64,000 bases of DNA from Capsulimonadaceae bacterium (GTDB lineage Bacteria; Armatimonadota; Armatimonadia; Armatimonadales; Capsulimonadaceae), in NCBI GenBank assembly GCA_031292625.1, contig JARLGU010000015.1:1-64000 (forward strand), given 5' to 3'. Shown here piece after piece: positions 1 to 64,000 of this stretch. The notes beneath the pieces are model-generated. The model had not been told where the DNA came from. It made no database searches and saw only the letters and a list, made by a program, of their open reading frames with translations. A program made the position numbers and the translations under genes. Position 1 is the first letter of the stretch; every line of letters begins with the position of its first letter.

Positions 1-14
1 TAGGACTTTCGCTT
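1..14. repeat. Left terminal inverted repeat of the insertion sequence
   Basis: TAGGACTTTCGCTT is an exact reverse complement of 1105-1118. It includes part of the transposase stop codon (TAA read on the minus strand at 13-15). Confidence 0.85.
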
Positions 15-1050
15 ATCCCGCATAGGCTGGGATCGCTGGTAGCCGAAGTTGCTGCTTCAAGAACTCGCGAAACGGGACGGCTTGGGCTTGGTAAAGCGTG
101 ACGCTCTTCTTGATGGCTTCGATTTTGATTGCGAGCCATGCCAGATAGCAGCAAGCAATATGATTTCGTTGCGACCTGGCTTTACGACACTGGCATTTTT
201 CGGTCCCGACGAGTTGCTTGAGTTCGCGATGCATCTGCTCGATCTGCCATCGCACGGCGCTCTCATTTTGAACGTCATGCGCGGTAATCGGGCTCGGAGG
301 ATCATCATTTGAGCTTGTTTTGCTCTCTTTATTGGTGATCATCCATTCAATGTCACCGTTCTCGGCGACAACCTTGAAGAGACGGACGCGAAAGGGTAAC
401 TCCTTTAGCTTGATCGAAATGCCATTTTTGAGTAGGTCGTCCGACCAGACGATCTCCTGAAGATGAATGTAGCCACCCTCTTTGCTCAGGCTCACGCACC
501 TGTTGCTCTTGAGGCTGGTCACAAAGAACAGACCCATTCGGTGGATCATCTTCAGATTGTCCACCGAGGCATACCAGGAATCGAAAAGGACGGTTTTTGC
601 TTTGATCCGTTTATCGGAAACTGCGCGGATGAGCATCTCACGAAAGTGATCGTGTTTTGACTTGCCGTCGCTCTCGTTGTCAAAGATGCGAAAATCGATA
701 GGATAGTAGTTCCCATCTGCGCCGTTTGTGTGGAGCAGGTTCACGATGTCGATCCCGCGAACCAGACCGTGTTCCGCTCCGCTGTACTGGAGCTTAACAA
801 GCTCGATATGCTTTGAATATTGCTTGTTTTGAACGCTATCGTCTAATATTAAATATGCATCTTCGCTGTCGTCTATAAGTGGAGCCACGAGATCCCAGAG
901 ACCACGGGCTGTAACCTTTTCACGGCGCAAGAAGTCGCTTACAGCGTCATGGCTTGTTCCGCGCCGACCGTCCAGATGCTCAGATAGGTTCGAGCAAGTG
1001 TAGTTACCGTTCGTCGCGATCAAATATTCGATATATTGTTGCCTGGTCAA
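13..1050 (-). CDS. IS4/IS701-like DDE transposase
   Basis: A 345-residue protein with the layout of an RNase H-fold DDE transposase. The first acidic residue lies in LILDDS near residue 70. The second lies in VLFDSWYAS near residue 155, a typical 'DSWY' block. The C-terminal WQIEQMHRELKQ near residue 270 resembles the YREK-type glutamate signature of the IS4 superfamily. The frame is uninterrupted and fits exactly between the two inverted repeats. Codon use is more A+T-rich than in the housekeeping genes, as expected for a mobile gene. The assignment to IS701 rather than another IS4-superfamily group is by motif memory only. Confidence 0.85.
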   Translation of the reverse strand: MTRQQYIEYLIATNGNYTCSNLSEHLDGRRGTSHDAVSDFLRREKVTARGLWDLVAPLIDDSEDAYLILDDSVQNKQYSKHIELVKLQYSGAEHGLVRGIDIVNLLHTNGADGNYYPIDFRIFDNESDGKSKHDHFREMLIRAVSDKRIKAKTVLFDSWYASVDNLKMIHRMGLFFVTSLKSNRCVSLSKEGGYIHLQEIVWSDDLLKNGISIKLKELPFRVRLFKVVAENGDIEWMITNKESKTSSNDDPPSPITAHDVQNESAVRWQIEQMHRELKQLVGTEKCQCRKARSQRNHIACCYLAWLAIKIEAIKKSVTLYQAQAVPFREFLKQQLRLPAIPAYAG

Positions 1051-1104
1051 GATTCGAAATTGTGAATCAAAGACAGGAATCTTGTCAAGGCAGCAAACGA
1101 CGCA

Positions 1105-1118
1105 AAGCGAAAGTCCTA
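1105..1118. repeat. Right terminal inverted repeat of the insertion sequence
   Basis: AAGCGAAAGTCCTA matches the left repeat perfectly in inverted orientation, 55 bp upstream of the transposase start. Confidence 0.85.
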
Positions 1119-1370
1119 TTCATGATCTTTCGATCCTCCATCAAGTTCGTGCCCCTCTCTTAACAGGCGTAAATCGCTCGATCCGTCACGATATATTGTA
1201 GACAAGATCTATGAACGGATTATGAAGAAATGCGATCGATAATTTCTCTTTTCACGTACCCTATACGCTAGACAAGTCAGCCGGAGAAAAGTTGCATGAG
1301 CGGCGGGTGAGAAACGATCTCGCTGGAGTGTGTTGTTCAAGAGTAAGCCTGAATACTTCATAACTTCTTC

Positions 1371-1400
1371 TAGACATCCGGGCCGGTCTGGCGATACAAT
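1371..1400 (+). promoter_or_regulatory. Probable sigma70-type promoter of the ABC exporter operon
   Basis: TAGACA (1371-1376) and TACAAT (1395-1400) are separated by 18 bp and lie 23 bp upstream of the TTG start, with AGGAG between. The rest of the 305-bp gap after the insertion sequence (1119-1370) shows no gene. Confidence 0.5.
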
Positions 1401-1423
1401 AGGAGAACAAGGATACTCATCGA

Positions 1424-3175
1424 TTGCCCAACTCGGCTAAGCTACTCTCATTCGTAAAGCCCTACTGGTTTCTTGCACTGCTCGCCCCCCTCTCGATGAT
1501 CGTCGAGGTTGCAATGGACCTGATGCAGCCGCGTTTGCTGCAGCGGATCATCGACAGCGGAATCGGACACAGGGATATGCACGTGGTGCTCCACACGGGC
1601 GTGCTTATGCTCATCTGCGCGGTTGCCGGCATGATCGGCGGGGCGGGGTGTTCCGTCATCGCCGTGCGCGCGGGGATTGCCGTCGGCACGGATCTGCGGT
1701 CGGCTGTCTTCGCCCGCCTGCAGTCGTTTTCGTTTGGAAACCTGGACTCTCTCGAATCCGGGTCGTTGATCACGCGGCTGACAAACGATGTAGGCCAGGT
1801 GCAGAACCTGGTGCTCATGATGTTGCGCGCGATGGTCCGGGCGCCTCTGCTGCTGATCGGCAGCCTGATTATGGCGGTGACGACCAGCCCTTTGCTCTCC
1901 TTGCTCTATATCGTTCTCGTTCCCGTTGTCGGCGGCATCGTTGTTCTATCGATCAAGCTTACTTATCCGCTCTTTGGCGAGGCGCAGAAGCGGCTTGATG
2001 CTTTGAACACGGTCTTACAGGAAAACCTCGCGGGCGTTCGCGTTGTCAAGGCGTTTGCGCGCGCCGCTCACGAAATCGAGCGCTTCAGCGTCGCCAATCT
2101 TCGCCTAACCGACCAAAACATCCTCGCGGCTCGCTTGAGCGCGCTTACGATGCCTCTCATGACCACCGCGCTGAACGCCGGCGTGGTTGCGGTGCTCTGG
2201 AGCGGCGGCTATCGCGTGGCAAGCGGACACTTGCAGGTCGGGCAGCTTATCGCGTTCGTCAACTACCTCGGGCAGACGCTGATGTCGATGATGTTCGTCA
2301 GCATGCTGATGGTTCAGGTCTCGCGTGCGGAAGTCTCCGCAAAGCGCGTTGTCGAGGTGCTGGAAACGAAGCCGATGATCGTTGATCCCGCTGAGCCGGC
2401 GCCAGCAAGCGAGCAGCGGGGACGGGTTGAATTTGACGCGGTCACGTTTAGCTACGCGGGCGACGGACGAGATCCAGTCCTGAAGAATGCGTCCTTCGTC
2501 GCGGAACCTGGCCAGACGGTAGCGATCCTCGGCGCGACGGGGTCCGGCAAATCCACGGTCGTTCACTTAGTTGCGCGATTCTATGATGTCACCGGAGGCC
2601 AGGTGAAAGTGGCGGGAGTCGATGTCCGCGACCTTGCTTCGGATGAGCTGCGCGAAATTGTCGGCGTCGCCCTTCAGGAGGCGGTGCTCTTCAGCGGGAC
2701 CATCCGCGACAATATCCGGTACGCTCGTCCCGGCGCGACTGACGATGAGGTGCGTGAGGTGGCGCGAGTCGCGCAGATCGATGATTATGTTCGCGGCTTG
2801 CCCGACGGTTACGATGCGGTGGTCGGTCAACGCGGCGTAAATCTTTCAGGGGGCCAAAAACAGCGTCTCGCACTCGCCCGAGTCCTGATGGCGCGTCCCG
2901 ACGTTTTGCTGCTCGACGATGCGACCAGCGCCGTGGACGTGCAGACAGAGGCGACGATTCACGAGGCAATGGCCAGACGTCAAAGCGGCCAGACAATCAT
3001 TATGGTAGCGCAACGAATCCGCACTGTCACGCACGCCGATAAAATCGTCGTGCTTGAAGACGGGCGAGTGGTGGGCGAAGGGCCTCACGAAGAGCTTTTA
3101 GCGGATTGCCCGGTTTACCGCGAGATTTACGAATCGCAGACGGATGAAAGGACGGTCGTTCATGGCGCGAACTGA
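1424..3175 (+). CDS. ABC exporter half-transporter with degenerate ATP site (subunit 1)
   Basis: A 583-residue type IV ABC exporter half: six-helix membrane domain (about 1-320) followed by an ATPase domain. Walker A is GATGSGKST (370-378), the Q-loop glutamine is near 418 and the signature LSGGQ is at 474-478. The residue after the Walker B aspartate is Asp499 instead of the catalytic Glu, and the switch histidine is replaced by Gln530 (MVAQR). Asp and Gln at these places mark the degenerate site in heterodimeric exporters of the TM287/288 and BmrC/BmrD type. The next gene supplies the intact Glu and His and overlaps this one by 14 bp, so the two should form one heterodimer. The start is TTG; AGGAG lies upstream. 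The substrate is unknown; drug or lipid export is typical of the family. Confidence 0.9.
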   Translation: MPNSAKLLSFVKPYWFLALLAPLSMIVEVAMDLMQPRLLQRIIDSGIGHRDMHVVLHTGVLMLICAVAGMIGGAGCSVIAVRAGIAVGTDLRSAVFARLQSFSFGNLDSLESGSLITRLTNDVGQVQNLVLMMLRAMVRAPLLLIGSLIMAVTTSPLLSLLYIVLVPVVGGIVVLSIKLTYPLFGEAQKRLDALNTVLQENLAGVRVVKAFARAAHEIERFSVANLRLTDQNILAARLSALTMPLMTTALNAGVVAVLWSGGYRVASGHLQVGQLIAFVNYLGQTLMSMMFVSMLMVQVSRAEVSAKRVVEVLETKPMIVDPAEPAPASEQRGRVEFDAVTFSYAGDGRDPVLKNASFVAEPGQTVAILGATGSGKSTVVHLVARFYDVTGGQVKVAGVDVRDLASDELREIVGVALQEAVLFSGTIRDNIRYARPGATDDEVREVARVAQIDDYVRGLPDGYDAVVGQRGVNLSGGQKQRLALARVLMARPDVLLLDDATSAVDVQTEATIHEAMARRQSGQTIIMVAQRIRTVTHADKIVVLEDGRVVGEGPHEELLADCPVYREIYESQTDERTVVHGAN

Positions 3176-5669
3176 CGACCGCTCACGCCAGGTGAACCCG
3201 CCGCCCGTGCTCGGACGGCGCGGTCCTCCGCATATGCGGTTCGCGGACCCCATCGAGAAGCCCAAAGATCCGCGAGACGTCCTCCGCCGTCTCTGGCGCT
3301 ACGTTGCCGCGCACCGGTCCGCGCTGGTTGCCGCGTCACTCATCGTCACCGTTGGCGCCGGGCTCGACCTTCTCGGGCCGTATCTGATGGGGCGGGTGAT
3401 CGATAAGTGCATCATTCCGCACAATCTGCACGCGCTTGGACCAACGGTCCTCCTGATGATGGCTGTCTACGTGTCCAGCGCTGCGCTGAATTGGGCGCAG
3501 AGCTACCTCATGGCATCCGCGTCCCTGCGTATCGTCGCGGATTTGCGCGCGGACCTTTTCGAGAAGCTGCAGCATCTGTCTCTTCCCTATCACGATAGGC
3601 ACGCCCACGGCGATCTGATGAGCCGTCTGACGAACGACATCGACAATATCAGCCAGGTCTTTAGCGGAAGCCTCGCGCAGATTGTCTCGGGCTCGCTGAC
3701 GATGGTCGGCAGCGTCGTTGCGATGGCGCTCTTGAGCCTGCCAATGGCGGTCGTGAGCGTCGTCGCAACGGTCGTTATTACGTTCATTGTCAACTTCTTT
3801 GTCGCCAGGGGACTTCGCGAGCGATTTCGAGAGCAGCAAGGAATTCTCGGCGAGTTGAATGGCTACATTGAAGAGAAGGTGACCGCGCAGCGAGTCGTTA
3901 AATCGTTCCACCGCGAGGCTGCATCGATCGCGGAGTTCGAGGCGGTCAACCAGCGCTTCCGGGTGTCCGCGACGACGGCGCAGTCGGCGGCCGGGGTGAT
4001 CGGTCCGCTGATGAACATGTCCGGCAACTTGAGCTTAACCGTGATTGCATTTGCCGGCGGCCTATTGGCGCTGCAGGGGCGGGTTTCGGTCGGGACGATC
4101 GCGGCGTTCATTAACTACTCCAACCAGTTCCGGCGGCCGCTCAACGATATTGCAAACCTTTACAACTCGATCCAGTCCGCGCTCGCCGGCGCTGAGCGCG
4201 TTTTGGAGGTGATCGACGAGGAGCCGGAGATCGACGCGGCTGGGGCGGAACCGCTTGCGAAAATCGACGGCGACGTGCTCTTCGATAACGTTCGATTTTC
4301 GTACGTTCCCGGCGTTCCGGTGCTCAAGAACCTATCGCTGCATGCACGCCCTGGTCAGACGGTCGCGCTCGTTGGCCCGACCGGGGCGGGAAAGACGACG
4401 ATTGTTAACGTGTTGACCCGCTTCCACGAGATCGAGAGCGGCACGATCTTAATCGACGGCCGGGATTTGACGACGATCCCCAAGGAATCGCTGCGCCGCC
4501 AGCTTGCGATCGTGTTGCAGGATACGTTCCTCTTCGCAGGCACCGTGATGGATAACATCCGTTATGGCCGCCTCGACGCCACCGATGGCGAGATCCGCCA
4601 GGCGGCGATCCTTGCCAATGCCGATCAGTTTATTCACCGGCTCCCGCGCGGCTACGATACGGAACTCTCCGAGCGCGGCGGGAACTTAAGCCAGGGCCAA
4701 CGCCAACTCCTCTCGATCGCCCGCGCCATCCTGGCGAACCCGAGCATTTTGATCCTCGACGAAGCCACCAGCAGCGTCGACACGCGCACGGAGCGCCACA
4801 TCCAGGAGGCGATGCTTCGTCTACGCACCGGCCGCACGAGCTTCGTCATCGCCCATCGTCTGAGCACGATCCGCGACGCCGACCAGATCCTGCTGATCAA
4901 GGCAGGCGGAATCGTCGAACACGGTTCGCACGCTGAGCTCCTTTCCCAGCGCGGGACATATTGGCGCATGTACGCGGGGCAGGTGGAAGACCTGGACGAC
5001 GTGGTGTCCCCCCCCGGCGTTGGTTTGGCTACCGGATGGGCCTTTCTAGAGCGCGACGATGCCGTAGAAGCGTGCGGAGTTCCGAAGTGTGTGTGTAATA
5101 AACTGGCGTATTGCGAGAAGGATTCAGGACGGCTCATGCCGCCGGGGCATTCTTTCACTCGCGCCTCGTTCACGGCGGTGATTTACGTTGCCTCGTCAAC
5201 ACGCGTACGGCCTTTTGCCGCCAGCGTCCGCCGGTCACGGACCGGTTTTGCCCGCGCCTCGTTCACTGCGGTGATTTACGTTGCCTCGTCAACACGCGTA
5301 CGGCCTTTTGTCGGCAGCGTCCGCCGGTCACGGACCGGTCTTGCTCGCGCCTCGTTCACTGCGGTGATTCACGATGCCTCGTCAACACGCGTACGGCCTT
5401 TTGCCGCCAGCGTCCGCCGGTCACGGACCGGTCTTGCTCGCGCCTCGTTTACGGCGGTAATTTACGATGCCTCGTCAACACGCGTACGGCCTATTGCCGC
5501 CAACGACCGATTGCGGCGCACATGGTCAAGCAGTGAAAGCGCTGTGACGGCCCTTTTTCAAAAACGGCCCCGGCGGCCGGGGAGCCGTCCCTTTCAGGAC
5601 CGGACTCGCTCCGCTGTTAACAGTTATAGATGCGATCGTATCCTGCACAAATATCTGAGAAGTCCTTGA
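3162..5669 (+). CDS. ABC exporter half-transporter (subunit 2) with repeat-derived C-terminal extension
   Basis: Partner of the preceding subunit. The ATG at 3162 follows AAAGGA by about 10 bp and is preferred to an in-frame ATG at 3144. The membrane domain spans about 40-335. Walker A is GPTGAGKTT (405-413), the signature LSQGQ is at 509-513, Walker B has D533-E534, and H565 is the switch histidine, so this subunit is catalytically complete. The conserved domain ends near residue 612. The remaining roughly 220 residues come from a hairpin-rich repeat with four 31-residue units (for example RASFTAVIYVASSTRVRPFA), which stays open because each 93-bp unit keeps the frame. The frame ends inside the -35 element of the marR promoter. 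This tail is probably read-through of noncoding DNA, but it may be translated. Confidence 0.88.
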   Translation: MARTDDRSRQVNPPPVLGRRGPPHMRFADPIEKPKDPRDVLRRLWRYVAAHRSALVAASLIVTVGAGLDLLGPYLMGRVIDKCIIPHNLHALGPTVLLMMAVYVSSAALNWAQSYLMASASLRIVADLRADLFEKLQHLSLPYHDRHAHGDLMSRLTNDIDNISQVFSGSLAQIVSGSLTMVGSVVAMALLSLPMAVVSVVATVVITFIVNFFVARGLRERFREQQGILGELNGYIEEKVTAQRVVKSFHREAASIAEFEAVNQRFRVSATTAQSAAGVIGPLMNMSGNLSLTVIAFAGGLLALQGRVSVGTIAAFINYSNQFRRPLNDIANLYNSIQSALAGAERVLEVIDEEPEIDAAGAEPLAKIDGDVLFDNVRFSYVPGVPVLKNLSLHARPGQTVALVGPTGAGKTTIVNVLTRFHEIESGTILIDGRDLTTIPKESLRRQLAIVLQDTFLFAGTVMDNIRYGRLDATDGEIRQAAILANADQFIHRLPRGYDTELSERGGNLSQGQRQLLSIARAILANPSILILDEATSSVDTRTERHIQEAMLRLRTGRTSFVIAHRLSTIRDADQILLIKAGGIVEHGSHAELLSQRGTYWRMYAGQVEDLDDVVSPPGVGLATGWAFLERDDAVEACGVPKCVCNKLAYCEKDSGRLMPPGHSFTRASFTAVIYVASSTRVRPFAASVRRSRTGFARASFTAVIYVASSTRVRPFVGSVRRSRTGLARASFTAVIHDASSTRVRPFAASVRRSRTGLARASFTAVIYDASSTRVRPIAANDRLRRTWSSSESAVTALFQKRPRRPGSRPFQDRTRSAVNSYRCDRILHKYLRSP
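5126..5591 (+). repeat. MITE-like element, copy 1 (expanded, about 466 bp)
   Basis: The element begins AGGACGGCTC (5126-5135) and ends GAGCCGTCC (5582-5590). The inverted ends extend inward through a GCCGCCGGGGC motif. Between them lie four units of 93 bp, then a palindromic tail with a near-perfect GGCCcTTTTTcAAAAAcGGCC hairpin. The same architecture with one internal unit occurs on the opposite strand at 30869-31049 and 43531-43721. Similarity continues leftward to about 5093 (GGCGTATTGCGAGAA), so the true ends are uncertain. Confidence 0.75.
5161..5511 (+). repeat. Tandem array of 93-bp units (four copies, last partial)
   Basis: Unit starts marked by GCGCCTCGTT fall at 5161, 5254, 5347 and 5440, exactly 93 bp apart. 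Units differ by only a few bases. Each full unit contains the stem CCGGTC-ACG-GACCGG. There are no unique spacers, so this is not a CRISPR array. Confidence 0.92.
5589..5638 (+). repeat. 50-bp dispersed repeat, copy A
   Basis: This stretch, from CCCTTTCAGGACCGGAC to GATGCGATCG and including CTGTTAACAG, recurs with about four or five differences in inverted orientation at 50026-50075. It directly follows the end of the large repeat copy 1. Confidence 0.75.
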
Positions 5670-5694
5670 CAGGGTAGACAATCTGCAGTAAGAT
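5666..5694 (+). promoter_or_regulatory. Promoter of the marR operon
   Basis: A perfect -35 TTGACA (5666-5671) is followed after 17 bp by TAAGAT (5689-5694), about 50 bp upstream of marR. The stop codon of the extended ABC reading frame overlaps the -35 element, which argues that the ABC extension is not a long-conserved coding sequence. Confidence 0.75.
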
Positions 5695-5745
5695 TAAGGC
5701 GTAGATCATAAACACGTTAAGTAATTTAGGGCGAAGGTTGACATA

Positions 5746-6336
5746 TTGAGCATTTCAGTGTCCAAAGATAAAGACGTCGCCAGAACGGACAGCGTGGACG
5801 TAGCTTCCGTTCTCACAGATGAATCCATGGCCGTCGAACAGGTGCCCCAGACCGACGTCGTACTGCGAAACCTATCGAGCTACCTGGGACCCGACGTAAG
5901 CTCATACGTGCGAATTATCACCGAGAACGCCATATTGTATCATCAGATTGGTAGCGTACTAATGGCTAAGGGGAATCAATTTCTTTGTGAATACGGACTT
6001 TCCATCGCGAAACTCAATTTCCTGCTTTTGCTTCGGGGTGCACCGGACTCTCACATGAGCATGTCGGAACTCAGTAGAGCTATGATTGTGACCGGAGCCA
6101 ACGTCACGCAATTGGCGGATGCACTTGAAACAGCCGGTTTCGTGCAAAGGGTGCGGTTGCCGGGAGATCGCAGGGTCGTGCTGGTGGAACTGACGCCGGA
6201 TGGGCTTGAGGTTTTGGAACGAGTTCTTCCCCTTCAGAACAGATTCATGCAAGATCTCTGGGCTGATATGAGTGAAGAGGAAGCAATGCTCTTGAATAGG
6301 TTGCTGACAAAAGCAAAGCGCATCGTTTCAGCTTAA
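5746..6336 (+). CDS. MarR-family transcriptional regulator
   Basis: A 196-residue protein whose residues about 85-165 form a MarR winged helix. The recognition helix region reads GANVTQLADALETAGFVQRV and the wing LPGDRRVVLVELTPDG carries the usual DxR motif. The N-terminal 55 residues are an unusual polar extension; the dimerisation helices flank the wing region. The start is TTG with GAAGG about 9 bp upstream; no better ATG precedes the conserved part. It is followed by a small gene and a drug exporter in the same direction, so it probably represses that operon and is released by a small-molecule substrate of the pump. Confidence 0.88.
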   Translation: MSISVSKDKDVARTDSVDVASVLTDESMAVEQVPQTDVVLRNLSSYLGPDVSSYVRIITENAILYHQIGSVLMAKGNQFLCEYGLSIAKLNFLLLLRGAPDSHMSMSELSRAMIVTGANVTQLADALETAGFVQRVRLPGDRRVVLVELTPDGLEVLERVLPLQNRFMQDLWADMSEEEAMLLNRLLTKAKRIVSA

Positions 6337-6431
6337 CTCCTGCCTGCGGCCTCGGAGTGGCGTGTGATATTTAACGAATTGAATATCAACGCATTAAATA
6401 GTAGAGCAATAGATTCACCAGGAGCCGAGCA

Positions 6432-6779
6432 ATGCACCGTTGGGTTTTCGCCTCAATGGAAAGGGAAACTAGGAGGGGTATGCAACAAATTGGAGTGCTA
6501 CTGGAAGAAATCGACCACTTTACGATTGAATCCTACCCTGCGGAATTGGACGATTTAGACTTTCAGACGCTTTGTGCGCGATACGAGGATGCAAAAGCGC
6601 GCGTGCTCGCCGCATTTCCGGATTGCGAATTGAGCGCCTTGCAGACTTTGAGAAACTTCCTGGAAACGCGCCAGGCCGTTAGAGCGGCCCTCGAACTCAT
6701 CTGGCCGGAACGAAACGGGGCATCCGCTGTCGTGAGTCCGTACTGCTGCAAAGAAAGTGAAGAACATGCTAGAAAGTAG
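6432..6779 (+). CDS. Small protein of unknown function between marR and the MFS exporter
   Basis: A 115-residue soluble, acidic protein with predicted helices and no signal peptide or recognised motif. The end of the frame overlaps the start of the exporter gene by 14 bp, which suggests translational coupling. A later in-frame ATG (MERETRRGMQQ) is an alternative start, and AGGAGC lies just before the ATG used here. I do not recognise a family. Its position between a regulator and its presumed target pump suggests an accessory role, but that is inference only. Confidence 0.6.
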   Translation: MHRWVFASMERETRRGMQQIGVLLEEIDHFTIESYPAELDDLDFQTLCARYEDAKARVLAAFPDCELSALQTLRNFLETRQAVRAALELIWPERNGASAVVSPYCCKESEEHARK

Positions 6780-8403
6780 TGAAGCGCGAGCCATTGAAAC
6801 GCAGCTTGATTTTCCAAATAGTGCGGGAAATATTGCGATTGATGCAAATAAGAAATATCGATGGCTGATCCTTATTGGTCTCGTCGTTTCCGCGGTTCTT
6901 GAAGTGATGGACACCAGCATTCTGAACGTCGCTCTGCCTCAAATGGCTGGCACGCTTGCAGTAACGACGACGGACGTCGCCTGGGTCTCGACAGCCTACC
7001 TGCTTGCCAACGTCGTGTTCCTTCCAATGACGGCGTGGCTTGGTCAACGTTTCGGCAGAAAAAACTACCTCGTTGCATGCGTGGCGATATTTGCGGTTGC
7101 TCGTCTCATGTGTGCATTTTCTCCCTCGCTTGCGATGGTCTGCTTCTGGCGGCTCCTACAGGGGGCGGCGGGTGCAGCGCTGATTTCAACTTCCCAGGCT
7201 GTCCTCGTCGAGATATTTCCGGCGGAACAGCAGACCGTGGTTCAAGCGTTGTTCGGGCTCGGTCTGGTTGTCGCTCCTGCTGTCGCCCCGCTTTTGGGCG
7301 GATGGATTACAGACAACTATTCCTGGCAGACGATCTTCTATATTCACGTGCCCGTAGCGCTTCTCTCTCTCTATCTCATTGGCGCGCTGTATGGGGACGT
7401 CTCGACAAAGGAATCGCGAGCCGCCGCAGGCAAAATCGACATTCCCGGATTGGCGCTTCTGGCGATTGGCTTTGGATCGTTACAGTATGTTCTCGAAGAG
7501 GGACAGCGATACGACTGGTTCGGCGATCTCTGGATAACCCGACTGACGATCATTGCCGTGATTGGCATCGCTGCAATGATAATCTGGGAACTATGGTCAT
7601 CCAATAAATCTCCTCTCGTGAATCTGCGCATCTACGGCAACCGAGGGCTCTGGTCAGCAGTCATGATCAGCTTTGTTGCGGGCGTCGGGATCTACGGCAT
7701 CAACTACGTCTTCGCGCTCTTCGTGCAAGCAGGGTTGCATTTCACTTCGATCAAATCCGGAGAAGCCCTCGTTCCCATGGGCCTTGGCGGAATGCTCAGC
7801 TTGGTCGTTATGGCTGTAGTCGGTAATCGCCTGGATGCGAGAATTCAAATTGTGCTCTCTCTCGTCTCTGCGACTGCAGGTTGCTGGATGTTAGGATTCA
7901 ACACCCAGAACACCGATCTTGGAGATACATGGTTGCCTTTGACGCTTATTGGCTTTGGCATTGGAGGAATCATTATGCCCGTTGCGGTTGCAGCCTTTGC
8001 CGCACTAAAACCAAGCGAATGCGCTGACGGCTCGGCGCAACTCGGATTGGGGCGTCAGCTCGGCGGCTCGTTTGGCATCGCTCTGCTCAACACTTACATA
8101 TCACATATGAATGACGTTCACCGGTCAACCATTGTACGGCACTTATCAACCGCAAATCAGCTCTTCATGCACGATGCCTATGGCATTGCCGGGATACTAA
8201 GTCAGCACGGATTTCACGGCCCTCTGGCGAAATCAGCGGCTCTTGGAATTATCTCGCAGATGGTCACTCTGCAGTGTATGCTGAAAGCCTATAATAGCGG
8301 TTTTCAATTGATGGCGATAATCTTTGCTGCCTGCTTGCCGCTCGTAGCCCTCCTGAAAGGACCAAAGCCTGGAGGATCTGCCGGCACGCCGGTCACGCAC
8401 TGA
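6766..8403 (+). CDS. MFS multidrug exporter, DHA2 (EmrB/QacA) type with 14 TM helices
   Basis: A 545-residue protein. It contains the DHA2 opening DTSILNVALPQMAGTL with Asp in TM1, the loop 2-3 motif GQRFGRKN, and the antiporter motif C in TM5 (LVVAPAVAPLLGGWI). About fourteen hydrophobic segments follow. Proton-driven export of hydrophobic drugs across the inner membrane is the family role. The start is the ATG at 6766; a GTG nine bases earlier is possible. No EmrA-type adaptor gene is adjacent, so in a diderm cell it would work alone or with a distant partner. It is probably regulated by the upstream MarR protein. Confidence 0.92.
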   Translation: MLESSEARAIETQLDFPNSAGNIAIDANKKYRWLILIGLVVSAVLEVMDTSILNVALPQMAGTLAVTTTDVAWVSTAYLLANVVFLPMTAWLGQRFGRKNYLVACVAIFAVARLMCAFSPSLAMVCFWRLLQGAAGAALISTSQAVLVEIFPAEQQTVVQALFGLGLVVAPAVAPLLGGWITDNYSWQTIFYIHVPVALLSLYLIGALYGDVSTKESRAAAGKIDIPGLALLAIGFGSLQYVLEEGQRYDWFGDLWITRLTIIAVIGIAAMIIWELWSSNKSPLVNLRIYGNRGLWSAVMISFVAGVGIYGINYVFALFVQAGLHFTSIKSGEALVPMGLGGMLSLVVMAVVGNRLDARIQIVLSLVSATAGCWMLGFNTQNTDLGDTWLPLTLIGFGIGGIIMPVAVAAFAALKPSECADGSAQLGLGRQLGGSFGIALLNTYISHMNDVHRSTIVRHLSTANQLFMHDAYGIAGILSQHGFHGPLAKSAALGIISQMVTLQCMLKAYNSGFQLMAIIFAACLPLVALLKGPKPGGSAGTPVTH

Positions 8404-8680
8404 TCGTTGCGAAACAATCGTGAACTAACAGCATGGAGTAGGAGCGACGCGATACCGAGCAGGCCGAAGATACAAGACATTCAACGCGGCAAACCATTCA
8501 CTTAGCCGCGCAATCCGTCGGCTAAAACGAGTGGAGGCCGACGAACCTGGCGGTGCGCCGGTCAAGCATGGAAGCTTACGGTGCACCGCCAGATGTAAAC
8601 GATGAACCGTGGCCAAGGAAGGGCCAACAGGGCTTTCGAGAGGCTCATGCTGTTGTAGCATAACCGCCCTGAGGTTTAGC
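8404..8680 (+). other. Intergenic region with consecutive hairpins
   Basis: No gene is supported here. The plus strand can form CGCGGC/GCCGCG near 8483-8508 and a perfect 10-bp stem CTGGCGGTGC (8547-8556) with GCACCGCCAG (8583-8592) around a 26-nt loop. Neither stem has a T-run after it, so they are not typical terminators. They may be a structured leader of the following phosphatase-like gene. Confidence 0.4.
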
Positions 8681-9100
8681 ATGATAAATATACTCTACGT
8701 TTGCTTCGACAATGCTGGTTGTTCTCCGATGGCGGAAGCAATCACTAACCGGTTGGCGGCCCAACGAGGTATCAGTGTGCACGCTCAATCGGCAGGGCTT
8801 ATTGCGGCCAACGAGATGCCTGAAACCGTTCAGCGGGTCATGGCGGAGATTGGCATTTCGATGATGGGGTACAGACCTAAGGCTGTAGCCTTGGAGACGA
8901 TTTCAAATGCCAACCACATCGTTATCATCAGCTTTGGAGTGAACGCCAATGCCTTGATGGCGTGGGCTGCCATATCGCTGGATGCCTGGGAGGTCGGCGA
9001 TATTTTGGACCAGCCTATAAAGGAAGTGCGTTCCATCAGGAATGAGATTGAGCGTCGCGTCGTGCGGCTGCTCAATGAACTGGCATGTTCGAACGCGTGA
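8681..9100 (+). CDS. Low-molecular-weight tyrosine phosphatase/ArsC-like protein lacking the P-loop arginine
   Basis: A 139-residue protein with the length and fold pattern of LMW protein tyrosine phosphatases and thioredoxin-linked arsenate reductases. The N-terminal P-loop reads VCFDNAGCSPMAEA where the family has VCxGNxCRSxMAE. Cys8 is in the nucleophile position, but residue 14, which should be the loop arginine of CX5R, is Cys. A possible general-acid Asp is in WEVGDILD near residue 105. Without the arginine, phosphate or arsenate binding should be weak, so the protein may be a binding or redox-sensing variant. GAGG lies 6 bp before the ATG. It ends 20 bp before the ECF sigma gene and is probably in its operon. 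Confidence 0.75.
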   Translation: MINILYVCFDNAGCSPMAEAITNRLAAQRGISVHAQSAGLIAANEMPETVQRVMAEIGISMMGYRPKAVALETISNANHIVIISFGVNANALMAWAAISLDAWEVGDILDQPIKEVRSIRNEIERRVVRLLNELACSNA

Positions 9101-9120
9101 GACCAGTCCGCCAATAGCAT

Positions 9121-9825
9121 ATGCATCAGACATTCTGTATTGAAAGTTGTGACGGCAACGAGCATATTGCGCCGTTAGCTCGCCGGATATTGCCGCTAAT
9201 GAGTGGGGCAATTACCACTCGCTCTGACCCGAAATACTTCGCGCGGAAAGGCATTGACCGTGATTATTGGGATCTTCGCTACAATTTTGACGCTCTGATG
9301 GCGAGGTACGAGAAGCGCGTTTACAATTTGGTGCTCCAGTGGGTCCGAGACTTTGACGAGGCGTTTGATTTGACCCAGGAAACGTTTATCAATGCCTATC
9401 AATCCAGGACCATGTTTCGGGGAGACGCGAGGGTTTATACTTGGCTCTATCAGATCGCGTTCAATAAGTGCAAAAATCGATTCAAACGTGAGGGCAGGAG
9501 AAAGGAGTTTGAAGCGGCATCGCTCGACAATGTCAGTTCGGACTACGATGACCGGTGGGCAGCGGAAGCACATGGCGGTGCAGCTTGCTTTATGTCGCCA
9601 GAGACGCTCTTGGTGCAGAAAGAGTTGTTGACGCAGATTTATCAGGCCGTGGATGAATTGCCGACTGCTTACCAGACTGTTTTCTTTTTGCGCGAGGTTG
9701 AAGGCTTGTCGTACACCGACCTTGCCGCAGTCACCGGGATCTCGGTGGAAGCGCTCAAGTCTCGACTGTTACGTGCCCGAAGAATGATCAGGTGTCGTAT
9801 CGAAGCATATTATAGGAAATCTTAG
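9121..9825 (+). CDS. ECF-family RNA polymerase sigma factor
   Basis: A 234-residue protein with the two sigma domains. Region 2 near residues 60-125 includes DLTQETFINAYQSRTMFRG and VYTWLYQIAFNKCKNRFKR. Region 4 near 165-225 includes LPTAYQTVFFLREVEGLSY and the helix-turn-helix VTGISVEALKSRLLRARR. The first 50 residues are not conserved, so the true start could be later (ATG at 9199); neither has a strong ribosome site. No anti-sigma gene adjoins it; instead a phosphatase-like gene precedes it and a beta-barrel gene follows. An orphan zinc-finger anti-sigma factor lies at 25575-26600, but no link is shown. Confidence 0.9.
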   Translation: MHQTFCIESCDGNEHIAPLARRILPLMSGAITTRSDPKYFARKGIDRDYWDLRYNFDALMARYEKRVYNLVLQWVRDFDEAFDLTQETFINAYQSRTMFRGDARVYTWLYQIAFNKCKNRFKREGRRKEFEAASLDNVSSDYDDRWAAEAHGGAACFMSPETLLVQKELLTQIYQAVDELPTAYQTVFFLREVEGLSYTDLAAVTGISVEALKSRLLRARRMIRCRIEAYYRKS

Positions 9826-10028
9826 ATCGCTTCGCGGCGCACGATTGGCGTATCTGAACGAACGGATAAGCCTTAAGCTCCAAGATCGATTCAAGACTCT
9901 TCGCGAAAAAGGCGACGGGGGCGCTCAATAAGTTTGGCCAGGTGGCCAAATCGCACGGTCAATCCACTGGACCATGCGAATCGCGACCCACAGAACACAG
10001 GGTCACGAGAATGGGAGAAATAAAATCG

Positions 10029-10586
10029 ATGAAGAAAATAGCAGCTTGTATTGTGATTGGGGTGTTAACACTCTCGACTTATGCGGTTGCAAATGCTGAT
10101 GAGCAGGTTCAGAAGCCTTGGACCTTACAGACGGGCGCAAGTTGGCCGGGTCAAAACACTGCCAAAAACAATGTCGAAGGAAAAACCGTGTGGAATGTTG
10201 GCGTCGATTATGCGTTTTTGCAAGCGAAAACGTTGTCCTCAAGTGAGCCGACGATTGTCTCGGTCTACTTCGATTATGCCGGAGGGAGCAAGGACAAGTA
10301 CGGATACAGCAACCATGCGTACACGTCCGGCGGCGGCATTGCGGCCCGCCAGTATCTCGACCCAACAGCCGCGACTTCGCCCTACATTGGCGCGGGCATT
10401 GGAGGGTACGACACACAGAGTAAGTATCTCGGTTCGTCCAAGTCTCGGTTTAACATCGGGGGCAAGGTGTTTGCCGGTCTGGAGTTTACTAAGTCGTATT
10501 TTCTACAGGTTGGATATGAATGGCTTCCGTCGGTTAACCACGTCGATCCCAGTAATCTTGGCGTCGACGTAGGATTGCGCTTCTAG
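10029..10586 (+). CDS. Secreted beta-barrel-like protein, probably outer membrane
   Basis: A 185-residue protein with a clear signal peptide (MKKIAACIVIGVLTLSTYAVANA). The mature part is rich in alternating aromatic and small residues and ends in GVDVGLRF. The C-terminal Phe is the usual outer-membrane beta-barrel signature. Repeats such as SPYIGAGIGGYDTQSKY resemble OmpW/OmpX-like eight-strand barrels. The ATG at 10029 follows GGGAG and is preferred to upstream in-frame codons. The 200-bp gap before it shows no clear promoter. It could be a target of the ECF sigma factor upstream, but that is inference. Confidence 0.72.
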   Translation: MKKIAACIVIGVLTLSTYAVANADEQVQKPWTLQTGASWPGQNTAKNNVEGKTVWNVGVDYAFLQAKTLSSSEPTIVSVYFDYAGGSKDKYGYSNHAYTSGGGIAARQYLDPTAATSPYIGAGIGGYDTQSKYLGSSKSRFNIGGKVFAGLEFTKSYFLQVGYEWLPSVNHVDPSNLGVDVGLRF

Positions 10587-11059
10587 CTCGAGCCAACTCC
10601 CAGAGCGGCTCTCATATTCGCCGCGTAGGGATGCATCCTCGATAGTCAACCGTCTGGAGGGGAAGCCAGACGACTCAAGGACCGGCTGTTCGCAGAGAGG
10701 CAGCCGCCCTGAGGACCGCCCGGTGAAACTGCCGCTTCTTCGCCGGGCGGTTATTAGCCGATTCGGGCAAAGCGCTGGGACTGACCTGAATGCGATTCGA
10801 CTGTTCATTAACGGCCTGGTCGCGGTAGCTTTCCATTCTCGCCGCGCGGGTGTCCTGCGCGGACGGCGCCAACGCAGCGTTGGATCGGCGACAGGACGGC
10901 AAGAGGTTGATCGGTTCTTAGCGATTCGCCGTTTGGGTGGGCGAGAGGCGATGCGCGACGTCTTCTTGGGCACCGCCGCCGGAAATGGTGTCGCATTGGC
11001 CCGCCTAATCGTCGTCGAGCGAGATCCGCACGGATCGAGAAGCGATGCCTCGCCTCCCG
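10587..11059. other. Intergenic region of about 470 bp with no supported gene
   Basis: This region separates the beta-barrel gene from the convergent sigma factor gene. Apart from the hairpin at 10715-10751 I see nothing with coding character. Open frames here run antisense into the sigma gene and look like GC-bias artefacts. Confidence 0.6.
10715..10751 (+). terminator. Possible terminator hairpin
   Basis: ACCGCCCGG (10715-10723) pairs with CCGGGCGGT (10743-10751), followed by TATTA. The T-run is weak and the hairpin lies 130 bp after the beta-barrel gene. Confidence 0.4.
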
Positions 11060-12076
11060 CTACCGTTGCAAGTAATCGCGCAGGCGTTTCTTGCGGGCGG
11101 CGGAGCGGAGTTTGCGGATCGCCTGGGCTTCGAGTTGGCGGACGCGTTCGCGGGAGATGCCGAGCTTTTCGCCGATGTGCTGGAGGACGCGGCGGTCGTC
11201 GTCCTCGAAGCCGAAGCGGCAGCGCATGATGAGTTGCTCGCGTTCGTCGAGGCTGTCCAGTATCCCTTCGATCTCGTTGCGCATCTCGGTTTGAATGAGC
11301 GAGTCTTGCGGGTCGGCGGATGTCTTGTCGAATAGCAGATTGCCGAGCGGCGTGTTTTCTTCGTCGCCGACTGGCATGTCCAGCGAGATCGGTTCCTGCG
11401 TGGTTTGCAGGAGGTTGTTCATTTTCTTGAGCGAAATTCCCGCAGCCTCCGCGATTTGTTCCGTGGTCGGCTCGTTGCCGTTGCGGCGGCGCAGCTCAAC
11501 GCGCGCCTTTTCCACCTTGCGGAGCGACTCCGAGACATGTGCGGGAAGGCGGATCGATTTGGCCTTGTTGTCGACGGCGCGGCCGATCGCCTGGCGGATC
11601 CACTGTGTGGCGTACGTACTGAACCGGTAGCCTCGCTCAGGATCGAAGCGCTCGGATGCCGTCATCAATCCGATTGAGCCTTCCTGGATGAGGTCTTCAA
11701 GAGGGATCCCGCTGGACAGGTAGGTTTTGGCGATGGAGACGACGAGGCGCATATTGGCCTCGATCATGCGCATCTTAGCGGCGACATCGCCATCGCGGAC
11801 GCGAAATGCAAGGCGGGCTTCTTCGGTCGCAGATAGAAGCGGGGTGCGGGTAAGGCGGTTAATGTAGGACGCGAGATCGGCTCCGGCGTCGGAATCGCTA
11901 TCATCGGATGCGCCGCGCGACTTTATGTGCGGCGTATCGCCCGTATCCGGACGAACACGCGTAACGCGAATCTCCGGTTCGGTCACCGGTTCAAATCGCT
12001 CCGTCGCCACATCGCCGGATATGGTATTCCGGCTTGGCTCCTGCATAGCATCAGGCCCGGTGTCGATCGACCTCAC
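11060..12076 (-). CDS. RpoD/RpoS-type (group 1 or 2) sigma70 factor
   Basis: A 338-residue sigma factor without region 1.1. Region 1.2 is near 66-98. Region 2 is near 104-175, including NMRLVVSIAKTYLSSGIPLE, DLIQEGSIGLMTASERFDPE and RFSTYATQWIRQAI. Region 3 is near 178-255. Region 4 is near 275-330, ending with the helix-turn-helix LGISRERVRQLEAQAIRKLR. The GTG at 12076 is chosen because a perfect GGAGGT lies 9 bp upstream; an in-frame ATG at 12145 has no ribosome site. The N-terminal 60 residues are Asp/Ser-rich and unconserved. It could be the housekeeping sigma factor or a group 2 paralogue; its short N-terminus favours group 2. A 7-bp dyad lies in its leader. Confidence 0.9.
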   Translation of the reverse strand: MRSIDTGPDAMQEPSRNTISGDVATERFEPVTEPEIRVTRVRPDTGDTPHIKSRGASDDSDSDAGADLASYINRLTRTPLLSATEEARLAFRVRDGDVAAKMRMIEANMRLVVSIAKTYLSSGIPLEDLIQEGSIGLMTASERFDPERGYRFSTYATQWIRQAIGRAVDNKAKSIRLPAHVSESLRKVEKARVELRRRNGNEPTTEQIAEAAGISLKKMNNLLQTTQEPISLDMPVGDEENTPLGNLLFDKTSADPQDSLIQTEMRNEIEGILDSLDEREQLIMRCRFGFEDDDRRVLQHIGEKLGISRERVRQLEAQAIRKLRSAARKKRLRDYLQR

Positions 12077-12128
12077 GTTCGTAATACCTCCGGACTCACG
12101 ATGGTCGGCGGCCGTAATATACCCTGAT

Positions 12129-12149
12129 AGGAGTGCGCCGTACACTCCT
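12129..12149 (-). promoter_or_regulatory. Perfect dyad upstream of the sigma factor gene
   Basis: AGGAGTG (12129-12135) and CACTCCT (12143-12149) are exact inverted copies with a 7-nt spacer, 53 bp upstream of the GTG start. It could be an operator or a hairpin in the leader that hides an AGGAG sequence. Confidence 0.4.
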
Positions 12150-12221
12150 ATTCGACTCTACGCATCGAAGCTCCTTCACGTTCCCTTCCACATATTACGA
12201 ATTATTGCGCATGAATTTTGC

Positions 12222-12227
12222 TACAAT
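12222..12227 (+). promoter_or_regulatory. -10 element for a probably leaderless transcript
   Basis: TACAAT ends 8 bp before the ATG at 12236, so transcription would begin at or within one or two bases of the start codon. No Shine-Dalgarno sequence is present. Confidence 0.5.
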
Positions 12228-12235
12228 GATTTTCA

Positions 12236-13552
12236 ATGGCAGTTTCAGAGCCCATAATCGACCCCATTTTGAGTGCGCAGGGGATATTGGCGGGTTATTC
12301 CGGCGGCGCGGGGGACGCCAAACTTCGGGACGTGAGCGTCGATTTGCGCTCGGGAGAACTGGTCGCGGTTGTCGGTCCAAACGGAAGCGGCAAGTCGACG
12401 CTGATGCGTGCGCTGAGCCGGACGTTGCGTCCCCTAGGCGGCGCCGTGCTCCTTGACGCCCGGGATTTGTACAGCGAAACGACCGCGCGCATGGCGGCGC
12501 TGCGCATTGGCGTCGTGCCGCAGGAAACGTCGGTGGCGTTCGATTTCACCGTGCGCGAGATTGTGGCGATGGGACGGGCGCCGCATCAGCCGTCCCTCTG
12601 GCTGTCGGCATCGGAAAGCGATGAGGACCAGGCAGCGATCGCAAAGGCTCTGCGCCATGCCGACATTCCGGCGGAGTTTGCGGACCGGCCGATTTCCACA
12701 TTGTCGGGCGGGGAGCGCCAGCGTGTCCTGATCGCCCGCGCGATTGCGCAGGAGGCTGGCATTTTGCTGCTCGATGAGCCGACGTCCGCGCTCGATCTGC
12801 GGCATCAGGGCGAATTGTTATCGTGGCTGGGGAGCCTGGCGCGCGAAGAAGGCCGCGTCGTGTTTGCGGCGCTGCATGATTTGAATCTGGCCGCGCAGCA
12901 TGCTGACCGGGTGATTGTCTTGTGCGACGGCGAAATCGCGGCTTGCGGTGCGCCCGCAGAGGCGCTTTCGGCCGGCATCATTGAGCGGGTCTATGGCGTC
13001 GCCGTACGTTCGCGCCGCGATCCGGCGAGCGGACGGCCGTATTTCCTTTCGCCGGTTGTGCAACGGTTTGAGCCCGGACGGTTGGCTGGGATGCGCGTCC
13101 ATCTTATTTGTGGAGCGGGAACGGGCGCGGAACTATACGCTGGATTGCGGCGTTCAGGGGCGGAATTGACCGTTGGGGCGTTGCATGAGGGCGATATTGA
13201 CGCAGATGCAATGGGGGACCTGGAAGACGCGCGCAAGTGCATTGTCCCGGCATTTTGCAAGATAGACGACCAGGCGGCCGAAGCTGTCTTCGAGCTTGTG
13301 CGCAAGGCGGACATTGTTATCGTTGCGTCGACGCCTTTTGGCGACATGAACGCGGGCAATCTTCGAGCGGCGATCCAAGCCGCCGCGGATGGGAAGAGAG
13401 TTTTGCTCTGCCGCGGCGCGCGGGCATCGCGATCTCGCGGCGATGATGTTTGCGCTCTTCTCGATAAACTGCGCGCCCACGGCGGCGTGGAAACCGTGGA
13501 CGATCCGCTCGCGACATTGATGATTGGCAGGGAGGTAAGCGTAGGTGCCTGA
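12236..13552 (+). CDS. BtuD/FecE-like ABC ATPase fused to an uncharacterised C-terminal domain
   Basis: A 438-residue protein. Residues 13-255 form an ABC ATPase of the cobalamin/iron-siderophore importer class: Walker A GPNGSGKST (47-55), signature LSGGE (156-160), Walker B ILLLDEP (176-182) and the H-loop ALHDLNLAAQHAD. Residues about 285-438 form a second alpha/beta domain beginning with VHLICGAGTGAELY and containing DIVIVASTPFGDMNAGN. I recall this tail from some archaeal and bacterial BtuD-like proteins, but its function is unknown to me. No permease or binding-protein gene is adjacent. A link to cobalamin is plausible because the window also encodes a B12-dependent reductase. The stop overlaps mutM by 8 bp. 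Confidence 0.85.
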   Translation: MAVSEPIIDPILSAQGILAGYSGGAGDAKLRDVSVDLRSGELVAVVGPNGSGKSTLMRALSRTLRPLGGAVLLDARDLYSETTARMAALRIGVVPQETSVAFDFTVREIVAMGRAPHQPSLWLSASESDEDQAAIAKALRHADIPAEFADRPISTLSGGERQRVLIARAIAQEAGILLLDEPTSALDLRHQGELLSWLGSLAREEGRVVFAALHDLNLAAQHADRVIVLCDGEIAACGAPAEALSAGIIERVYGVAVRSRRDPASGRPYFLSPVVQRFEPGRLAGMRVHLICGAGTGAELYAGLRRSGAELTVGALHEGDIDADAMGDLEDARKCIVPAFCKIDDQAAEAVFELVRKADIVIVASTPFGDMNAGNLRAAIQAAADGKRVLLCRGARASRSRGDDVCALLDKLRAHGGVETVDDPLATLMIGREVSVGA

Positions 13553-14390
13553 GTTACCCGAGGTAGAGACGATTCGTCGAGGCCTTCAAGAGCTTGCGAG
13601 CGGCAAGATGATGTCCCGGATTGAAGTGGTTTCGGTCAAACTTATCCGTCCGCCGGTCGCGGATCCAGAAAAATTCGTTGAAGGTCTCGAAGGAAGGACG
13701 ATACAGAACGTCAATCGGCGTGGAAAGTACTTGATTTTTGAGCTTGATAAAGGGTATGCTCTCGTGGCCCATATGAAGATGCGGGGCTCGTTTCGAGTTG
13801 TTGGCGCGGATGCGCCGGACGAGCCGTATCTTGGGATGCGTTTTGGGTTTGATAGTGGAACGGAGTGCCGGTATCACGATATGTGGGGCTGGGGCGAGTT
13901 CCGGCTGATTTCAAATCAGCGCGTCGAGATCGAAAAGTGGCTGCCGGGGATGGCGCGGATGGGCAAGGAACCCTTTGATGAGGGCTTCGGTCCAGCCGTA
14001 TTGCAGGAATCCGCGGCGCGGCGAGGTGGGTCGAGCATAAAGGCGTTTTTGCTGGACCAGGATGTTCTTGCCGGAGTCGGGAACATTTACGCCGATGAGA
14101 CGCTTTTTATCTCGGGGATACATCCGGGCAGCCGGGTAAGTGAATTGGGCGAGGCTGAATGGAGCCGTATCGCCCAGGCGATTGTAGCTGTGTTGACGGA
14201 AGCGGCGGCGCTTGGCGGAACTCGTTCGGATGAGTTCGCCAATGTAAAAGGGGAACGCGGGGCTTATGTTCCGCGTGTCTATGGCCGCTCGGGGCAACCG
14301 TGCGTAAATTGCGGGATGAAGCTAGAGCGAACCAAAATAACCGGACGCGGCACGGTATATTGCCCAAATTGCCAATTAACGGGCGCCTGA
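13545..14390 (+). CDS. mutM: Formamidopyrimidine-DNA glycosylase
   Basis: A 281-residue enzyme that excises 8-oxoguanine and other oxidised purines and nicks the abasic site. After initiator Met the N-terminus is PELPEVETIRRGL; Pro2 is the Schiff-base nucleophile and Glu3 the general acid. The conserved Lys in RGKYLIFEL is present near residue 61. The C-terminal zinc finger is CVNCG...CPNCQ with the loop GRGTVYC. The start is GTG and overlaps the upstream ABC gene by 8 bp, indicating coupled translation. All catalytic parts are intact and the length is normal for Fpg. Confidence 0.97.
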   Translation: MPELPEVETIRRGLQELASGKMMSRIEVVSVKLIRPPVADPEKFVEGLEGRTIQNVNRRGKYLIFELDKGYALVAHMKMRGSFRVVGADAPDEPYLGMRFGFDSGTECRYHDMWGWGEFRLISNQRVEIEKWLPGMARMGKEPFDEGFGPAVLQESAARRGGSSIKAFLLDQDVLAGVGNIYADETLFISGIHPGSRVSELGEAEWSRIAQAIVAVLTEAAALGGTRSDEFANVKGERGAYVPRVYGRSGQPCVNCGMKLERTKITGRGTVYCPNCQLTGA

Positions 14391-14438
14391 AATCTAGAAC
14401 TTATTTGGCGTCCATTGTCGAGGAGCACAACGTTGATT

Positions 14439-15869
14439 ATGTCGGCTAATACAGATGATGTACTGACCCCGTCCACGGACGCTATTGAGGAGCCATCGGC
14501 TACCGAAGAGCAGTCTGCAAGCGCGGTTGTTGACCAGGACGATTCCGCGGCGAAGGCGCTTGCTGCAAGCGCTGAAGCGGCGCGCTCTGCTGAGGCGGAG
14601 GCGGACGATGCGGCCCTGGCTGCTGCGATGGGGGGCGCGGATTTTGAAGCGTCGCTTCAGGAGCCGACGGAAGGCGACGTTATTAGCGGCGTCATTGTTC
14701 ATATCGACAAGGAAGGCATTCTGGTCGATGTGGGGGCCAAGAGCGAAGGCTTGGTGCGGCCGAACGAGATTTCTCGAAGCGCGGCCGACGACGAAGAGCT
14801 TATTGTCGGCCAGACGATTAAGGTCGTCGTGATCGGTCGCGACAAAGAAGATGGCAAGCTGTTGCTGTCTAAGAAGCGCGCCGATTTCGAGAAGGCTTGG
14901 GACAAAGTCATCGAGGCGCTCGAGGACGGGCGAATTTTAAGCGCGATGGTGACGGAGCGGGTCAAGGGCGGCCTCGTCGTGGATCTGGGTATCCGGGGCT
15001 TTGTTCCGGCTTCGCACGTCGGCACTGGCGACTTCAAGCACACGAACCTCGACAAGTATGTCGGCCAGAGTGTCCCGCTGAAAGTTATCGAAGTCGATCG
15101 CGACAAGCGCAAGGTTGTGTTGTCGAACAAGCTGGCGACTGAAGAAGAGCGCGGCAAGAAGAAGAAGGAAACGCTCGACGCGCTTAAGGAAGGCGATATC
15201 CGCGAGGGCGTCGTGCGGCGGGTTACCGATTACGGAGCCTTTATCGACTTGGGCGGCATCGACGGTCTGCTGCACGTTTCGGAAATGTCCTGGGCGCGCA
15301 TCAATCATCCGTCCGAGGTTGTCAAGGTCGGCGATAAGCTGCAGGTGATGATCCTGAAGCTTCGCCTTGACCAGGGCCGCATTTCGCTCGGTCTGCGCCA
15401 GATCCTTCCGGATCCGTGGGAAGGCATCGCCGATAAGTATCATGTTGCCGACGTGCTGAAGACGACGATCTCGCGGCTGGTGCCGTTTGGCGCGTTCGTT
15501 CTGCTCGAAGGCGGCGTCGAGGCGATCATTCCGAACTCCGAGCTGTCCACGCGACGTATCTCGAAGCCGCAGGATGTTGTCAACCCTGGCGACGAGATTG
15601 AGGCTCGCATTATCGAGATTAAGCCTGAAGAGCGCAAGATGACCCTGTCGATCCGGCGCATTCAGGAAGAGGCGCAGCGTGCGGCTGGCGAGGCGGCGCG
15701 TGAGCAGGAATACCGTGAGTTCCAGAACTACTCCAAGAAGCGTTCCGCTCCGACGAGCGGCGTTACGCTAGGAGACGTTCTCAGCGAGCAGTTCGCCAGA
15801 GCGCGTAAGGAAGTCTCGCGGAAGAGCAAGCGTGACAAGAACGACTACGACGTTGAAGACGACGAATAG
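14439..15869 (+). CDS. rpsA: 30S ribosomal protein S1 (four S1 domains)
   Basis: A 476-residue protein with an acidic Ala/Glu-rich N-terminal tail of about 70 residues followed by four S1 RNA-binding repeats. Landmark sequences are GVIVHIDKEGILVDVGAKSE, LVVDLGIRGFVPASHVG, GAFIDLGGIDGLLHVSEMSW and GAFVLLEGGVEAIIPNSELS. Four domains rather than six is usual outside Proteobacteria. It binds mRNA on the small subunit; many genes here lack Shine-Dalgarno sites, so its role in initiation is of interest. AGGAG lies 13 bp before the ATG at 14439; a TTG at 14433 has better spacing and is an alternative start. A strong terminator follows. Confidence 0.93.
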   Translation: MSANTDDVLTPSTDAIEEPSATEEQSASAVVDQDDSAAKALAASAEAARSAEAEADDAALAAAMGGADFEASLQEPTEGDVISGVIVHIDKEGILVDVGAKSEGLVRPNEISRSAADDEELIVGQTIKVVVIGRDKEDGKLLLSKKRADFEKAWDKVIEALEDGRILSAMVTERVKGGLVVDLGIRGFVPASHVGTGDFKHTNLDKYVGQSVPLKVIEVDRDKRKVVLSNKLATEEERGKKKKETLDALKEGDIREGVVRRVTDYGAFIDLGGIDGLLHVSEMSWARINHPSEVVKVGDKLQVMILKLRLDQGRISLGLRQILPDPWEGIADKYHVADVLKTTISRLVPFGAFVLLEGGVEAIIPNSELSTRRISKPQDVVNPGDEIEARIIEIKPEERKMTLSIRRIQEEAQRAAGEAAREQEYREFQNYSKKRSAPTSGVTLGDVLSEQFARARKEVSRKSKRDKNDYDVEDDE

Positions 15870-15884
15870 TCGCGATGTATGACG

Positions 15885-15916
15885 CGAAGGGGCGCTGCTT
15901 CGGCCGCGCCCCTTCG
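15885..15916 (+). terminator. Rho-independent terminator after rpsA
   Basis: CGAAGGGGCGC pairs perfectly with GCGCCCCTTCG (11-bp stem, 10-nt loop), followed by TTATTG. It lies between rpsA and coaE, so coaE may depend on read-through or its own promoter. Confidence 0.72.
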
Positions 15917-15936
15917 TTATTGATGGCGGGAACCGT

Positions 15937-16590
15937 ATGATACTGGGCATCACCGGCGGAATTGCGACCGGAAAGAGCACCATCGTCAGGTTGCTCAGCG
16001 GTCTCGATCATCGGCTCGACGTGCACTCAATCAGTGCGGACGCCATTGCGCGCGACCTGCTCGATCCCGGTACGCCTTGTAGCCGCGCAGTCATCGAGCA
16101 CTTCGGAGCTGAATATGCGCTCCCGGAGTTTAGCGATGCGGTGAACCGAGCCAAGCTTGCCGACAGGATATTCCTGGATAAGGACGCCAGGATCTGGCTC
16201 GAAGGGCTTCTCCACCCGCCGATTATCGAAGCGCTTAATGCAGAGGGAGAGCCGTTTAAAGGCTCTCCGGTCTCCACCGAGCAAGGCAGCGCGCTTTTGC
16301 TCATGGAGATCCCCCTTCTTTACGAGTCAGCGCTGGAATCCGTGGTCGATCGCGTTCTCGTTACGGTATGCTCAAGCGCGACGCAGTTGAGCCGCATCAT
16401 GGAGCGGCGGCCTGGTCTGACGGCTGAGGAGGCTCTTCGTCCCGTCGCGGCGCAGTTGCCGCAAGAGGAAAAGGCTCGTCGCGCGAACTATGTCGTCGAT
16501 ACCGACTTGAGCTTGGACGGCTTGAAGGCTCCGCTCAGGACGATCCTGGATGACCTGATCAGAGGACGTGAGTCTTCATCCGGCCGGTAG
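15937..16590 (+). CDS. coaE: Dephospho-CoA kinase
   Basis: A 217-residue P-loop kinase catalysing the last step of coenzyme A synthesis: phosphorylation of the 3'-hydroxyl of dephospho-CoA. The P-loop is GGIATGKST (7-15). The CoA-kinase motif DAIARDLLDPGTP follows near residue 30, and the lid region SRIMERRPGLTAEEA is near 150. The sequence HPPIIEAL near 90 corresponds to the HP motif of the family. GGCGGGA precedes the ATG. It is followed in the same direction by cysC. Confidence 0.93.
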   Translation: MILGITGGIATGKSTIVRLLSGLDHRLDVHSISADAIARDLLDPGTPCSRAVIEHFGAEYALPEFSDAVNRAKLADRIFLDKDARIWLEGLLHPPIIEALNAEGEPFKGSPVSTEQGSALLLMEIPLLYESALESVVDRVLVTVCSSATQLSRIMERRPGLTAEEALRPVAAQLPQEEKARRANYVVDTDLSLDGLKAPLRTILDDLIRGRESSSGR

Positions 16591-16623
16591 CTTCGGCGTA
16601 TTGGAAAGGTTTGGAAGCACGCG

Positions 16624-17172
16624 ATGACGTCGCATGGTGGTTTTGTTCTCTGGTTCACCGGTCTGTCCGGAGCTGGCAAGTCGACTCTTTCCGCCGCTCT
16701 CAACGAACTCTTCCGCCAGAGACGGTACAACGTCGAGCTGTTGGATGGCGATGAGGTCAGGACACATCTGTCAAAGGGCCTTTCGTTTTCGAAAGAGGAT
16801 CGTGATACGAACGTTCGCCGGATTGGCTACGTTGCGCGCTTGCTTGCACGCAACGGCGTCATCGCGATGACGGCGGCCATCTCGCCGTATGAGCGTATTC
16901 GGGACGAGATCCGCGGGCTTGTTCAGGCCGACGAAGTGCCATTCGTCGAGGTGTATGTCGAATGCCCAATTGAGGTTCTTGCTGAGCGTGATGTTAAGGG
17001 ACTCTACAAAAAGGCGCTTGCCGGAGAAATCGCCGGCTTTACCGGGGTATCCGATCCCTACGAGCCGCCCCGCGCGCCCGAACTCCACGTTCGCTCGGAC
17101 CGCGAGAGCCTGGAAGAGTCGCTTGGCAAAATCGTGGCTTACCTGGAACGTCAGGGGCTGATCGGGCGGTAG
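16624..17172 (+). CDS. cysC: Adenylylsulfate (APS) kinase
   Basis: A 182-residue enzyme phosphorylating adenosine 5'-phosphosulfate to PAPS in sulfate activation. Walker A is GLSGAGKS (13-20). The APS-binding blocks [11 protein letters not shown] and [16 protein letters not shown] follow. The lid segment [20 protein letters not shown] and the closing DPYEPP are typical. It is a stand-alone CysC, not fused to CysN, and no sulfurylase gene is nearby. It lies 33 bp after coaE and is probably in the same transcript. Confidence 0.95.
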
Positions 17173-17302
17173 AAGATTTTGCCGGTCTTGCCGCCATCGA
17201 CGGGCTGAGCAGCTTCCGGAATGCAAGCTGGCCTGTTGCCTCCGTAGCAAGAGGATGTCAACGGGGACGGCATGAAGGGACTGACGGAGGCATCTAATAC
17301 GG

Positions 17303-20116
17303 ATGACTGTTCCACTCAGCTTCGACAATCCGATTGCCCTTCTCCTCTTGCCGGTCGTCGCCGGGGCGCTCTGGGCGTTGAGCCGGCGCTCCGCTGCTCC
17401 GCTTGATCGCCAACAAATCGCTCAAAGCCTCGTCGTTCGTCTATTTCTCGCCTTCCTCATCGTTTGTGCAATCGCACAGCCGCACTGGCGCGTGCGTACG
17501 AATCGTTTGACGGTCATGTTTCTGATCGATCATTCGGCTTCAATTAGGCCGGATCAACGAGGCGCGCAGAACCGGTACGTCACGCGCGCGATCGCAGCCA
17601 AGGGGCGCGACGATAGAGCTGGGGTGGTCGTGTTCGGCCGATACGCTAACGTCGAGACGCGTCCGGATGCCGATGTAGACTACAGCGGCGTTCACGCCGA
17701 AGTTAACGGCGACGCGACCGACATATCGGCGGCATTGAAGACGGCGGCGGCTGCGTTCCCGTCGGACACGGGCAAAAAGATCGTGCTGCTTACCGATGGC
17801 CGCGAGAATTCCGGCAGCGCTTTGGACCAGATCGCGGACCTGCGCCGCCACGGGATTCTGGTGGATATTGCGCCAGTTGCGCTCGACGAGAGCAAATCGC
17901 CCGAGGTCAGCATCGAATCTATTAAGCTGCCATCGCATGCACAGAAGGACGCTCCCTTTTTGGCGCGGGTGATTGTGCGCAGCAACGTAGCGCAGAGGGC
18001 GACGGTTGATCTCTCACGCGACGGAGCGGGGTATGCAAGCAGGAAAGTTGACCTTCCCGTCGGTCTTACGCAGGTTGCATTTACTGTTCGGGAGAGCAGC
18101 GAGGGCGTTCATCGCTACGACGCTGTGTTGACGGCCAGGCTCGACACGATTCAGCAGAACAATCAAGCGATGGGCTGTGTCAGCGTACGCGGCGTTCCGC
18201 GCGTTCTGTACGTCGCGAGCGCTAGGGGGCAGGGCCCAGAATCCGCGCGATCAGCGCTGGCTGCTCAAGGGATTGAGATGGTGGTGCGCTCGCCATCGTC
18301 AGCCCCCACGGGAGTTGCGGACTGGCAAGCCTTCGATTCCGTGGTTCTCGATGACGTCGCGTCGACGGAGTTTTCGCCCGGTCAGCTTGAGAGCTTGCGA
18401 GTGAGCGTCCACGACTTTGGCGTCGGCCTCGGGATGGTTGGCGGTCCCGAGTCATTTGGAGCGGGTATGTATGCCGGGACGCCCGTCGAGGCGGCGCTGC
18501 CCGTTAACATGCGCGTGCCTCGTCGCAAGAACAACCCGGAAGCCGCCGTGGTAATCGTGCTGGACGCTTCGGGGTCGATGAGCGTCGAAGAACACGGCGT
18601 CGAAAAGGTGCAGCTCGCGGCGCAGGCCGCCGTGAACCTCATGCGTGGCCTCGATCCCGACGACCGCGTCTGCGTGATTGCCGTGACGGAAACGCCGAAG
18701 ACCGTGGTCCCCCTCCAGCGCGCATCGGAGGCCGTGTCGGCCCAGCAGGATATCGAAGGTTTGCGCGCCGGCGGCGGCGGCATTAACTGCCACACAGGCC
18801 TTGTTGCGGCGTATCAGGTTCTGGAGCAGACGCGTGTTCCAATCAGGCACGTTATTATGTGTGCGGATACGACGGATTCCGATGAGCAGGAGGGATGCGC
18901 CGACCTTGCCCGATCGGAATACGAAACGAATCATATTACAACCAGCATGCTCGGCATTGGTCTTCCGTCGGATCCGCATGTGCCCTTCCAGAAGACGGTT
19001 GCGGCAGCTGGACATGGCCGCATGGAAGCCGTGAGCGAGCTCAGCAAGTTGCCAGCGACCTTCGATCGCGATGTCGGGTACCTGAAGGGCTCCTTGTTTA
19101 TTGAGAAGCCGTTTCGCCCGATCGCCGCCGGATCGGATCCGGTGCTCGCAGGCGTTTCTCTGACGGATGCGCCGCCTTTGCTCGGCTACAACCTTTCGAT
19201 GCCTAAGAACGGCGCTGATGTGCCAGTGCGTACGGCAGGTGACGGCGATGTCGTGCTCGCTCACTGGCGTTACGGCGCTGGGCGAACATTCGCGTTTACA
19301 AGCGACGACCGGCCGCACTGGGCGTCGAAATGGCTCGCCTGGAGCGGTTATGGCAGGTTCTGGGCGCAGCTTGTGCGGTGGTCGCTGAAAAACGAGATGG
19401 CGGGAGGCTTGCAAACATCGATCGAAGCCGAAGGCGGGCGCGGCCGGATCGCGGTAGACGCTCTTACGGACAAAGGGGACTACCTTGACGGCGCTCATCT
19501 GACGGCGACGGTCGCTTCCCCTAACGGCGCTACACGTGATGTTAAGCTCGAGCAGAGCGCGGCCGGACGCTACGACGCGACGTTCGATGCAGCGGATACA
19601 GGCCTGTACACCGTACACGTTCGGGACAACGATAGGACGGCGACTGGGGAGACCGTTGCGCTTGCCGTGCCGTATTCGCCGGAATACCAGAACGTTCCGC
19701 CGAACGCAGATCTGCTTCGCCAGATTTCCAGAGCGACCGGCGGGCGGTTTGGCCCAGACCCCAAAACCGTCTTTCATAACACGCGTTTGTGGGATGTCGG
19801 CGATGACCCTTTGATGCCCTCCTGCTTGCTGCTGGCGGCTTTGGTCTTATTGCTCGATATCGCATGGCGGAGATTGGCCTGGAAATTGACCATGCCGTCG
19901 TTTACCGCGAGCCCTCCGGATGGGCGGCTTTCCGATGGCAGCCCAGTGCGCAGGATGACGTTGTTCGGCGCCATTCAAATTCCCAAGGCTCGTCAAACAA
20001 CCGAGCGTACGGATGTCGGGGCTGACGAGGAGTATCTGACACGCTCCGCGTCCACGCGAATCGGAACGGACGACGATCCGTTCCCGTTCGTGGTAACGAA
20101 GGACGCTAAGCGTTAG
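17303..20116 (+). CDS. Large membrane-anchored double VWA protein with amidotransferase-like domain
   Basis: A 937-residue protein. Two N-terminal membrane helices (about 12-28 and 44-60) are followed by a first von Willebrand A domain with MIDAS DHSAS at 76-80. A segment near 330-400 (SVHDFGVGLGMVGGPESFG) resembles the class I glutamine-amidotransferase-like fold. A second VWA domain has a perfect MIDAS DASGS near 421. A C-terminal helix (SCLLLAALVLLLDIAW) lies near 848, followed by a cytoplasmic tail. Such proteins occur in many phyla, often with MoxR ATPases; none is adjacent here. Metal-dependent protein binding in the envelope is likely, but the process is unknown. GGAGG lies 12 bp before the ATG. 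Confidence 0.82.
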   Translation: MTVPLSFDNPIALLLLPVVAGALWALSRRSAAPLDRQQIAQSLVVRLFLAFLIVCAIAQPHWRVRTNRLTVMFLIDHSASIRPDQRGAQNRYVTRAIAAKGRDDRAGVVVFGRYANVETRPDADVDYSGVHAEVNGDATDISAALKTAAAAFPSDTGKKIVLLTDGRENSGSALDQIADLRRHGILVDIAPVALDESKSPEVSIESIKLPSHAQKDAPFLARVIVRSNVAQRATVDLSRDGAGYASRKVDLPVGLTQVAFTVRESSEGVHRYDAVLTARLDTIQQNNQAMGCVSVRGVPRVLYVASARGQGPESARSALAAQGIEMVVRSPSSAPTGVADWQAFDSVVLDDVASTEFSPGQLESLRVSVHDFGVGLGMVGGPESFGAGMYAGTPVEAALPVNMRVPRRKNNPEAAVVIVLDASGSMSVEEHGVEKVQLAAQAAVNLMRGLDPDDRVCVIAVTETPKTVVPLQRASEAVSAQQDIEGLRAGGGGINCHTGLVAAYQVLEQTRVPIRHVIMCADTTDSDEQEGCADLARSEYETNHITTSMLGIGLPSDPHVPFQKTVAAAGHGRMEAVSELSKLPATFDRDVGYLKGSLFIEKPFRPIAAGSDPVLAGVSLTDAPPLLGYNLSMPKNGADVPVRTAGDGDVVLAHWRYGAGRTFAFTSDDRPHWASKWLAWSGYGRFWAQLVRWSLKNEMAGGLQTSIEAEGGRGRIAVDALTDKGDYLDGAHLTATVASPNGATRDVKLEQSAAGRYDATFDAADTGLYTVHVRDNDRTATGETVALAVPYSPEYQNVPPNADLLRQISRATGGRFGPDPKTVFHNTRLWDVGDDPLMPSCLLLAALVLLLDIAWRRLAWKLTMPSFTASPPDGRLSDGSPVRRMTLFGAIQIPKARQTTERTDVGADEEYLTRSASTRIGTDDDPFPFVVTKDAKR

Positions 20117-20219
20117 TTTCGGGCGCTCTTCGCGTCCGGAAACCGGTTGCGCGGAGCCGCTTCGACGTTGCAGATGGCTTTACGTAAGATCCCGCCGCGT
20201 CCTCGAAGATTTCAGAGGG

Positions 20220-20225
20220 TAGAAT
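20220..20225 (+). promoter_or_regulatory. -10 element for a probably leaderless polA transcript
   Basis: TAGAAT ends 6 bp before the polA ATG at 20232, with no Shine-Dalgarno sequence between. A clear -35 element is not seen. Confidence 0.45.
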
Positions 20226-20231
20226 AGTTTT

Positions 20232-22934
20232 ATGCCAAAATTGCTCCTTCTTGACGGAAACTCGCTGCTTTACCGCGGGTACTTCGCCATGCGATCTCTG
20301 TCAACTGCGTCCGGCCAGCCGACGAACGCGATTTACTCGCTTGCGATGATGCTGCTGTTGGCGTTAGAGCGCGAAAAGCCCGACGCCGTGGTATGTGCGT
20401 GGGACGGACCGGCGGCGACATTCCGGCATATCGAATTTGCGGCGTACAAAGCACAGCGGGCGGAGCCGCCGGAGGACCTCGTTGCCCAGCGTCCCCTTTC
20501 GCGCGAGCTTATGAGCGCGTTCAATATTTCGATGCTGGATGTGCCAGGGTGGGAGGCCGATGACATTATCGGCACGCTTGCGGAGCGTGAAAAGCAAGCT
20601 GGAAACGAAGTGCTGATCGTTACCGGGGATCTGGACACCGTACAACTGGTCGACGATCGCCTCGGTCCGGTCCGGGTCATGAGTACGATTAGGGGCGTTA
20701 CGGATACGGTGATCTACGATGAGGCGGCGGTGATGAACCGGTATGGACTCACCCCGCTGCAGATCCCCGATTATAAGGCGCTGAAGGGCGATCCTAGCGA
20801 CAATATCCCCGGCCTTCCAGGAATCGGCGACAAAACGGCATCGCAGCTTATCGGCGAGTTTGGTTCCGTCGAGGCGCTGCTCGAAGGCGTTGACCGCGTT
20901 AAGTCGCCCAAGCAGCAGGCGCTTCTGAGGGACCATTCGGCTGACGCGCTTCAGTTTAAGCGTCTTGCAACGATTAGCCGGGATATCGAGATCCCAGAGG
21001 GATTTTTCGTTTCCTACGACTATCAGTCCACGGGCCCCGATAACGCGCGAGCTCGTGAACTCTTTGATCGCCTTGAGTTCCGTACGCTAGGCCGCCGCCT
21101 GCCCAACGGCAAGGATGCGCCGCCGCCGCCCGCGCCCGCAGCGCATCCCACTCCGTCGGCGCAAGGCTCACTGGATTTCGACGCGCCGGTCCAGGAGATC
21201 GCCGCTCCCGCTGCTATTGTGCTTCCCCCGGAGTCGGAGTGGGCCCCGGAGACGAGTTTGATCGTGGTTACGGAGCCCCATCCCGAGAAGGCGGATGTAA
21301 TGGGCGCGCGCATCGTGAGCGTTGTCGTGTCCCGTCCGGAGGGGGGCGAAACGATCGCCTCGGATAAGCTTGAGACGCTCCGGGCGTTTCTGGAGGACGC
21401 GAGCATTCCGAAGATCGTTCACGATGCCAAGCTCACAATCGGCGTGCTTGCACGTTCAGGCATCGCGCTAAAGGGCGTCGTCTTCGACACAATGCTTGCA
21501 GCCTACTTGCTCAATGCCGGACGGTCCAGCTATCGCCTGACGGATATCGTACGCGAGCACTGGGGTATCGAGATCGCCGCGAACGATTGGCCCAGGCTCG
21601 CTCAGGCGCTTCGGGCGGCGCAGCCATTGCAGAAAGGCCGATTAGTTGCGGACGGCCTGTTGGCCATGCACGATGAAATCGAGTTACCCTTGTCCAGCGT
21701 CATCGCGCGGTTGGAAATGCAGGGCGTTGCGATCGATGCGGAGTGGATGCGGGAGATCGGTTCCAAGCTGCAGGAGGCAATTGCGCGGGCGGAGACCGAG
21801 GTCTTTGAGCTTTGCAAAGGCGAAGTGTTCTCAATCGGATCCCCAAAGCAGCTTCAAGTCGTCTTGTTCGAGAAGCTCGGATTGCCCCACGGAAAGAAGA
21901 CGAAGACCGGTTACTCGACGGATTCCGAGGTTCTGGAATCGTTAGCCGCGCAAGGGCACGTTGTCGCGGAACGAATCATTGAGTGGCGCGAGCTGACCAA
22001 ACTCAAATCGCAATACGCGGACGCATTGCCCACGCTGGTCAACCCCGTCGATGGGCGGATCCATACGACCCTCAATCAGACAGTCGCAAGCACCGGGCGT
22101 TTGTCGTCGACGAATCCGAACTTACAGAACATCCCGATACGAACGGAGGTGGGCCGCGAGATTCGTAAGGGCTTCGTGGCATCGCCTGGCAATGTCTTGC
22201 TGGCTGCGGACTATTCGCAGATCGAACTTCGGATCTTTGCCCACATTACACACGATCCGGAGCTCGTGCGCACGTTCAAGGCTGGAGAGGATATTCACCG
22301 CCGGACGGCCGCCCTTGTCTTTGGCGTCGGCGAGGACGAGGTGTCGCCGGAACAGAGGCGTCGCGCGAAGACGGTTAACTTCGCCGTGATTTACGGCATG
22401 GGCGATGTCCGTCTGGCAGCGGAACTCGGCGTCGATCGCGCCACGGCAGGCGAGTGGAAGAAGCGGTATTTTGCCAGTTATCCAGGCGTCAAAGAGTATT
22501 CGGAGCAGGTACTGGACTTCGCGCGTGCGAATGGGTTCGTCCAGACATTGCTAGGGCGCCGTCGTTATGCGCCGGACATCAATAGCCTGGTCGCTCAGTT
22601 TCGCACTGCCGCCGAGCGGGAAGCAGTCAACATGCCGGTCCAGGGCACATGCGCGGACATCATCAAACTCGCGATGCTTCGTGCCGACAGGGCGCTGCGT
22701 GATCGCCGTCTGCATGCGTCAATGATCTTGCAGGTGCACGATGAGCTCCTCTTTGAATGTCCGGAGGGCGAGGTGCAGGACCTTGGGAAACTGGTCAGTG
22801 ACGCAATGGAGAGCGCGTTCGACCTCGGTGACGTGCCGCTAAAGGTGGACGTCAAAACGGGGTTGAACTGGGCGCAAATGACGACTCTAGACGCACGACG
22901 CGATCATGCGAAACTTGCCGATAGCGCAGCTTAA
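20232..22934 (+). CDS. polA: DNA polymerase I with inactive proofreading domain
   Basis: A 900-residue family A polymerase for Okazaki fragment processing and repair. The 5'-nuclease (about 1-290) includes MPKLLLLDGNSLLYRGYFA, GWEADDIIGTLA and the H3TH motif GLPGIGDKTA. The middle domain lacks the 3'-5' exonuclease acids: the DxE of motif I is replaced by VVTEPHPEK and the motif II aspartate is Thr in HDAKLTIGVL. Proofreading is therefore probably absent, as in Thermus and Bacillus Pol I. The polymerase has motif A DYSQIELR (near 659), motif B RRRAKTVNFAVIYGM and motif C QVHDELLFE (near 835). A Pro/Ala-rich linker with PPPPAPAA lies near 296. Its TAA overlaps the next ATG. Confidence 0.97.
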   Translation: MPKLLLLDGNSLLYRGYFAMRSLSTASGQPTNAIYSLAMMLLLALEREKPDAVVCAWDGPAATFRHIEFAAYKAQRAEPPEDLVAQRPLSRELMSAFNISMLDVPGWEADDIIGTLAEREKQAGNEVLIVTGDLDTVQLVDDRLGPVRVMSTIRGVTDTVIYDEAAVMNRYGLTPLQIPDYKALKGDPSDNIPGLPGIGDKTASQLIGEFGSVEALLEGVDRVKSPKQQALLRDHSADALQFKRLATISRDIEIPEGFFVSYDYQSTGPDNARARELFDRLEFRTLGRRLPNGKDAPPPPAPAAHPTPSAQGSLDFDAPVQEIAAPAAIVLPPESEWAPETSLIVVTEPHPEKADVMGARIVSVVVSRPEGGETIASDKLETLRAFLEDASIPKIVHDAKLTIGVLARSGIALKGVVFDTMLAAYLLNAGRSSYRLTDIVREHWGIEIAANDWPRLAQALRAAQPLQKGRLVADGLLAMHDEIELPLSSVIARLEMQGVAIDAEWMREIGSKLQEAIARAETEVFELCKGEVFSIGSPKQLQVVLFEKLGLPHGKKTKTGYSTDSEVLESLAAQGHVVAERIIEWRELTKLKSQYADALPTLVNPVDGRIHTTLNQTVASTGRLSSTNPNLQNIPIRTEVGREIRKGFVASPGNVLLAADYSQIELRIFAHITHDPELVRTFKAGEDIHRRTAALVFGVGEDEVSPEQRRRAKTVNFAVIYGMGDVRLAAELGVDRATAGEWKKRYFASYPGVKEYSEQVLDFARANGFVQTLLGRRRYAPDINSLVAQFRTAAEREAVNMPVQGTCADIIKLAMLRADRALRDRRLHASMILQVHDELLFECPEGEVQDLGKLVSDAMESAFDLGDVPLKVDVKTGLNWAQMTTLDARRDHAKLADSAA

Positions 22935-24157
22935 TGCCCTTATTCGACGAAAACGACTTTACATATAATGCCGCCGATCATGCTTACGCACGAACGGACA
23001 GCTACGTGTTCGCGCAAATCATTCCCTACATTGGCAGCAAGCGAAAGCTTCTGCCGCTTGTACTGCACGCGATTGAACGGACAGGTGTTCGGCCAGGGGC
23101 GACGTTTGCCGACCTGTTCGCTGGTTCGGGCGTGGTTAGCCGGATGGCGAAAGCAATGGGCTATCGCGTAGTCGCCAACGATTGGGAGCCGTACGCGGAA
23201 GTCATTAATGGAGCGTTCATCGGGCTCAATACGCCCCCGATGCCCGAGAGCGTCTTCGACGAGCTCAATGAACTTTGCCCAGTCGCCGGATTCATCACTC
23301 AGAACTACTGTCCTGGGGACGACGAGAATCCACAGGTAGATCGCGAGAGGCTCTACTACACGCACGCGAACGGTCAGCGAATCGACGCGATCAGGTCGCA
23401 CATCGCCGCGTGGGAGGAATCCGGGGCGATTACGCTTGAACAGCAGCGTTACCTGCTTGCACCGCTCCTCTCGGCTTCGTGCTACGTATCGAATACGAGC
23501 GGAGTCTTCAAGGCCTACCATGCGGGCTGGGGGGGGAAGACCGCTACTGCGCTCTACCGAATATTGAGCCCCTTAAAACTTAGTCCTCCCCCGCTTATTG
23601 ACAATGGATTCGAGAACGTCGTTACCCGCCTCGACGCAATGAAGCTCGCCAGCAGTTTGGATGCGATTACCGCATCTTCCTGCGATATCGCCTATCTCGA
23701 TCCTCCGTACAATCAGCATCCCTATGGAAGCAACTACCATCTATTGAACACAATAGCGCTGTACGATAAGCCGGAAGTTCCGGACATTCATGTTGGCAAA
23801 TCGGCCATTCGGACGGACTGGCGCTCCCTCCGTCGCTCCGCATTCAACTGCACGGCAACCGCGCTACCCGCTCTGCTGGACATCGTAGACGCATTGCCTT
23901 GCCGGTGGGTGCTGTTGTCCTATAGCACGGACGGCAATATTCCTATTTCCGAACTGACCAAGTCTCTGGCTGACCGCGGCCGGCTATGGGTGGAGACGCA
24001 TCGATACAAGCGATACCGCGTAAGTGCGCAACGCATGTCCGCCCAGTCTCACAATGTCGAGTTCGTGCTGATCCTCGATCGAGATGCGAAGCCGGACCAG
24101 AAGGCGTGCCGCGCTTGCCGTAGACTGATCGATGCAGCTGCTCGAAAGCATGGTTAG
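22934..24157 (+). CDS. D12-class N6-adenine DNA methyltransferase
   Basis: A 407-residue alpha-type adenine methyltransferase. The N-terminal IIPYIGSKRKLLPLVLHAIE is the D12 opening block. FADLFAGSGVVSRMAKAMGY near 58 is the S-adenosylmethionine-binding motif, with NDWEPYA following. The catalytic motif IV is YLDPPYNQHPYGSNYHLL near 254. The ATG overlaps the polA stop (TAATG), so it is translationally coupled to DNA polymerase I. No restriction endonuclease is adjacent, so it looks like a solitary methylase. The target site is unknown; the length exceeds that of Dam (about 280) because of extra segments around the target-recognition region. The last 4 bp overlap the convergent esterase gene. 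Confidence 0.88.
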   Translation: MPLFDENDFTYNAADHAYARTDSYVFAQIIPYIGSKRKLLPLVLHAIERTGVRPGATFADLFAGSGVVSRMAKAMGYRVVANDWEPYAEVINGAFIGLNTPPMPESVFDELNELCPVAGFITQNYCPGDDENPQVDRERLYYTHANGQRIDAIRSHIAAWEESGAITLEQQRYLLAPLLSASCYVSNTSGVFKAYHAGWGGKTATALYRILSPLKLSPPPLIDNGFENVVTRLDAMKLASSLDAITASSCDIAYLDPPYNQHPYGSNYHLLNTIALYDKPEVPDIHVGKSAIRTDWRSLRRSAFNCTATALPALLDIVDALPCRWVLLSYSTDGNIPISELTKSLADRGRLWVETHRYKRYRVSAQRMSAQSHNVEFVLILDRDAKPDQKACRACRRLIDAAARKHG

Positions 24158-25389
24158 GGGGGCGGCTGACGTTCTTCGTCCATTGCCAGCGAAGTGCTGG
24201 GCACGGGTTTTCGAGCGAGAACGATGCTCGCGAGGTGTTCGACTGCGGGGAGCCAACGATCGGCCAGCTTTCGATGGCAGTCGTCGGTCGGATGGACTCC
24301 ATCCACGAGGTCACGAATAGGATCTATTCCTGTGTAGAGATCGACAACGACGATTGGCGACGCCAGCGTGGTCTTCTTCAACGCCAACAGTTGAAGCCGG
24401 TCATTGAATTCGGGAACGCCGCGGCTTCCAAACTCGCCGTCCCATTCCGGCGTTACCTGCGCCAGAGCGATCGCAACGTAGGGGTTGGCTTTGCGGAGCG
24501 CGTCAACGACCTGACCGACGCTTGCGGCTGCTTGTTTCGGGCTGCGACCCTGACTGAGGTCATTTAGCCCGATATCCAGCAAGACGACATCCGGTTGGTA
24601 AACATTTGCCCAACCGCCGGCGCCGCCAAGTTTGCCTGCCTTCCAATCTCGGCGGTCGAGCGTTCCTTGTACAATCTCCTCGGCTGTCCATCCCGGGTGG
24701 CCTTCGTGTCGCATATCCCAGTCGGTATCGGGAGGAGGCTGTCCGAACGCAATCCCATCAAGTGACCCAACGAAGCTAAAGGGGGCGAAATTCGATTCCC
24801 GGAGCGATTTGGAAAGATAGTACCGGTAGCTTGTCGAGCTCTTGGTGCCCCCTGTGATCGAGTCGCCGAGCGCCATAATGCGCAGGCGGCGTTCGGTCGT
24901 TGTAGGAGAAACCGCGAGCAAGCCCGCGCCTTCGGTCTCAGGATAGACAGCGGCCTCGTCCGGCGGCCCATCGGGATCTGCCAGGGCGGCGACGATGAAA
25001 TGCCGGCCCGCTGTCGCCGTGTACTTGAAAGAGCCCGCGAGGTTCTTGGCGTGCGAGGCGACATCTATCATGCCATTGGGGGTAACGTATGGCGCCTCAT
25101 AATCGACCACGCCAACCTGCTCGCCGTCGACGGCGAACGCCACTCGGAATTTGGTTCCCGCTGCAACGGATACGTCGCCTTTATTGAAAATGCGCGCATG
25201 CAGGACGAGATCCTGCCCTGCAGTCGGTCGTGTCGGCGTCGCCCATACGCGATACACCATGGGCGACGTCGCGACATCCGCCCGCCGCGTACAACCGGCC
25301 GTCGCTAGAAATAGCGGACTGCTTGCGACGACCATCAATGCAACTACCACGCTCACGCCCAGTCGATTGTAGGGATTATTGTGTCGCAT
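24154..25389 (-). CDS. Secreted SGNH/GDSL hydrolase, probable lipoprotein
   Basis: A 411-residue protein. A hydrophobic N-terminus ends in TAGC with Cys33, a plausible though imperfect lipobox. Residues about 42-160 form an Ig-like domain of CARDB type (ARIFNKGDVSVAAGTKFRV). The SGNH hydrolase follows: block I MALGDSITGG with Ser177, block III GLNDLS near 285, and block V DGVHPTDD near 365 with the catalytic Asp-His pair. It probably removes acyl groups from an extracellular carbohydrate. A TACAAT hexamer ends 9 bp before an in-frame GTG at 25356, which could be a leaderless alternative start, but that form would lose the positively charged signal-peptide N-terminus. Confidence 0.85.
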   Translation of the reverse strand: MRHNNPYNRLGVSVVVALMVVASSPLFLATAGCTRRADVATSPMVYRVWATPTRPTAGQDLVLHARIFNKGDVSVAAGTKFRVAFAVDGEQVGVVDYEAPYVTPNGMIDVASHAKNLAGSFKYTATAGRHFIVAALADPDGPPDEAAVYPETEGAGLLAVSPTTTERRLRIMALGDSITGGTKSSTSYRYYLSKSLRESNFAPFSFVGSLDGIAFGQPPPDTDWDMRHEGHPGWTAEEIVQGTLDRRDWKAGKLGGAGGWANVYQPDVVLLDIGLNDLSQGRSPKQAAASVGQVVDALRKANPYVAIALAQVTPEWDGEFGSRGVPEFNDRLQLLALKKTTLASPIVVVDLYTGIDPIRDLVDGVHPTDDCHRKLADRWLPAVEHLASIVLARKPVPSTSLAMDEERQPPP

Positions 25390-25517
25390 TGTGCTGAAAA
25401 ATCCGGACGCCCCTCAGTCGCTGCCAGTGCCTACTAATGAGAACAGCTTTCCGGTCAATATCGATCCATGGGGATCAACCTCATACGAGATAATTGTGGT
25501 CGATTGTCGAAAAAAAT

Positions 25518-25548
25518 GTCGCCGCAAAGGACATTGACCTGCGGCGAC
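25518..25548 (-). terminator. Rho-independent terminator of the anti-sigma gene
   Basis: GTCGCCGCA and TGCGGCGAC form a 9-bp perfect stem with a 13-nt loop. Read on the minus strand it is followed by ATTTTTT, 26 bp after the stop codon of the anti-sigma gene. Confidence 0.85.
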
Positions 25549-25574
25549 GGAGAAAGAAATCAATGTTCAGACAA

Positions 25575-26600
25575 TCATTTGAATCCAGAGCCAACGATGT
25601 TCGCTGTTCCGTTCGCAAGACTCACCCGCCCATGCTGAAAGGATACGACCATGGACGCCGTTGAGGGGCGCGCATTATGGAGCCTTCTACCGAGCGTTAC
25701 CGGTTCGTTCCCCGTCACCTCGTACGACGCGGTCGAAACCTGATCCGGCACCGACGCGACATCGTTGTCGGGCGCTCGCTGCGCCTTCATGTCCGCAACT
25801 TTGGGCTCGACCGGCGTTGGGGTTGGCACATCCTGAGCTTCGTTCGCCGGTGCGGACGCCACGCGAGAGGTCTCGGACGGTATCGATGCTGTTGGGCCAG
25901 AGATCACTGACTGGTTAACGATCGGTTGACTTGCCACAAGTATGGGCTGCGATCTTGCGTCCTGATGCAGCCGGCGTGCGAGCACCGGCGCTCGCCGGGC
26001 CCCGGCGACGGATGCCGCAACGTTCGCCGGCTTTGCCGCCGGAGGACGCGCAGCCGTAGGCGCCGCGGACGCGGAGATGGCGCTATTTGCCTTTGAGTGC
26101 TCGACATCCGGCGCTGCAGGCAAAGGCGTGACCGGCGCGGTTATCGACGGTCGTTGAATCGGATTGTTTGCGACTACTACCGGACCCTGGACGTGGTGCA
26201 TCAGCATGACGCCGATTACGGCGGACAACGCACCAGCGCCGGCGAATGCCCAACCCGGCGTGAACGAGATACGCTGCGGTCTGCGACCGCGAACCTCTTC
26301 GGCGATCGCAATTCGCAACCTTGCGCTCATGTCGGGGGAAAGAATTGCTGCAGGACGCTCGGAAAGAGCGTGGCCGAAAAGCTGAGTTGCGGCGAGGCTT
26401 GCCCTGCACGAGGCGCAGCCATTGAGGTGTCCCTCAACAATCTGGCGGTGTCGCGGGTCAATCAGGCCGTCTGCGTATTCGGTCAGCAAGAGCTGATACC
26501 GCTCACAGGGATCACCGTTCGATGATCGGGTAGAGCGGCGGACGTTTAACAGCTTTAGCGCACGGTCTATTCGATGTTTGATAGATCTTGTCATGCCCAT
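25575..26600 (-). CDS. Zinc-finger (ZAS/HC2) anti-sigma factor, single-pass membrane protein
   Basis: A 341-residue protein. The cytoplasmic N-terminus has the zinc-binding anti-sigma motif H58-x3-C62-x2-C65 (GHLNGCASCRASL), the usual sigma-binding module. One membrane helix lies near 111-135 (PGWAFAGAGALSAVIGVML). The remaining 200 residues are outside the membrane and rich in Ala, Pro and Thr, probably a disordered stalk or sensor. The ATG at 26600 is chosen over a TTG at 26657 because the latter lies within an ECF-like promoter. No sigma factor gene adjoins it, which is unusual; the nearest ECF sigma in the window is at 9121-9825. Confidence 0.82.
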   Translation of the reverse strand: MGMTRSIKHRIDRALKLLNVRRSTRSSNGDPCERYQLLLTEYADGLIDPRHRQIVEGHLNGCASCRASLAATQLFGHALSERPAAILSPDMSARLRIAIAEEVRGRRPQRISFTPGWAFAGAGALSAVIGVMLMHHVQGPVVVANNPIQRPSITAPVTPLPAAPDVEHSKANSAISASAAPTAARPPAAKPANVAASVAGARRAPVLARRLHQDARSQPILVASQPIVNQSVISGPTASIPSETSRVASAPANEAQDVPTPTPVEPKVADMKAQRAPDNDVASVPDQVSTASYEVTGNEPVTLGRRLHNARPSTASMVVSFQHGRVSLANGTANIVGSGFK

Positions 26601-26649
26601 TGTCTCGCTTGCTAACGAAATTCGCTTCCGCTTGCTTCTCTTTGTAAAG

Positions 26650-26677
26650 TCAGACAAATGATCCGAATGAAAGTTCC
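26650..26677 (-). promoter_or_regulatory. ECF-type promoter upstream of the anti-sigma gene
   Basis: On the minus strand GGAACT (26672-26677) is followed after 16 bp by GTCTGA (26650-26655). GGAAC with a GTC-type -10 at this spacing is the usual ECF promoter form. It lies 50 bp before the ATG, suggesting control by an ECF sigma factor. Confidence 0.5.
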
Positions 26678-26810
26678 ATGATTCTTACGAACATTCCGAC
26701 TAAATTGACCTCAATCGGGAACCATATTTCCATTGTGCCTGTTGCCGCCCGCATTGCCGATGAGAATTGCGCCCTTCCTTGAGCATATTTTCGCCGGACC
26801 ACTTCGCGTA

Positions 26811-26819
26811 TGGTATAAT
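26811..26819 (+). promoter_or_regulatory. Extended -10 promoter for a probably leaderless gene
   Basis: TGGTATAAT has both the TGn extension and a perfect -10 (26814-26819). It ends 9 bp before the ATG at 26829, so the transcript should start at or next to the initiation codon. Confidence 0.6.
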
Positions 26820-26828
26820 CTGGCCGAT

Positions 26829-27113
26829 ATGGGAAACCCGAAATCGAAACCAGACGGATCGTTCCTCGGAAAAGGCGAGCTGAAGTTCAATCAGGCAGGC
26901 AACAATGCGCCATTGCCTGGCGAGAAGATCGCCGATGCGGCTCCCGCGCTCCTGTTTGGCGGACCAAAGAGATGGGCGGGTATCGCGATTATCATCGTTG
27001 CCCTGATTCTTTTGTTCGCTGTTTATAGCGCACACAACGGCAGCATGACCGCTGCCAGTCACCGTCAAGGCGTCGCCCCTGAGGCCCCAAGCGACAACCC
27101 GGACGTCAAGTAA
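26829..27113 (+). CDS. Small single-pass membrane protein of unknown function
   Basis: A 94-residue protein: a polar N-terminal half (GELKFNQAGNNAPLPGEKI), one strong membrane helix near 49-67 (WAGIAIIIVALILLFAVYSA) and a short hydrophilic tail rich in Pro and Asp. I recognise no family. A perfect extended -10 promoter immediately precedes the ATG, which supports this start and expression. The next gene, a nucleotidyltransferase fusion, begins 61 bp later and may be cotranscribed. Confidence 0.65.
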   Translation: MGNPKSKPDGSFLGKGELKFNQAGNNAPLPGEKIADAAPALLFGGPKRWAGIAIIIVALILLFAVYSAHNGSMTAASHRQGVAPEAPSDNPDVK

Positions 27114-27174
27114 GAACTTTCAATTTCGTCGATTACATAATTAGGAGCGCAATCATCCCCTGCGCAGGATCCCT

Positions 27175-29679
27175 ATGCAAGCGATTATCCTAGCAGGCGG
27201 CAGTGGCATGCCGCTAAGACCCCTTACCGCTCGCCAGCCTCGGTCCATGGTGCCCGTAGCGAATAAGCCTCTCGTGCACTACCAGATCGAGCTGCTGCGC
27301 CGCCATGGCGTCCTTGATATCATCGTTTGCGTCGACCAGCTTGCCGAAGTGTTCGACCGGCATTTCCAGGATCACGAATACCCCGGCACGACAATCCGGA
27401 TCCATCGCGACACGGAACCAAGGGGCACGGCGGGCGCGCTCAAGGGCGTCGAATCGCTGTTGACCTCGGACGAAGCGCTCGTGATTAATGGTCACATTCT
27501 TACGAATATGGATGTGACCGCCCTCATCAAATTTCACCGCAAGAATGCGGCGCTTACCACCCTTGCGCTATCTTCCGTTCCCGATCCGCTCCACTATGGG
27601 GTCGCCCTCGCGGACACGACGGGCCGGATTGTGCGGTGGGTCGAAAAGCCGAGCATGCTGGATGAGGCGCCGACGGACACGATTAACGCGGGTATCTATG
27701 TGATCGACCGCCAGGTGCTGGAGCAGATTCCGTCTGGCGTCGAATATTCGCTTGAACGCCATCTGCTGCCAAAGCTCGTCGCGAGCGACATGCCGCTGTA
27801 TGGTCTCGTCAGCGATGCGTACTGGCAGGACATTACGTCACTGCCCGACTATAGGCAGGCGCTCAGCGATATTCTCGAGGGCAAGGCCGACGCTCAGATC
27901 GGCGGGGTACTAGAGGGCGAACGTCTCTGGGTTTCCGCAAACACATCAATCCATCCGACCGCGGACATCTCTGGCCCAGTCGTCATCGGCCGCAATGTCA
28001 GTATCGGGCGCAATGTTAAAATTCGGGGTCCCGTGTCAATCGGAGCGAACTGCCGGATCGGGGACGACGCCGTGATCGATCAGTCGATCGTGTGGCGTGG
28101 TACGATTATCGAACCGAACGCCACGGTGAGCAACTGCATTCTGGGCGACGATTGCGTCATTAAAGAAGGCGCTGCGGTTCAAGAGGGCAGCGTGTTGGGC
28201 AACGGCGCCGTCGTTGCATCGTATCTGGCGAACCTTTCGACGGCTATTGAGGCGGAGCGACGGAGCCGTATCAAGTTTGGTACGGACGGATGGCGGGGAA
28301 TCATCGCGGATGACTTCACGGGCGAGAACGTTCGCCTCGTCTCGCAGGCAATTGTCAACTACTTCAAGGAGGACACCAGTCCTGGCGATCCGCTTGTTGT
28401 CGTTGGCTATGACAATCGGGCGCAGAGCGATTTTTTCGCGAGGCAAGCCGCGTCTGTCGTAGCCGCTGCCGGGTTGCGGGCGGTGCTCACGACGGAACCT
28501 TGCTCGTCGCCGGCTGTCTCTTACATGGCGAAGTTTTTGCATGCGCGCGGCGGCATAATGGTCACCGCGTCGCACAATCCCCCTTCGTTCAACGGCCTCA
28601 AGGTCAAAGCCTATTATGGCGGTTCGGCGTCGCCCGCGATCATCACAAGCATAGAACGCCAACTGCACAGGCTGGTCGATTCGGGAGCCGCTCCAGAAAT
28701 TGTGCCGGCTGGACTTATGATCGATGAACGGGACTTTCGGCCGTCCTACCTTGGGCACCTTGAATCGCTTGTCGATCTCGACGCAATTCGAGACGCGGGT
28801 CAGAAGATCGTAATCGATCCGATGCACGGAAGCGGTTCGGGTTACCTATCGTCGATTCTTCTGAAGGCGGGCTGCGAAGGCCTTATCGAAATCCGTTCGG
28901 ATCGCAATCCCTATTTCGGAGGGATCAACCCCGAGCCCATTATGCCGAACATGCAGGCTCTCGTCGATGCGGTCCGCGCGCACGGGGCAGATGTTGGCAT
29001 CGCGCTGGACGGCGACGCGGATCGGGTAGGGGCCGTAGACAGCGAAGGGCGCTTCGTGGATTGCCATCGAATCTTCGCGGTGCTTTTGCGCCACCTTGTC
29101 GAGCAGCGAGGATGGCGGGGCGGAATCGTGAAAACCGTCTCAACGACTCGTATGATCGACAAGCTCGCGCGCAAATACGACCTGCCCCTGTACGAGACGC
29201 CGATTGGCTTCAAGCATATCTGCGATCTTATGCTCCAGGAGGATATCCTGATCGGGGGCGAGGAGTCCGGCGGAATAGGCGTCAAGAACCATATTCCGGA
29301 GCGCGATGGCGTGCTAATGGGCTTGTTAATCCTGGAAGCGATGGCGAAATCCGGCAAGCGGCTCGAGGAGCTAATCGCCGGCGTCATGGCCGAAGTGGGC
29401 GTCCACGAATACGCCCGAGTCGATATGCATCCTGCGCCAAGTCGCATGCACACGATTATTTCTACTCTGCAGTCTTTCAAACCCGCCGAGGTTGCCGGTC
29501 AGCCGGTCGCCGATGTCTCACGCAAGGATGGCGTCAAGGTGAATTTCCAAGATGGCGCCTGGTTGCTTCTGAGGCCGTCGGGCACCGAACCGGTCGTTCG
29601 CGTTTATGCCGAGGCGTCGTCGCAAGAGCGAGTCAAGGCGCTGCTAGATGCCGGCATCGGAATCGTCGACGCTGCATAG
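27175..29679 (+). CDS. Sugar nucleotidyltransferase / phosphomannomutase fusion with altered nucleotide motif
   Basis: An 834-residue fusion. Residues 1-230 resemble mannose-1-phosphate guanylyltransferase, 240-350 form left-handed beta-helix hexapeptide repeats (PVVIGRNVSIGRNVKI), and 375-834 form a phosphomannomutase/phosphoglucomutase. The mutase has the active serine in TASHNPPSFNG (near 463), metal-binding DGDADR (near 612), sugar-binding GGEESGG and phosphate-binding RPSGTEP. The transferase signature, normally GGxGTRLRPLT with PKPM, reads GGSGMPLRPLT and PRSMVP here, so the conserved Thr-Arg and Lys are lost and GTP use may be impaired. The family makes GDP-mannose for surface polymers. 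The ATG lies close to AGGAT. Confidence 0.87.
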   Translation: MQAIILAGGSGMPLRPLTARQPRSMVPVANKPLVHYQIELLRRHGVLDIIVCVDQLAEVFDRHFQDHEYPGTTIRIHRDTEPRGTAGALKGVESLLTSDEALVINGHILTNMDVTALIKFHRKNAALTTLALSSVPDPLHYGVALADTTGRIVRWVEKPSMLDEAPTDTINAGIYVIDRQVLEQIPSGVEYSLERHLLPKLVASDMPLYGLVSDAYWQDITSLPDYRQALSDILEGKADAQIGGVLEGERLWVSANTSIHPTADISGPVVIGRNVSIGRNVKIRGPVSIGANCRIGDDAVIDQSIVWRGTIIEPNATVSNCILGDDCVIKEGAAVQEGSVLGNGAVVASYLANLSTAIEAERRSRIKFGTDGWRGIIADDFTGENVRLVSQAIVNYFKEDTSPGDPLVVVGYDNRAQSDFFARQAASVVAAAGLRAVLTTEPCSSPAVSYMAKFLHARGGIMVTASHNPPSFNGLKVKAYYGGSASPAIITSIERQLHRLVDSGAAPEIVPAGLMIDERDFRPSYLGHLESLVDLDAIRDAGQKIVIDPMHGSGSGYLSSILLKAGCEGLIEIRSDRNPYFGGINPEPIMPNMQALVDAVRAHGADVGIALDGDADRVGAVDSEGRFVDCHRIFAVLLRHLVEQRGWRGGIVKTVSTTRMIDKLARKYDLPLYETPIGFKHICDLMLQEDILIGGEESGGIGVKNHIPERDGVLMGLLILEAMAKSGKRLEELIAGVMAEVGVHEYARVDMHPAPSRMHTIISTLQSFKPAEVAGQPVADVSRKDGVKVNFQDGAWLLLRPSGTEPVVRVYAEASSQERVKALLDAGIGIVDAA

Positions 29680-29786
29680 GCGGGTCGCGCAACTCCGTTC
29701 GTTCCCCTTACCATTTGCTGCCTATCCTTGAAGGAATACGCAACGTCTCCGTCCAACCTATGCCTTGTGTCAGGGGGCGCGTTTGG

Positions 29787-30815
29787 ATGAACCTCGTTCG
29801 GAAGATCGGACAGATGCTCGTGTATGGGTGGGGCGGCGAATTGCCCGAAGAAAGCCGTTCCATAAATCGGCACGCGCGAGCACTGATTGATGAGTTTCAT
29901 GTTGGCGGCATCGTGTTGATGGGCCGCAATGTCGAAGGAAATTCCCCTGAGCGCATGCACGCGATCGTCGATGAGTTTCAGGCAATGTCCACGGCGACGG
30001 AGATGCCTCCGTTGCTTGTCGCCGTGGATCAGGAAGGCGGCCGCGTTGCGCGCTTTGCTCCTCCGCATTTTCGAACTTATCCAAGCGCGGCGACTCTTGG
30101 AGAAGCCGCCGATGAAGCTGCCGTGCGGCGTAATGGACGCGCGATCGGGACGGAACTGAGTTCCGTCGGGGTCAACTGGGTGCTTGCACCCGTTCTCGAT
30201 GTGAACAATAACCCCGCGAACACCGTGATTGGCGATCGTTCGTACGGCTCGGATCCGGACCTTGTCGCAAGGCTTGGAGTTGCCGCGCTCAAGGGGCTGC
30301 AGGACGAAGCGGGCCTACTCGCTTGCGGCAAGCATTTTCCGGGCCATGGCGACACGGAAACAGATTCTCACCGTTCGCTGCCTGTCATACGGCACGGACG
30401 CGAGCGTCTTGACGCAATCGAACTCAAACCGTTCCGCGCGGCGATCGATGCTGGGATCGGTTCGATCATGTCGTCGCACATTCTGTTTCCGGATCTCGAC
30501 CCCGAATATCCCGCGACCCTATCGCCGAAGATCCTTAACGGATTGCTCCGGGAGGAACTCGGCTTTGACGGCCTCATTGTAACAGACGATATGGAGATGA
30601 AGGGGCTAGCATCGTGGAGCCCTGCCGAAGCCGCGGTGCGAGCCGTGATTGCGGGCGCGGACATGCTGCTCGTCTGCCACACGTACCGTACGCAGCGAGC
30701 CATTATCGATGCCCTGGTGGACGCGGCGACGAGCGGCCGGCTCTCCGAGGAGCGCATCGACGAGGCGAACCGGCGCATCGCGCTTGCGAAGAAGCGCTGG
30801 GTCGTCGCGGACTAA
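29787..30815 (+). CDS. nagZ: Beta-N-acetylhexosaminidase, glycoside hydrolase family 3
   Basis: A 342-residue NagZ-like enzyme that releases GlcNAc from peptidoglycan fragments during wall recycling. The signature KHFPGHGDTETDSH (near 182-195) contains the NagZ catalytic loop with the Asp-His general acid pair. The nucleophile Asp is in VTDDMEMKG near 267. VDQEGGRVARF (near 75) and DRSYGSDP are further family blocks. The ATG at 29787 follows AGGGGG by 9 bp; the open frame extends upstream to 29061 but that part lies antiframe to the preceding mutase gene. No signal peptide is present, so it is cytoplasmic. Confidence 0.93.
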   Translation: MNLVRKIGQMLVYGWGGELPEESRSINRHARALIDEFHVGGIVLMGRNVEGNSPERMHAIVDEFQAMSTATEMPPLLVAVDQEGGRVARFAPPHFRTYPSAATLGEAADEAAVRRNGRAIGTELSSVGVNWVLAPVLDVNNNPANTVIGDRSYGSDPDLVARLGVAALKGLQDEAGLLACGKHFPGHGDTETDSHRSLPVIRHGRERLDAIELKPFRAAIDAGIGSIMSSHILFPDLDPEYPATLSPKILNGLLREELGFDGLIVTDDMEMKGLASWSPAEAAVRAVIAGADMLLVCHTYRTQRAIIDALVDAATSGRLSEERIDEANRRIALAKKRWVVAD

Positions 30816-30868
30816 TTCGCGCGCACCTCGTCTTACTGCGAGGGTGTGTATGAATTGAAAGGCCTTCT

Positions 30869-31049
30869 AAGACGGCTCCTGGGCCGCCGTGGCCGTTTTT
30901 GGAAAAGGGTCGGCGCAGCGATTTCATGACTTCGCGATACGTGCTGCTATCGGACACTTGCGGCAAATGGCTGTACCCGTGTTGACGCGGCCTCGCCGAT
31001 CGACGCCGTTAACGAGATGCGGGCAAAAAAAATGCTCGCGAGCCGTCCT
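30869..31049 (-). repeat. MITE-like element, copy 2 (181 bp, divergent)
   Basis: AAGACGGCTC (30869-30878) and GAGCCGTCCT (31040-31049) bound the element. Read on the minus strand it carries one internal unit (CGTCAACACGGGTACAGCC) and the tail ATGAAATCGCTGCGCCG, matching copies 1 and 3 in order. It has more substitutions than the others. It fills most of the 318-bp gap between nagZ and the esterase gene. Confidence 0.7.
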
Positions 31050-31133
31050 AGGTCTTTCTCGCAACGCCGATTAATTACAACCCAACTGAGTTTTAAGCCT
31101 GCCCGCTGAGGCCGCTCAGGGAATGGCAATGTT

Positions 31134-32456
31134 ATGAATAGATTTCCCATGAATAAATCCCCCTACGTCGCGCTTCTGCTGGCTTTTGCCGTCGTTTGCC
31201 CGTTCGCGCAGGCGCAGACAATCAGGCTTGCCCCGTCGCACAGCAATGGCGTCTACGCGATCGGCGAGCAGGTTATCTGGAACGTGACGGTTGAAGGCGG
31301 CGATCCGAACACGGTCGCCGGGTCTCATTATAAAGTTTCACTTGGCGGGGGGAAGATCCTGGCGCAAGGGGATCTCGATCTCTCAAAGGGCGTCGCCCAG
31401 ATCGTCTACAATGCGGATCAGGCCGTTTCGTATCTCGCGGAGGTGACGGCGACGATTGACGGCAAGTTGACGAAGTCGTACGGCGGCGCTGTTGCGGCCC
31501 CCGATCGCGTAACGCCCTCGATGCCGCGTCCGGCGGATTTCGATGCGTTCTGGGCGAGCAAGATCGCCGAACTTCGCGCCGTTGCGCCGGATCCCGTCGT
31601 TGAACGCGGCGACAGCGGCGTCCAGGGCGTTGTCTATGAAACGGTTACCCTCGCAAATGTCGGCGGGGCGCGGATTCACGCGCAGATCGCGTACCCTGAG
31701 AATGGGAAACACCTGCCAGCGGAGATTACGTTGCAATGGGCGGGGGTTTATGCTCTTCCAAAGACGAATGTAACGAACTTGGCCAGGCAGGGTTGGTTCG
31801 CCGTTGATGTCATGGCGCACGATCTGCCTCTTAATATGCCCGCTGACTTTTACGTCAACGCCGGCAACACGACGCTTAAGAACTACCCGGCGTTTGGGAA
31901 GGATGATCGCAACACGAGCTACTTCCTGAAGATGGTCCTCGGAGATGTCCGCGTGGCGGATTATGTGCGAACGCGGCCGGAATGGGATGGGAAGACCCTT
32001 GTGGCGCTGGGAACGAGTCAGGGCGGCTTCCAGACCATCGCGCTGGCCGGGCTCTACCCGCAGATCACCGAGGCGATGGCTCTCGTCCCGGCATGCTGCG
32101 ATCAGACGGCAACACTCGTCGGACGAGGCCCGTGTTGGCCTAATTGGCTTGGCCGTCAAACGGACACAAATGCCTCCGCCTTGAAAGAGGCGTGCCGCTA
32201 TTACGATTCTGTGAACTTCGCAGCCAAGATTCACGTTCCGACCCTTGTCGGAATCGGTTTGATCGACGTCACGAGCACGCCCACCGGGGATCTGGCCATG
32301 GCCAATCAGCTTGCCGGTCCGAAGGAAGTCGTTCTCTTGCCGCTGTCGAACCATCACGGCGACGGCAATACACAGGCCGCCTATAACGTCCGGCTGAACG
32401 AGTGGCTGAACGCGATCAAGGCTGGGCGTCAGCCGGATGTGCGTGGGGCGAATTGA
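31134..32456 (+). CDS. Secreted acetyl xylan esterase / cephalosporin-C deacetylase family (AXE1)
   Basis: A 440-residue secreted alpha/beta hydrolase. The signal peptide (SPYVALLLAFAVVCPFAQAQ) is followed by an N-terminal beta domain (about 25-125) and the AXE1 domain beginning RPADFDAFWASKIAELRA. The nucleophile is in GTSQGGFQ near 297, the Asp is in IGLIDVTSTPTG near 379 and the His in SNHHGDGN near 408. The family deacetylates xylan or small acetylated sugars. The start may be 31134 or the ATG at 31149; both keep the signal peptide. A repeat element lies directly upstream, and no sugar-utilisation operon surrounds it. Confidence 0.88.
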   Translation: MNRFPMNKSPYVALLLAFAVVCPFAQAQTIRLAPSHSNGVYAIGEQVIWNVTVEGGDPNTVAGSHYKVSLGGGKILAQGDLDLSKGVAQIVYNADQAVSYLAEVTATIDGKLTKSYGGAVAAPDRVTPSMPRPADFDAFWASKIAELRAVAPDPVVERGDSGVQGVVYETVTLANVGGARIHAQIAYPENGKHLPAEITLQWAGVYALPKTNVTNLARQGWFAVDVMAHDLPLNMPADFYVNAGNTTLKNYPAFGKDDRNTSYFLKMVLGDVRVADYVRTRPEWDGKTLVALGTSQGGFQTIALAGLYPQITEAMALVPACCDQTATLVGRGPCWPNWLGRQTDTNASALKEACRYYDSVNFAAKIHVPTLVGIGLIDVTSTPTGDLAMANQLAGPKEVVLLPLSNHHGDGNTQAAYNVRLNEWLNAIKAGRQPDVRGAN

Positions 32457-32606
32457 CAGGCGCGTGCCGGACTAGGTTCGAGATGTTGGCGCTATTTCGT
32501 GATGAGATCATATCATTCCCGGTCGCCCAGCCTGAAGTCGGCTAATACATCTGAACAAGATATGGAATTGGACGGCATGCCGCTTATGTCGTAAGTGGGG
32601 AAACTG

Positions 32607-33515
32607 ATGAAAGCAGCGCAGTTCAGCCGGTACGGTGGTCCTGAGGTCCTAGAGATCGTGAACCTTCCCGACCCGCATGCGGGGCCCGGACAGGTTCGGA
32701 TCGTTGTGCACGCGGCCGGCATCAATGCGACGGAGTGGAAGCTGCGCAAGGGCGTGCTGAATTTCGGCGATGGGCTGCCGCAGACGACGGGGCGTGACGT
32801 GTCGGGCGTCGTCGACGAGGTTGGTGAAGGTGTTGCGGATGTCGCTGTCGGCGACCGGGTATTCGGCGTCTCCGACGATGGAGCCGGGGCCGCGGAACTC
32901 GCTCTCGTGACCAATCGCTCTCCTATCCCGCCATCGCTCGGTTTCGTCGACGCAGCCGCTCTCCCCGTCGCGCTCGAAACGGCCACGCGCAGCCTGGACG
33001 AACTCGGCGTCGGCCGCGGAGCTACCCTGCTAATAAACGGCGCCGCAGGCGGGATCGGCAGCACCGCCGTTCAGCTTGCGATCGCCCGCGGAGCGCGCGT
33101 GATCGGCGCCGCCAGTACCACCAACCACGACTACCTTCGCCTCCTCGGCGCGGAGCCTGTGGCCTACGGCGAAGGCCTGGCCGAAAGAGTGCGAGTCCTC
33201 GCGTCCGATGGCGTCGACCTCGCGCTCGACGTCGCCGGAAGCGGCGTGCTGCCCGAGTTGATCGATCTTGCCGGCGGCCCGCAGAACGTGGTGACATTGT
33301 CCGACATCGACGGCGCGACGCAGCACAATGTGCGCTTTAGCAACGGCTATCACGGCCACGCATTTCACGCGCTTGCTGAAATAGGATCGCTCATCGAAGC
33401 CGGGCGTTTTTGGCTTCCCGTCGAGCGAACTTATCCACTCGACCAGATCTCGGAAGCGCACCGAGTCATTGAGGCAGGGCACGTTCGAGGCAGGCTGGTG
33501 CTGGTAATCGTCTGA
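32607..33515 (+). CDS. Zinc-independent MDR oxidoreductase (quinone oxidoreductase-like)
   Basis: A 302-residue medium-chain dehydrogenase/reductase without the catalytic or structural zinc cysteines. The N-terminal GroES-like domain (MKAAQFSRYGGPEVLEIV, then HAAGINATEWKLRKG) is followed by a Rossmann domain with LLINGAAGGIGSTAVQLAIA, the NADPH-binding AAxGxxG motif. This is the quinone oxidoreductase/CAA43600-like class, reducing quinones or enones with NADPH. GGGGA precedes the ATG at 32607. The gene stands alone, with a hairpin after it and a convergent gene beyond. Confidence 0.88.
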   Translation: MKAAQFSRYGGPEVLEIVNLPDPHAGPGQVRIVVHAAGINATEWKLRKGVLNFGDGLPQTTGRDVSGVVDEVGEGVADVAVGDRVFGVSDDGAGAAELALVTNRSPIPPSLGFVDAAALPVALETATRSLDELGVGRGATLLINGAAGGIGSTAVQLAIARGARVIGAASTTNHDYLRLLGAEPVAYGEGLAERVRVLASDGVDLALDVAGSGVLPELIDLAGGPQNVVTLSDIDGATQHNVRFSNGYHGHAFHALAEIGSLIEAGRFWLPVERTYPLDQISEAHRVIEAGHVRGRLVLVIV

Positions 33516-33537
33516 GGGCAGCGCTTCAGAACTCATC

Positions 33538-33562
33538 TCCGATGAAGCTATGCCTCATCGGA
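33538..33562 (+). terminator. Terminator-like hairpin between convergent genes
   Basis: TCCGATGA (33538-33545) pairs with TCATCGGA (33555-33562). It lies between two converging genes and has no strong T-run. Confidence 0.45.
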
Positions 33563-33610
33563 GGATTGGGCATGATCGAGACTATGCGGTATATACGGGC
33601 CACGGTCAGC

Positions 33611-34336
33611 TTACGCTTTTCGCCGTGACCGTGCGCCAAGAAGCATGTATTGTGCTCGCTTCTCCGGCGAGAAGCGCTCGATGGCGTAGCGGAGCATCGT
33701 TCGCGGCATGCGTTCTCCATGTCCATCTAAAAATGCGCACAGCGCTTCGGTAGAACAGCGCTTTCCGGCTTCGCGCAGCATCCAGCCGACCGCTTTGTGG
33801 ATTAAATCGTGCGAGTCGCCCAGGAGCGCTTCCGCGATGCGGAAGGTTTCCGACGGATCGCCCAGCTTGATATAGTGGTACGTCGCTAGAATTGCGATGC
33901 GCCGCTCCCACACGCTTGCCGATTGCGCTAGCGTGGTTAGCGGGGTCTTGTCTCGGTCGCGCAGATAGGGACCGACGATATGCTCTGCGGAGCAATCGAC
34001 CAGATCCCAGTTATTGACGCGATCCGTGTGAGCGAGATAAAAGCGATAGATCGCTGCGCGACTCGTTTCGTCAGCGATAGGATACTGCAGCGTGAGGATC
34101 AGAAGGGCGACGAGGCGGTCCTCGTGAACGCGGCTATCGAGAAGCACGCCGATTTCATCGAGACCGAGATGCCGGTAGCGTTTGGCGAGTGCCCGGGTCT
34201 TGTCAACCACAATGCCTAGAAATTGGTCGCCCTCGCCGTATTGACCGGGGCCGGTTTTGAAGAACCCGCTGAGGATTTTGGCCTTTTCGGGATCGGCGAG
34301 TTCTCGGAGGTCTTGTTGTATGTTCGCAACGGTCAT
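33611..34336 (-). CDS. AlkD-like DNA alkylation repair protein
   Basis: A 241-residue HEAT-like repeat protein of the AlkD family, DNA glycosylases that remove positively charged alkylated bases. Family blocks visible are YHLGLDEIGVLLDSRVHEDR-like pairing (seen as GVLLDSRVHEDRLVALLIL near 65), NNWDLVDCSAEHIVG near 115, and the W-R-R segment SVWERRIAILATYHYIK near 150, which carries the Trp and Arg of the DNA-binding groove. SHDLIHKAVGWMLREAGKR near 185 is also characteristic. The ATG at 34336 is chosen because the protein family begins near there and a TATCAT -10 ends 6 bp upstream, which implies a leaderless mRNA. Confidence 0.85.
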   Translation of the reverse strand: MTVANIQQDLRELADPEKAKILSGFFKTGPGQYGEGDQFLGIVVDKTRALAKRYRHLGLDEIGVLLDSRVHEDRLVALLILTLQYPIADETSRAAIYRFYLAHTDRVNNWDLVDCSAEHIVGPYLRDRDKTPLTTLAQSASVWERRIAILATYHYIKLGDPSETFRIAEALLGDSHDLIHKAVGWMLREAGKRCSTEALCAFLDGHGERMPRTMLRYAIERFSPEKRAQYMLLGARSRRKA

Positions 34337-34342
34337 GTGGCT

Positions 34343-34348
34343 ATGATA
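34343..34348 (-). promoter_or_regulatory. -10 element for a probably leaderless alkD-like gene
   Basis: TATCAT on the minus strand ends 6 bp before the ATG at 34336. There is no Shine-Dalgarno sequence at this start. Confidence 0.45.
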
Positions 34349-34363
34349 GCCGGTTTGTTGCGG

Positions 34364-34399
34364 AAAAAGAGCGCCCTTGCCTTGCGGCGGGGCGCTCTT
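34364..34399 (-). terminator. Rho-independent terminator of the pnt operon
   Basis: AAGAGCGCCC (34367-34376) pairs with GGGCGCTCTT (34390-34399). On the minus strand the stem runs directly into a run of five T. A second hairpin, AACTTCCTC/GAGGAAGTT at 34407-34433, lies between it and the pntB stop. Confidence 0.78.
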
Positions 34400-34447
34400 C
34401 AAAGGCAACTTCCTCCCGTAAAGAGAGGAAGTTGATGTAAGCGGTGA

Positions 34448-35902
34448 TTACAAGCTCTTGACCACGGCGGCCAGTTTCTCAACCGATTCCTTGGCGTCGC
34501 CGAAGAGCATGACGGTCTTCGGATCTTCGTACAAGGGGTTGGGAATGCCGGCGAAGCCCGAGCGCATACTGCGCTTAAGGACAACGACGTTCTGAGCCTT
34601 GTCGACGTCGAGGATTGGCATGCCGTAGATCGGGCTGCTCTTGTCCGCGCGCGCCGCCGGATTGGTCACGTCGTTGGCTCCGATAACCAGAGCTACGTCC
34701 GTTTGGCTGAACTGCGGGTTGATGTCTTCCATGTCGAACAACGCGGGATACGGAACGTCGGCCTCTGCGAGGAGGACGTTCATGTGTCCAGGCATACGAC
34801 CTGCGACCGGATGGATCGCGTACTTGACCGTGACATCATGCGCTTCAAGCTGATCGGCAAGGTCCTTGACGGCGTGCTGCGCCTGGGCGACAGCCATGCC
34901 GTAACCGGGGACGATGATAACCTGCGACGCATATGCGAGCATGGTTCCCACGTCGTCCGCGCTTGCGCTGCGGACGTTCATGGCTGCGCCGCCGCCGCCT
35001 GCCGCCGCGGTCGTATCCACGGCGCCAAAGGCGCCGAAGAGGACGTTGGTGATCGGGCGGTTCATCGCTTTGCCCATGAGCAGGGTCAGGAGGGTACCTG
35101 ACGCACCGACGAACGCGCCGGCGACGACAAGGGCGTTGTTACCGAGCGCGAAGCCGCCCGCGGCAACCGCGATGCCAGTAAAGGCATTGAGCAGGGAAAT
35201 AACCACGGGCATATCCGCGCCGCCGATTGGCAGTACGAACAGGAAGCCGAGGAAGAACGAAACAACCGCGACAATCGCGAATGCGGTGGTCGGCGGAAAT
35301 CCCGGCAAGTTAAAGAACGCGACAACCATGCATCCGATGACGGCGACGAAGCCGGCGATGTTCATGATATTCGCGCCGGGCCAGGTGATCGGGCGACCGG
35401 AGATAAGCTCCTGAAGCTTGCCGAACGCCACGAGAGAGCCCGTAAAGCTGAGACATCCGATGATGACGCTCAGGAAGATGGAGGCGACGGCCTCTGGCGG
35501 AAGCACCGGATTTAGCTGCAGCGAATGGTGCAGATCGTATACGGCAACGAGAGCGGCCGTTGCGCCGCCAGCGCCGTTAAAGATCGCAACCATTTGCGGC
35601 ATGGCGGTCATCTTGACCCGCTTCGCGGAGATCGCGCCAATCAGTCCGCCGATAACCAAACCGCTGACGATGATGGCGAGCTGGGCGGGTGCGAGGTTGA
35701 CCAGCTTTAGGCCGTCAGAGTCCGTTCCGATGAAGACGCCAACGACCGTGATAAGCATGCCAACCATTGCGATACGGTTGCCAAGCTTGGCGGTCGCCGG
35801 GGTGTTCATGTACTTAAGGGCTACGTAGAACAAAAACGCCGTAATGAGATAGGCGAATTCGATCGACGGAACGTTGTGGACGATAGGGGGTATGTTGTTC
35901 AT
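34448..35902 (-). CDS. pntB: NAD(P) transhydrogenase subunit beta
   Basis: A 484-residue subunit with about nine membrane helices (1-290) and a C-terminal NADP(H)-binding domain III. Domain III shows GYGMAVAQAQHAVKDL, AIHPVAGRMPGHMNVLLAEA and GANDVTNPAARADKSSPIYG, all standard transhydrogenase blocks. It couples hydride transfer between NAD(H) and NADP(H) to proton flow across the inner membrane. It is the last gene of a three-gene operon and its ATG directly abuts the pntAB stop. Two hairpins close the operon. Confidence 0.97.
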   Translation of the reverse strand: MNNIPPIVHNVPSIEFAYLITAFLFYVALKYMNTPATAKLGNRIAMVGMLITVVGVFIGTDSDGLKLVNLAPAQLAIIVSGLVIGGLIGAISAKRVKMTAMPQMVAIFNGAGGATAALVAVYDLHHSLQLNPVLPPEAVASIFLSVIIGCLSFTGSLVAFGKLQELISGRPITWPGANIMNIAGFVAVIGCMVVAFFNLPGFPPTTAFAIVAVVSFFLGFLFVLPIGGADMPVVISLLNAFTGIAVAAGGFALGNNALVVAGAFVGASGTLLTLLMGKAMNRPITNVLFGAFGAVDTTAAAGGGGAAMNVRSASADDVGTMLAYASQVIIVPGYGMAVAQAQHAVKDLADQLEAHDVTVKYAIHPVAGRMPGHMNVLLAEADVPYPALFDMEDINPQFSQTDVALVIGANDVTNPAARADKSSPIYGMPILDVDKAQNVVVLKRSMRSGFAGIPNPLYEDPKTVMLFGDAKESVEKLAAVVKSL

Positions 35903-36226
35903 TTATTTCTTTCCCCCTGCTTCGGCGGTTTTCTTTGGTTTCGGCTTGAACATCTGGAGCATTCGCTCGGTGACGACGAAGCCGCCGAAAACGTTGATTG
36001 CGCCCAAGGTCACGGCCGCGAACGATCCGATTGCGGTGAGACCATTATGCGGGAATAGCGCATCGCCTGTCGCGATAATTGCGCCAACCACGACGATACC
36101 GTGAATTGCGTTTGTCGCCGACATAAGCGGTGTATGCAGCGTCGTTGGCACGTGAGAAATCACTTCCAACCCGATGAGAATCGCGAACATCAAAACTGCG
36201 ACATGAGTGAACAGTTCGGGGGTCAT
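35903..36226 (-). CDS. pntAB: NAD(P) transhydrogenase alpha subunit 2 (membrane part)
   Basis: A 107-residue protein with three membrane helices (HVAVLMFAILIGLEVIS, IVVVGAIIATG and AAVTLGAINVFGGFVV). It contains the conserved VPTTLHTPLMSATNAIHG loop. This is the split form of the alpha subunit, as in Rhodospirillum and many other phyla. The ATG overlaps the pntAA stop by 4 nt (ATGA) and its stop abuts the pntB start. Confidence 0.95.
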   Translation of the reverse strand: MTPELFTHVAVLMFAILIGLEVISHVPTTLHTPLMSATNAIHGIVVVGAIIATGDALFPHNGLTAIGSFAAVTLGAINVFGGFVVTERMLQMFKPKPKKTAEAGGKK

Positions 36227-37380
36227 TTGGCCTCTCCTTCCAGGGGAAGTCCAAGCGCCTGTCGCGTACCGGCATGCCGTATTTCCCCGTTGGCGGTAAT
36301 TGTAGCGGCTGCGACGATATCATCCGAGAAGTCGAGGTTCAGCGCCCCTTCTTTGGTGACAATCAGGGCCATCAGCGTGGTCATGTTGCGGGTAAACAGT
36401 TTGCTGGCGTCGTTGGGAACGGTTGCCGCAAGATCCGTTAAACCGATAATGGTCACACCGTGCGCGGTGATGATTTCGTTCTTCTTCGTCAATGTGCAGT
36501 TGCCGCCCGCTTCGCCTGCGGCAAGGTCGACAATGACGGAGCCGGGCTTCATGCGCTTTACGGTCTCTTCTTCGATCATCACGGGGGCCGGCCGTCCAGG
36601 AACTTGAGCCGTGGTGATGACGATATCCTTCTGCGCGATCACGTCGCCAAGCAACGCTCGCTGTTTCTTGCTTTCCTCTTCGGTGAGGGCCCTGGCGTAT
36701 CCGCCTGCTCCGGAAGCGTCGATGCCGAGGTCGATTTCGACGAACTCAGCGCCGAGGCTCTGCACTTGCTCCTTCACGACGGCTCTGACATCGAATGCCG
36801 ACACGACGGCTCCGAGGCGGCGAGCCGTTGCGATGGCTTGCAGGCCCGCAACGCCTGCACCCAGGACTATCGCTTTAGCAGGCGGCACCGTACCGGCTGC
36901 GGTGGTCATCATTGGGAAGAATGTCGGTGCATTCGCGGCCGCAAGAATAACAGCCTTATATCCGGCGATATTGGCTTGCGACGACAGGACGTCCATTGAC
37001 TGCGCACGTGTTGTTCGTGGAATTAATTCCAGAGAGATTGCCGTCAAACCGTGGTCTGCAATCTTCTTCACGTACTGCGGATCGCCAAGCGGTGATAGAA
37101 GAGCTATCAATATCGCGCTCTTGGGGATCAGTTTCAATTCGGCGTCGTCTGGACGCTGAATCTTCAAAACAAAATCTGCGCCCTTGTAAAGGGACGCAGC
37201 GTCGGATGCAATCTCTGCACCAGCGGTCTTGTAGGCTTCGTCTATGAAGCCAGCGCTTTCACCTGCGCCGGACTCCACGCGAACTGTTAGACCTGATTTC
37301 GTCAGCCTGGAAATACCATCAGGGACAAGCGCCACACGACGCTCACCTTGCTTGGTTTCCCGCGGCACGGCTACGATCAT
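36223..37380 (-). CDS. pntAA: NAD(P) transhydrogenase alpha subunit 1 (NAD-binding part)
   Basis: A 385-residue soluble domain I related to alanine dehydrogenase. MIVAVPRETKQGERRVALVP begins the protein, and the NAD-binding motif is VLGAGVAGLQAIATARRLGA near 170. The mobile-loop region and GSVIVDLAAGEAGGN follow. The ATG at 37380 has GGAGG 6 bp upstream, so the TTG at 37386 is not needed. It is the first gene of the operon. A TACAAT hexamer at 37456-37461 may be its -10 element, giving a leader of about 70 nt. Confidence 0.96.
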   Translation of the reverse strand: MIVAVPRETKQGERRVALVPDGISRLTKSGLTVRVESGAGESAGFIDEAYKTAGAEIASDAASLYKGADFVLKIQRPDDAELKLIPKSAILIALLSPLGDPQYVKKIADHGLTAISLELIPRTTRAQSMDVLSSQANIAGYKAVILAAANAPTFFPMMTTAAGTVPPAKAIVLGAGVAGLQAIATARRLGAVVSAFDVRAVVKEQVQSLGAEFVEIDLGIDASGAGGYARALTEEESKKQRALLGDVIAQKDIVITTAQVPGRPAPVMIEEETVKRMKPGSVIVDLAAGEAGGNCTLTKKNEIITAHGVTIIGLTDLAATVPNDASKLFTRNMTTLMALIVTKEGALNLDFSDDIVAAATITANGEIRHAGTRQALGLPLEGEAK

Positions 37381-37488
37381 TGTCAACCTCCGTGCGATCT
37401 ATCGCCATTCGTGGGGATTCGGGCGCATGCCCGGCAGTATGGCGACTACTTTGCGATTGTACTAGAATGGTCTATTCCCCTGCATCCA

Positions 37489-37535
37489 CTGTATGGCGGT
37501 TCTTATAGTCGGATGACGCTCTAGACGTCATACAG
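37489..37535. promoter_or_regulatory. Nested dyads between the divergent pnt operon and ygfZ
   Basis: CTGTATG (37489-37495) is the exact inverse of CATACAG (37529-37535), and inside lies ATGACG-N7-CGTCAT (37513-37531). They sit just upstream of the ygfZ -10 element (37554-37559) and upstream of the pntAA promoter region, a sensible place for a regulator binding both sides. Confidence 0.4.
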
Positions 37536-37553
37536 CGTGAACGATGCGGCGGG

Positions 37554-37559
37554 TATAAT
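37554..37559 (+). promoter_or_regulatory. Perfect -10 element for a probably leaderless ygfZ transcript
   Basis: TATAAT ends 6 bp before the ATG at 37566. No Shine-Dalgarno sequence precedes the start and no clear -35 element is seen. Confidence 0.55.
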
Positions 37560-37565
37560 CGGCGA

Positions 37566-38561
37566 ATGGACCTCGATGCTTACAAATCCGTAAGGAAAAC
37601 GCCAGGCGGCGCTGCCCTGTATAGGCTGTCTTGCGATCTTCTGCGGATCGGCGGACGAGACCGGGCTTCCTTTCTTCAAGGCCAGATTTCCAACGACGTA
37701 CTTACCCTTCCAAGCGGCTCGGGTATGCGCGCCTGTTTGCTCAATAACACGGGCCATCTCCTGGCGGATCTGGTCATCCTCGCATTCGACGATCACCTGC
37801 TTATCGAAACCGATCCCGGACGCGGCGACTTCGTGGCGAACACCCTTGAACGCTACCGCATTCGCGAGAAAGTCACGATTGAGAACGTGACGACCGAATG
37901 GGCGCTCGTTACCCTGCAGAGCGGCACGGCGATTCCAGGACTGCAGCCTGGTCTCGGCCGCGCAAGCTACACGCATGCGGATTCGGCTTATGATGACGCC
38001 GCGAATTGCACCGTTGTCCGCCGGGATCGCGTCGGCGCGGCGGACGGCATCGATCTCCTGTTGCCCTGCGCCCGGGCGGACGCCATCATTCAGCGGATCC
38101 TCCTGCGTCCCGGAATGCATTCGACCGACGCCGATACCTTCGATACGCTAAGGATCGAAGCGGGAAGGGCGAGATGGGGCGCTGAACTTAGCGAGTCCAT
38201 CATACCCTTAGAAGCCGGGATGATCGATGCATTGTCGTTTACCAAGGGCTGTTACGTGGGACAGGAAATCATCGCGCGCGTCCGTTCGCGAGGTCATACC
38301 AATCGGACGTTATGTTTGCTTCGGTTGACCGGGCCTTGTGCTCCTGGCGACGTGATTGCGGCGACGGAAGGCGAACAACCTGGCAAGGAGATTGGCTGGG
38401 TCACATCGGCTGCCGTTTCGCCAGAGTATGGACCGATCGCCCTGGGGTACGTCCGCAACGAGCATAGTGCGTCAGGGCATCTCGTTTGGGCCGGGATCCA
38501 TCGCGGGCGGGTGGTTGGCGACGAGGGGTTGCTCAGACCGCCTGCTTCATCCGTCGCTTGA
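37566..38561 (+). CDS. ygfZ: Folate-binding YgfZ-like iron-sulfur cluster repair protein
   Basis: A 331-residue GcvT-related protein. The family hallmark KGCYVGQE lies near 227-234 with its essential Cys. The N-terminal block DRASFLQGQISNDV and the GcvT-like central part (NNTGHLLADLVI) are present. YgfZ uses tetrahydrofolate and helps maintain certain iron-sulfur enzymes such as MiaB. The ATG is preceded by a perfect -10 element at leaderless distance. The 3' end overlaps the convergent spoIIM-like gene by 29 bp. Confidence 0.92.
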   Translation: MDLDAYKSVRKTPGGAALYRLSCDLLRIGGRDRASFLQGQISNDVLTLPSGSGMRACLLNNTGHLLADLVILAFDDHLLIETDPGRGDFVANTLERYRIREKVTIENVTTEWALVTLQSGTAIPGLQPGLGRASYTHADSAYDDAANCTVVRRDRVGAADGIDLLLPCARADAIIQRILLRPGMHSTDADTFDTLRIEAGRARWGAELSESIIPLEAGMIDALSFTKGCYVGQEIIARVRSRGHTNRTLCLLRLTGPCAPGDVIAATEGEQPGKEIGWVTSAAVSPEYGPIALGYVRNEHSASGHLVWAGIHRGRVVGDEGLLRPPASSVA

Positions 38562-39519
38562 TTGGCTTGCCGTAAATATAGAAGGCAAGCGCGGCAAATT
38601 GGATGCCGGCAAGCGTATATTTCGCCCAGTGCGGCAGGGAGGAATGCGAGACGTTGCCTTCGATGATGCCGGCGACGATGAAGAGCGGGATTGTGCCTAG
38701 CATCAGCTTTACAGCGTCCTTGCCGTTGCGAACCAGCGCATCGCGCCGCGTATACTCGCCGGGGGCGATGAGCGACCAGCCGAGCAACAGACCGGCTGCG
38801 GCGCAGATGAAGATCGCGGAAAGTTCGCAGACGCCGTGTGGGAGAATCCCAGGCCAAAACGATCCGAGCTTGCCGCCGGGAGCGACGACGGCGACGAGAG
38901 CGCCCATGAGCCAGCCGTTTGATAGCATGAGGTAGATCGGCGCAAGAATCGTGATGCCGGTTGCGAACGCCGCGATGCCCACTTCCGTATTATGTGTCAT
39001 CAGGCTTGACGAGAACAGGACTCCATTTCCAAGCGAGATGTCGCCATGATCCGCGAACCCCTTTTTCCACGCGTCCACGGAATCCCGGAACGCATCGGGA
39101 ATAAACAGCGAGATGTTGCCCGGATTCGACCGGCAAAGGTAATATCCGATCAAGTAACCGGCAACGGAGAGTAAGAAGGCTGCGGCGACAAATGGCATCC
39201 GGCGGCGCATGACGGCGGGAAAACCCTGGGTTATAAACCGGACCAGGCGGTGCAATCCGTGCTGTTCGCGGTCCTCGGCGTAGAGGAGGCCGTGTGCGTT
39301 GCCGACGAGTTGATTGAGTGAATCGACGAGGCCGGGCGTTGCGCGCTGGGCGCGAGCGTACGCCAGGTCGGCGCAAGTGCGGCGGTAGAGCGAACCAATA
39401 CGGGTAAGGTCGCCGGTCGGGAGCCGTCGCAGCCCAAAGAACTTGACGCGGTCTACAATGGCGTCCAGGTCCTTCCATTGCTGTTGTTTGGCCGTAATGA
39501 AGGAGCGCTCGTCGAACAT
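38533..39519 (-). CDS. SpoIIM/DUF95 family membrane protein
   Basis: A 328-residue protein with about five to six membrane helices in its second half and a cytoplasmic helical N-terminus (FITAKQQQWKDLDAIVDRV). The family landmark GILPHGVCELSAIFICAAAG lies near 240, with HNTEVGIAAFATG before it. SpoIIM-like proteins occur in many non-sporulating bacteria beside RDD-family genes, as here. The function outside sporulation is not established. The ATG at 39519 is preferred because a TAGAAT hexamer overlaps the upstream ATG at 39531 and would give a transcript starting near 39520. Confidence 0.85.
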   Translation of the reverse strand: MFDERSFITAKQQQWKDLDAIVDRVKFFGLRRLPTGDLTRIGSLYRRTCADLAYARAQRATPGLVDSLNQLVGNAHGLLYAEDREQHGLHRLVRFITQGFPAVMRRRMPFVAAAFLLSVAGYLIGYYLCRSNPGNISLFIPDAFRDSVDAWKKGFADHGDISLGNGVLFSSSLMTHNTEVGIAAFATGITILAPIYLMLSNGWLMGALVAVVAPGGKLGSFWPGILPHGVCELSAIFICAAAGLLLGWSLIAPGEYTRRDALVRNGKDAVKLMLGTIPLFIVAGIIEGNVSHSSLPHWAKYTLAGIQFAALAFYIYGKPIKRRMKQAV

Positions 39520-39529
39520 GGCGAATCTC

Positions 39530-39535
39530 ATTCTA
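39530..39535 (-). promoter_or_regulatory. -10 element of the spoIIM-like gene
   Basis: TAGAAT on the minus strand ends 10 bp before the ATG at 39519. Its last bases overlap the alternative upstream ATG at 39531, which therefore is unlikely to be transcribed. Confidence 0.4.
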
Positions 39536-39606
39536 CAAGTGGCAGATGCAAGCGACGCTGGGGCTTGCCGTCCACGGTGGGTGGATTATACCAGAAAGCG
39601 AATTTG

Positions 39607-40422
39607 ATGTCTCGCGAGATCCTGATTACGACGCCGGAAAACATCGCGATCGAATATGAGTTGGCCGGTCTGGGCAGTCGCGCGGCGGCGTACACGATCG
39701 ACCTGATGTTTAAGTTTGTTTGCTGGTTGTCGATTGGGGTCGCCGGATTGATCATCATGGGCGTTGCCGTGCTGGTCGGATGGCACTGGTTCCAGCGGTT
39801 CGTCGCCGATTTTCTGCAGATCATTGCGGCAGTCTATGTAATCATCGCCTTCCTGATACTCTGGGGCTATGGGATCTTGTTCGAGATCATCTGGAACGGC
39901 CAAACGCCGGGGAAGCGACAGATGGGCATTCGGGTGATCCGGCTGGAAGGTTATCCCCTTGGCGTGTTTGGCGCGACGATCAGGAACCTTCTCTGGATTG
40001 TCGATTTCTTGCCCGCCGCGTTCTTGGCCGGGATCGTGTCCATCCTGGTTACCCGTGAGTACCAGCGGCTTGGCGATTTGGTCGCCGGGACGATCGTTGT
40101 CAAGCAGCGCGCGCCGCAATCTCTCGATGCTCTGCTGCAGGTCGCGCGCATCACTCCGGAGCATCTGGATAAGGACGCATTAGAGCTCATCTCATCTCAG
40201 GCAGACCGGATGTCGCCGGACGAGTACCGCGCTGTTCGCCATTTCACCGAGCGGCGCATGCAACTCGACCCGGTCATCCAACGACGGCAGGCCGCCCTAA
40301 TCGCGTTGCCGCTCATGCATCGCCTCGACATTGTTCCGCCGTCAACGGCAAAGACGGTTGACTATGCGAACTTCCTTGAATATCTTGCGGTTGCCTATGA
40401 GCAACTGCGGCGTCCTAAATGA
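39607..40422 (+). CDS. RDD family membrane protein
   Basis: A 271-residue protein with three to four membrane helices. The RDD signature Arg-Asp-Asp positions correspond to LGSRAAAYTIDLMFKFVCW near 24 (R, then D) and to a later acidic position; TPGKRQMGIRVIR near 103 is the typical second block. The C-terminal 110 residues are soluble. It faces the SpoIIM-like gene across 87 bp, a common pairing in bacteria. The role is unknown; transport has been proposed for some members. The ATG at 39607 is preferred since the protein family begins there. Confidence 0.87.
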   Translation: MSREILITTPENIAIEYELAGLGSRAAAYTIDLMFKFVCWLSIGVAGLIIMGVAVLVGWHWFQRFVADFLQIIAAVYVIIAFLILWGYGILFEIIWNGQTPGKRQMGIRVIRLEGYPLGVFGATIRNLLWIVDFLPAAFLAGIVSILVTREYQRLGDLVAGTIVVKQRAPQSLDALLQVARITPEHLDKDALELISSQADRMSPDEYRAVRHFTERRMQLDPVIQRRQAALIALPLMHRLDIVPPSTAKTVDYANFLEYLAVAYEQLRRPK

Positions 40423-40508
40423 CGTCTACTAGTATCTCTGATTCGATTGTGTCCGTTATGCTGTCCGTCCCATGCGGGACGGCTCGATTGTTGTTAAGGA
40501 GCTCGATC

Positions 40509-43349
40509 ATGCCGAATAAGCGCCCACTTGCGCTGATTATCGCCGCTTTCGCCGTCGTGGCGGCTCTTCCGCCCGCTCACGCCGCCAAGAGGTCGCCTGC
40601 AACGCCTCCTCTAGCTCCGGCTGCCGCGCCGGCGTCCTATGGGACGATTACGGGACAGAGGTACGACAAGGAACTGGGCGTCACGAAGACACGTCTTGCA
40701 AACGGTTTGATCATCCTTACCAAGGAAGTGCACGCTGCCCCCGTCGCGTACTTCAGCGTCTTTTACAAGGTTGGCTCGCGCAATGAGGTCACGGGGCAAA
40801 CCGGCCTAAGCCACATCCTCGAACACATGATGTTCAAGGGCACGAAGACGCTGCCGCCGGGCGCGATTGCGAGACTCTTTCAGCGCAACGGCGCGGAGAT
40901 CAACGCCGCGACCGATATCGATGAGACGTTTTACCACGAACTGATCGCGTCGGACCGTCTCGAATTGGCCGTTCGCATCGAGGCGGATCGTATGGAGAAC
41001 TCCGCCTTCGATCCGATCCAGCTTCAGCATGAAATGAGCGTCGTTCGCTCCGAACTTGAGGGCGACTCCAACGATCCCGGTCGCCAGTTGCACGATTTCA
41101 CGTTCATACCGCTTATTATGCAGGCGCATTCGTACCACTGGCCGACCATCGGCTGGCGCGCGGACGTCGAAAACGCGGCAAAGCATCGGGATGTGATCTA
41201 TCGGTACTATAAGGAGCACTACGCTCCTAATAACGCCACTGTGGTTGCTGTCGGAGACTTTGATTCCGCGAAGCTAGTCCACCTTTGCCAGCAATATTTC
41301 GGCGTCTATCCTCCGAGTAAAATCGAGCAGCACTACATCACGCCCGAACCGCCTCAAAGCGGAGAGCGGCGAGCGACTCTCAAGCGTCCGGGCACCGTTG
41401 GTCAGGTTCTGATCGGCTGGCATGGCTCTCCGCTCGGCTCCGACGATCATTACGCGATGGATGTGCTGAGTATGATTCTTTCCTCAGGCCGCACTTCCCG
41501 CTTGTACCAGGGCCTCGTCGAGAAGGAGATTGCGGAGGGAGTAGATGCCGGCAACTACGATACGCACGACCCGTATGTGTTCACCGTTTCCGCGACGGCT
41601 CGGGCGGGCGTGAGCAACGACAAGGTTGAGGGCGCGCTCGAAGCGGTCGTCGACAAACTCAAAACGGATCTCGTCACCCCAGAGGAGCTTGAGCGAGCGA
41701 AGAACGAGATTGAGGCCGGCTTCACGTTCAACAATGACAGCGTTTCCGATCAGGCGCAGCAGTTTGGTTTTTACCAAACAGTTTACGGCGACTACCGTTA
41801 CGTGTCAACCTATGTTCGGCGAATCAAATCGGTTACGCCGGAGCAGATCCGCGACGTCGCGCGGAAGTACTTCGGCGTCGATCAGCGCACCGTGGCGACA
41901 TTCGATCCGCAGCCGCTGCCGCAGGGCGCCGAACCGCCTCCGCCCGCGCCAACGGGCGAGCATTTTGGCGCGGTAACGAGCAAGCCTAGCCCGGAGCAGG
42001 CCAGCACTCTTGCGGCGCTTGACGCAAAGTTTGGCTCTGGCAAGAAAACGGCGGCGAAACGTCGTTCGCTGCCGGTACGAACCGTGCTGCCGAACGGCGT
42101 TGTTTTGATCGTCCAAGAGAATCACGCCAACAAAACCGTCGCGTTGACTGGGCTCATTCGAGCCGGCGAGGTGTTCGATCCTAAGACCCGCCCTGGCCTT
42201 TCCGAGATGACAGCTTTGATGCTCGCGCGCGGCGCGGGAGGCAAATCGGCGCTCGATATAGCGCGCAGGCTCGAAACGGCAGGGGCGTCTCTGTCCATCG
42301 CAAGTGATACGGAAGCCACGCGTCTGGGTGGAAAGTCGTTGACCAAGGACTTCGATCTACTGGTTTCGACGCTAGCGGATGAACTGCGGCGTCCCGATTT
42401 TCCGTCGGACCAGTTCGAGCGGCTACGTGGACAGACTCTGTCCGGCATCGAGGACGCTCGTCAGGATGCCGGTGGTCCCAGTGGCGCGGGCGAGGCTGCG
42501 GATATCGCGCTCTCGCAGGCGTTGTATCCGGAGGAGCATCCTTTCTGGCAGCCTTCCTTTGATGCCCAGGCAGCATCGGTAAAGGCAATGACGCTCGGCG
42601 AAGTCGAGTCTTTCCACGATACGTACTACCGCCCCGATACGCTTGTCCTGGTGGTTGTGGGAGACGTGACGCCGGATGGGGCTTTGTCTCTGATTAAGCA
42701 GAGCTTTGGCGACTGGGCGAAGCCCGCCGCTGCCGCGCCGGCCGTTGTCATTCCGGCGGTTCAATTGCCGGCGAGCGCTCCTGCGCCAAGGTATGTCACA
42801 ATTCCGGACACGGCGCAGACGAGCATTTTGCTCGGGACCGTCGGCCAACTGACCCGCAACGATCCCGACTTCTACGCGGCAACGGTGATGAACTATATTC
42901 TCGGCGGCTCGGTATTCGGATCGCGGCTTGGGGATCTCATTCGCGATCAAAATGGCCTTGCGTACTCCGTGTACTCGAGCATCCAGGCATCACACGGCGC
43001 TGGACCGGTCGAAATCTTCATTGGCACAAATCCGCACAACGCCTACCGTGCCGTCTCGCTGGCGCGGCAGGCAATCGCGCAGTTCAAGGAGCACGGAGCC
43101 ACGCAGCAGGAAGTGAACGAGGCGATTGACTACCTTACGGGCACGTTCCCGCTGACGCTCGAAACAAACGACGGCCTTGCGGGCGTGATCCTTGCGGAGG
43201 AGGACTATGGCTTCGGCCTGGACTACGTTAACCGCCGCGCGTCGCTTTATCGCGCCGTTACGGTGGCCAAGGTGAACGAGCTCGCGAAGAAACTCATTCA
43301 TCCCGAGCGGGCCGCCCTGATTTACGCAGGCGCGCCGCCGGTGAAGTAA
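40509..43349 (+). CDS. Secreted double-domain M16 (pitrilysin-like) zinc peptidase
   Basis: A 946-residue secreted protein. The signal peptide MPNKRPLALIIAAFAVVAAL is followed by a Pro/Ala-rich linker. The first M16 half has the inverted zinc motif HILEH (near 102) plus a downstream Glu in the helix, so it should be active. The second half (from about 525) has LSEMTALMLARGA at the equivalent place and lacks HxxEH, so it is the inactive partner domain. This active-plus-inactive arrangement on one chain is common in M16. It probably degrades peptides in the periplasm. AAGGAG lies 7 bp before the ATG, a strong ribosome site that rules out the upstream in-frame ATG at 40419. Confidence 0.94.
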   Translation: MPNKRPLALIIAAFAVVAALPPAHAAKRSPATPPLAPAAAPASYGTITGQRYDKELGVTKTRLANGLIILTKEVHAAPVAYFSVFYKVGSRNEVTGQTGLSHILEHMMFKGTKTLPPGAIARLFQRNGAEINAATDIDETFYHELIASDRLELAVRIEADRMENSAFDPIQLQHEMSVVRSELEGDSNDPGRQLHDFTFIPLIMQAHSYHWPTIGWRADVENAAKHRDVIYRYYKEHYAPNNATVVAVGDFDSAKLVHLCQQYFGVYPPSKIEQHYITPEPPQSGERRATLKRPGTVGQVLIGWHGSPLGSDDHYAMDVLSMILSSGRTSRLYQGLVEKEIAEGVDAGNYDTHDPYVFTVSATARAGVSNDKVEGALEAVVDKLKTDLVTPEELERAKNEIEAGFTFNNDSVSDQAQQFGFYQTVYGDYRYVSTYVRRIKSVTPEQIRDVARKYFGVDQRTVATFDPQPLPQGAEPPPPAPTGEHFGAVTSKPSPEQASTLAALDAKFGSGKKTAAKRRSLPVRTVLPNGVVLIVQENHANKTVALTGLIRAGEVFDPKTRPGLSEMTALMLARGAGGKSALDIARRLETAGASLSIASDTEATRLGGKSLTKDFDLLVSTLADELRRPDFPSDQFERLRGQTLSGIEDARQDAGGPSGAGEAADIALSQALYPEEHPFWQPSFDAQAASVKAMTLGEVESFHDTYYRPDTLVLVVVGDVTPDGALSLIKQSFGDWAKPAAAAPAVVIPAVQLPASAPAPRYVTIPDTAQTSILLGTVGQLTRNDPDFYAATVMNYILGGSVFGSRLGDLIRDQNGLAYSVYSSIQASHGAGPVEIFIGTNPHNAYRAVSLARQAIAQFKEHGATQQEVNEAIDYLTGTFPLTLETNDGLAGVILAEEDYGFGLDYVNRRASLYRAVTVAKVNELAKKLIHPERAALIYAGAPPVK

Positions 43350-43358
43350 CAAACGCTA

Positions 43359-43387
43359 GCCCTCCCAGGCTGAATGTCTGGGAGGGC
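43359..43387 (+). terminator. Terminator-like hairpin after the M16 peptidase gene
   Basis: GCCCTCCCAG pairs perfectly with CTGGGAGGGC around a 9-nt loop, 9 bp after the stop codon. There is no T-run, so termination strength is uncertain. The following 140 bp up to the repeat hold nothing recognisable. Confidence 0.6.
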
Positions 43388-43530
43388 GACTCGACCGCGG
43401 GGACGGCGTACGATCGGAGAGCGCGTACAGTTTCGGCGAACCCGTATCTGGAAAACGCAGCAAGCCCGCTTTAGGGGATGTCTCGTTGTTGACGGATCTT
43501 AGAGCGTTTGTAGAAATCGAAAGGCCTTTT

Positions 43531-43721
43531 AGGACGGCTCCATTGCCGCCGGGGCAATTTTTGAAAAAGGGCCGGCGCAGCGATTTCACCGGTTCGCGAT
43601 GTGCGCTGCAATCGGTCGATGGCGGCAAAAGGCCGTACGCGTGTTGACGTGGCTTCGTCGATCACCGGAGTGAACGAGGCGCGGGCGAGACCGGTCCGTG
43701 ACCGGCGGCACGAGTCGTCCT
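43531..43721 (-). repeat. MITE-like element, copy 3 (191 bp)
   Basis: AGGACGGCTC (43531-43540) and GAGTCGTCCT (43712-43721) bound the element, with GCCGCCGG motifs just inside each end. Read on the minus strand it carries the same order as copy 1 but one internal unit, including GTCAACACGCGTACGGCC and the ACCGGT hairpin. Flanking similarity to copies 1 and 2 extends outward on both sides (GGCGTATTGCGAGAA; GAAAGGCCTTT). Confidence 0.78.
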
Positions 43722-43773
43722 GAATCTTTCTCGCAATACGCCAGCTTTACTACACGGACTCTTACAGACACGT

Positions 43774-44058
43774 CTAGGGAATGCCTGGTGCGTGCTTCTC
43801 TTCCTTCTTCTTCTGCTCGACCATTTTGCAGCCGACGACGACCTGTTTTACGCCAGGCATCTTTTGGATGAGCAGAACGACGTCTCCGACTTCGCCCTTA
43901 ACGTAATATCCGACTTCGTCTTTCGGCGGGCCGATCGTTCCCGTGATGTAGATGACCCCTTTGTTGATTGTCAACTCCATGCGGGTCGTGTCCAGCGACG
44001 TTCTGCCAAACTGCCGGCGGATGTTGCGGCCGAGTTCCATTTCTTCGGCTGTAGCCAT
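43774..44058 (-). CDS. BON-domain-like small protein
   Basis: A 94-residue cytoplasmic protein resembling a BON (OsmY-type) domain. It has an initial helix (EMELGRNIRRQFGRT), then strands around MELTINKGVIYITGTIG, a loop, a helix (GDVVLLIQKMPGVKQVVV) and a charged Lys/Glu tail. The phrase INKGVIYITGTI matches the usual BON core 'V.nG.V.L.G.v'. It has a good ribosome site (GGAGG, 7 bp before the ATG) and a promoter. There is no signal peptide, unlike periplasmic BON proteins. Function unknown; phospholipid or ligand binding has been suggested for the family. Confidence 0.75.
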   Translation of the reverse strand: MATAEEMELGRNIRRQFGRTSLDTTRMELTINKGVIYITGTIGPPKDEVGYYVKGEVGDVVLLIQKMPGVKQVVVGCKMVEQKKKEEKHAPGIP

Positions 44059-44099
44059 GGTGGTGCCTCCATGTCCGGAACGATGTCCGGATCAACGCT

Positions 44100-44128
44100 A
44101 TTATAGTCGTACGACGGCGATAGCGCAA
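44100..44128 (-). promoter_or_regulatory. Promoter of the BON-like gene
   Basis: On the minus strand TTGCGC (44123-44128) and a perfect TATAAT (44100-44105) are 17 bp apart. Transcription would begin about 35 nt before the ATG, just after the terminator of the upstream gene. Confidence 0.7.
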
Positions 44129-44135
44129 TGTATGG

Positions 44136-44173
44136 AAAGCCCGGTTCCCAATGATTTGAGAGAACCGGGCTTT
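44136..44173 (-). terminator. Rho-independent terminator of the HEAT-repeat gene
   Basis: AAAGCCCGGTTC and GAACCGGGCTTT form a 12-bp perfect stem with a 14-nt loop. It lies 27 bp past the stop of the HEAT gene. The T-runs within the stem ends make it possibly bidirectional. Confidence 0.7.
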
Positions 44174-44199
44174 TCGAGAATTTAATGTTGTCCCAGTAA

Positions 44200-45885
44200 C
44201 TAGCCAGCGGCGAACTGTTGCAGCGCCTGCTGGGCTGCGAAACTCACCGAAGGGTCGGTAGAGGCCGCCAACTTCTGCAGAAGTGGCTTGGCATCCGGCG
44301 CGTGCAGCCATCCGAGGACAACCGCACACCACGTTCGTTGCTTGGAGGAACCGCTTTGCGCCGCCGCCATGACGAGCGGGCTAGCTTCAGCCCCAATCGC
44401 ACGAAGCGCGCGGCTTGCATATATAGGGGCGGTTGGATTGTCGGAACCAAGCGTGGCGACGAGGGCCGTGATCGCCGGTTTGCCAATTACGACCAACGAT
44501 ACCGATGCTGCGCCGGCAACGAAGCCGTTGGCGTCCGAAAGCCTGGCGACTAGCAGCGGAACGGCGGCAGGAGTTGCCGAGTGGCCGAGCGATTCGCAGA
44601 CGGATTGCCGTACGGCAACCGCCGGGTCCGTGAGGGCTGGCGCTAGGGCAGCCAAGGCGCTCGCGTTTCCGATGCCGCCAAGCGCGTAAGCGGCTCCGGC
44701 GCGTACCTGCTCAACGGGGCTTTTGACAGCGACTGCGAGCGATGGCACCGCGGCAGGACCGACGGCTTCGAGGCCAGTTCGCGCGGCTTGCGTAATGTGC
44801 GTATCGATATCGCCAAGAGCTTGCACGAGCGCGGTGATTGCTCCCGCGGTTTTGACGCGGCCGAGAGCGAGTGCGCACGACGAGCGCGCCCGGCTGTCGT
44901 CGGCGGTGTTGCCAAGGGCCTCGATGAGTACAGGCGCGGCCCCAATCGCAGTCGCCGCATCCGCCGGGGTGGGCACAATGCTTGGCGCGGGGGGCTTGCC
45001 CGCTGCGATTGCCTTCGCCGCGTCCGCCGCGGCCTTGTCGAGCGCCGCCTTCGTTGGCAGCGCCGCGACGACGACGTTTGAGAGGCTAAGCAAGGCCAAG
45101 CGGCGGATCTGTGGATCTCGCGGCGTTGCAGCGGCTTGTTGCTCAAGCGTAGGAATTGCCTTCGGATCCGCGATATCGCCGAGAATGCCAATCAGTTTGC
45201 CCTTGAATGTGGCATCCGGCGTATCAAGCAGACTAATGACGGAAGGCGATGCTGGTTTGCCGATCTTAGGCAATGTCGCGAGCGCGTCGTCTTTTGCTCC
45301 GGCCGGCTTGCCGCTGATCGCATCGACGACACGCGCGATGACAAAGTCGCCTCCGATTTTGCCCAGGGCGTCGCTGGCAGCGCTGCGCACATCTGGATCG
45401 CCATCGGCAAGATGGTTGACGATCTTGGTGACGTTGCCATCGCTCTTCTTGCCGATCGCCGTCAGACCATCGATCGTCGCGGTCTTGACCTTGGCATCCG
45501 AGTCTTTATGGAGGGCGTAAAGGTTATCCATCGCCTCGTCATCGGGCGCCTTGCCCGTCGAGAGCATCGCGACAAAGTCGGCGGTGCACGTCTCGCGGAT
45601 TGCGGTGCTTGCGACGTTAACGGGGCTCTTGTCGTCGCTGTTCGGGTCTTCGGTAGACGCAAGAACATCGGCAAGCTGGTCCTTTTCAGCCCACTTAAGA
45701 ATCTCTGCTTGCCGAACCGCAGGGTCTTTACTGGAAAGGCTTGCAACGGTGGCGGCATGATTAATCCGGTTGGTTTGCACCGTCGCGTAAATAGCGACGA
45801 TAATAACGGCCCAGACAACGATAGTCATGAGGCGGGTTTTGACGGCAGTAACAACGCCGTCTACCCAGGCTTTTTTGGCGGTCAT
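44200..45885 (-). CDS. Membrane-anchored HEAT-repeat protein
   Basis: A 561-residue protein with one N-terminal membrane helix (about 18-36, LMTIVVWAVIIVAIYAT) and a long series of HEAT/PBS-lyase-like repeats. Repeats are recognisable as A-x2-LG-x-IG units, for example DVRSAASDALGKIGGD, VRAGAAYALGGIGNASALAA and VRQSVCESLGHSATPAAVPL. It is likely a protein-binding scaffold outside the cytoplasm. The ATG at 45885 is used because a strong promoter (TTGACA-17-TATGAT) would start transcription near 45915, inside the first codons of a longer reading. The Shine-Dalgarno spacing of 14 nt is long, so the start is uncertain. Confidence 0.85.
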   Translation of the reverse strand: MTAKKAWVDGVVTAVKTRLMTIVVWAVIIVAIYATVQTNRINHAATVASLSSKDPAVRQAEILKWAEKDQLADVLASTEDPNSDDKSPVNVASTAIRETCTADFVAMLSTGKAPDDEAMDNLYALHKDSDAKVKTATIDGLTAIGKKSDGNVTKIVNHLADGDPDVRSAASDALGKIGGDFVIARVVDAISGKPAGAKDDALATLPKIGKPASPSVISLLDTPDATFKGKLIGILGDIADPKAIPTLEQQAAATPRDPQIRRLALLSLSNVVVAALPTKAALDKAAADAAKAIAAGKPPAPSIVPTPADAATAIGAAPVLIEALGNTADDSRARSSCALALGRVKTAGAITALVQALGDIDTHITQAARTGLEAVGPAAVPSLAVAVKSPVEQVRAGAAYALGGIGNASALAALAPALTDPAVAVRQSVCESLGHSATPAAVPLLVARLSDANGFVAGAASVSLVVIGKPAITALVATLGSDNPTAPIYASRALRAIGAEASPLVMAAAQSGSSKQRTWCAVVLGWLHAPDAKPLLQKLAASTDPSVSFAAQQALQQFAAG

Positions 45886-45921
45886 CGGGGAAATGATGTC
45901 TCCTGAGGGTAGCTTCATGCT

Positions 45922-45950
45922 ATCATAGTCCATAGGAATTTATTTGTCAA
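45922..45950 (-). promoter_or_regulatory. Strong sigma70-type promoter of the HEAT-repeat gene
   Basis: TTGACA (45945-45950) and TATGAT (45922-45927) on the minus strand are exactly 17 bp apart. The -35 element reaches to within 3 bp of the divergent purN start codon. Confidence 0.78.
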
Positions 45951-45952
45951 GC

Positions 45953-46576
45953 ATGTTCAGAATTGCAATCCTTCTCTCCGGTGCCCATGGCCGCGGCAGC
46001 ACTCTCATCAACCTGGCCGATGCGTGTCAAGATGGTCGAATTCCCGATGCCGGGATCGCGGCCGTCATCGGCACCGTCTCTTCAAGCCCCGCCATTCAGC
46101 GGGCGGCGGCGTACGGTCTGCCTGTTCGCGTCATCCCTCCAAAGGGCGACGACTACGGGGTAAGACTTCGCGATGCGCTTGTCTCGGCTGAACCGGATCT
46201 TGTCTGCCTGGCGGGCTACATGCGGCGTACGCCGCAGGAAGTTCTCGACGCCTTTCCAAGCCGTATCGTGAACATCCATCCTGCGCTGCTGCCTTCGTTC
46301 GGCGGGCAGGGAATGTATGGCGAACACGTCCATAAGGCGGTGTATGAGGCGGGCGTGAAGGTGACGGGGTGTACGGTCCACTTCATCGATTCCGGCTACG
46401 ACACCGGACCGATTCTGTTGCAGAAGACCGTGGAAATCAACGATGGCGATATGCCGGATGCCATCGCCGCGCGCGTGCTTGTCGCTGAGCACGCCGCATA
46501 TCCCGAGGCTGTTCGACTCATTGCGGAAGGTCGTGTCAAGCTTCACGGCAGGCGGGTCGCCGTCCTGCGCGGTTGA
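45953..46576 (+). CDS. purN: Phosphoribosylglycinamide formyltransferase (folate-dependent)
   Basis: A 207-residue GAR transformylase, third step of purine synthesis, using 10-formyltetrahydrofolate. FRIAILLSGAHGRGSTLINL is the N-terminal nucleotide-binding block. The active-site signature NIHPALLPSFGGQGMYG carries the catalytic His near 107, and HFIDSGYDTGPILLQ carries the catalytic Asp near 143. The usual SGxGSN reads SGAHGRGST, a small variation. The ATG at 45953 has no Shine-Dalgarno site; an in-frame TTG lies 9 nt upstream. The divergent HEAT promoter overlaps this start region. Confidence 0.94.
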   Translation: MFRIAILLSGAHGRGSTLINLADACQDGRIPDAGIAAVIGTVSSSPAIQRAAAYGLPVRVIPPKGDDYGVRLRDALVSAEPDLVCLAGYMRRTPQEVLDAFPSRIVNIHPALLPSFGGQGMYGEHVHKAVYEAGVKVTGCTVHFIDSGYDTGPILLQKTVEINDGDMPDAIAARVLVAEHAAYPEAVRLIAEGRVKLHGRRVAVLRG

Positions 46577-46582
46577 ATGCGC

Positions 46583-46948
46583 CTACTCGCGATAAATCGC
46601 AAATTGAGTTGGGGTTTCCCAAACCTTGACCGAGCTGACGCGGCCTCGCTCGAACTGCGTCTTCTTCATCTGCTGGAAGATGACCTTTGCAATGTTCTCA
46701 GCCGAGGGCGACAGATTGTCGAACCACGGAAGGTCGTTTAGGTAGGTGTGGTCGAGCACGGCGAGAACGGCATTGAACTCGCGTTTGACATCGACGAAAT
46801 CGACGAGCATCCCGAACTGGTCAAGTTGCTCGCCTTCGTATGACACGACGACGGTGTAATTGTGACCGTGCAGCGCCTCGCAGGGGCCGTTGTATCCGAA
46901 TAGCCTGTGGGCGCAGGCGATGGTCTTCTCCACGCTTATTTCAAACAT
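46583..46948 (-). CDS. queD: 6-carboxy-5,6,7,8-tetrahydropterin synthase-like (QueD/PTPS)
   Basis: A 121-residue T-fold enzyme. Zinc ligands are His14 (CAHRL) and the HGHN pair near 29-31; the Cys of GPCEALHGHN is the catalytic position. GMLVDFVDVKREFN near 45 and LDHTYLND near 65 are the further family blocks, and the C-terminal Glu region is present. In bacteria this protein usually makes 6-carboxytetrahydropterin for queuosine and other deazapurines; no other que gene is nearby. The ATG follows a TACAAT -10 by 8 bp, so the mRNA is probably leaderless. Confidence 0.9.
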   Translation of the reverse strand: MFEISVEKTIACAHRLFGYNGPCEALHGHNYTVVVSYEGEQLDQFGMLVDFVDVKREFNAVLAVLDHTYLNDLPWFDNLSPSAENIAKVIFQQMKKTQFERGRVSSVKVWETPTQFAIYRE

Positions 46949-46956
46949 CGCCGCTT

Positions 46957-46962
46957 ATTGTA
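46957..46962 (-). promoter_or_regulatory. -10 element for a probably leaderless queD transcript
   Basis: TACAAT on the minus strand ends 8 bp before the ATG at 46948. No ribosome site is present. Confidence 0.5.
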
Positions 46963-47155
46963 CCCGCAATCCGATCGCAGGATAGGCGTCGGTGAACAAT
47001 CGCGAATTCGACGCCGCTCCATAAGGATAGGGCGGATGTTGTCGTCGCGCCCAGCCTGATCGATATGCTCAAGCCGGGCGTCTGAAACGAGAGATATCCA
47101 ATTCGTTAGACGACCCGCGTATCGTCCGTTTGTCCGGCAACGGGCAAGACCTCGC

Positions 47156-47650
47156 TCATTTTTCCGGGCGGACGTGCGAAACGTCCGGCGAATGGCGTTG
47201 CTTGGCGGCGCCCGAATGGTATCCGCCGTTGGCGAGTGCGGTGGTTTTGACGGGTTCGTCTTTCGCGGACGTATCGAAGAGAGTCGTCCAGCGGGTGAGT
47301 TTTATCATAATGGCGGCGGACAGCTTGCCGAACCGGGAATTGATCGCCATTTCCTTCTCGGCCTCGTCCAGCCTTCCCGACAACGCCAGCCCCAGCACCC
47401 TTCCCGCCTCCGCGTGAAACGCGACATTCAGGGCAACGACGTCTTTGTAGTCGGGCATGGAGCTTGGTCCGGTTTCCGACGTCCCTCGAAGCCACTTCCC
47501 GAATTTGCACTGCCGGTCGTTTGAGACCTCTTCGACGCTGAGCGGCTTGCCGACGCCGTCTGCAAGAGTGCCCGTGCGGATCGCAGCGGTAAGCTTTTTC
47601 CTCCACGCATCATGCTGCTCGATTGCGCTACGAATTTCGGCGACTGTCAT
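47156..47650 (-). CDS. Stand-alone CZB (chemoreceptor zinc-binding) domain protein
   Basis: A 164-residue protein with the CZB pattern. An N-terminal His is in IEQHDAWRKKL, then the hallmark CKFGKWLRG (Cys48), and a later His in NVAFHAEAGRVL, which together bind zinc in this family. CZB domains usually sit at the C-terminus of chemoreceptors or diguanylate cyclases and sense zinc or hypochlorite through the Cys. Here it stands alone; the last 45 residues are not conserved. GAAGGAG lies upstream of the ATG. It is directly downstream of kdpA, in the place where kdpB would normally be. Confidence 0.82.
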   Translation of the reverse strand: MTVAEIRSAIEQHDAWRKKLTAAIRTGTLADGVGKPLSVEEVSNDRQCKFGKWLRGTSETGPSSMPDYKDVVALNVAFHAEAGRVLGLALSGRLDEAEKEMAINSRFGKLSAAIMIKLTRWTTLFDTSAKDEPVKTTALANGGYHSGAAKQRHSPDVSHVRPEK

Positions 47651-47772
47651 GGTCTGCTTCTATAACTCCTTCGTACAAATAAGGTTTCGCGAGACGCAGT
47701 CTTATTTTTCGGAATATTCGGGCGATTTTTTAACGCATTTATACCGAGATTCGGTCGCCGATTTTTAGCCCG

Positions 47773-49479
47773 CTACATCAGCCGCTCCAGAATCGGTCCG
47801 ATGGCAAGGGCGGGAAGAAAGCCGAGGCCGACGACGATGAGAGCGGTGAACGTGACGAGCGCGCCGAATTGAAATGTGTCGGTTGGCAAAGCAGCCGGAG
47901 ATAAGCTTCGTCTTGCGCGGGCAAAGTGCTCGGCAAGTACGAGGGCCGGGATCGCGAGAGCAAACCTGCCGAATAGCATCGTGAAGGCGGTCGTAATATT
48001 GTAGAACGGCAGGTTGGAACTGAGTCCGGCGAAGCTCTGGCCGTTGTTTGCGAAGCAGCTCGCGTAGGCGTAGAAGATTTCCGTGAACCCGTGCGGCCCC
48101 GTATTCGCGGTGAGCCCTGCGAGACCAGCGGGCAAGACGACAGCGGCGGCGACCGGCAGCAAGATGGCGACCGGCGACGCGAGAGCAAAAAGCATAACGA
48201 GCTTCATCTCGGGCGCGCCGATCTTGCGGCCAAGAAACTCAGGAGTGCGTCCGATCATCAGCCCAGCCACGAAGACGGCTATCAATGCGATCATCATTAT
48301 CGAATAGATGCCAGTGCCCAATCCGCCGAAAACGATCTCGCCGAGAAGCATGTTGATCAGCGGGATCATGCCGGATAGCGGCAGATAGCTGTCATGCTGC
48401 GAGTTCGTCGAACCCGTTGCGCAGTTCGACGTGACGGTGGCCGTCAGCGCCGAGGAAGCCGCGCCAAAGCGAACCTCCTTTCCTTCCATGTTAGGCGATG
48501 CCATCGACGGAAGCGCATGGAGCGCCGCGGTGATGCGCGGGTTGCCGAGCTGTTCGGGAACGGCTGTTAGGAAGTATCCTGAGACGAACAAGAACACCAT
48601 GACGCCATAGAGCATCCAGCCAAGGCGGATGCTGCCCGATACGCGTCCGAACACATGCGTCAGCGACGCGGGAAGTGCCGCGATCGCGAGCATTTCGACA
48701 AAGTTCGTGAGCGGGGTAGGGTTTTCAAAAGGGTGTGCGCCGTTCGCGTTGAAGAAGCCGCCCCCGTTTGTCCCGAGGTTTTTGATGAACTCCAAGGCCG
48801 CTACGGGACCCTGAGCGATTAGTTGCGGCATTCCCTCAACGGTTGTTGCGTGCGTGTATGGCAGGAAATTCATCGGCACGCCTTGCCATACGAGGAACAA
48901 GCTTCCAATTATTGAGGCCGGCAGAAGGACCCAAAGGGTCGCCCGGACAAGGTCTTGCCAGAAGTTTCCAAGAACACGCGTGCGGTCGCCGGACGAGAAG
49001 CCGCGGATAAACGCGATCCCAACCGCAAGACCGGCCGCGCCCGCCAGAAAATTCTGTCCTTCCAGCCCGGCGATTTGGCTCCAGTAGCTCATCGTGCTTT
49101 CGCCCGCGTAGGCCTGCCATGTGGATGTCGTCACGAAGCTGACGGCGGTGTTGAAAGCGAGATCGGGGGAGGTCGGAGAGGACAGGACGTTCTTGTCGTA
49201 CCAGGGAAAATAAGACTGGAGCCGGAGCAAGGCATAGAGGAGGACGCAGCCCGAAAAACTGAATAGAACGAACGATTTACAGTATTTCAGGGCATCCATG
49301 CCATATGCGGAATTGATGCGGCAAATGCGGTAGATCGTTCGCTCAATGGGAAGCAGTATGCCATCGAGCAATGTGCGCTCACCGCTGAACACACGGTGAA
49401 CATATGATCCAAGCGGCTTTACGAGAAGCGTTACGATCGTCAGGAACGCGAGAAGCTCAAATAGGCCTGCAACGTTCAT
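47773..49479 (-). CDS. kdpA: Potassium-transporting ATPase potassium-binding subunit
   Basis: A 568-residue membrane protein clearly homologous to KdpA over its full length. Selectivity-filter regions are seen: loop 1 FVTTSTWQAYAGE (usual TNTNWQ), loop 2 NLGTNGGGFFNANGAHPFENP split here as NLGTNGGGFFN and AHPFENP, loop 3 NCATGSTNSQHDSY, and loop 4 FANNGQSFAGLS. Loop 1 has lost the two Asn of TNTNWQ. GGAG lies 7 bp before the ATG. kdpB and kdpC, which should follow directly, are absent; a CZB gene follows instead. Either the other subunits are elsewhere or the protein has a separate role. Confidence 0.9.
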   Translation of the reverse strand: MNVAGLFELLAFLTIVTLLVKPLGSYVHRVFSGERTLLDGILLPIERTIYRICRINSAYGMDALKYCKSFVLFSFSGCVLLYALLRLQSYFPWYDKNVLSSPTSPDLAFNTAVSFVTTSTWQAYAGESTMSYWSQIAGLEGQNFLAGAAGLAVGIAFIRGFSSGDRTRVLGNFWQDLVRATLWVLLPASIIGSLFLVWQGVPMNFLPYTHATTVEGMPQLIAQGPVAALEFIKNLGTNGGGFFNANGAHPFENPTPLTNFVEMLAIAALPASLTHVFGRVSGSIRLGWMLYGVMVFLFVSGYFLTAVPEQLGNPRITAALHALPSMASPNMEGKEVRFGAASSALTATVTSNCATGSTNSQHDSYLPLSGMIPLINMLLGEIVFGGLGTGIYSIMMIALIAVFVAGLMIGRTPEFLGRKIGAPEMKLVMLFALASPVAILLPVAAAVVLPAGLAGLTANTGPHGFTEIFYAYASCFANNGQSFAGLSSNLPFYNITTAFTMLFGRFALAIPALVLAEHFARARRSLSPAALPTDTFQFGALVTFTALIVVGLGFLPALAIGPILERLM

Positions 49480-49619
49480 CCCTTGTCTCCTACGTTGGCG
49501 CTGATTTGCCTGACGCGCCGATACTCGCGCGTTCAGGACGAATTCAGGCTACCGCGAAGCGTATAAAGGGACCGTAAGAATTGGGAGGCTACGTATAATG
49601 ATTCTGTAACGAACTTCGG

Positions 49620-49964
49620 CTAAAGGCGACGGGCGATCTTGTTGTCGTCGTCGATCAGAATCACCTTGGGGACGATCGGCTTTTCAGAGACGGCGAACGC
49701 GGCCACGATAACCTTGTGTCCAACCTCGACGCGCAAGGCAGCCGCGCCGTTCAAGCACACGACGCCCGATCCGCGCTCGCCGGGGAGTGCATACGTCTCC
49801 AAGCGCTCGCCATTGGCGATGTTCCAGACATGCACCAATTCGCCAGGCCAGATGTCGACTGCATCGAGGAGGTCCTGATCGATCGTAATGGAGCCGATAT
49901 AGTCGACGTTCGCTTCCGTGATGGTACACCGATGTATCTTACTCTTCAAAAGTTGCCGCAGCAT
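49620..49964 (-). CDS. panD: Aspartate 1-decarboxylase precursor
   Basis: A 114-residue pyruvoyl enzyme making beta-alanine for pantothenate and CoA. The self-cleavage site Gly24-Ser25 is in DYIGSITID, and [16 protein letters not shown] is the family N-terminus with the active Lys9. [20 protein letters not shown] near 72 is the C-terminal block with the Asn-Gly-Ala-Ala motif. The ATG at 49964 is set by homology and by TAGACT ending 7 bp upstream; the longer open frame up to 50849 crosses a repeat and another gene antisense. It may be leaderless. Confidence 0.95.
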
Positions 49965-49971
49965 AGTCTTT

Positions 49972-49977
49972 AGTCTA
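49972..49977 (-). promoter_or_regulatory. -10-like element for a probably leaderless panD transcript
   Basis: TAGACT on the minus strand ends 7 bp before the ATG at 49964. No Shine-Dalgarno site or clear -35 is seen. Confidence 0.4.
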
Positions 49978-50025
49978 CCCCAACACGGCGTTTTGGGGGA
50001 GTGGCGGAAATGTACGGGAACAGAG

Positions 50026-50075
50026 CGATCGCATCTATGACTGTTAACAGCGGCGCGGGTCCGGTCCTGAAAGGG
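50026..50075 (-). repeat. 50-bp dispersed repeat, copy B
   Basis: Inverted copy of 5589-5638 with about four or five differences, sharing CTGTTAACAG and CGATCGCATCTAT in this strand. It lies in the 354-bp gap between panD and the divergent membrane protein gene; a GCCCGTGAACGGGC hairpin follows near 50095. Nothing else recognisable is in that gap. Confidence 0.72.
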
Positions 50076-50306
50076 CCGGCCTGTGTTGAGAAAGCCCGTG
50101 AACGGGCCTAATCGGTAGACGGCCAGCATTTTCGTGAGCCGGGCGGCCCGATTGATGGGGCTTGACATCTCAGGACGGTCGTTCACGGCCGGAAACCGAG
50201 CCAATATCGGTGACAATCGTTGATATCGCGATAGATGCGATCGCCCTGTGTACGGGAAAGACGGAATGCGTCCTGCGCCTGGTTGCGCGGGCGCTGATAA
50301 CCGGGG

Positions 50307-50312
50307 TAACTT
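50307..50312 (+). promoter_or_regulatory. -10-like element for a probably leaderless gene
   Basis: TAACTT ends 6 bp before the ATG at 50319; no Shine-Dalgarno site precedes that start. Confidence 0.3.
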
Positions 50313-50318
50313 ATTTCC

Positions 50319-51263
50319 ATGATTCAAGAGCCAGTGCCACATGCGACGAATGGCTTCCGCATGGCGTTGCGGTTTGCGACGGCGGTAGGCCTCTTTGCGT
50401 CGCTCGCCTTCGTAGGCATATACTTCTTTTGCCGCGATACCCAAATCCAGCTGGTCGATAGCGATCTGGAGACGTCCACTACGTTGATCGGCGCTCAGTT
50501 CCAGGCGCAGGCTCAGACGAAGGCGCTTACCGACGCCGCTAAGCAAGCGACGAATGACCAGAATACGGGATGCGGAGACGACGACGATCAATGCGCGCGT
50601 CAAGGCGCCTCCAAGCGAGGCGGCGACGGCGCGGATAGCGATGGCGGCGACGGCGATGGAGGCGTTCCGAACTTCGTCAATACTATCGGAGCGGATCAGG
50701 ACAGGCCCGCCGATTACGATTCGCGTCTTTTCGTGCGTCTCGTCGACCAAACCGGGGCGACGGCGGCGGAATCGCCAAGTGTCCGGGGGCTGCCGGGAAT
50801 CGATGCTTCGTTGCGTTCCATTTCCGCTCGTGGCTCGGGACTGGCGCACGCGTTTGCGGGCGGCGGATCCCTTCCGGTGCTGCGCGTCGAGACGACGGAC
50901 TTAAAAGGGTACCGCCTTCAGGTTGCCCTTGCCTGGCACAGCCAGGCCGCGTGGCTCGTTGGACTGGCGGAATGGCTTGCCGGCGCATTGGCTCTCAGTA
51001 CGTTCCTCGCGGGCTGCGGCGGATATGCGGTTGCAAGGCGTCTTAGGGAGCCGGTCGTGACCAAGCAAACAGGCGCGGTGGTTGCGATGCGGAGTATAGA
51101 GGAAGATTCTCCGGTAAAGCGCCGCGCTCTAACGGAGGCTATCGTCGTCGAGAAGCAGGCGGATGTCGTTGAGGAAAAGCCTGAATCGGCGACGGTTAAA
51201 CGCTATGCGGTCGAGGATGAGGAAGAGCAGCAGGTAATCGGCCGGATTCCGCCGGATATCTAA
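50319..51263 (+). CDS. Two-TM membrane protein resembling a sensor kinase input module without kinase
   Basis: A 314-residue protein. Membrane helices lie near 21-38 ([16 protein letters not shown]) and near 214-235 ([19 protein letters not shown]), enclosing an extracytoplasmic domain of about 175 residues. That domain contains a Gly/Asp-rich segment with a Cys pair (CGDDDDQC, then [15 protein letters not shown]). The phrase [20 protein letters not shown] just before helix 2 resembles the input end of heavy-metal or QseC-type histidine kinases. The 80-residue cytoplasmic tail is charged and has no HAMP or kinase domain. I do not recognise a family. A strong terminator follows. Confidence 0.65.
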
Positions 51264-51293
51264 ATCGAACTCATATGTTTCCCTACAACAGCA

Positions 51294-51328
51294 AGCCGCG
51301 TCCAGAGAGTGATCTGCTGGACGCGGCT
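51294..51328 (+). terminator. Rho-independent terminator
   Basis: AGCCGCGTCCAG pairs perfectly with CTGGACGCGGCT (12-bp stem, 11-nt loop), followed by AATTCTATTGTGTTTTT. It lies 30 bp after the membrane protein gene. The 220 bp from here to the mgsA stop hold nothing recognisable. Confidence 0.75.
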
Positions 51329-51551
51329 AATTCTATTGTGTTTTTCTCTTGTGATGTTTCAGTTGTCAACTCAGTTGTTACGCCCATTGTGAGAGCGACA
51401 ACTCAATAATTCCATGATCGGTCGCTTTGTTCCCAAATTTCGCATTGCGGACGCGGATTTGAGAAAATCCGGTACTGTTGCCGGCGCGTGGAATTGCGAG
51501 GGCGCGGCGGCGCGGGAGGGCGGACCGGAGTCCCGTCGTGTTGTTGCGCTC

Positions 51552-51917
51552 TTACTCCAAGGTCGCGACGAGGATCTTGGCGGTCGCAAGGTTCGTTGCG
51601 AGGGGAATGTTGTGCGTATCGCAAACCTTCATGAGCGCCGAGATGTCTGGTTCGTGCGCATGGGCGGTGAGCGGGTCGCGCAAAAAGATTACGGCGGCGA
51701 TCTTGCCTTCGGCGACTTGCCCGCCGATCTGCAGGTCTCCGCCAAGCGGCCCCGAGAGCATCTTTTCGACGGTCAGGCCGACTTCCGCTTCGAGGTGCCC
51801 GCCCGTGGTTCGGGTGGCGATCAAGTCGTAGGCTTGGAGCGTCTGCTTATGGTCCTTGCAGAATGTGACGAGCTCATTCTTTTTTTCATCGTGTGCGATC
51901 AATGCGATTTTCGGCAT
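51552..51917 (-). CDS. mgsA: Methylglyoxal synthase
   Basis: A 121-residue enzyme converting dihydroxyacetone phosphate to methylglyoxal plus phosphate, a bypass of lower glycolysis under phosphate limitation. PKIALIAHDEKKNELVTFC is the N-terminal block, with the catalytic region LSGPLGGDLQIGGQVAEGKI near 54-73; its Gly-Asp carries the catalytic Asp. FLRDPLTAHAHEPDISALMK is also typical. GGAGAGG precedes the ATG. It is monocistronic. Confidence 0.95.
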   Translation of the reverse strand: MPKIALIAHDEKKNELVTFCKDHKQTLQAYDLIATRTTGGHLEAEVGLTVEKMLSGPLGGDLQIGGQVAEGKIAAVIFLRDPLTAHAHEPDISALMKVCDTHNIPLATNLATAKILVATLE

Positions 51918-52042
51918 GAAATCCTCTCCGGTTTTGGCTAGCGCGAGCGTTCAAATTGGCAATCGCCGCAGCGGCCTATCGAGTGAGTATAGCACATGCG
52001 CTTTCACGGGTAGAAAAGACGCCAAAATGTTGCCTTAGGTTA

Positions 52043-52071
52043 TTGACTGTCTATATATCGTGTGTTACAAT
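52043..52071 (+). promoter_or_regulatory. Promoter of nrdR
   Basis: TTGACT (52043-52048) and TACAAT (52066-52071) are exactly 17 bp apart. Transcription would begin near 52078, giving a leader of about 40 nt before nrdR. Confidence 0.8.
52048..52063 (+). promoter_or_regulatory. NrdR box 1
   Basis: The 16-bp site matches the NrdR-box core (CwAtATaTwGtgt) at 12 of 13 positions from its conserved C at 52051; the three outer bases before it do not match. It sits inside the spacer between the -35 and -10 elements, where bound NrdR would block RNA polymerase. Confidence 0.6.
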
Positions 52072-52079
52072 GTCTTGGT

Positions 52080-52095
52080 CTACAAGATGTAGGGA
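52080..52095 (+). promoter_or_regulatory. NrdR box 2
   Basis: CAAGATGTAG at 52083-52092 matches 8 of 10 core positions of the NrdR box. Its conserved C is exactly 32 bp after that of box 1. Tandem boxes about three helical turns apart are the standard NrdR arrangement. Confidence 0.5.
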
Positions 52096-52118
52096 AGAAG
52101 ATCCAACAGGCTTACAGG

Positions 52119-52610
52119 ATGAAGTGTCCGTTTTGCGGGACTGTCGATAACGATAAAGTACTCGATTCTCGTCCGGTTCGCGACAATACCGCCATCAAGC
52201 GGCGTCGCGAGTGCGAGCAGGAGCGCGGGGGATGCGGCCGGCGATTCACGACGTTCGAGACGATCGAGGAGCTGCAGCTGCAGGTGATAAAGAAGAATGG
52301 CGTCCGTGAGCCGTTCGACCGCAACAAACTTCTTGGGAGCCTATTGGTGGCGCTGAAGAAGCGTCCGGTTTCGACCGCGAAGATCGAAGAGGTCGTCGAG
52401 GATGTCGAGCGTGCATTGTCGAACCGGCTGGATAAGGAAGTCGATTCCGGCCTTATCGGCGAGCTCGTAATGGACCATTTGCGTGCTCTCGACCAGGTTG
52501 CGTACGTGCGCTTCGCATCCGTGTACCGGCAGTTCGAGGATGCAACGCAGTTTCGAGATATCGTGAATATTCTGCGCCGGCAGGAGGGCCGCCGGCACAT
52601 TAAGGAATAG
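52119..52610 (+). CDS. nrdR: Transcriptional repressor NrdR with expanded zinc ribbon
   Basis: A 163-residue nucleotide-sensing repressor of ribonucleotide reductase genes. The N-terminal zinc ribbon has CPFC (Cys3, Cys6) and a second pair Cys32 and Cys39. Between them are six residues (EQERGG) where the family has two, a four-residue insertion before the conserved GRRFTTFE. The ATP-cone follows (VIKKNGVREPFDRNKLLGSL, near 57-135). The start is set by MKCPFC; an in-frame ATG at 52062 lies upstream of the presumed transcription start. It precedes nrdJ by 201 bp in the same direction, and its own promoter has two NrdR-box-like sites. Confidence 0.95.
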   Translation: MKCPFCGTVDNDKVLDSRPVRDNTAIKRRRECEQERGGCGRRFTTFETIEELQLQVIKKNGVREPFDRNKLLGSLLVALKKRPVSTAKIEEVVEDVERALSNRLDKEVDSGLIGELVMDHLRALDQVAYVRFASVYRQFEDATQFRDIVNILRRQEGRRHIKE

Positions 52611-52811
52611 CGGCAGGACCTGGCGCCTCGGTTCCCCAATGGGCTCCCGTGATGGGATTGTCCGCGCGGAACGGCCAGGATGCCCGATAGAAGTTGGCTC
52701 ATTCGTCAACGAGATGAGGCGCAAGATCCCGCTCATTTTGGGAACGTGCGGAGTGGTATGAGTGCTCGACCGGACTAACTGCCGGCGAAAGAGAAGGAGA
52801 ACAGACGCTAA

Positions 52812-55769
52812 ATGTCCGACCATGGTTTCATCGGTGAGATTCCAGAGGCTGGCTTGCTCGATTCAGGACCGAGCAGCCTCGATATGTTCGCTGACCCCGA
52901 CGCGAACAAAGAGGGCGCAGCAAGCGAAGCCCCGTTTGGCGATGCGGATCACGCAAGCGCGCCTGCATTGAGACTTGCTCATGCTCCGCGCAAGCACTCG
53001 ATCGCCAAATCGCGCAAGCACGCCCCGGGTCTGAAGATCACGCGACGCTACACGGTTGCCGGCGAGGATGTTTGGAAGACCGCGCAGTATGAGCTGCGGA
53101 CAGCCAGCATCGTCAACGAGAAGGGCGAAAGCGTCTTCAAGCAGGAGGGGGTCGAGGTGCCGACCTTCTGGTCGCAAATGGCGACCAATATCGCGGCATC
53201 CAAGTACTTCCGAGGCCAACTTGGGACGCTCGATCGCGAATATTCGATTAAGCAACTCATCGAGCGCGTGGTGAATACCTTCGTCACGTGGGGACAGACG
53301 GGCGGATATTTCGCTGGCGAGGAAGACGCCGCCGCATTTTATGACGAATTGCGATATATTCTCCTTCACCAACTCGCGGCGTTCAATAGTCCTGTCTGGT
53401 TTAACCTTGGCTGGCCTGGCCGGCGTCAGGCAATCTCGGCTTGTTACATTAACGAAGTCGACGATAGCATGGAGTCGATCCTCGATTTGTACAAGACGGA
53501 GGGCATGCTATTTAAGGACGGCTCCGGATCAGGCGTCAACCTGTCTGCGTTGCGTTCGTCTCGCGAGCCCCTCGCGGCGGGCGGGCGTTCGAGCGGCCCC
53601 GTGTCGTTCATGAAGGGCCTTGACGCAAGCGCGGGGTCGATCAAGAGCGGAGGCAGCACCCGGCGGGCGGCGTGTATGCGCGTGCTCGATATCGATCATC
53701 CGGACGTCGTCGATTTCATTAGTTGCAAGAAGGACGCTGAAGAGAAGGCGCACGCGTTGATCGAGGCCGGCTACAGCGGAGCGTTTAATGTGGTCAACGG
53801 CGCCTACGACACCGTTCCGTTCCAGAACGCCAACCACAGCGTCCGCGTTACCGACGAGTTCATGCAGGCGGTCGAGGTCGATGGCCCATGGGATACGCGC
53901 AAGCGCACCAGCGGCAAGTCTGAGACGACCTATAAGGCCAAGGAACTCATGGCCAAAATTTCGGAGGCGACCTGGGTTTGCGGCGATCCCGGAATGCAGT
54001 TCGATACGACGATCAACGATTGGCACACCTGCTCGAACACGGACCGGATCTACGCAAGCAACCCGTGCAGCGAGTACATGTTCCTGAACTCTACGGCCTG
54101 CAACCTGGCATCGATCAACCTGATGCTGTTTCGCGATGCGGACTCCGGCGCGTTCGATGTGGATGCGTACAAGCATGTCGTTCGCATCCTAATAACCGCC
54201 CAGGAGATCGGCGTCGGCTTCGCGGAATATCCGACGCCGAAGATCGCGCAGCGCTCCTTCGAGTACCGCACGCTCGGATTGGGCTACGCGAATCTCGGCG
54301 CGTTGCTGATGGCGACCGGCCTGCCGTACGATAGCGACGGCGGTCGAGCTTACGCGGCGGCGTTGACGGCGATCATGACGGGGACGGCGTACGCGCAGTC
54401 CGCGGCGATCGCGCGGGACTGCGGCGGTCCGTTTGCCGGCTACGCCGTGAACAAGGAACCGATGGGCCGGGTGATGCGCAAGCATCGCGGCTCGGTGGAA
54501 CTGATCGATGACCGTCTCGTGCCGGGCGATCTGCTGCACGAAGCGCGCAATGCGTGGGACGAAGCCGTCGGTATTGGAGACAAGCATGGCTATCGCAATG
54601 CGCAGGCGACGGTTCTCGCCCCAACCGGGACGATCGGCTTCCTGATGGATTGCGACACGACCGGCGTCGAACCCGACATTGCGATCGTCAAGTACAAATC
54701 GCTGGTCGGCGGCGGGTTGATGAAGATCGTCAACCAGACAGTCCCCGAGGCGCTGCGACGCCTTGGCTACAACGGTCCGGACATGGAGGGCATCCTATCC
54801 TTTATCGACAAGAACGATACCATCGAAGGCGCGCCGGCGCTCAAGCCCGAGCACCTGCCGATTTTCGACTGTGCGTTTCGGCCGATGAACGGGACCCGCT
54901 CGATCCATTACAAGGGCCATATCAAGATGATGGCCGCCGTTCAGCCATTCATCTCCGGCGCGATCAGCAAGACGGTAAACGTCCCGGAGGACGCCACTGC
55001 GGCCGAAATTGCACAGACCTATATGGAGGCGTGGAAGCTGGGCCTCAAGGCGATCGCGATCTACCGCGATGGCAGTAAGAAGACACAGCCGCTCAGCACG
55101 AAAAAGGAGCCGGGAGCGACCGAGAAGGCGCTGCTTGAGACGATCCCCGCAAAGCCCGTTCGCCACAAGCTGCCCGATGAGCGCCGCTCGGTGACGCACA
55201 AGTTCAGCATCGGCGGCCATGAAGGCTATATTACGGTCGGCATGTACGAGGACGGCAACCCCGGCGAGATATTCGTCACGATGTCCAAGGAGGGCTCGAC
55301 GATCAGCGGCCTGATGGACGGCTTCGCGACCGCGATCTCCCTGGCGCTGCAATACGGCGTCCCGCTTTCGACGCTCGTGGATAAGTTCATCCATTCGCGG
55401 TTCGAGCCGAGCGGCTTCACGAACAACAAAGAGATCCCGATGGCCAAGTCCGTCATGGACTACATCTTCCGCTGGATGGCCCTCAAGTTCCTCCAGAAGG
55501 AAGACCGCCAGAACGTCGGCCTGGTTGCGGATCTCAAGATCGAGGATGACCCTGCCGCGAAAGCGGCCGTGAAACCCGCCGCATCGGAGAACGGCGCAGC
55601 CTCGAAGGCGATCCCGCTCATAACCGCCGCGTCGTTCGCCGATAAGGAGCGCGAGATCTTCCGTACCCAATCCGACGCCCCGCCGTGCCCGGACTGCGGC
55701 TCGCTAACCGTCCGCTCCGGCGCTTGCTACAAGTGCTTGCAGTGCGGAGCGAGTCTCGGCTGTTCGTAA
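52812..55769 (+). CDS. nrdJ: Adenosylcobalamin-dependent (class II) ribonucleoside-diphosphate reductase
   Basis: A 985-residue class II reductase converting ribonucleotides to deoxyribonucleotides with a cobalamin-derived thiyl radical. Barrel landmarks are NSPVWFNLGWPGRRQAISACYI with the first redox Cys, NPCSEYMFLNSTACNLASINL split here as NPCSEYMFLN and CNLASINL with the radical Cys and catalytic Glu, and APTGTIGFLMDCDTTGVEP. The C-terminal tail has CPDCG and CYKCLQCGASLGCS, a Cys-rich module that probably recycles the active-site disulfide. The first 70 residues are a variable extension. AAGGAG lies 13 bp before the ATG. Oxygen-independent operation makes it suitable at any oxygen tension. 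NrdR is encoded just upstream. Confidence 0.96.
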   Translation: MSDHGFIGEIPEAGLLDSGPSSLDMFADPDANKEGAASEAPFGDADHASAPALRLAHAPRKHSIAKSRKHAPGLKITRRYTVAGEDVWKTAQYELRTASIVNEKGESVFKQEGVEVPTFWSQMATNIAASKYFRGQLGTLDREYSIKQLIERVVNTFVTWGQTGGYFAGEEDAAAFYDELRYILLHQLAAFNSPVWFNLGWPGRRQAISACYINEVDDSMESILDLYKTEGMLFKDGSGSGVNLSALRSSREPLAAGGRSSGPVSFMKGLDASAGSIKSGGSTRRAACMRVLDIDHPDVVDFISCKKDAEEKAHALIEAGYSGAFNVVNGAYDTVPFQNANHSVRVTDEFMQAVEVDGPWDTRKRTSGKSETTYKAKELMAKISEATWVCGDPGMQFDTTINDWHTCSNTDRIYASNPCSEYMFLNSTACNLASINLMLFRDADSGAFDVDAYKHVVRILITAQEIGVGFAEYPTPKIAQRSFEYRTLGLGYANLGALLMATGLPYDSDGGRAYAAALTAIMTGTAYAQSAAIARDCGGPFAGYAVNKEPMGRVMRKHRGSVELIDDRLVPGDLLHEARNAWDEAVGIGDKHGYRNAQATVLAPTGTIGFLMDCDTTGVEPDIAIVKYKSLVGGGLMKIVNQTVPEALRRLGYNGPDMEGILSFIDKNDTIEGAPALKPEHLPIFDCAFRPMNGTRSIHYKGHIKMMAAVQPFISGAISKTVNVPEDATAAEIAQTYMEAWKLGLKAIAIYRDGSKKTQPLSTKKEPGATEKALLETIPAKPVRHKLPDERRSVTHKFSIGGHEGYITVGMYEDGNPGEIFVTMSKEGSTISGLMDGFATAISLALQYGVPLSTLVDKFIHSRFEPSGFTNNKEIPMAKSVMDYIFRWMALKFLQKEDRQNVGLVADLKIEDDPAAKAAVKPAASENGAASKAIPLITAASFADKEREIFRTQSDAPPCPDCGSLTVRSGACYKCLQCGASLGCS

Positions 55770-55815
55770 GAGCGGCGAAAGAGAACGATAGATAGGATAC
55801 GGGATCGTTGATACG

Positions 55816-55868
55816 GCCCCCTCCGGTTTCGCGGCGCGCAAGAAGCGCGATGCGCGACGGGAGGGGGC
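55816..55868 (+). terminator. Terminator between convergent nrdJ and CPBP genes
   Basis: GCCCCCTCC (55816-55824) pairs with GGAGGGGGC (55860-55868) over an inner GC-rich hairpin, followed by TGCTTCATATT. It probably serves both converging genes. Confidence 0.65.
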
Positions 55869-55886
55869 TGCTTCATATTGCTCCGC

Positions 55887-56627
55887 CTAGCGGGCTGCCA
55901 ACACTGCGCCGACGTCGAAAACCATGTGCGCAAGAAGGATGGGGGTGATGCGGCCAGTCCGCTGATAATAGACGGCGAAGACCATAAACAGAGGGAGATC
56001 GGCGATCGCGAAAAACCAGCCTTGGTAGAAATGATATGAGATCTGCAGGAGGACGCTCACCAGAATTGCGATCAGCGGCTTTTCGGTTTGGTAGGTCACT
56101 TCCGTTTGGACGTAGGCCCTGACGACGAGTTCTTCGTTAAACGGGTTGCAGACTGCGTAGAAGATCGCCGTCGCGAGACTGGCGCCGGTGAGGTGCGCGA
56201 GAAACGCGACATTCTTTGGTCCTGCCGTGTAAAAAGATCCGGAGAATAGGTACAGTCCCCATTGCAAAACATACGCGAACAGTTCGTAGCCCAACCATGC
56301 GGCTCCCGCCAGGAGCGCCGCGTGCGCAAAATCGCTTGAAGTGAAGCGCAGCCCGATGTCTCGTAGTGATCGTCCAGAGCGATGCAATACATAGGCGAGA
56401 AGAGCGACGGATGCGGCGGCATCAAAGGCAGCCATGGCGAAGTAGAAGGGCTCGGCGTGGCTAATGGGCGTGCCGTAGACCGCGATATAAGTCGAGTGAT
56501 ACAAAGCCGGCGCGATCGTAATCGCCAAGACAAGCGCCAGCTCGATTCCGCGCATGCGCCTTTCCGGCACGGGCGAGCGCTGATCAGTACGCGGCGGTTC
56601 GTCAATTGGGGGCGTTGCTGGCAGCAT
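55887..56627 (-). CDS. CPBP-family intramembrane metalloprotease
   Basis: A 246-residue protein with about seven membrane helices. The glutamate motif NEELVVRAYVQTE (EExxxR type) lies near 165, followed by the histidine motifs QISYHFYQG and PILLAHMVFDVGA, which complete the Abi/CAAX-type active site. Members process prenylated or bacteriocin-like peptides or act as membrane scaffolds; the substrate here is unknown. The gene stands alone, convergent with nrdJ. The N-terminal 25 residues are proline-rich and cytoplasmic. Confidence 0.88.
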   Translation of the reverse strand: MLPATPPIDEPPRTDQRSPVPERRMRGIELALVLAITIAPALYHSTYIAVYGTPISHAEPFYFAMAAFDAAASVALLAYVLHRSGRSLRDIGLRFTSSDFAHAALLAGAAWLGYELFAYVLQWGLYLFSGSFYTAGPKNVAFLAHLTGASLATAIFYAVCNPFNEELVVRAYVQTEVTYQTEKPLIAILVSVLLQISYHFYQGWFFAIADLPLFMVFAVYYQRTGRITPILLAHMVFDVGAVLAAR

Positions 56628-56841
56628 ATATTGTGAACGGTCTCCCTAAGTAAAATACCATGAACATCCGCAATTCAGGCTCGTCAATTGCGAATGATGT
56701 AAATTTCGGTCCGATAGAGACACGCTTTCGTGCGGATTTTTCGTGCGCGAAGGGAAAGCTTACTTCTTCGATCGTGAGATTAAATTAGGCGCCATACGGG
56801 TATGAATTGCTTGTCGATTCAGAAGTCGGAGACGTGATGCC

Positions 56842-57570
56842 GTGGACTTTGCGCGACTGCCCGATAATCCTGCCGCCCGGCTGCTGCCGCTAGCTCGACG
56901 ACTGTCGCGAGCGTTCGACAAACCCACTGGGACGGTGCTTTGTGAAGCGTTCGGCTCTACCGATGCCGATCCGGTTTCGGTGCTCGGCGCTCGTACACAA
57001 CTCATGTCGCTCCTGACGGAATGCCGCGATGAGATCGAAGAGATCCGGATCGACCCTCCTCCTTATGTACGCGCCCTCTTCATCGAACTAATTCGCGCGG
57101 TTGGAAGCTACGATACCGGGACGTCCTGGCGCGCCTACCGGACGCAATGGTCGGATGCAAACCTTCAGACAATCGAATTCGCGGCCTATCTGCTTGGAAG
57201 ACTGCGTCCCCAGCCAATGTTTACGGCAGAGGAACTTCGGAGCTTTGACCAGCGTGTGAGCCGATTATGCGAGGATGTCCGGGGAAGTCGAGAACTGTCG
57301 CTCGCGTTTAAGAGCGAAATCAGCGCGCAGCTAGAGCACGTCCAGCGCTCCATCAGGGAGTATCGTTACGCCGGCAACAAGGGGCTCAAGCGTTCGGTTG
57401 ATATGCTTGTCGGCGTAACGACCGTGGCGGCATCGATCGACAACGCAAACGCGGTCAAGGGCTACTGGGAAAGCGCCATCGTCCTTGCGAAGACGGTTTA
57501 TGCGATGACTAACTCTTTTGCGCCTGATACACCTCGCCGCGATCCCGTCGCGCAGACTCTGGGTAAGTGA
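56842..57570 (+). CDS. Uncharacterised helical protein
   Basis: A 242-residue soluble protein rich in Arg, Glu and Leu with predicted helices throughout. Notable segments are RALFIELIRAVGSYDTGTSW near 78 and SIREYRYAGNKGLKRSVDML near 174, the latter followed by a weakly hydrophobic stretch (VGVTTVAASIDNANAVKGYW). No signal peptide or motif is recognised. The start is GTG with GGAG upstream. It lies alone between a CPBP protease and a histidine kinase, and I cannot assign a function. Confidence 0.6.
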   Translation: MDFARLPDNPAARLLPLARRLSRAFDKPTGTVLCEAFGSTDADPVSVLGARTQLMSLLTECRDEIEEIRIDPPPYVRALFIELIRAVGSYDTGTSWRAYRTQWSDANLQTIEFAAYLLGRLRPQPMFTAEELRSFDQRVSRLCEDVRGSRELSLAFKSEISAQLEHVQRSIREYRYAGNKGLKRSVDMLVGVTTVAASIDNANAVKGYWESAIVLAKTVYAMTNSFAPDTPRRDPVAQTLGK

Positions 57571-57620
57571 CGATGAACTTCCGCGGAATTCCGCGGAGCT
57601 TCTCCCTTTGGCGTCGATAA

Positions 57621-57965
57621 TTATCCCGCTAGCGGGCCGCCCATACACCGGCGGATTAGTTTGAGCGGAAGTGTCGGACGGACGCGCGCGCCGTGACAAT
57701 CCGGACATTCGTCGGCTATAATACTACTGCGATGAGGCTGACGGCAGGAAAGCACGTCCATTGGACGGCCGTCTGACAGGTCCGGCGACGGACCAAATAG
57801 CTTGAACTCAATCGTTCGGATAAGACAAGCGCAACGAGGGAAGCAATCGGGGCACGATCGCGTGCCGCGAACGACACAGAGTGGGCAGCGAATGAACGCC
57901 GCCCCGGCTGATGTTTGGCTTTGGGGCCGAATCAGGTGTCGTCCAAGCGTGATCACACACGTCAA
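57621..57965 (-). CDS. Possible small Cys-rich zinc-ribbon-like protein (doubtful)
   Basis: A 114-residue frame with an unusual Cys pattern: CPLC, CPDC, CAC and CPDCHGA, resembling tandem zinc knuckles or the DnaJ-type CxxCxG motif. This spacing is hard to obtain by chance. Against it, there is no ribosome site, its 5' end faces the histidine kinase start across only 11 bp, and a plus-strand promoter lies within it. The start could be internal. Low certainty that it is a gene. Confidence 0.35.
57693..57722 (+). promoter_or_regulatory. Candidate promoter upstream of the hybrid kinase gene
   Basis: GTGACA (57693-57698) and a perfect TATAAT (57717-57722) are 18 bp apart. A transcript from here would have a leader of about 245 nt before the kinase start, or begin a 14-codon open frame at 57732. 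Confidence 0.5.
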
Positions 57966-57976
57966 GGGCTTCTCGT

Positions 57977-60583
57977 ATGCCGAATATAACGTTCTTAATC
58001 CAACGCATCTTTCGCCACGGCGTTCCCATCGTTTCTTCCGCCCCGCGCTCCATTACGGCTACCGCACTCGGCTTAGGGCTGATCTGCGCGCTGTTTCTTA
58101 TCCTGACCGCGCGGATCGCCGATGACTACCGGCGCGCTGAGGGCTTGCTTACCCAGATTAACCTCGATGCCCACATGATGCGCATCCTGGACATGCAGGG
58201 CGAGAACGATCCAACGTTCGACGACGAGGTCGTGGATCGGGCGAACGAGCTCAACGACCAGATTGTCGCCGATTTCAACAGGCTGTCTACGCTCGAGCAC
58301 TCAGTGGACCGTCTCGGCTCTTTACGCGCATCCTACGGGAAGTATCGCAATTGGCTCGACTACAAGTTCAGGCTTCTCCACGGGCGGGAACGCCGCCGCG
58401 CGGCGTCAATTGGACTTGTAAGAGTCGGCCCCGCGTTTGCGGATTTTGATTACAGTGTTCAGCAAGCCGGAAAATCGTTTGAGCGCGCCGCGACGCTCGC
58501 GGGACATATCGGGAATGTTGCCGATGCGCTCATGATGCTTTCGGCCGCGCTCATCGCATCCCTGTTGTTTCGTCGTTATGAGCGGACGCGCATCGCGGCA
58601 ATTTTCGCGGAGCAAGAGGCGATTCGCAAGAGCGAGGAGCGCTATGACTCACTTTTTCGCAACGCAAGCGACGTGAGTTGCATCGTGGCTCCCGATGGCG
58701 TGGTCAAATACGTTAGCTTGGCTTCCGAAATACATTGGGGAGTCGCGCCGCCGGCGATCGTTGGAAGATCGATCGTGGATTTGGTGTCGAGCGATCATGT
58801 GCCGCGCATGGTGGATTTACTCAATCGATCGTTGGCGCAACCGCGCCAAACGCTCGTTGCTGAGATAGAGTTCAGCGGGCCAGGGGATGCGCGCAGGATA
58901 AACGAAGTGCTCGTCAACAATCTGATCGATCTTGTTCCCATCGCGGGAATTGTTACGACGATTAGGGACATTACAGATCGAAAGCGCGCCGAAGAGGAAC
59001 TCGTACGCGCCAAAGATGCCGCCGAGGCCGCGGCTCTCGCGAAAGCTGAGTTTCTGGCGAATATGAGCCACGAGATCCGGACGCCAATGAACGGAATCAT
59101 TGGAATGACGGATCTTGTCCTCGACACGAACACCACGCAGGAGCAGCGCGAGTACTTGTCGATGGTGAAGTCTTCCGGGGAGTCGCTTCTCAGGATCGTG
59201 AACGATATCCTGGACTTCTCAAAATGTGAAGCCGGAAAGGTAGAGCTTTCGCCGGTATCATTCGATCTACGCGAAACCTTGTCTTCGGCGATTGCGCCGT
59301 TGACTCTTCGCGCGGAGGAGAAGGGGCTCGATTTTGCGCTCAACGTAGGCGACAATGTGCCCGATCGGGTGGTTGGGGACATTACCCGGCTTACGCAGGT
59401 GCTGCTGAACCTTGTCGGCAACGCGATCAAATTCACGGAATCGGGCGAGGTGATCGTCGATGTCGCGCTTAGCGGTCTGGCGGGTTCTACGGCCAATATT
59501 AGCTTTGAGGTGCGCGATACGGGCATCGGCATTGCGGCGGAGCGGCACTCGCAGGTCTTTCAAGCGTTCACGCAGGCCGACAATTCGACTACTCGCAAAT
59601 ACGGCGGGACCGGATTGGGGCTTACGATCAGCAAGCGCCTCGTCGCGCTTATGGGCGGGGAGATACGTCTCGAAAGCCGGCCTAATAAAGGAAGCCGCTT
59701 TTGGTTTGTCCTCCCGCTGCTAATCGATCTGGCTGAGCCGGCGGACGATCTTGTGCCCGGGGACTCGCTTGCAGGCCTCTCCGCGCTCGTCGTTGACGAT
59801 AATGCGGTACACCTTCGGGCCGTTAGCGAGATGCTTCGTCGATGGCAAGTGTATGCGACAAGCGCGTCGAGCGCTCAAGAGGCGCTTTGTGCTGTTGACG
59901 ATGCCTACATGGAGGGACGAAAGATCGATCTACTCTACATTGATCGGCAAATGCCGGGCGTCGACGGATTTGAGCTTATCGAGAGGCTCTCAGAGCGCGG
60001 CGAACTCACTGGTCGCGTCGTAATGCTTCTTTCTGCTCGCGACCTCGTGCCGGATAGCGATCGGCGCCGCGAGCTTGGCGTGTTCCACTATCTAACAAAG
60101 CCGGTTCGGCCGAGCGAATTGCTGCGAACGAGTCTTGCCGCCATGGGACGGGAACCGCGGATCGGCGAGGAGCCGGTCGCCCCGGTCCAAGCGCCGCCGC
60201 ATTCGAGCGGCCTTCAGATTCTGCTTGCGGAAGACAATCTTGTAAACCAAAGGCTTGCTACGCGTTTGCTGGAAAAGCGAGGACACGTGGTTGACGTCGC
60301 AAACGATGGTCACGAGGCGGTTGAAAAGGCGCGCGTGGGACGGTACGACGTAATCTTCATGGATGTGCAGATGCCGCGAATGGATGGGTTCGAGGCGACA
60401 AGGCAGATACGCGAGATTAGCCGCATTTCGCGCACGCCGATTATAGCGATGACGGCGCACGCTCTAACCGGTGATCGCGAGCGATGCCTTGAAGTCGGAA
60501 TGAGCGACTACCTGTCTAAGCCGGTGCAGGTCAAGGATATGGTCGCCGCCATTGAACGCGCAATCCAGACGGCAAGCTTATAA
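57977..60583 (+). CDS. Hybrid sensor histidine kinase with two receiver domains
   Basis: An 868-residue protein. Two membrane helices (about 25-45 and 193-210) enclose an extracytoplasmic helical sensor domain. A PAS domain follows (about 220-335), then HisKA with the phospho-accepting His in [15 protein letters not shown] near 371. The HATPase has N, G1 (DTGIGIA) and G2 (GGTGLGL) boxes. Receiver 1 (about 595-715) has LVVDDNAVH and a phospho-acceptor Asp in LYIDRQMPG. Receiver 2 (about 745-865) has LLAEDN, Asp in [11 protein letters not shown] near 796, and Lys in LSKPV. This BarA-like layout without an HPt domain suggests a separate phosphotransfer protein. The signal sensed is unknown. Confidence 0.93.
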
Positions 60584-60626
60584 CCACAACTTTCGCCGAG
60601 CTTCTTGGGCAAGGCGCTCAAAGATC

Positions 60627-61235
60627 TCAAAGCATGCGCACCCCGGCCGCTTCCAGCATTTGACCGAGGGTGTATAAGGGGAGACCGACGACCGTGAAGT
60701 AATCTCCGCTGATACGGGGGATCAGAAGGGCGCCGAGCGCCTGGATCCCGTAGCCGCCCGCCTTGTCGAGCGGCTCTCCGGTTGCCACGTAAGCGCGGGC
60801 GCGTTCCATATCGAACGCCTCGAACTCGACATCCGTGGCATCCGATCGCGAATCCGGGATGCCGGGCGCGCCTTCGGAGACCTCGATCAGCGAGAGGCCC
60901 GTATAAACCTGGTGAGTACGGCCAGCCAGAGTCAGCAGCATCGCAGCGGCGTCGTCGGGCGATTCAGGCTTGCCGAGGACGACGCCGTCTACTACGACGA
61001 TGGTGTCCGCTCCGAGCACGAGCGCGTCGCCTTTCGTGCGCGCGGCAACGTCGAGTGCCTTTGCTTCGGCAAGCGCGCGGACGATGCGGTCAGGGGTGGG
61101 GGCTTCGCCGAGCGAGGCCACAGCCAGCGACTCATCGACCGTGCTTGGGATGACATCGAATGCCAGGCCGAGCGACGACAGAAGTTCCCGGCGACGGGGG
61201 CTGGCGGATGCAAGGACGAGGCGGCGTTTAGTCAC
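60627..61235 (-). CDS. maf: Maf-family nucleotide pyrophosphatase
   Basis: A 202-residue protein. LVLASASPRRRELL is the Maf opening block (S-A-S-P-R-R), VLGADTIVVVDG with the catalytic Asp is near 70, and GKPESPDDAAAMLLTLAGRTHQV follows. GYGIQALGALLI near 165 is the C-terminal block. Maf proteins hydrolyse dTTP, UTP and modified nucleotides and help prevent their incorporation. The GTG at 61235 overlaps the plsY stop (GTGA), showing translational coupling. A longer upstream reading lies within plsY in another frame and is not used. Confidence 0.94.
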   Translation of the reverse strand: MTKRRLVLASASPRRRELLSSLGLAFDVIPSTVDESLAVASLGEAPTPDRIVRALAEAKALDVAARTKGDALVLGADTIVVVDGVVLGKPESPDDAAAMLLTLAGRTHQVYTGLSLIEVSEGAPGIPDSRSDATDVEFEAFDMERARAYVATGEPLDKAGGYGIQALGALLIPRISGDYFTVVGLPLYTLGQMLEAAGVRML

Positions 61236-61852
61236 TCGGCCTTCTTCTTTCCGAACGTTGTTTTGAGCTCTTCGCCATGTATCAGGCGCTTGATGTTGGC
61301 GCGGTGTTTGACGATGACGAACACTGTGATGATGGCTCCAAAAACGCCGTAGGCGACATTGTGGTCGTTGAGGTAGTAGACCAGCACTGCGCCAAGAGGC
61401 GTGACCGCGATGGATGCGAGCGAGACATAGCCGGTGGTCAGGACGATTGCCAGCCAGGTGAAGAAACAAACAAGCGAACCCTGCCATGATAGTCCAAAGG
61501 CAACGCCAAGGCTGGTTGCTACTCCCTTTCCGCCCTTAAAGCCGAGGAAGGGCGAATAGGTGTGTCCCATGATCGCGGCGAATCCGGTCAGGATGATCCA
61601 CCAGGAAGCGCTCGGGAATGCGTGGCGCATGAGTAGGACGGGGATCAAGCCCTTGCCCAAATCGAGCGCGAAAACGGGCGCGCCTGCCTTCCATCCGATG
61701 ACGCGGTAGACATTGGTCGCGCCGATATTCTTGCTGCCGTGTTCGCGCGGATCGATTTTGAAGAAAGCCTTGCCAATCGCGAGACCAAATGGGATCGCGC
61801 CGATGAGATAAACAATCAACAATATGCAGACGATGAGTACAGCCTGAGGCAT
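61232..61852 (-). CDS. plsY: Acyl-phosphate glycerol-3-phosphate acyltransferase
   Basis: A 206-residue integral membrane enzyme starting phospholipid synthesis by transferring the acyl group from acyl phosphate to glycerol 3-phosphate. The three PlsY motifs are present: REHGSKNIGATNVYRVIG near 37, GHTYSPFLGFKGGKGVATSLG near 97, and the later HRANIKRLIHGEE near 183. About five membrane helices are visible. Its stop overlaps the maf start. Upstream, 267 bp separate it from the divergent FemAB gene, in which I see only the latter's promoter. Confidence 0.96.
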   Translation of the reverse strand: MPQAVLIVCILLIVYLIGAIPFGLAIGKAFFKIDPREHGSKNIGATNVYRVIGWKAGAPVFALDLGKGLIPVLLMRHAFPSASWWIILTGFAAIMGHTYSPFLGFKGGKGVATSLGVAFGLSWQGSLVCFFTWLAIVLTTGYVSLASIAVTPLGAVLVYYLNDHNVAYGVFGAIITVFVIVKHRANIKRLIHGEELKTTFGKKKAE

Positions 61853-62105
61853 GGCGAGGTAATGTCCCTTAGTTCATTATGGGTTCCGGCGTAGCCGGTC
61901 TGCGCATAGTTCGGCGTAAGAAGGGCGTTTCCCTCTTTTCATGCAGGCATTGAAGAGCGAGGATGGCTCTCGGGGCCGCGATGCTTCCGGATGCGTCCTC
62001 CGCGAGCGGTAAGCGATCTGATGATCGTCGATCTCGCAGCGTTACGACGCCGCGCTGTCCTTGAGTTGCGTGCAAACGCTGAGTCCCGAAGCGCGCATTT
62101 GGGGG

Positions 62106-62111
62106 TACACT
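62106..62111 (+). promoter_or_regulatory. -10-like element for a probably leaderless FemAB-like gene
   Basis: TACACT ends 8 bp before the ATG at 62120, with no Shine-Dalgarno sequence. Confidence 0.4.
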
Positions 62112-62119
62112 TACGCTGA

Positions 62120-63226
62120 ATGGAAGTTATCGAACTCACCACCTCCGACCGATCTCGCTGGAACGACTTTGTGGCGCGCAATCCTCATGGCGATGTATTG
62201 CAGTGCTGGGAGTGGGGCGAGGTAAAGGGCGAGGGCGGAGACTGGACGCCGATTTGCATGGCGGCCACGGACTCCGCTGGCGCGATCCGTGCGGGCGTGC
62301 TGCTGCTGCGTCGCCGCGTGCCTCTGGTTGGCGCGTTTTATTATGCGCCGCGCGGACCGCTCATGGACGATTGGAGCGACGCGCGCACGCTTAAGCTTCT
62401 TATCGACGCGGTAGAAAAGCGCGCCCAGGCCGATGGCGCGGCGTTTCTCAAGATCGACCCAGCGGTGCCGGTGGATGACGAGCGCGCGGAGATCGCGTTA
62501 AGCGCACTTGGGTTCCATAATCCGCCGACCGTCGATCCGCAAGGGTTTGGCGGGACACAGCCGCGTTGCGTGATGGTGCTGGATGTCAAGGGCAAGGACG
62601 ATGCGGCGCTTCTGGCGGACTTTAAGGCGCAGTGCCGCCGCAACATTCGCAAATCGGATAAGTTCGGCGTCGAGGTCATTGAAGAGACGACGCGCGAGCA
62701 TATCGATCCGTTTTACGAACTGCTCAGCGTCACCGCCAAGCGCGATGGCTTTACGGTGCGTCCGAAGCGCTACTACGAAACGATTTGGGATAAGCTGGTC
62801 GAGGCTGGCTACGCCAAGCTTTTCTTAACCAGACACGAGGGCGTATACCTTTCCGGGGCGCTGTGCTTCGTTATTGGCGACAAGTGCTGGTACGTCTACG
62901 GCGCATCGTCCAACGAGAGCCGGGACGTCATGCCAAACTATGGCATGCAGTGGGCGATGATCCGCTGGGCGCGCGAGCAGGGTTGCCGCGTGTACGATTT
63001 TCGAGGCGTTTCGCCGAGGCGGCGTCAAGAGGGCGAGGACGCTCAGGCGCTGGAGCAGGAAGATCACCTGCAGGGTCTTAACCGATTTAAGGAAGGCTTC
63101 GGCGCTCGTTACGTCGAGTATATCGGCGAGCGCGATCTTGCGTTCAATGTCGTCAAATACTGGACGTGGAACAACGCTAAGCCGGCAGCGGCCGCTTTTC
63201 TCCGCAGGCTGCGCGGAAAACGGTAG
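62120..63226 (+). CDS. FemAB-family (peptidoglycan bridge) aminoacyltransferase-like protein
   Basis: A 368-residue protein of the Fem/GNAT superfamily. The opening NPHGDVLQCWEWGEVKGEGG is the typical FemABX N-terminal block, followed by the first GNAT-like half (LLLRRRVPLVGAFYYAPRGP). The second half includes QCRRNIRKSDKFGVEV and GFGARYVEYIGERDL. In Gram-positive organisms such proteins add amino acids from aminoacyl-tRNA to lipid II; in diderms the role is less clear and may be wall or surface-polymer modification. The tail is rich in Arg and Lys. The next gene is an export permease, consistent with a cell-surface locus. Confidence 0.86.
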   Translation: MEVIELTTSDRSRWNDFVARNPHGDVLQCWEWGEVKGEGGDWTPICMAATDSAGAIRAGVLLLRRRVPLVGAFYYAPRGPLMDDWSDARTLKLLIDAVEKRAQADGAAFLKIDPAVPVDDERAEIALSALGFHNPPTVDPQGFGGTQPRCVMVLDVKGKDDAALLADFKAQCRRNIRKSDKFGVEVIEETTREHIDPFYELLSVTAKRDGFTVRPKRYYETIWDKLVEAGYAKLFLTRHEGVYLSGALCFVIGDKCWYVYGASSNESRDVMPNYGMQWAMIRWAREQGCRVYDFRGVSPRRRQEGEDAQALEQEDHLQGLNRFKEGFGARYVEYIGERDLAFNVVKYWTWNNAKPAAAAFLRRLRGKR

Positions 63227-63318
63227 GGCGGCGCGGGCCGTTGGGCCTGTGCCGGAGATGCGCGTTGGCAGGGCTCGCGGCGAAGAGAGCATAGGTCATT
63301 CACTTTTACAAACGAGTC

Positions 63319-64000
63319 ATGTCCGTACCATCGTTCAACCGGCAATCCACTCTTATTCAGCCCGCGCGTTCCGCCATGGCGACCGTTGGCGAAGATCTGC
63401 GCGAGTTATGGCAGTATCGTAGGCTGATCAGCGTCCTGGCGGCGCGTCAGTTGCGGCTGCGTTACAAGAACTCCGCCATCGGCGTTGTCTGGTCGTTGAT
63501 TATCCCGTGCGTGCAGGCGTTTGCGATGACTTTTGCGGTGGGCTTTATTCTAAACTCCGGCCCTCGCAATATGGGGTCGTTCGTCTTCTGCGCCCTGCTT
63601 CCCTGGACATTTTTTACGAACGCCGTACTGGATGGTTCGTCATCGGTGCTGACCTATCAAGACCTGCTTAAAAAGGTCTACATGCCGCGCGAGGTGATGC
63701 CGATTTCGACGGTTCTGTCGAACTTGTTTCATTTTGCGATGGCCATGATCGTCTTTCTGGTATTTCGCTATGGGCTGACGACTCTTTTCAGCGGCTGGCC
63801 GGGGTGGCCGCCTCTTGCAATCCTCTGGTTTCCGGTGGTGCTCGCAATCCTGATGGCGTTTACGCTCGGCGTGACATTCTTTCTTTGCGCATGGACGACT
63901 TTTTACGAAGACGTGAAATACCTTGTTTCCACCGGTATGAACCTCTTGTACTATTTTGTTCCCATCATCTACTTCGCGGAGAACATCTATTATTCAACTC
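63319..64000 (+). CDS. ABC-2 type polysaccharide export permease (partial)
   Basis: The frame is open from the ATG at 63319 to the window end (227 codons) and is cut off there. It encodes the TagG/Wzm/RfbD type of permease: a cytoplasmic amphipathic start (RRLISVLAARQLRLRYKNSA), then SIIGVVWSLIIPCVQAF-like first helix (seen as GVVWSLIIPCVQAFAMT) and six hydrophobic segments in total, four visible here. The motif KKVYMPREVMPISTVLSNL is typical of this family. It would export O-antigen or teichoic-acid-like polymer with an ATPase encoded beyond the edge. A TTTTACAAA stretch precedes the start. Confidence 0.9.
   Translation, partial: MSVPSFNRQSTLIQPARSAMATVGEDLRELWQYRRLISVLAARQLRLRYKNSAIGVVWSLIIPCVQAFAMTFAVGFILNSGPRNMGSFVFCALLPWTFFTNAVLDGSSSVLTYQDLLKKVYMPREVMPISTVLSNLFHFAMAMIVFLVFRYGLTTLFSGWPGWPPLAILWFPVVLAILMAFTLGVTFFLCAWTTFYEDVKYLVSTGMNLLYYFVPIIYFAENIYYST

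Follow-up and report, generated by a model that had tools for sequence, protein, structure and literature searches.

Two short palindromes lie over the promoter of nrdR, a gene followed on the same strand by the ribonucleotide reductase gene nrdJ. The question raised by this locus is whether the two palindromes belong to a single operator for the repressor NrdR, and whether such an operator governs nrdJ as well as nrdR itself. The locus lies in the window, the whole 64,000-nucleotide stretch of DNA that was analysed, which comes from a genome of the Armatimonadota, and the same arrangement was followed in related genomes.

The nrdR promoter and its two boxes

The locus comprises the following features.

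51552-51917, minus strand: mgsA, methylglyoxal synthase gene, the divergent neighbour (TIGR00160)
52043-52048, plus strand: -35 hexamer TTGACT of the nrdR promoter (sequence and consensus scan; TTGAC stands directly 5' of box 1 in most relatives)
52048-52063, plus strand: NrdR box 1, TGTCTATATATCGTGT (core 9/10; profile match 52050-52094)
52066-52071, plus strand: -10 hexamer TACAAT, in the linker separating the boxes (consensus scan; TAnnnT at the same place in relatives)
52080-52095, plus strand: NrdR box 2, CTACAAGATGTAGGGA (core 8/10; profile match 52050-52094; at the inferred transcript start)
52119-52610, plus strand: nrdR, 163 amino acids, zinc ribbon and ATP cone (TIGR00244, 180 bits against a cut-off of 124.65; PF22811, PF03477)
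52611-52811, plus strand: nrdR-nrdJ gap, 201 bp, with no consensus promoter, plus-strand terminator, box pair or Rfam match
52812-55769, plus strand: nrdJ, adenosylcobalamin-dependent class II ribonucleotide reductase, 985 amino acids (family scores)

The preliminary description had placed tandem NrdR boxes 32 bp apart over the nrdR promoter, box 1 at the -35/-10 region and box 2 at the start of the transcript. Direct reading of the sequence agrees with both statements, with the refinement that box 1 overlaps the -35 hexamer by one base, its first base being the last of the hexamer (52048). The promoter, TTGACT-17-TACAAT, matches the consensus at 10 of 12 positions and carries TG ahead of the -10 hexamer. 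It is the only sigma-70-like site in 51000-56000, a stretch whose shuffles average 1.8 such sites. Both boxes are palindromic, with the conserved C and G 9 bp apart (52051/52060 and 52083/52092), and together they overlap the promoter of the nrdR operon as defined by its consensus. The offset between C 52051 and C 52083 is 32 bp and the spacer between the boxes is 16 bp. This spacing had been described as usual for NrdR sites, and rightly so, since in the available part of the source spacers are 15-16 bp in most bacteria and those of 14-17 bp bind well (PMC12051234). The weak points of the site are that box 2 is poor outside its core and that box 1 has C instead of A/T at one core position. 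A third box further upstream (52020-52035, offset 28) was dropped for its wrong spacing and weak sequence. Control of mgsA by the boxes was also set aside; they lie 131 bp from the mgsA start, and nothing speaks in favour of it.

A single-box match of 12/16 to the NrdR-box consensus occurs three times on the plus strand of the window, and single-box scoring was given up because a single box is not significant alone. When both strands of the window are scanned, this is the only C- and G-anchored pair with an offset of 31 or 32 and a core of at least 16/20; a minus-strand match is its own reverse reading and was not counted again. Pairs with a core of at least 17 were found neither in 60 first-order random 64-kb windows nor in 5000 201-mers of local composition. 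A sequence-only profile (R1) was trained on the nrdR promoters of 23 relatives, with the window's genome excluded; the C and G columns are invariant in these relatives, where C and G had been required at selection. In the 5.77-Mb genome R1 gives one match at E≤10, at 52050-52094 (E 0.0069), and its score of 19.3 bits is the eighteenth best among the matches listed over 61 genomes.

Conservation of the boxes and predicted control of nrdJ

Alignment of the nrdR upstream regions of relatives had been proposed as a check, and it shows the layout of the boxes and the order nrdR-nrdJ to be conserved. The nrdR loci of 29 relatives were compared, 28 of which have enough upstream sequence; in the 29th (G003) only 55 bp are available, which contain box 2, box 1 being off the contig. 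Twin boxes with a core of at least 15 and an offset of 31 or 32 precede nrdR in 19 of the 28, most of which have TTGAC ahead of box 1 and TAnnnT in the linker. By core score 9/28 upstream regions have no pair, and R1 finds nrdR-adjacent sites in five of these nine (G019, G023, G033, G037 and G050). In a second set, which includes some of the same organisms, a pair with a core of at least 14 is present at 21 of 27 Armatimonadota-type loci (L062-L088) and at only 4 of the 53 remaining loci, those of related nrdR genes outside the phylum. At 26 of the 27 loci nrdR is followed by nrdJ; the contig of the 27th stops after 960 bases.

The profile R1 has a match at E≤1 in 36 of the 61 genomes, and in 33 of the 36 it lies at most 400 bp upstream of nrdR or nrdJ; 21 of these 33 genomes, the window's own included, are outside the training set. 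Where nrdJ is apart from nrdR (G020, G047, G060 and G032), R1 places the pair before nrdJ itself. A second profile (R2) was trained without the window's genome and without any nrdAB promoter, with L076, L083 and L030 from the R1 set omitted. In G012 and G007, R2 alone revealed a pair immediately 5' of nrdB, in front of the class I nrdBA operon. Separately from the profiles, one protein set excluded L089, L116, L132 and L136, of which L136 alone was noted to contain a stop. Because the pairs move with reductase genes, they are better identified as NrdR operators than by the motif alone.

The assignment of nrdJ rests on family scores of 1363.9 bits against 859 (NF005122) and 549 against 400 (TIGR02504). 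No other reductase was found in the genome (96% complete), in which the large-chain family has one match and the small-chain and NrdD families none. Pfam detects no ATP cone in NrdJ, so that dATP sensing would fall to NrdR. In several relatives the nrdJ matches are split by large in-frame insertions, as expected of inteins, near residue 420 (G004 and G036) or near residue 608 (G011, G052 and G018), and these split genes are long open frames.

The preliminary description had also seen no evident promoter for nrdJ in the 201-bp gap. The consensus scan bears this out, finding neither a promoter consensus nor a plus-strand terminator-like site there, although a missing consensus promoter is no proof of promoter absence. 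A search of the locus with Rfam returned no family, and the RNA fold of the gap is nothing unusual against shuffles (z = 0.98). Joint control of nrdJ is likely, because the gap has no promoter consensus, terminator, RNA family or notable fold.

By its sequence, the site is a twin NrdR operator of the ordinary, known kind, comparable to the one at Streptomyces nrdRJ, in a new phylum. A mechanism can be drawn by analogy with Streptomyces coelicolor, where cryo-EM and binding experiments on the nrdRJ promoter, in the accessible part of the report, have a dATP/ATP-loaded NrdR tetramer on both boxes that bends the DNA and blocks the polymerase (PMC9110341). When dATP is plentiful, a tetramer of NrdR carrying both dATP and ATP would bind both boxes, which, three helical turns apart from centre to centre, would be held by one tetramer. 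The bound NrdR would occupy both promoter hexamers together with the transcript start and thereby block RNA polymerase. In this way nrdR itself would be repressed, and nrdJ would be repressed too by read-through across the gap.

Alternatively, the boxes might govern nrdR only, with nrdJ transcribed mainly from a gap promoter that is invisible to a sigma-70 consensus scan. The gap here is indeed longer than in many relatives, and in G009, G012, G013 and G016 a pair precedes nrdR while matches to class II nrdJ are only weak, at about 25% identity, none being close to the query. This reading is nevertheless unlikely in view of the position of nrdJ after nrdR in 26 of 27 loci, the separate pair before each of the four unlinked nrdJ genes, and the gap's want of a promoter consensus. 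The two boxes very probably constitute one NrdR operator that represses nrdR and, through read-through, nrdJ, as is suggested by the anatomy of the site, its uniqueness, its conservation and the gene order. Autoregulation together with joint control of nrdJ, as originally predicted, is thus supported as the best reading of pairs that occur at nrdR in most relatives and at nrdJ where the two genes are unlinked.

Box pairs upstream of dnaE and mraZ in relatives

An operator at nrdR is expected in kind; what is unexpected is the presence of box pairs at dnaE and mraZ in relatives. The gene dnaE encodes the replicative DNA polymerase III alpha, and mraZ heads the cluster of division and cell wall genes. 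At E≤1, R1 has 21 matches that belong to neither nrdR nor nrdJ. These were at first regarded as chance, a view overturned by the seven that lie upstream of mraZ and the four upstream of dnaE; no target gene was assigned to the other ten. The genes at the off-target pairs were confirmed as MraZ, RsmH and DNA polymerase III alpha. Matches near comEC, phoU and a tyrosine recombinase gene were put down as probable chance.

The 300 bp upstream of dnaE and of mraZ were scanned in 39 of the 61 genomes each, taking the best pair per region with an offset of 30-33; these are the genomes for which a locus with enough upstream sequence was obtained. Pairs with a core of at least 16 are present in 11 of 39 genomes for dnaE and in 11 of 39 for mraZ, and pairs with a core of 15 in two more and one more, respectively. 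Dinucleotide shuffles of the fetched dnaE and mraZ regions reached a core of at least 16 once in 2580 and once in 2820. The dnaE pairs (L176, L178, L179, L182, L238, L264, L265, L270, L227 and L244) are found in families f1, f2, f3, f5, f9 and f24, and the mraZ pairs (L175, L177, L180, L181, L186, L191, L194, L195, L197, L219 and L256) in f1, f2, f5 and f24. At dnaE the four f5 genomes agree in every core column of both boxes (10/10 and 10/10), compared with 126 invariant columns of 280 elsewhere, although the linker is also invariant at 14/15. At mraZ in the same genomes, 9/10 and 10/10 core columns are invariant against 130 of 267 elsewhere, and 8/15 in the linker. Upstream of mraZ in G002 and G006 (L194 and L195), there are apparently three NrdR-like boxes in a row, not two.

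These pairs suggest a wider NrdR regulon in relatives. Against a wide one count the facts that the four f5 genomes are one genus, that most genomes examined show nothing at dnaE or mraZ, and that the pair of G039 is far from dnaE, 228 bp upstream. The matches of R2 at mraZ and dnaE are not independent, because R2 was trained on such pairs. The dnaE promoter of the genome that contains the window (L248) has TACAAT followed by GCACTACTGGTTGAGC and GGCCAAGATGTAGTAT, a pair with a score of 14 whose first box is decayed. It occupies the same place as that used by the family members G001, G004 and G005, and is reported by neither R1 nor R2. Upstream of mraZ in this genome there is no box pair. Two further observations concern other genomes. 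A strong box pair (R2 E 0.004) lies at a contig end in G005 (L292, 3696-3739), with no adjoining gene identified, and in three genomes of family f15 (G031, G044 and G057; 97% completeness) no nrdR and no strong dnaE or mraZ pair were found.

A search of the open-access literature returned no report of NrdR sites in Armatimonadota (Armatimonadetes), and none at dnaE or mraZ is evident there, as judged by listings. The work of Rodionov and Gelfand from 2005, reportedly the founding comparative study of NrdR, may list further targets.

The NrdR protein and comparison with known systems

The protein encoded by nrdR exceeds the curated TIGR00244 cut-off and has a zinc ribbon followed by an ATP cone. 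Its DNA-reading Asp-Ser-Arg motif is intact (DSR at residues 16-18, matching D15/R17 of S. coelicolor NrdR), and the arginine run reads KRRR instead of RRRR, a variant shared by many relatives in the phylum. NrdR is described with two CXXC motifs in the part of PMC12176259 at hand. Here the first zinc knuckle is C-x2-C and the second is C-x6-C (CEQERGGC, residues 32-39), with four extra residues and with all four cysteines kept. The protein is named NrdR because of its family score and domains, despite this departure. The second knuckle is C-x2-C in 108 of 110 NrdR sequences compared, a set that counts some organisms twice, and the exceptions are this NrdR and that of G003. Among 291 genomes of the phylum, the exact C-x6-C pattern occurs in two (this one and G003) and the C-x2-C form in 177, the counts covering these two lengths only.

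The altered knuckle might have changed the DNA specificity of NrdR or ended its binding, leaving the operator as a relic. The restriction of C-x6-C to this genome and G003 would fit this reading, as would the decayed dnaE pair and the absent mraZ pair of the window's genome. However, G003 has the same knuckle and keeps box 2 at nrdR and a strong mraZ pair (core 17), the Asp-Ser-Arg motif is unaltered, and the AlphaFold2 model of NrdR is confident over residues 31-40 (pLDDT 86); a relic operator is highly improbable. That the pair is a chance resemblance in AT-rich promoter DNA, as an unremarkable single 12/16 box might be, deserves almost no credence beside the empty random sequences, the sole genome-wide R1 match and the layout conserved in relatives.

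With the predicted operator at nrdR-nrdJ, the well understood NrdR feedback circuit is extended to a phylum that has been little studied, and to an organism in which a B12-dependent reductase is the only one found. As for the wider regulon, it is moderately probable that, in several Armatimonadota lineages, the dATP/ATP state of NrdR throttles reductase, dnaE and mraZ together, and that in the lineage of the window the regulon has contracted to nrdR-nrdJ and a decayed dnaE pair, with an unusual NrdR knuckle. Should NrdR indeed control dnaE and mraZ, the supply of precursors would be coupled to replication and division through a single nucleotide-sensing repressor.

Several known systems can be compared with this locus, as far as the accessible parts of the reports describe them. 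In P. aeruginosa (Pseudomonas aeruginosa), topA offers a precedent for NrdR action beyond reductase genes, comparable with the dnaE and mraZ pairs, although a single box and activation are involved there, in contrast to the full pairs at dnaE and mraZ in relatives (PMC4409342). The nrdHIEF and nrdDG operons of E. coli likewise have two 16-bp boxes in their promoter regions, 15 bp apart, but they are class I and class III reductase operons, unlike the one here (PMC12176259). The closest likeness is to nrdRJ of S. coelicolor, where nrdR is followed by the class II gene nrdJ, and two palindromic boxes about three turns apart, each with conserved C/G pairs 9 bp apart, lie over the promoter. From one box to the other, the distance between conserved bases is 31 bp there and 32 bp here, and in Streptomyces the class I nrdAB operon is also under NrdR, whereas nrdJ is the only reductase found here (PMC9110341).
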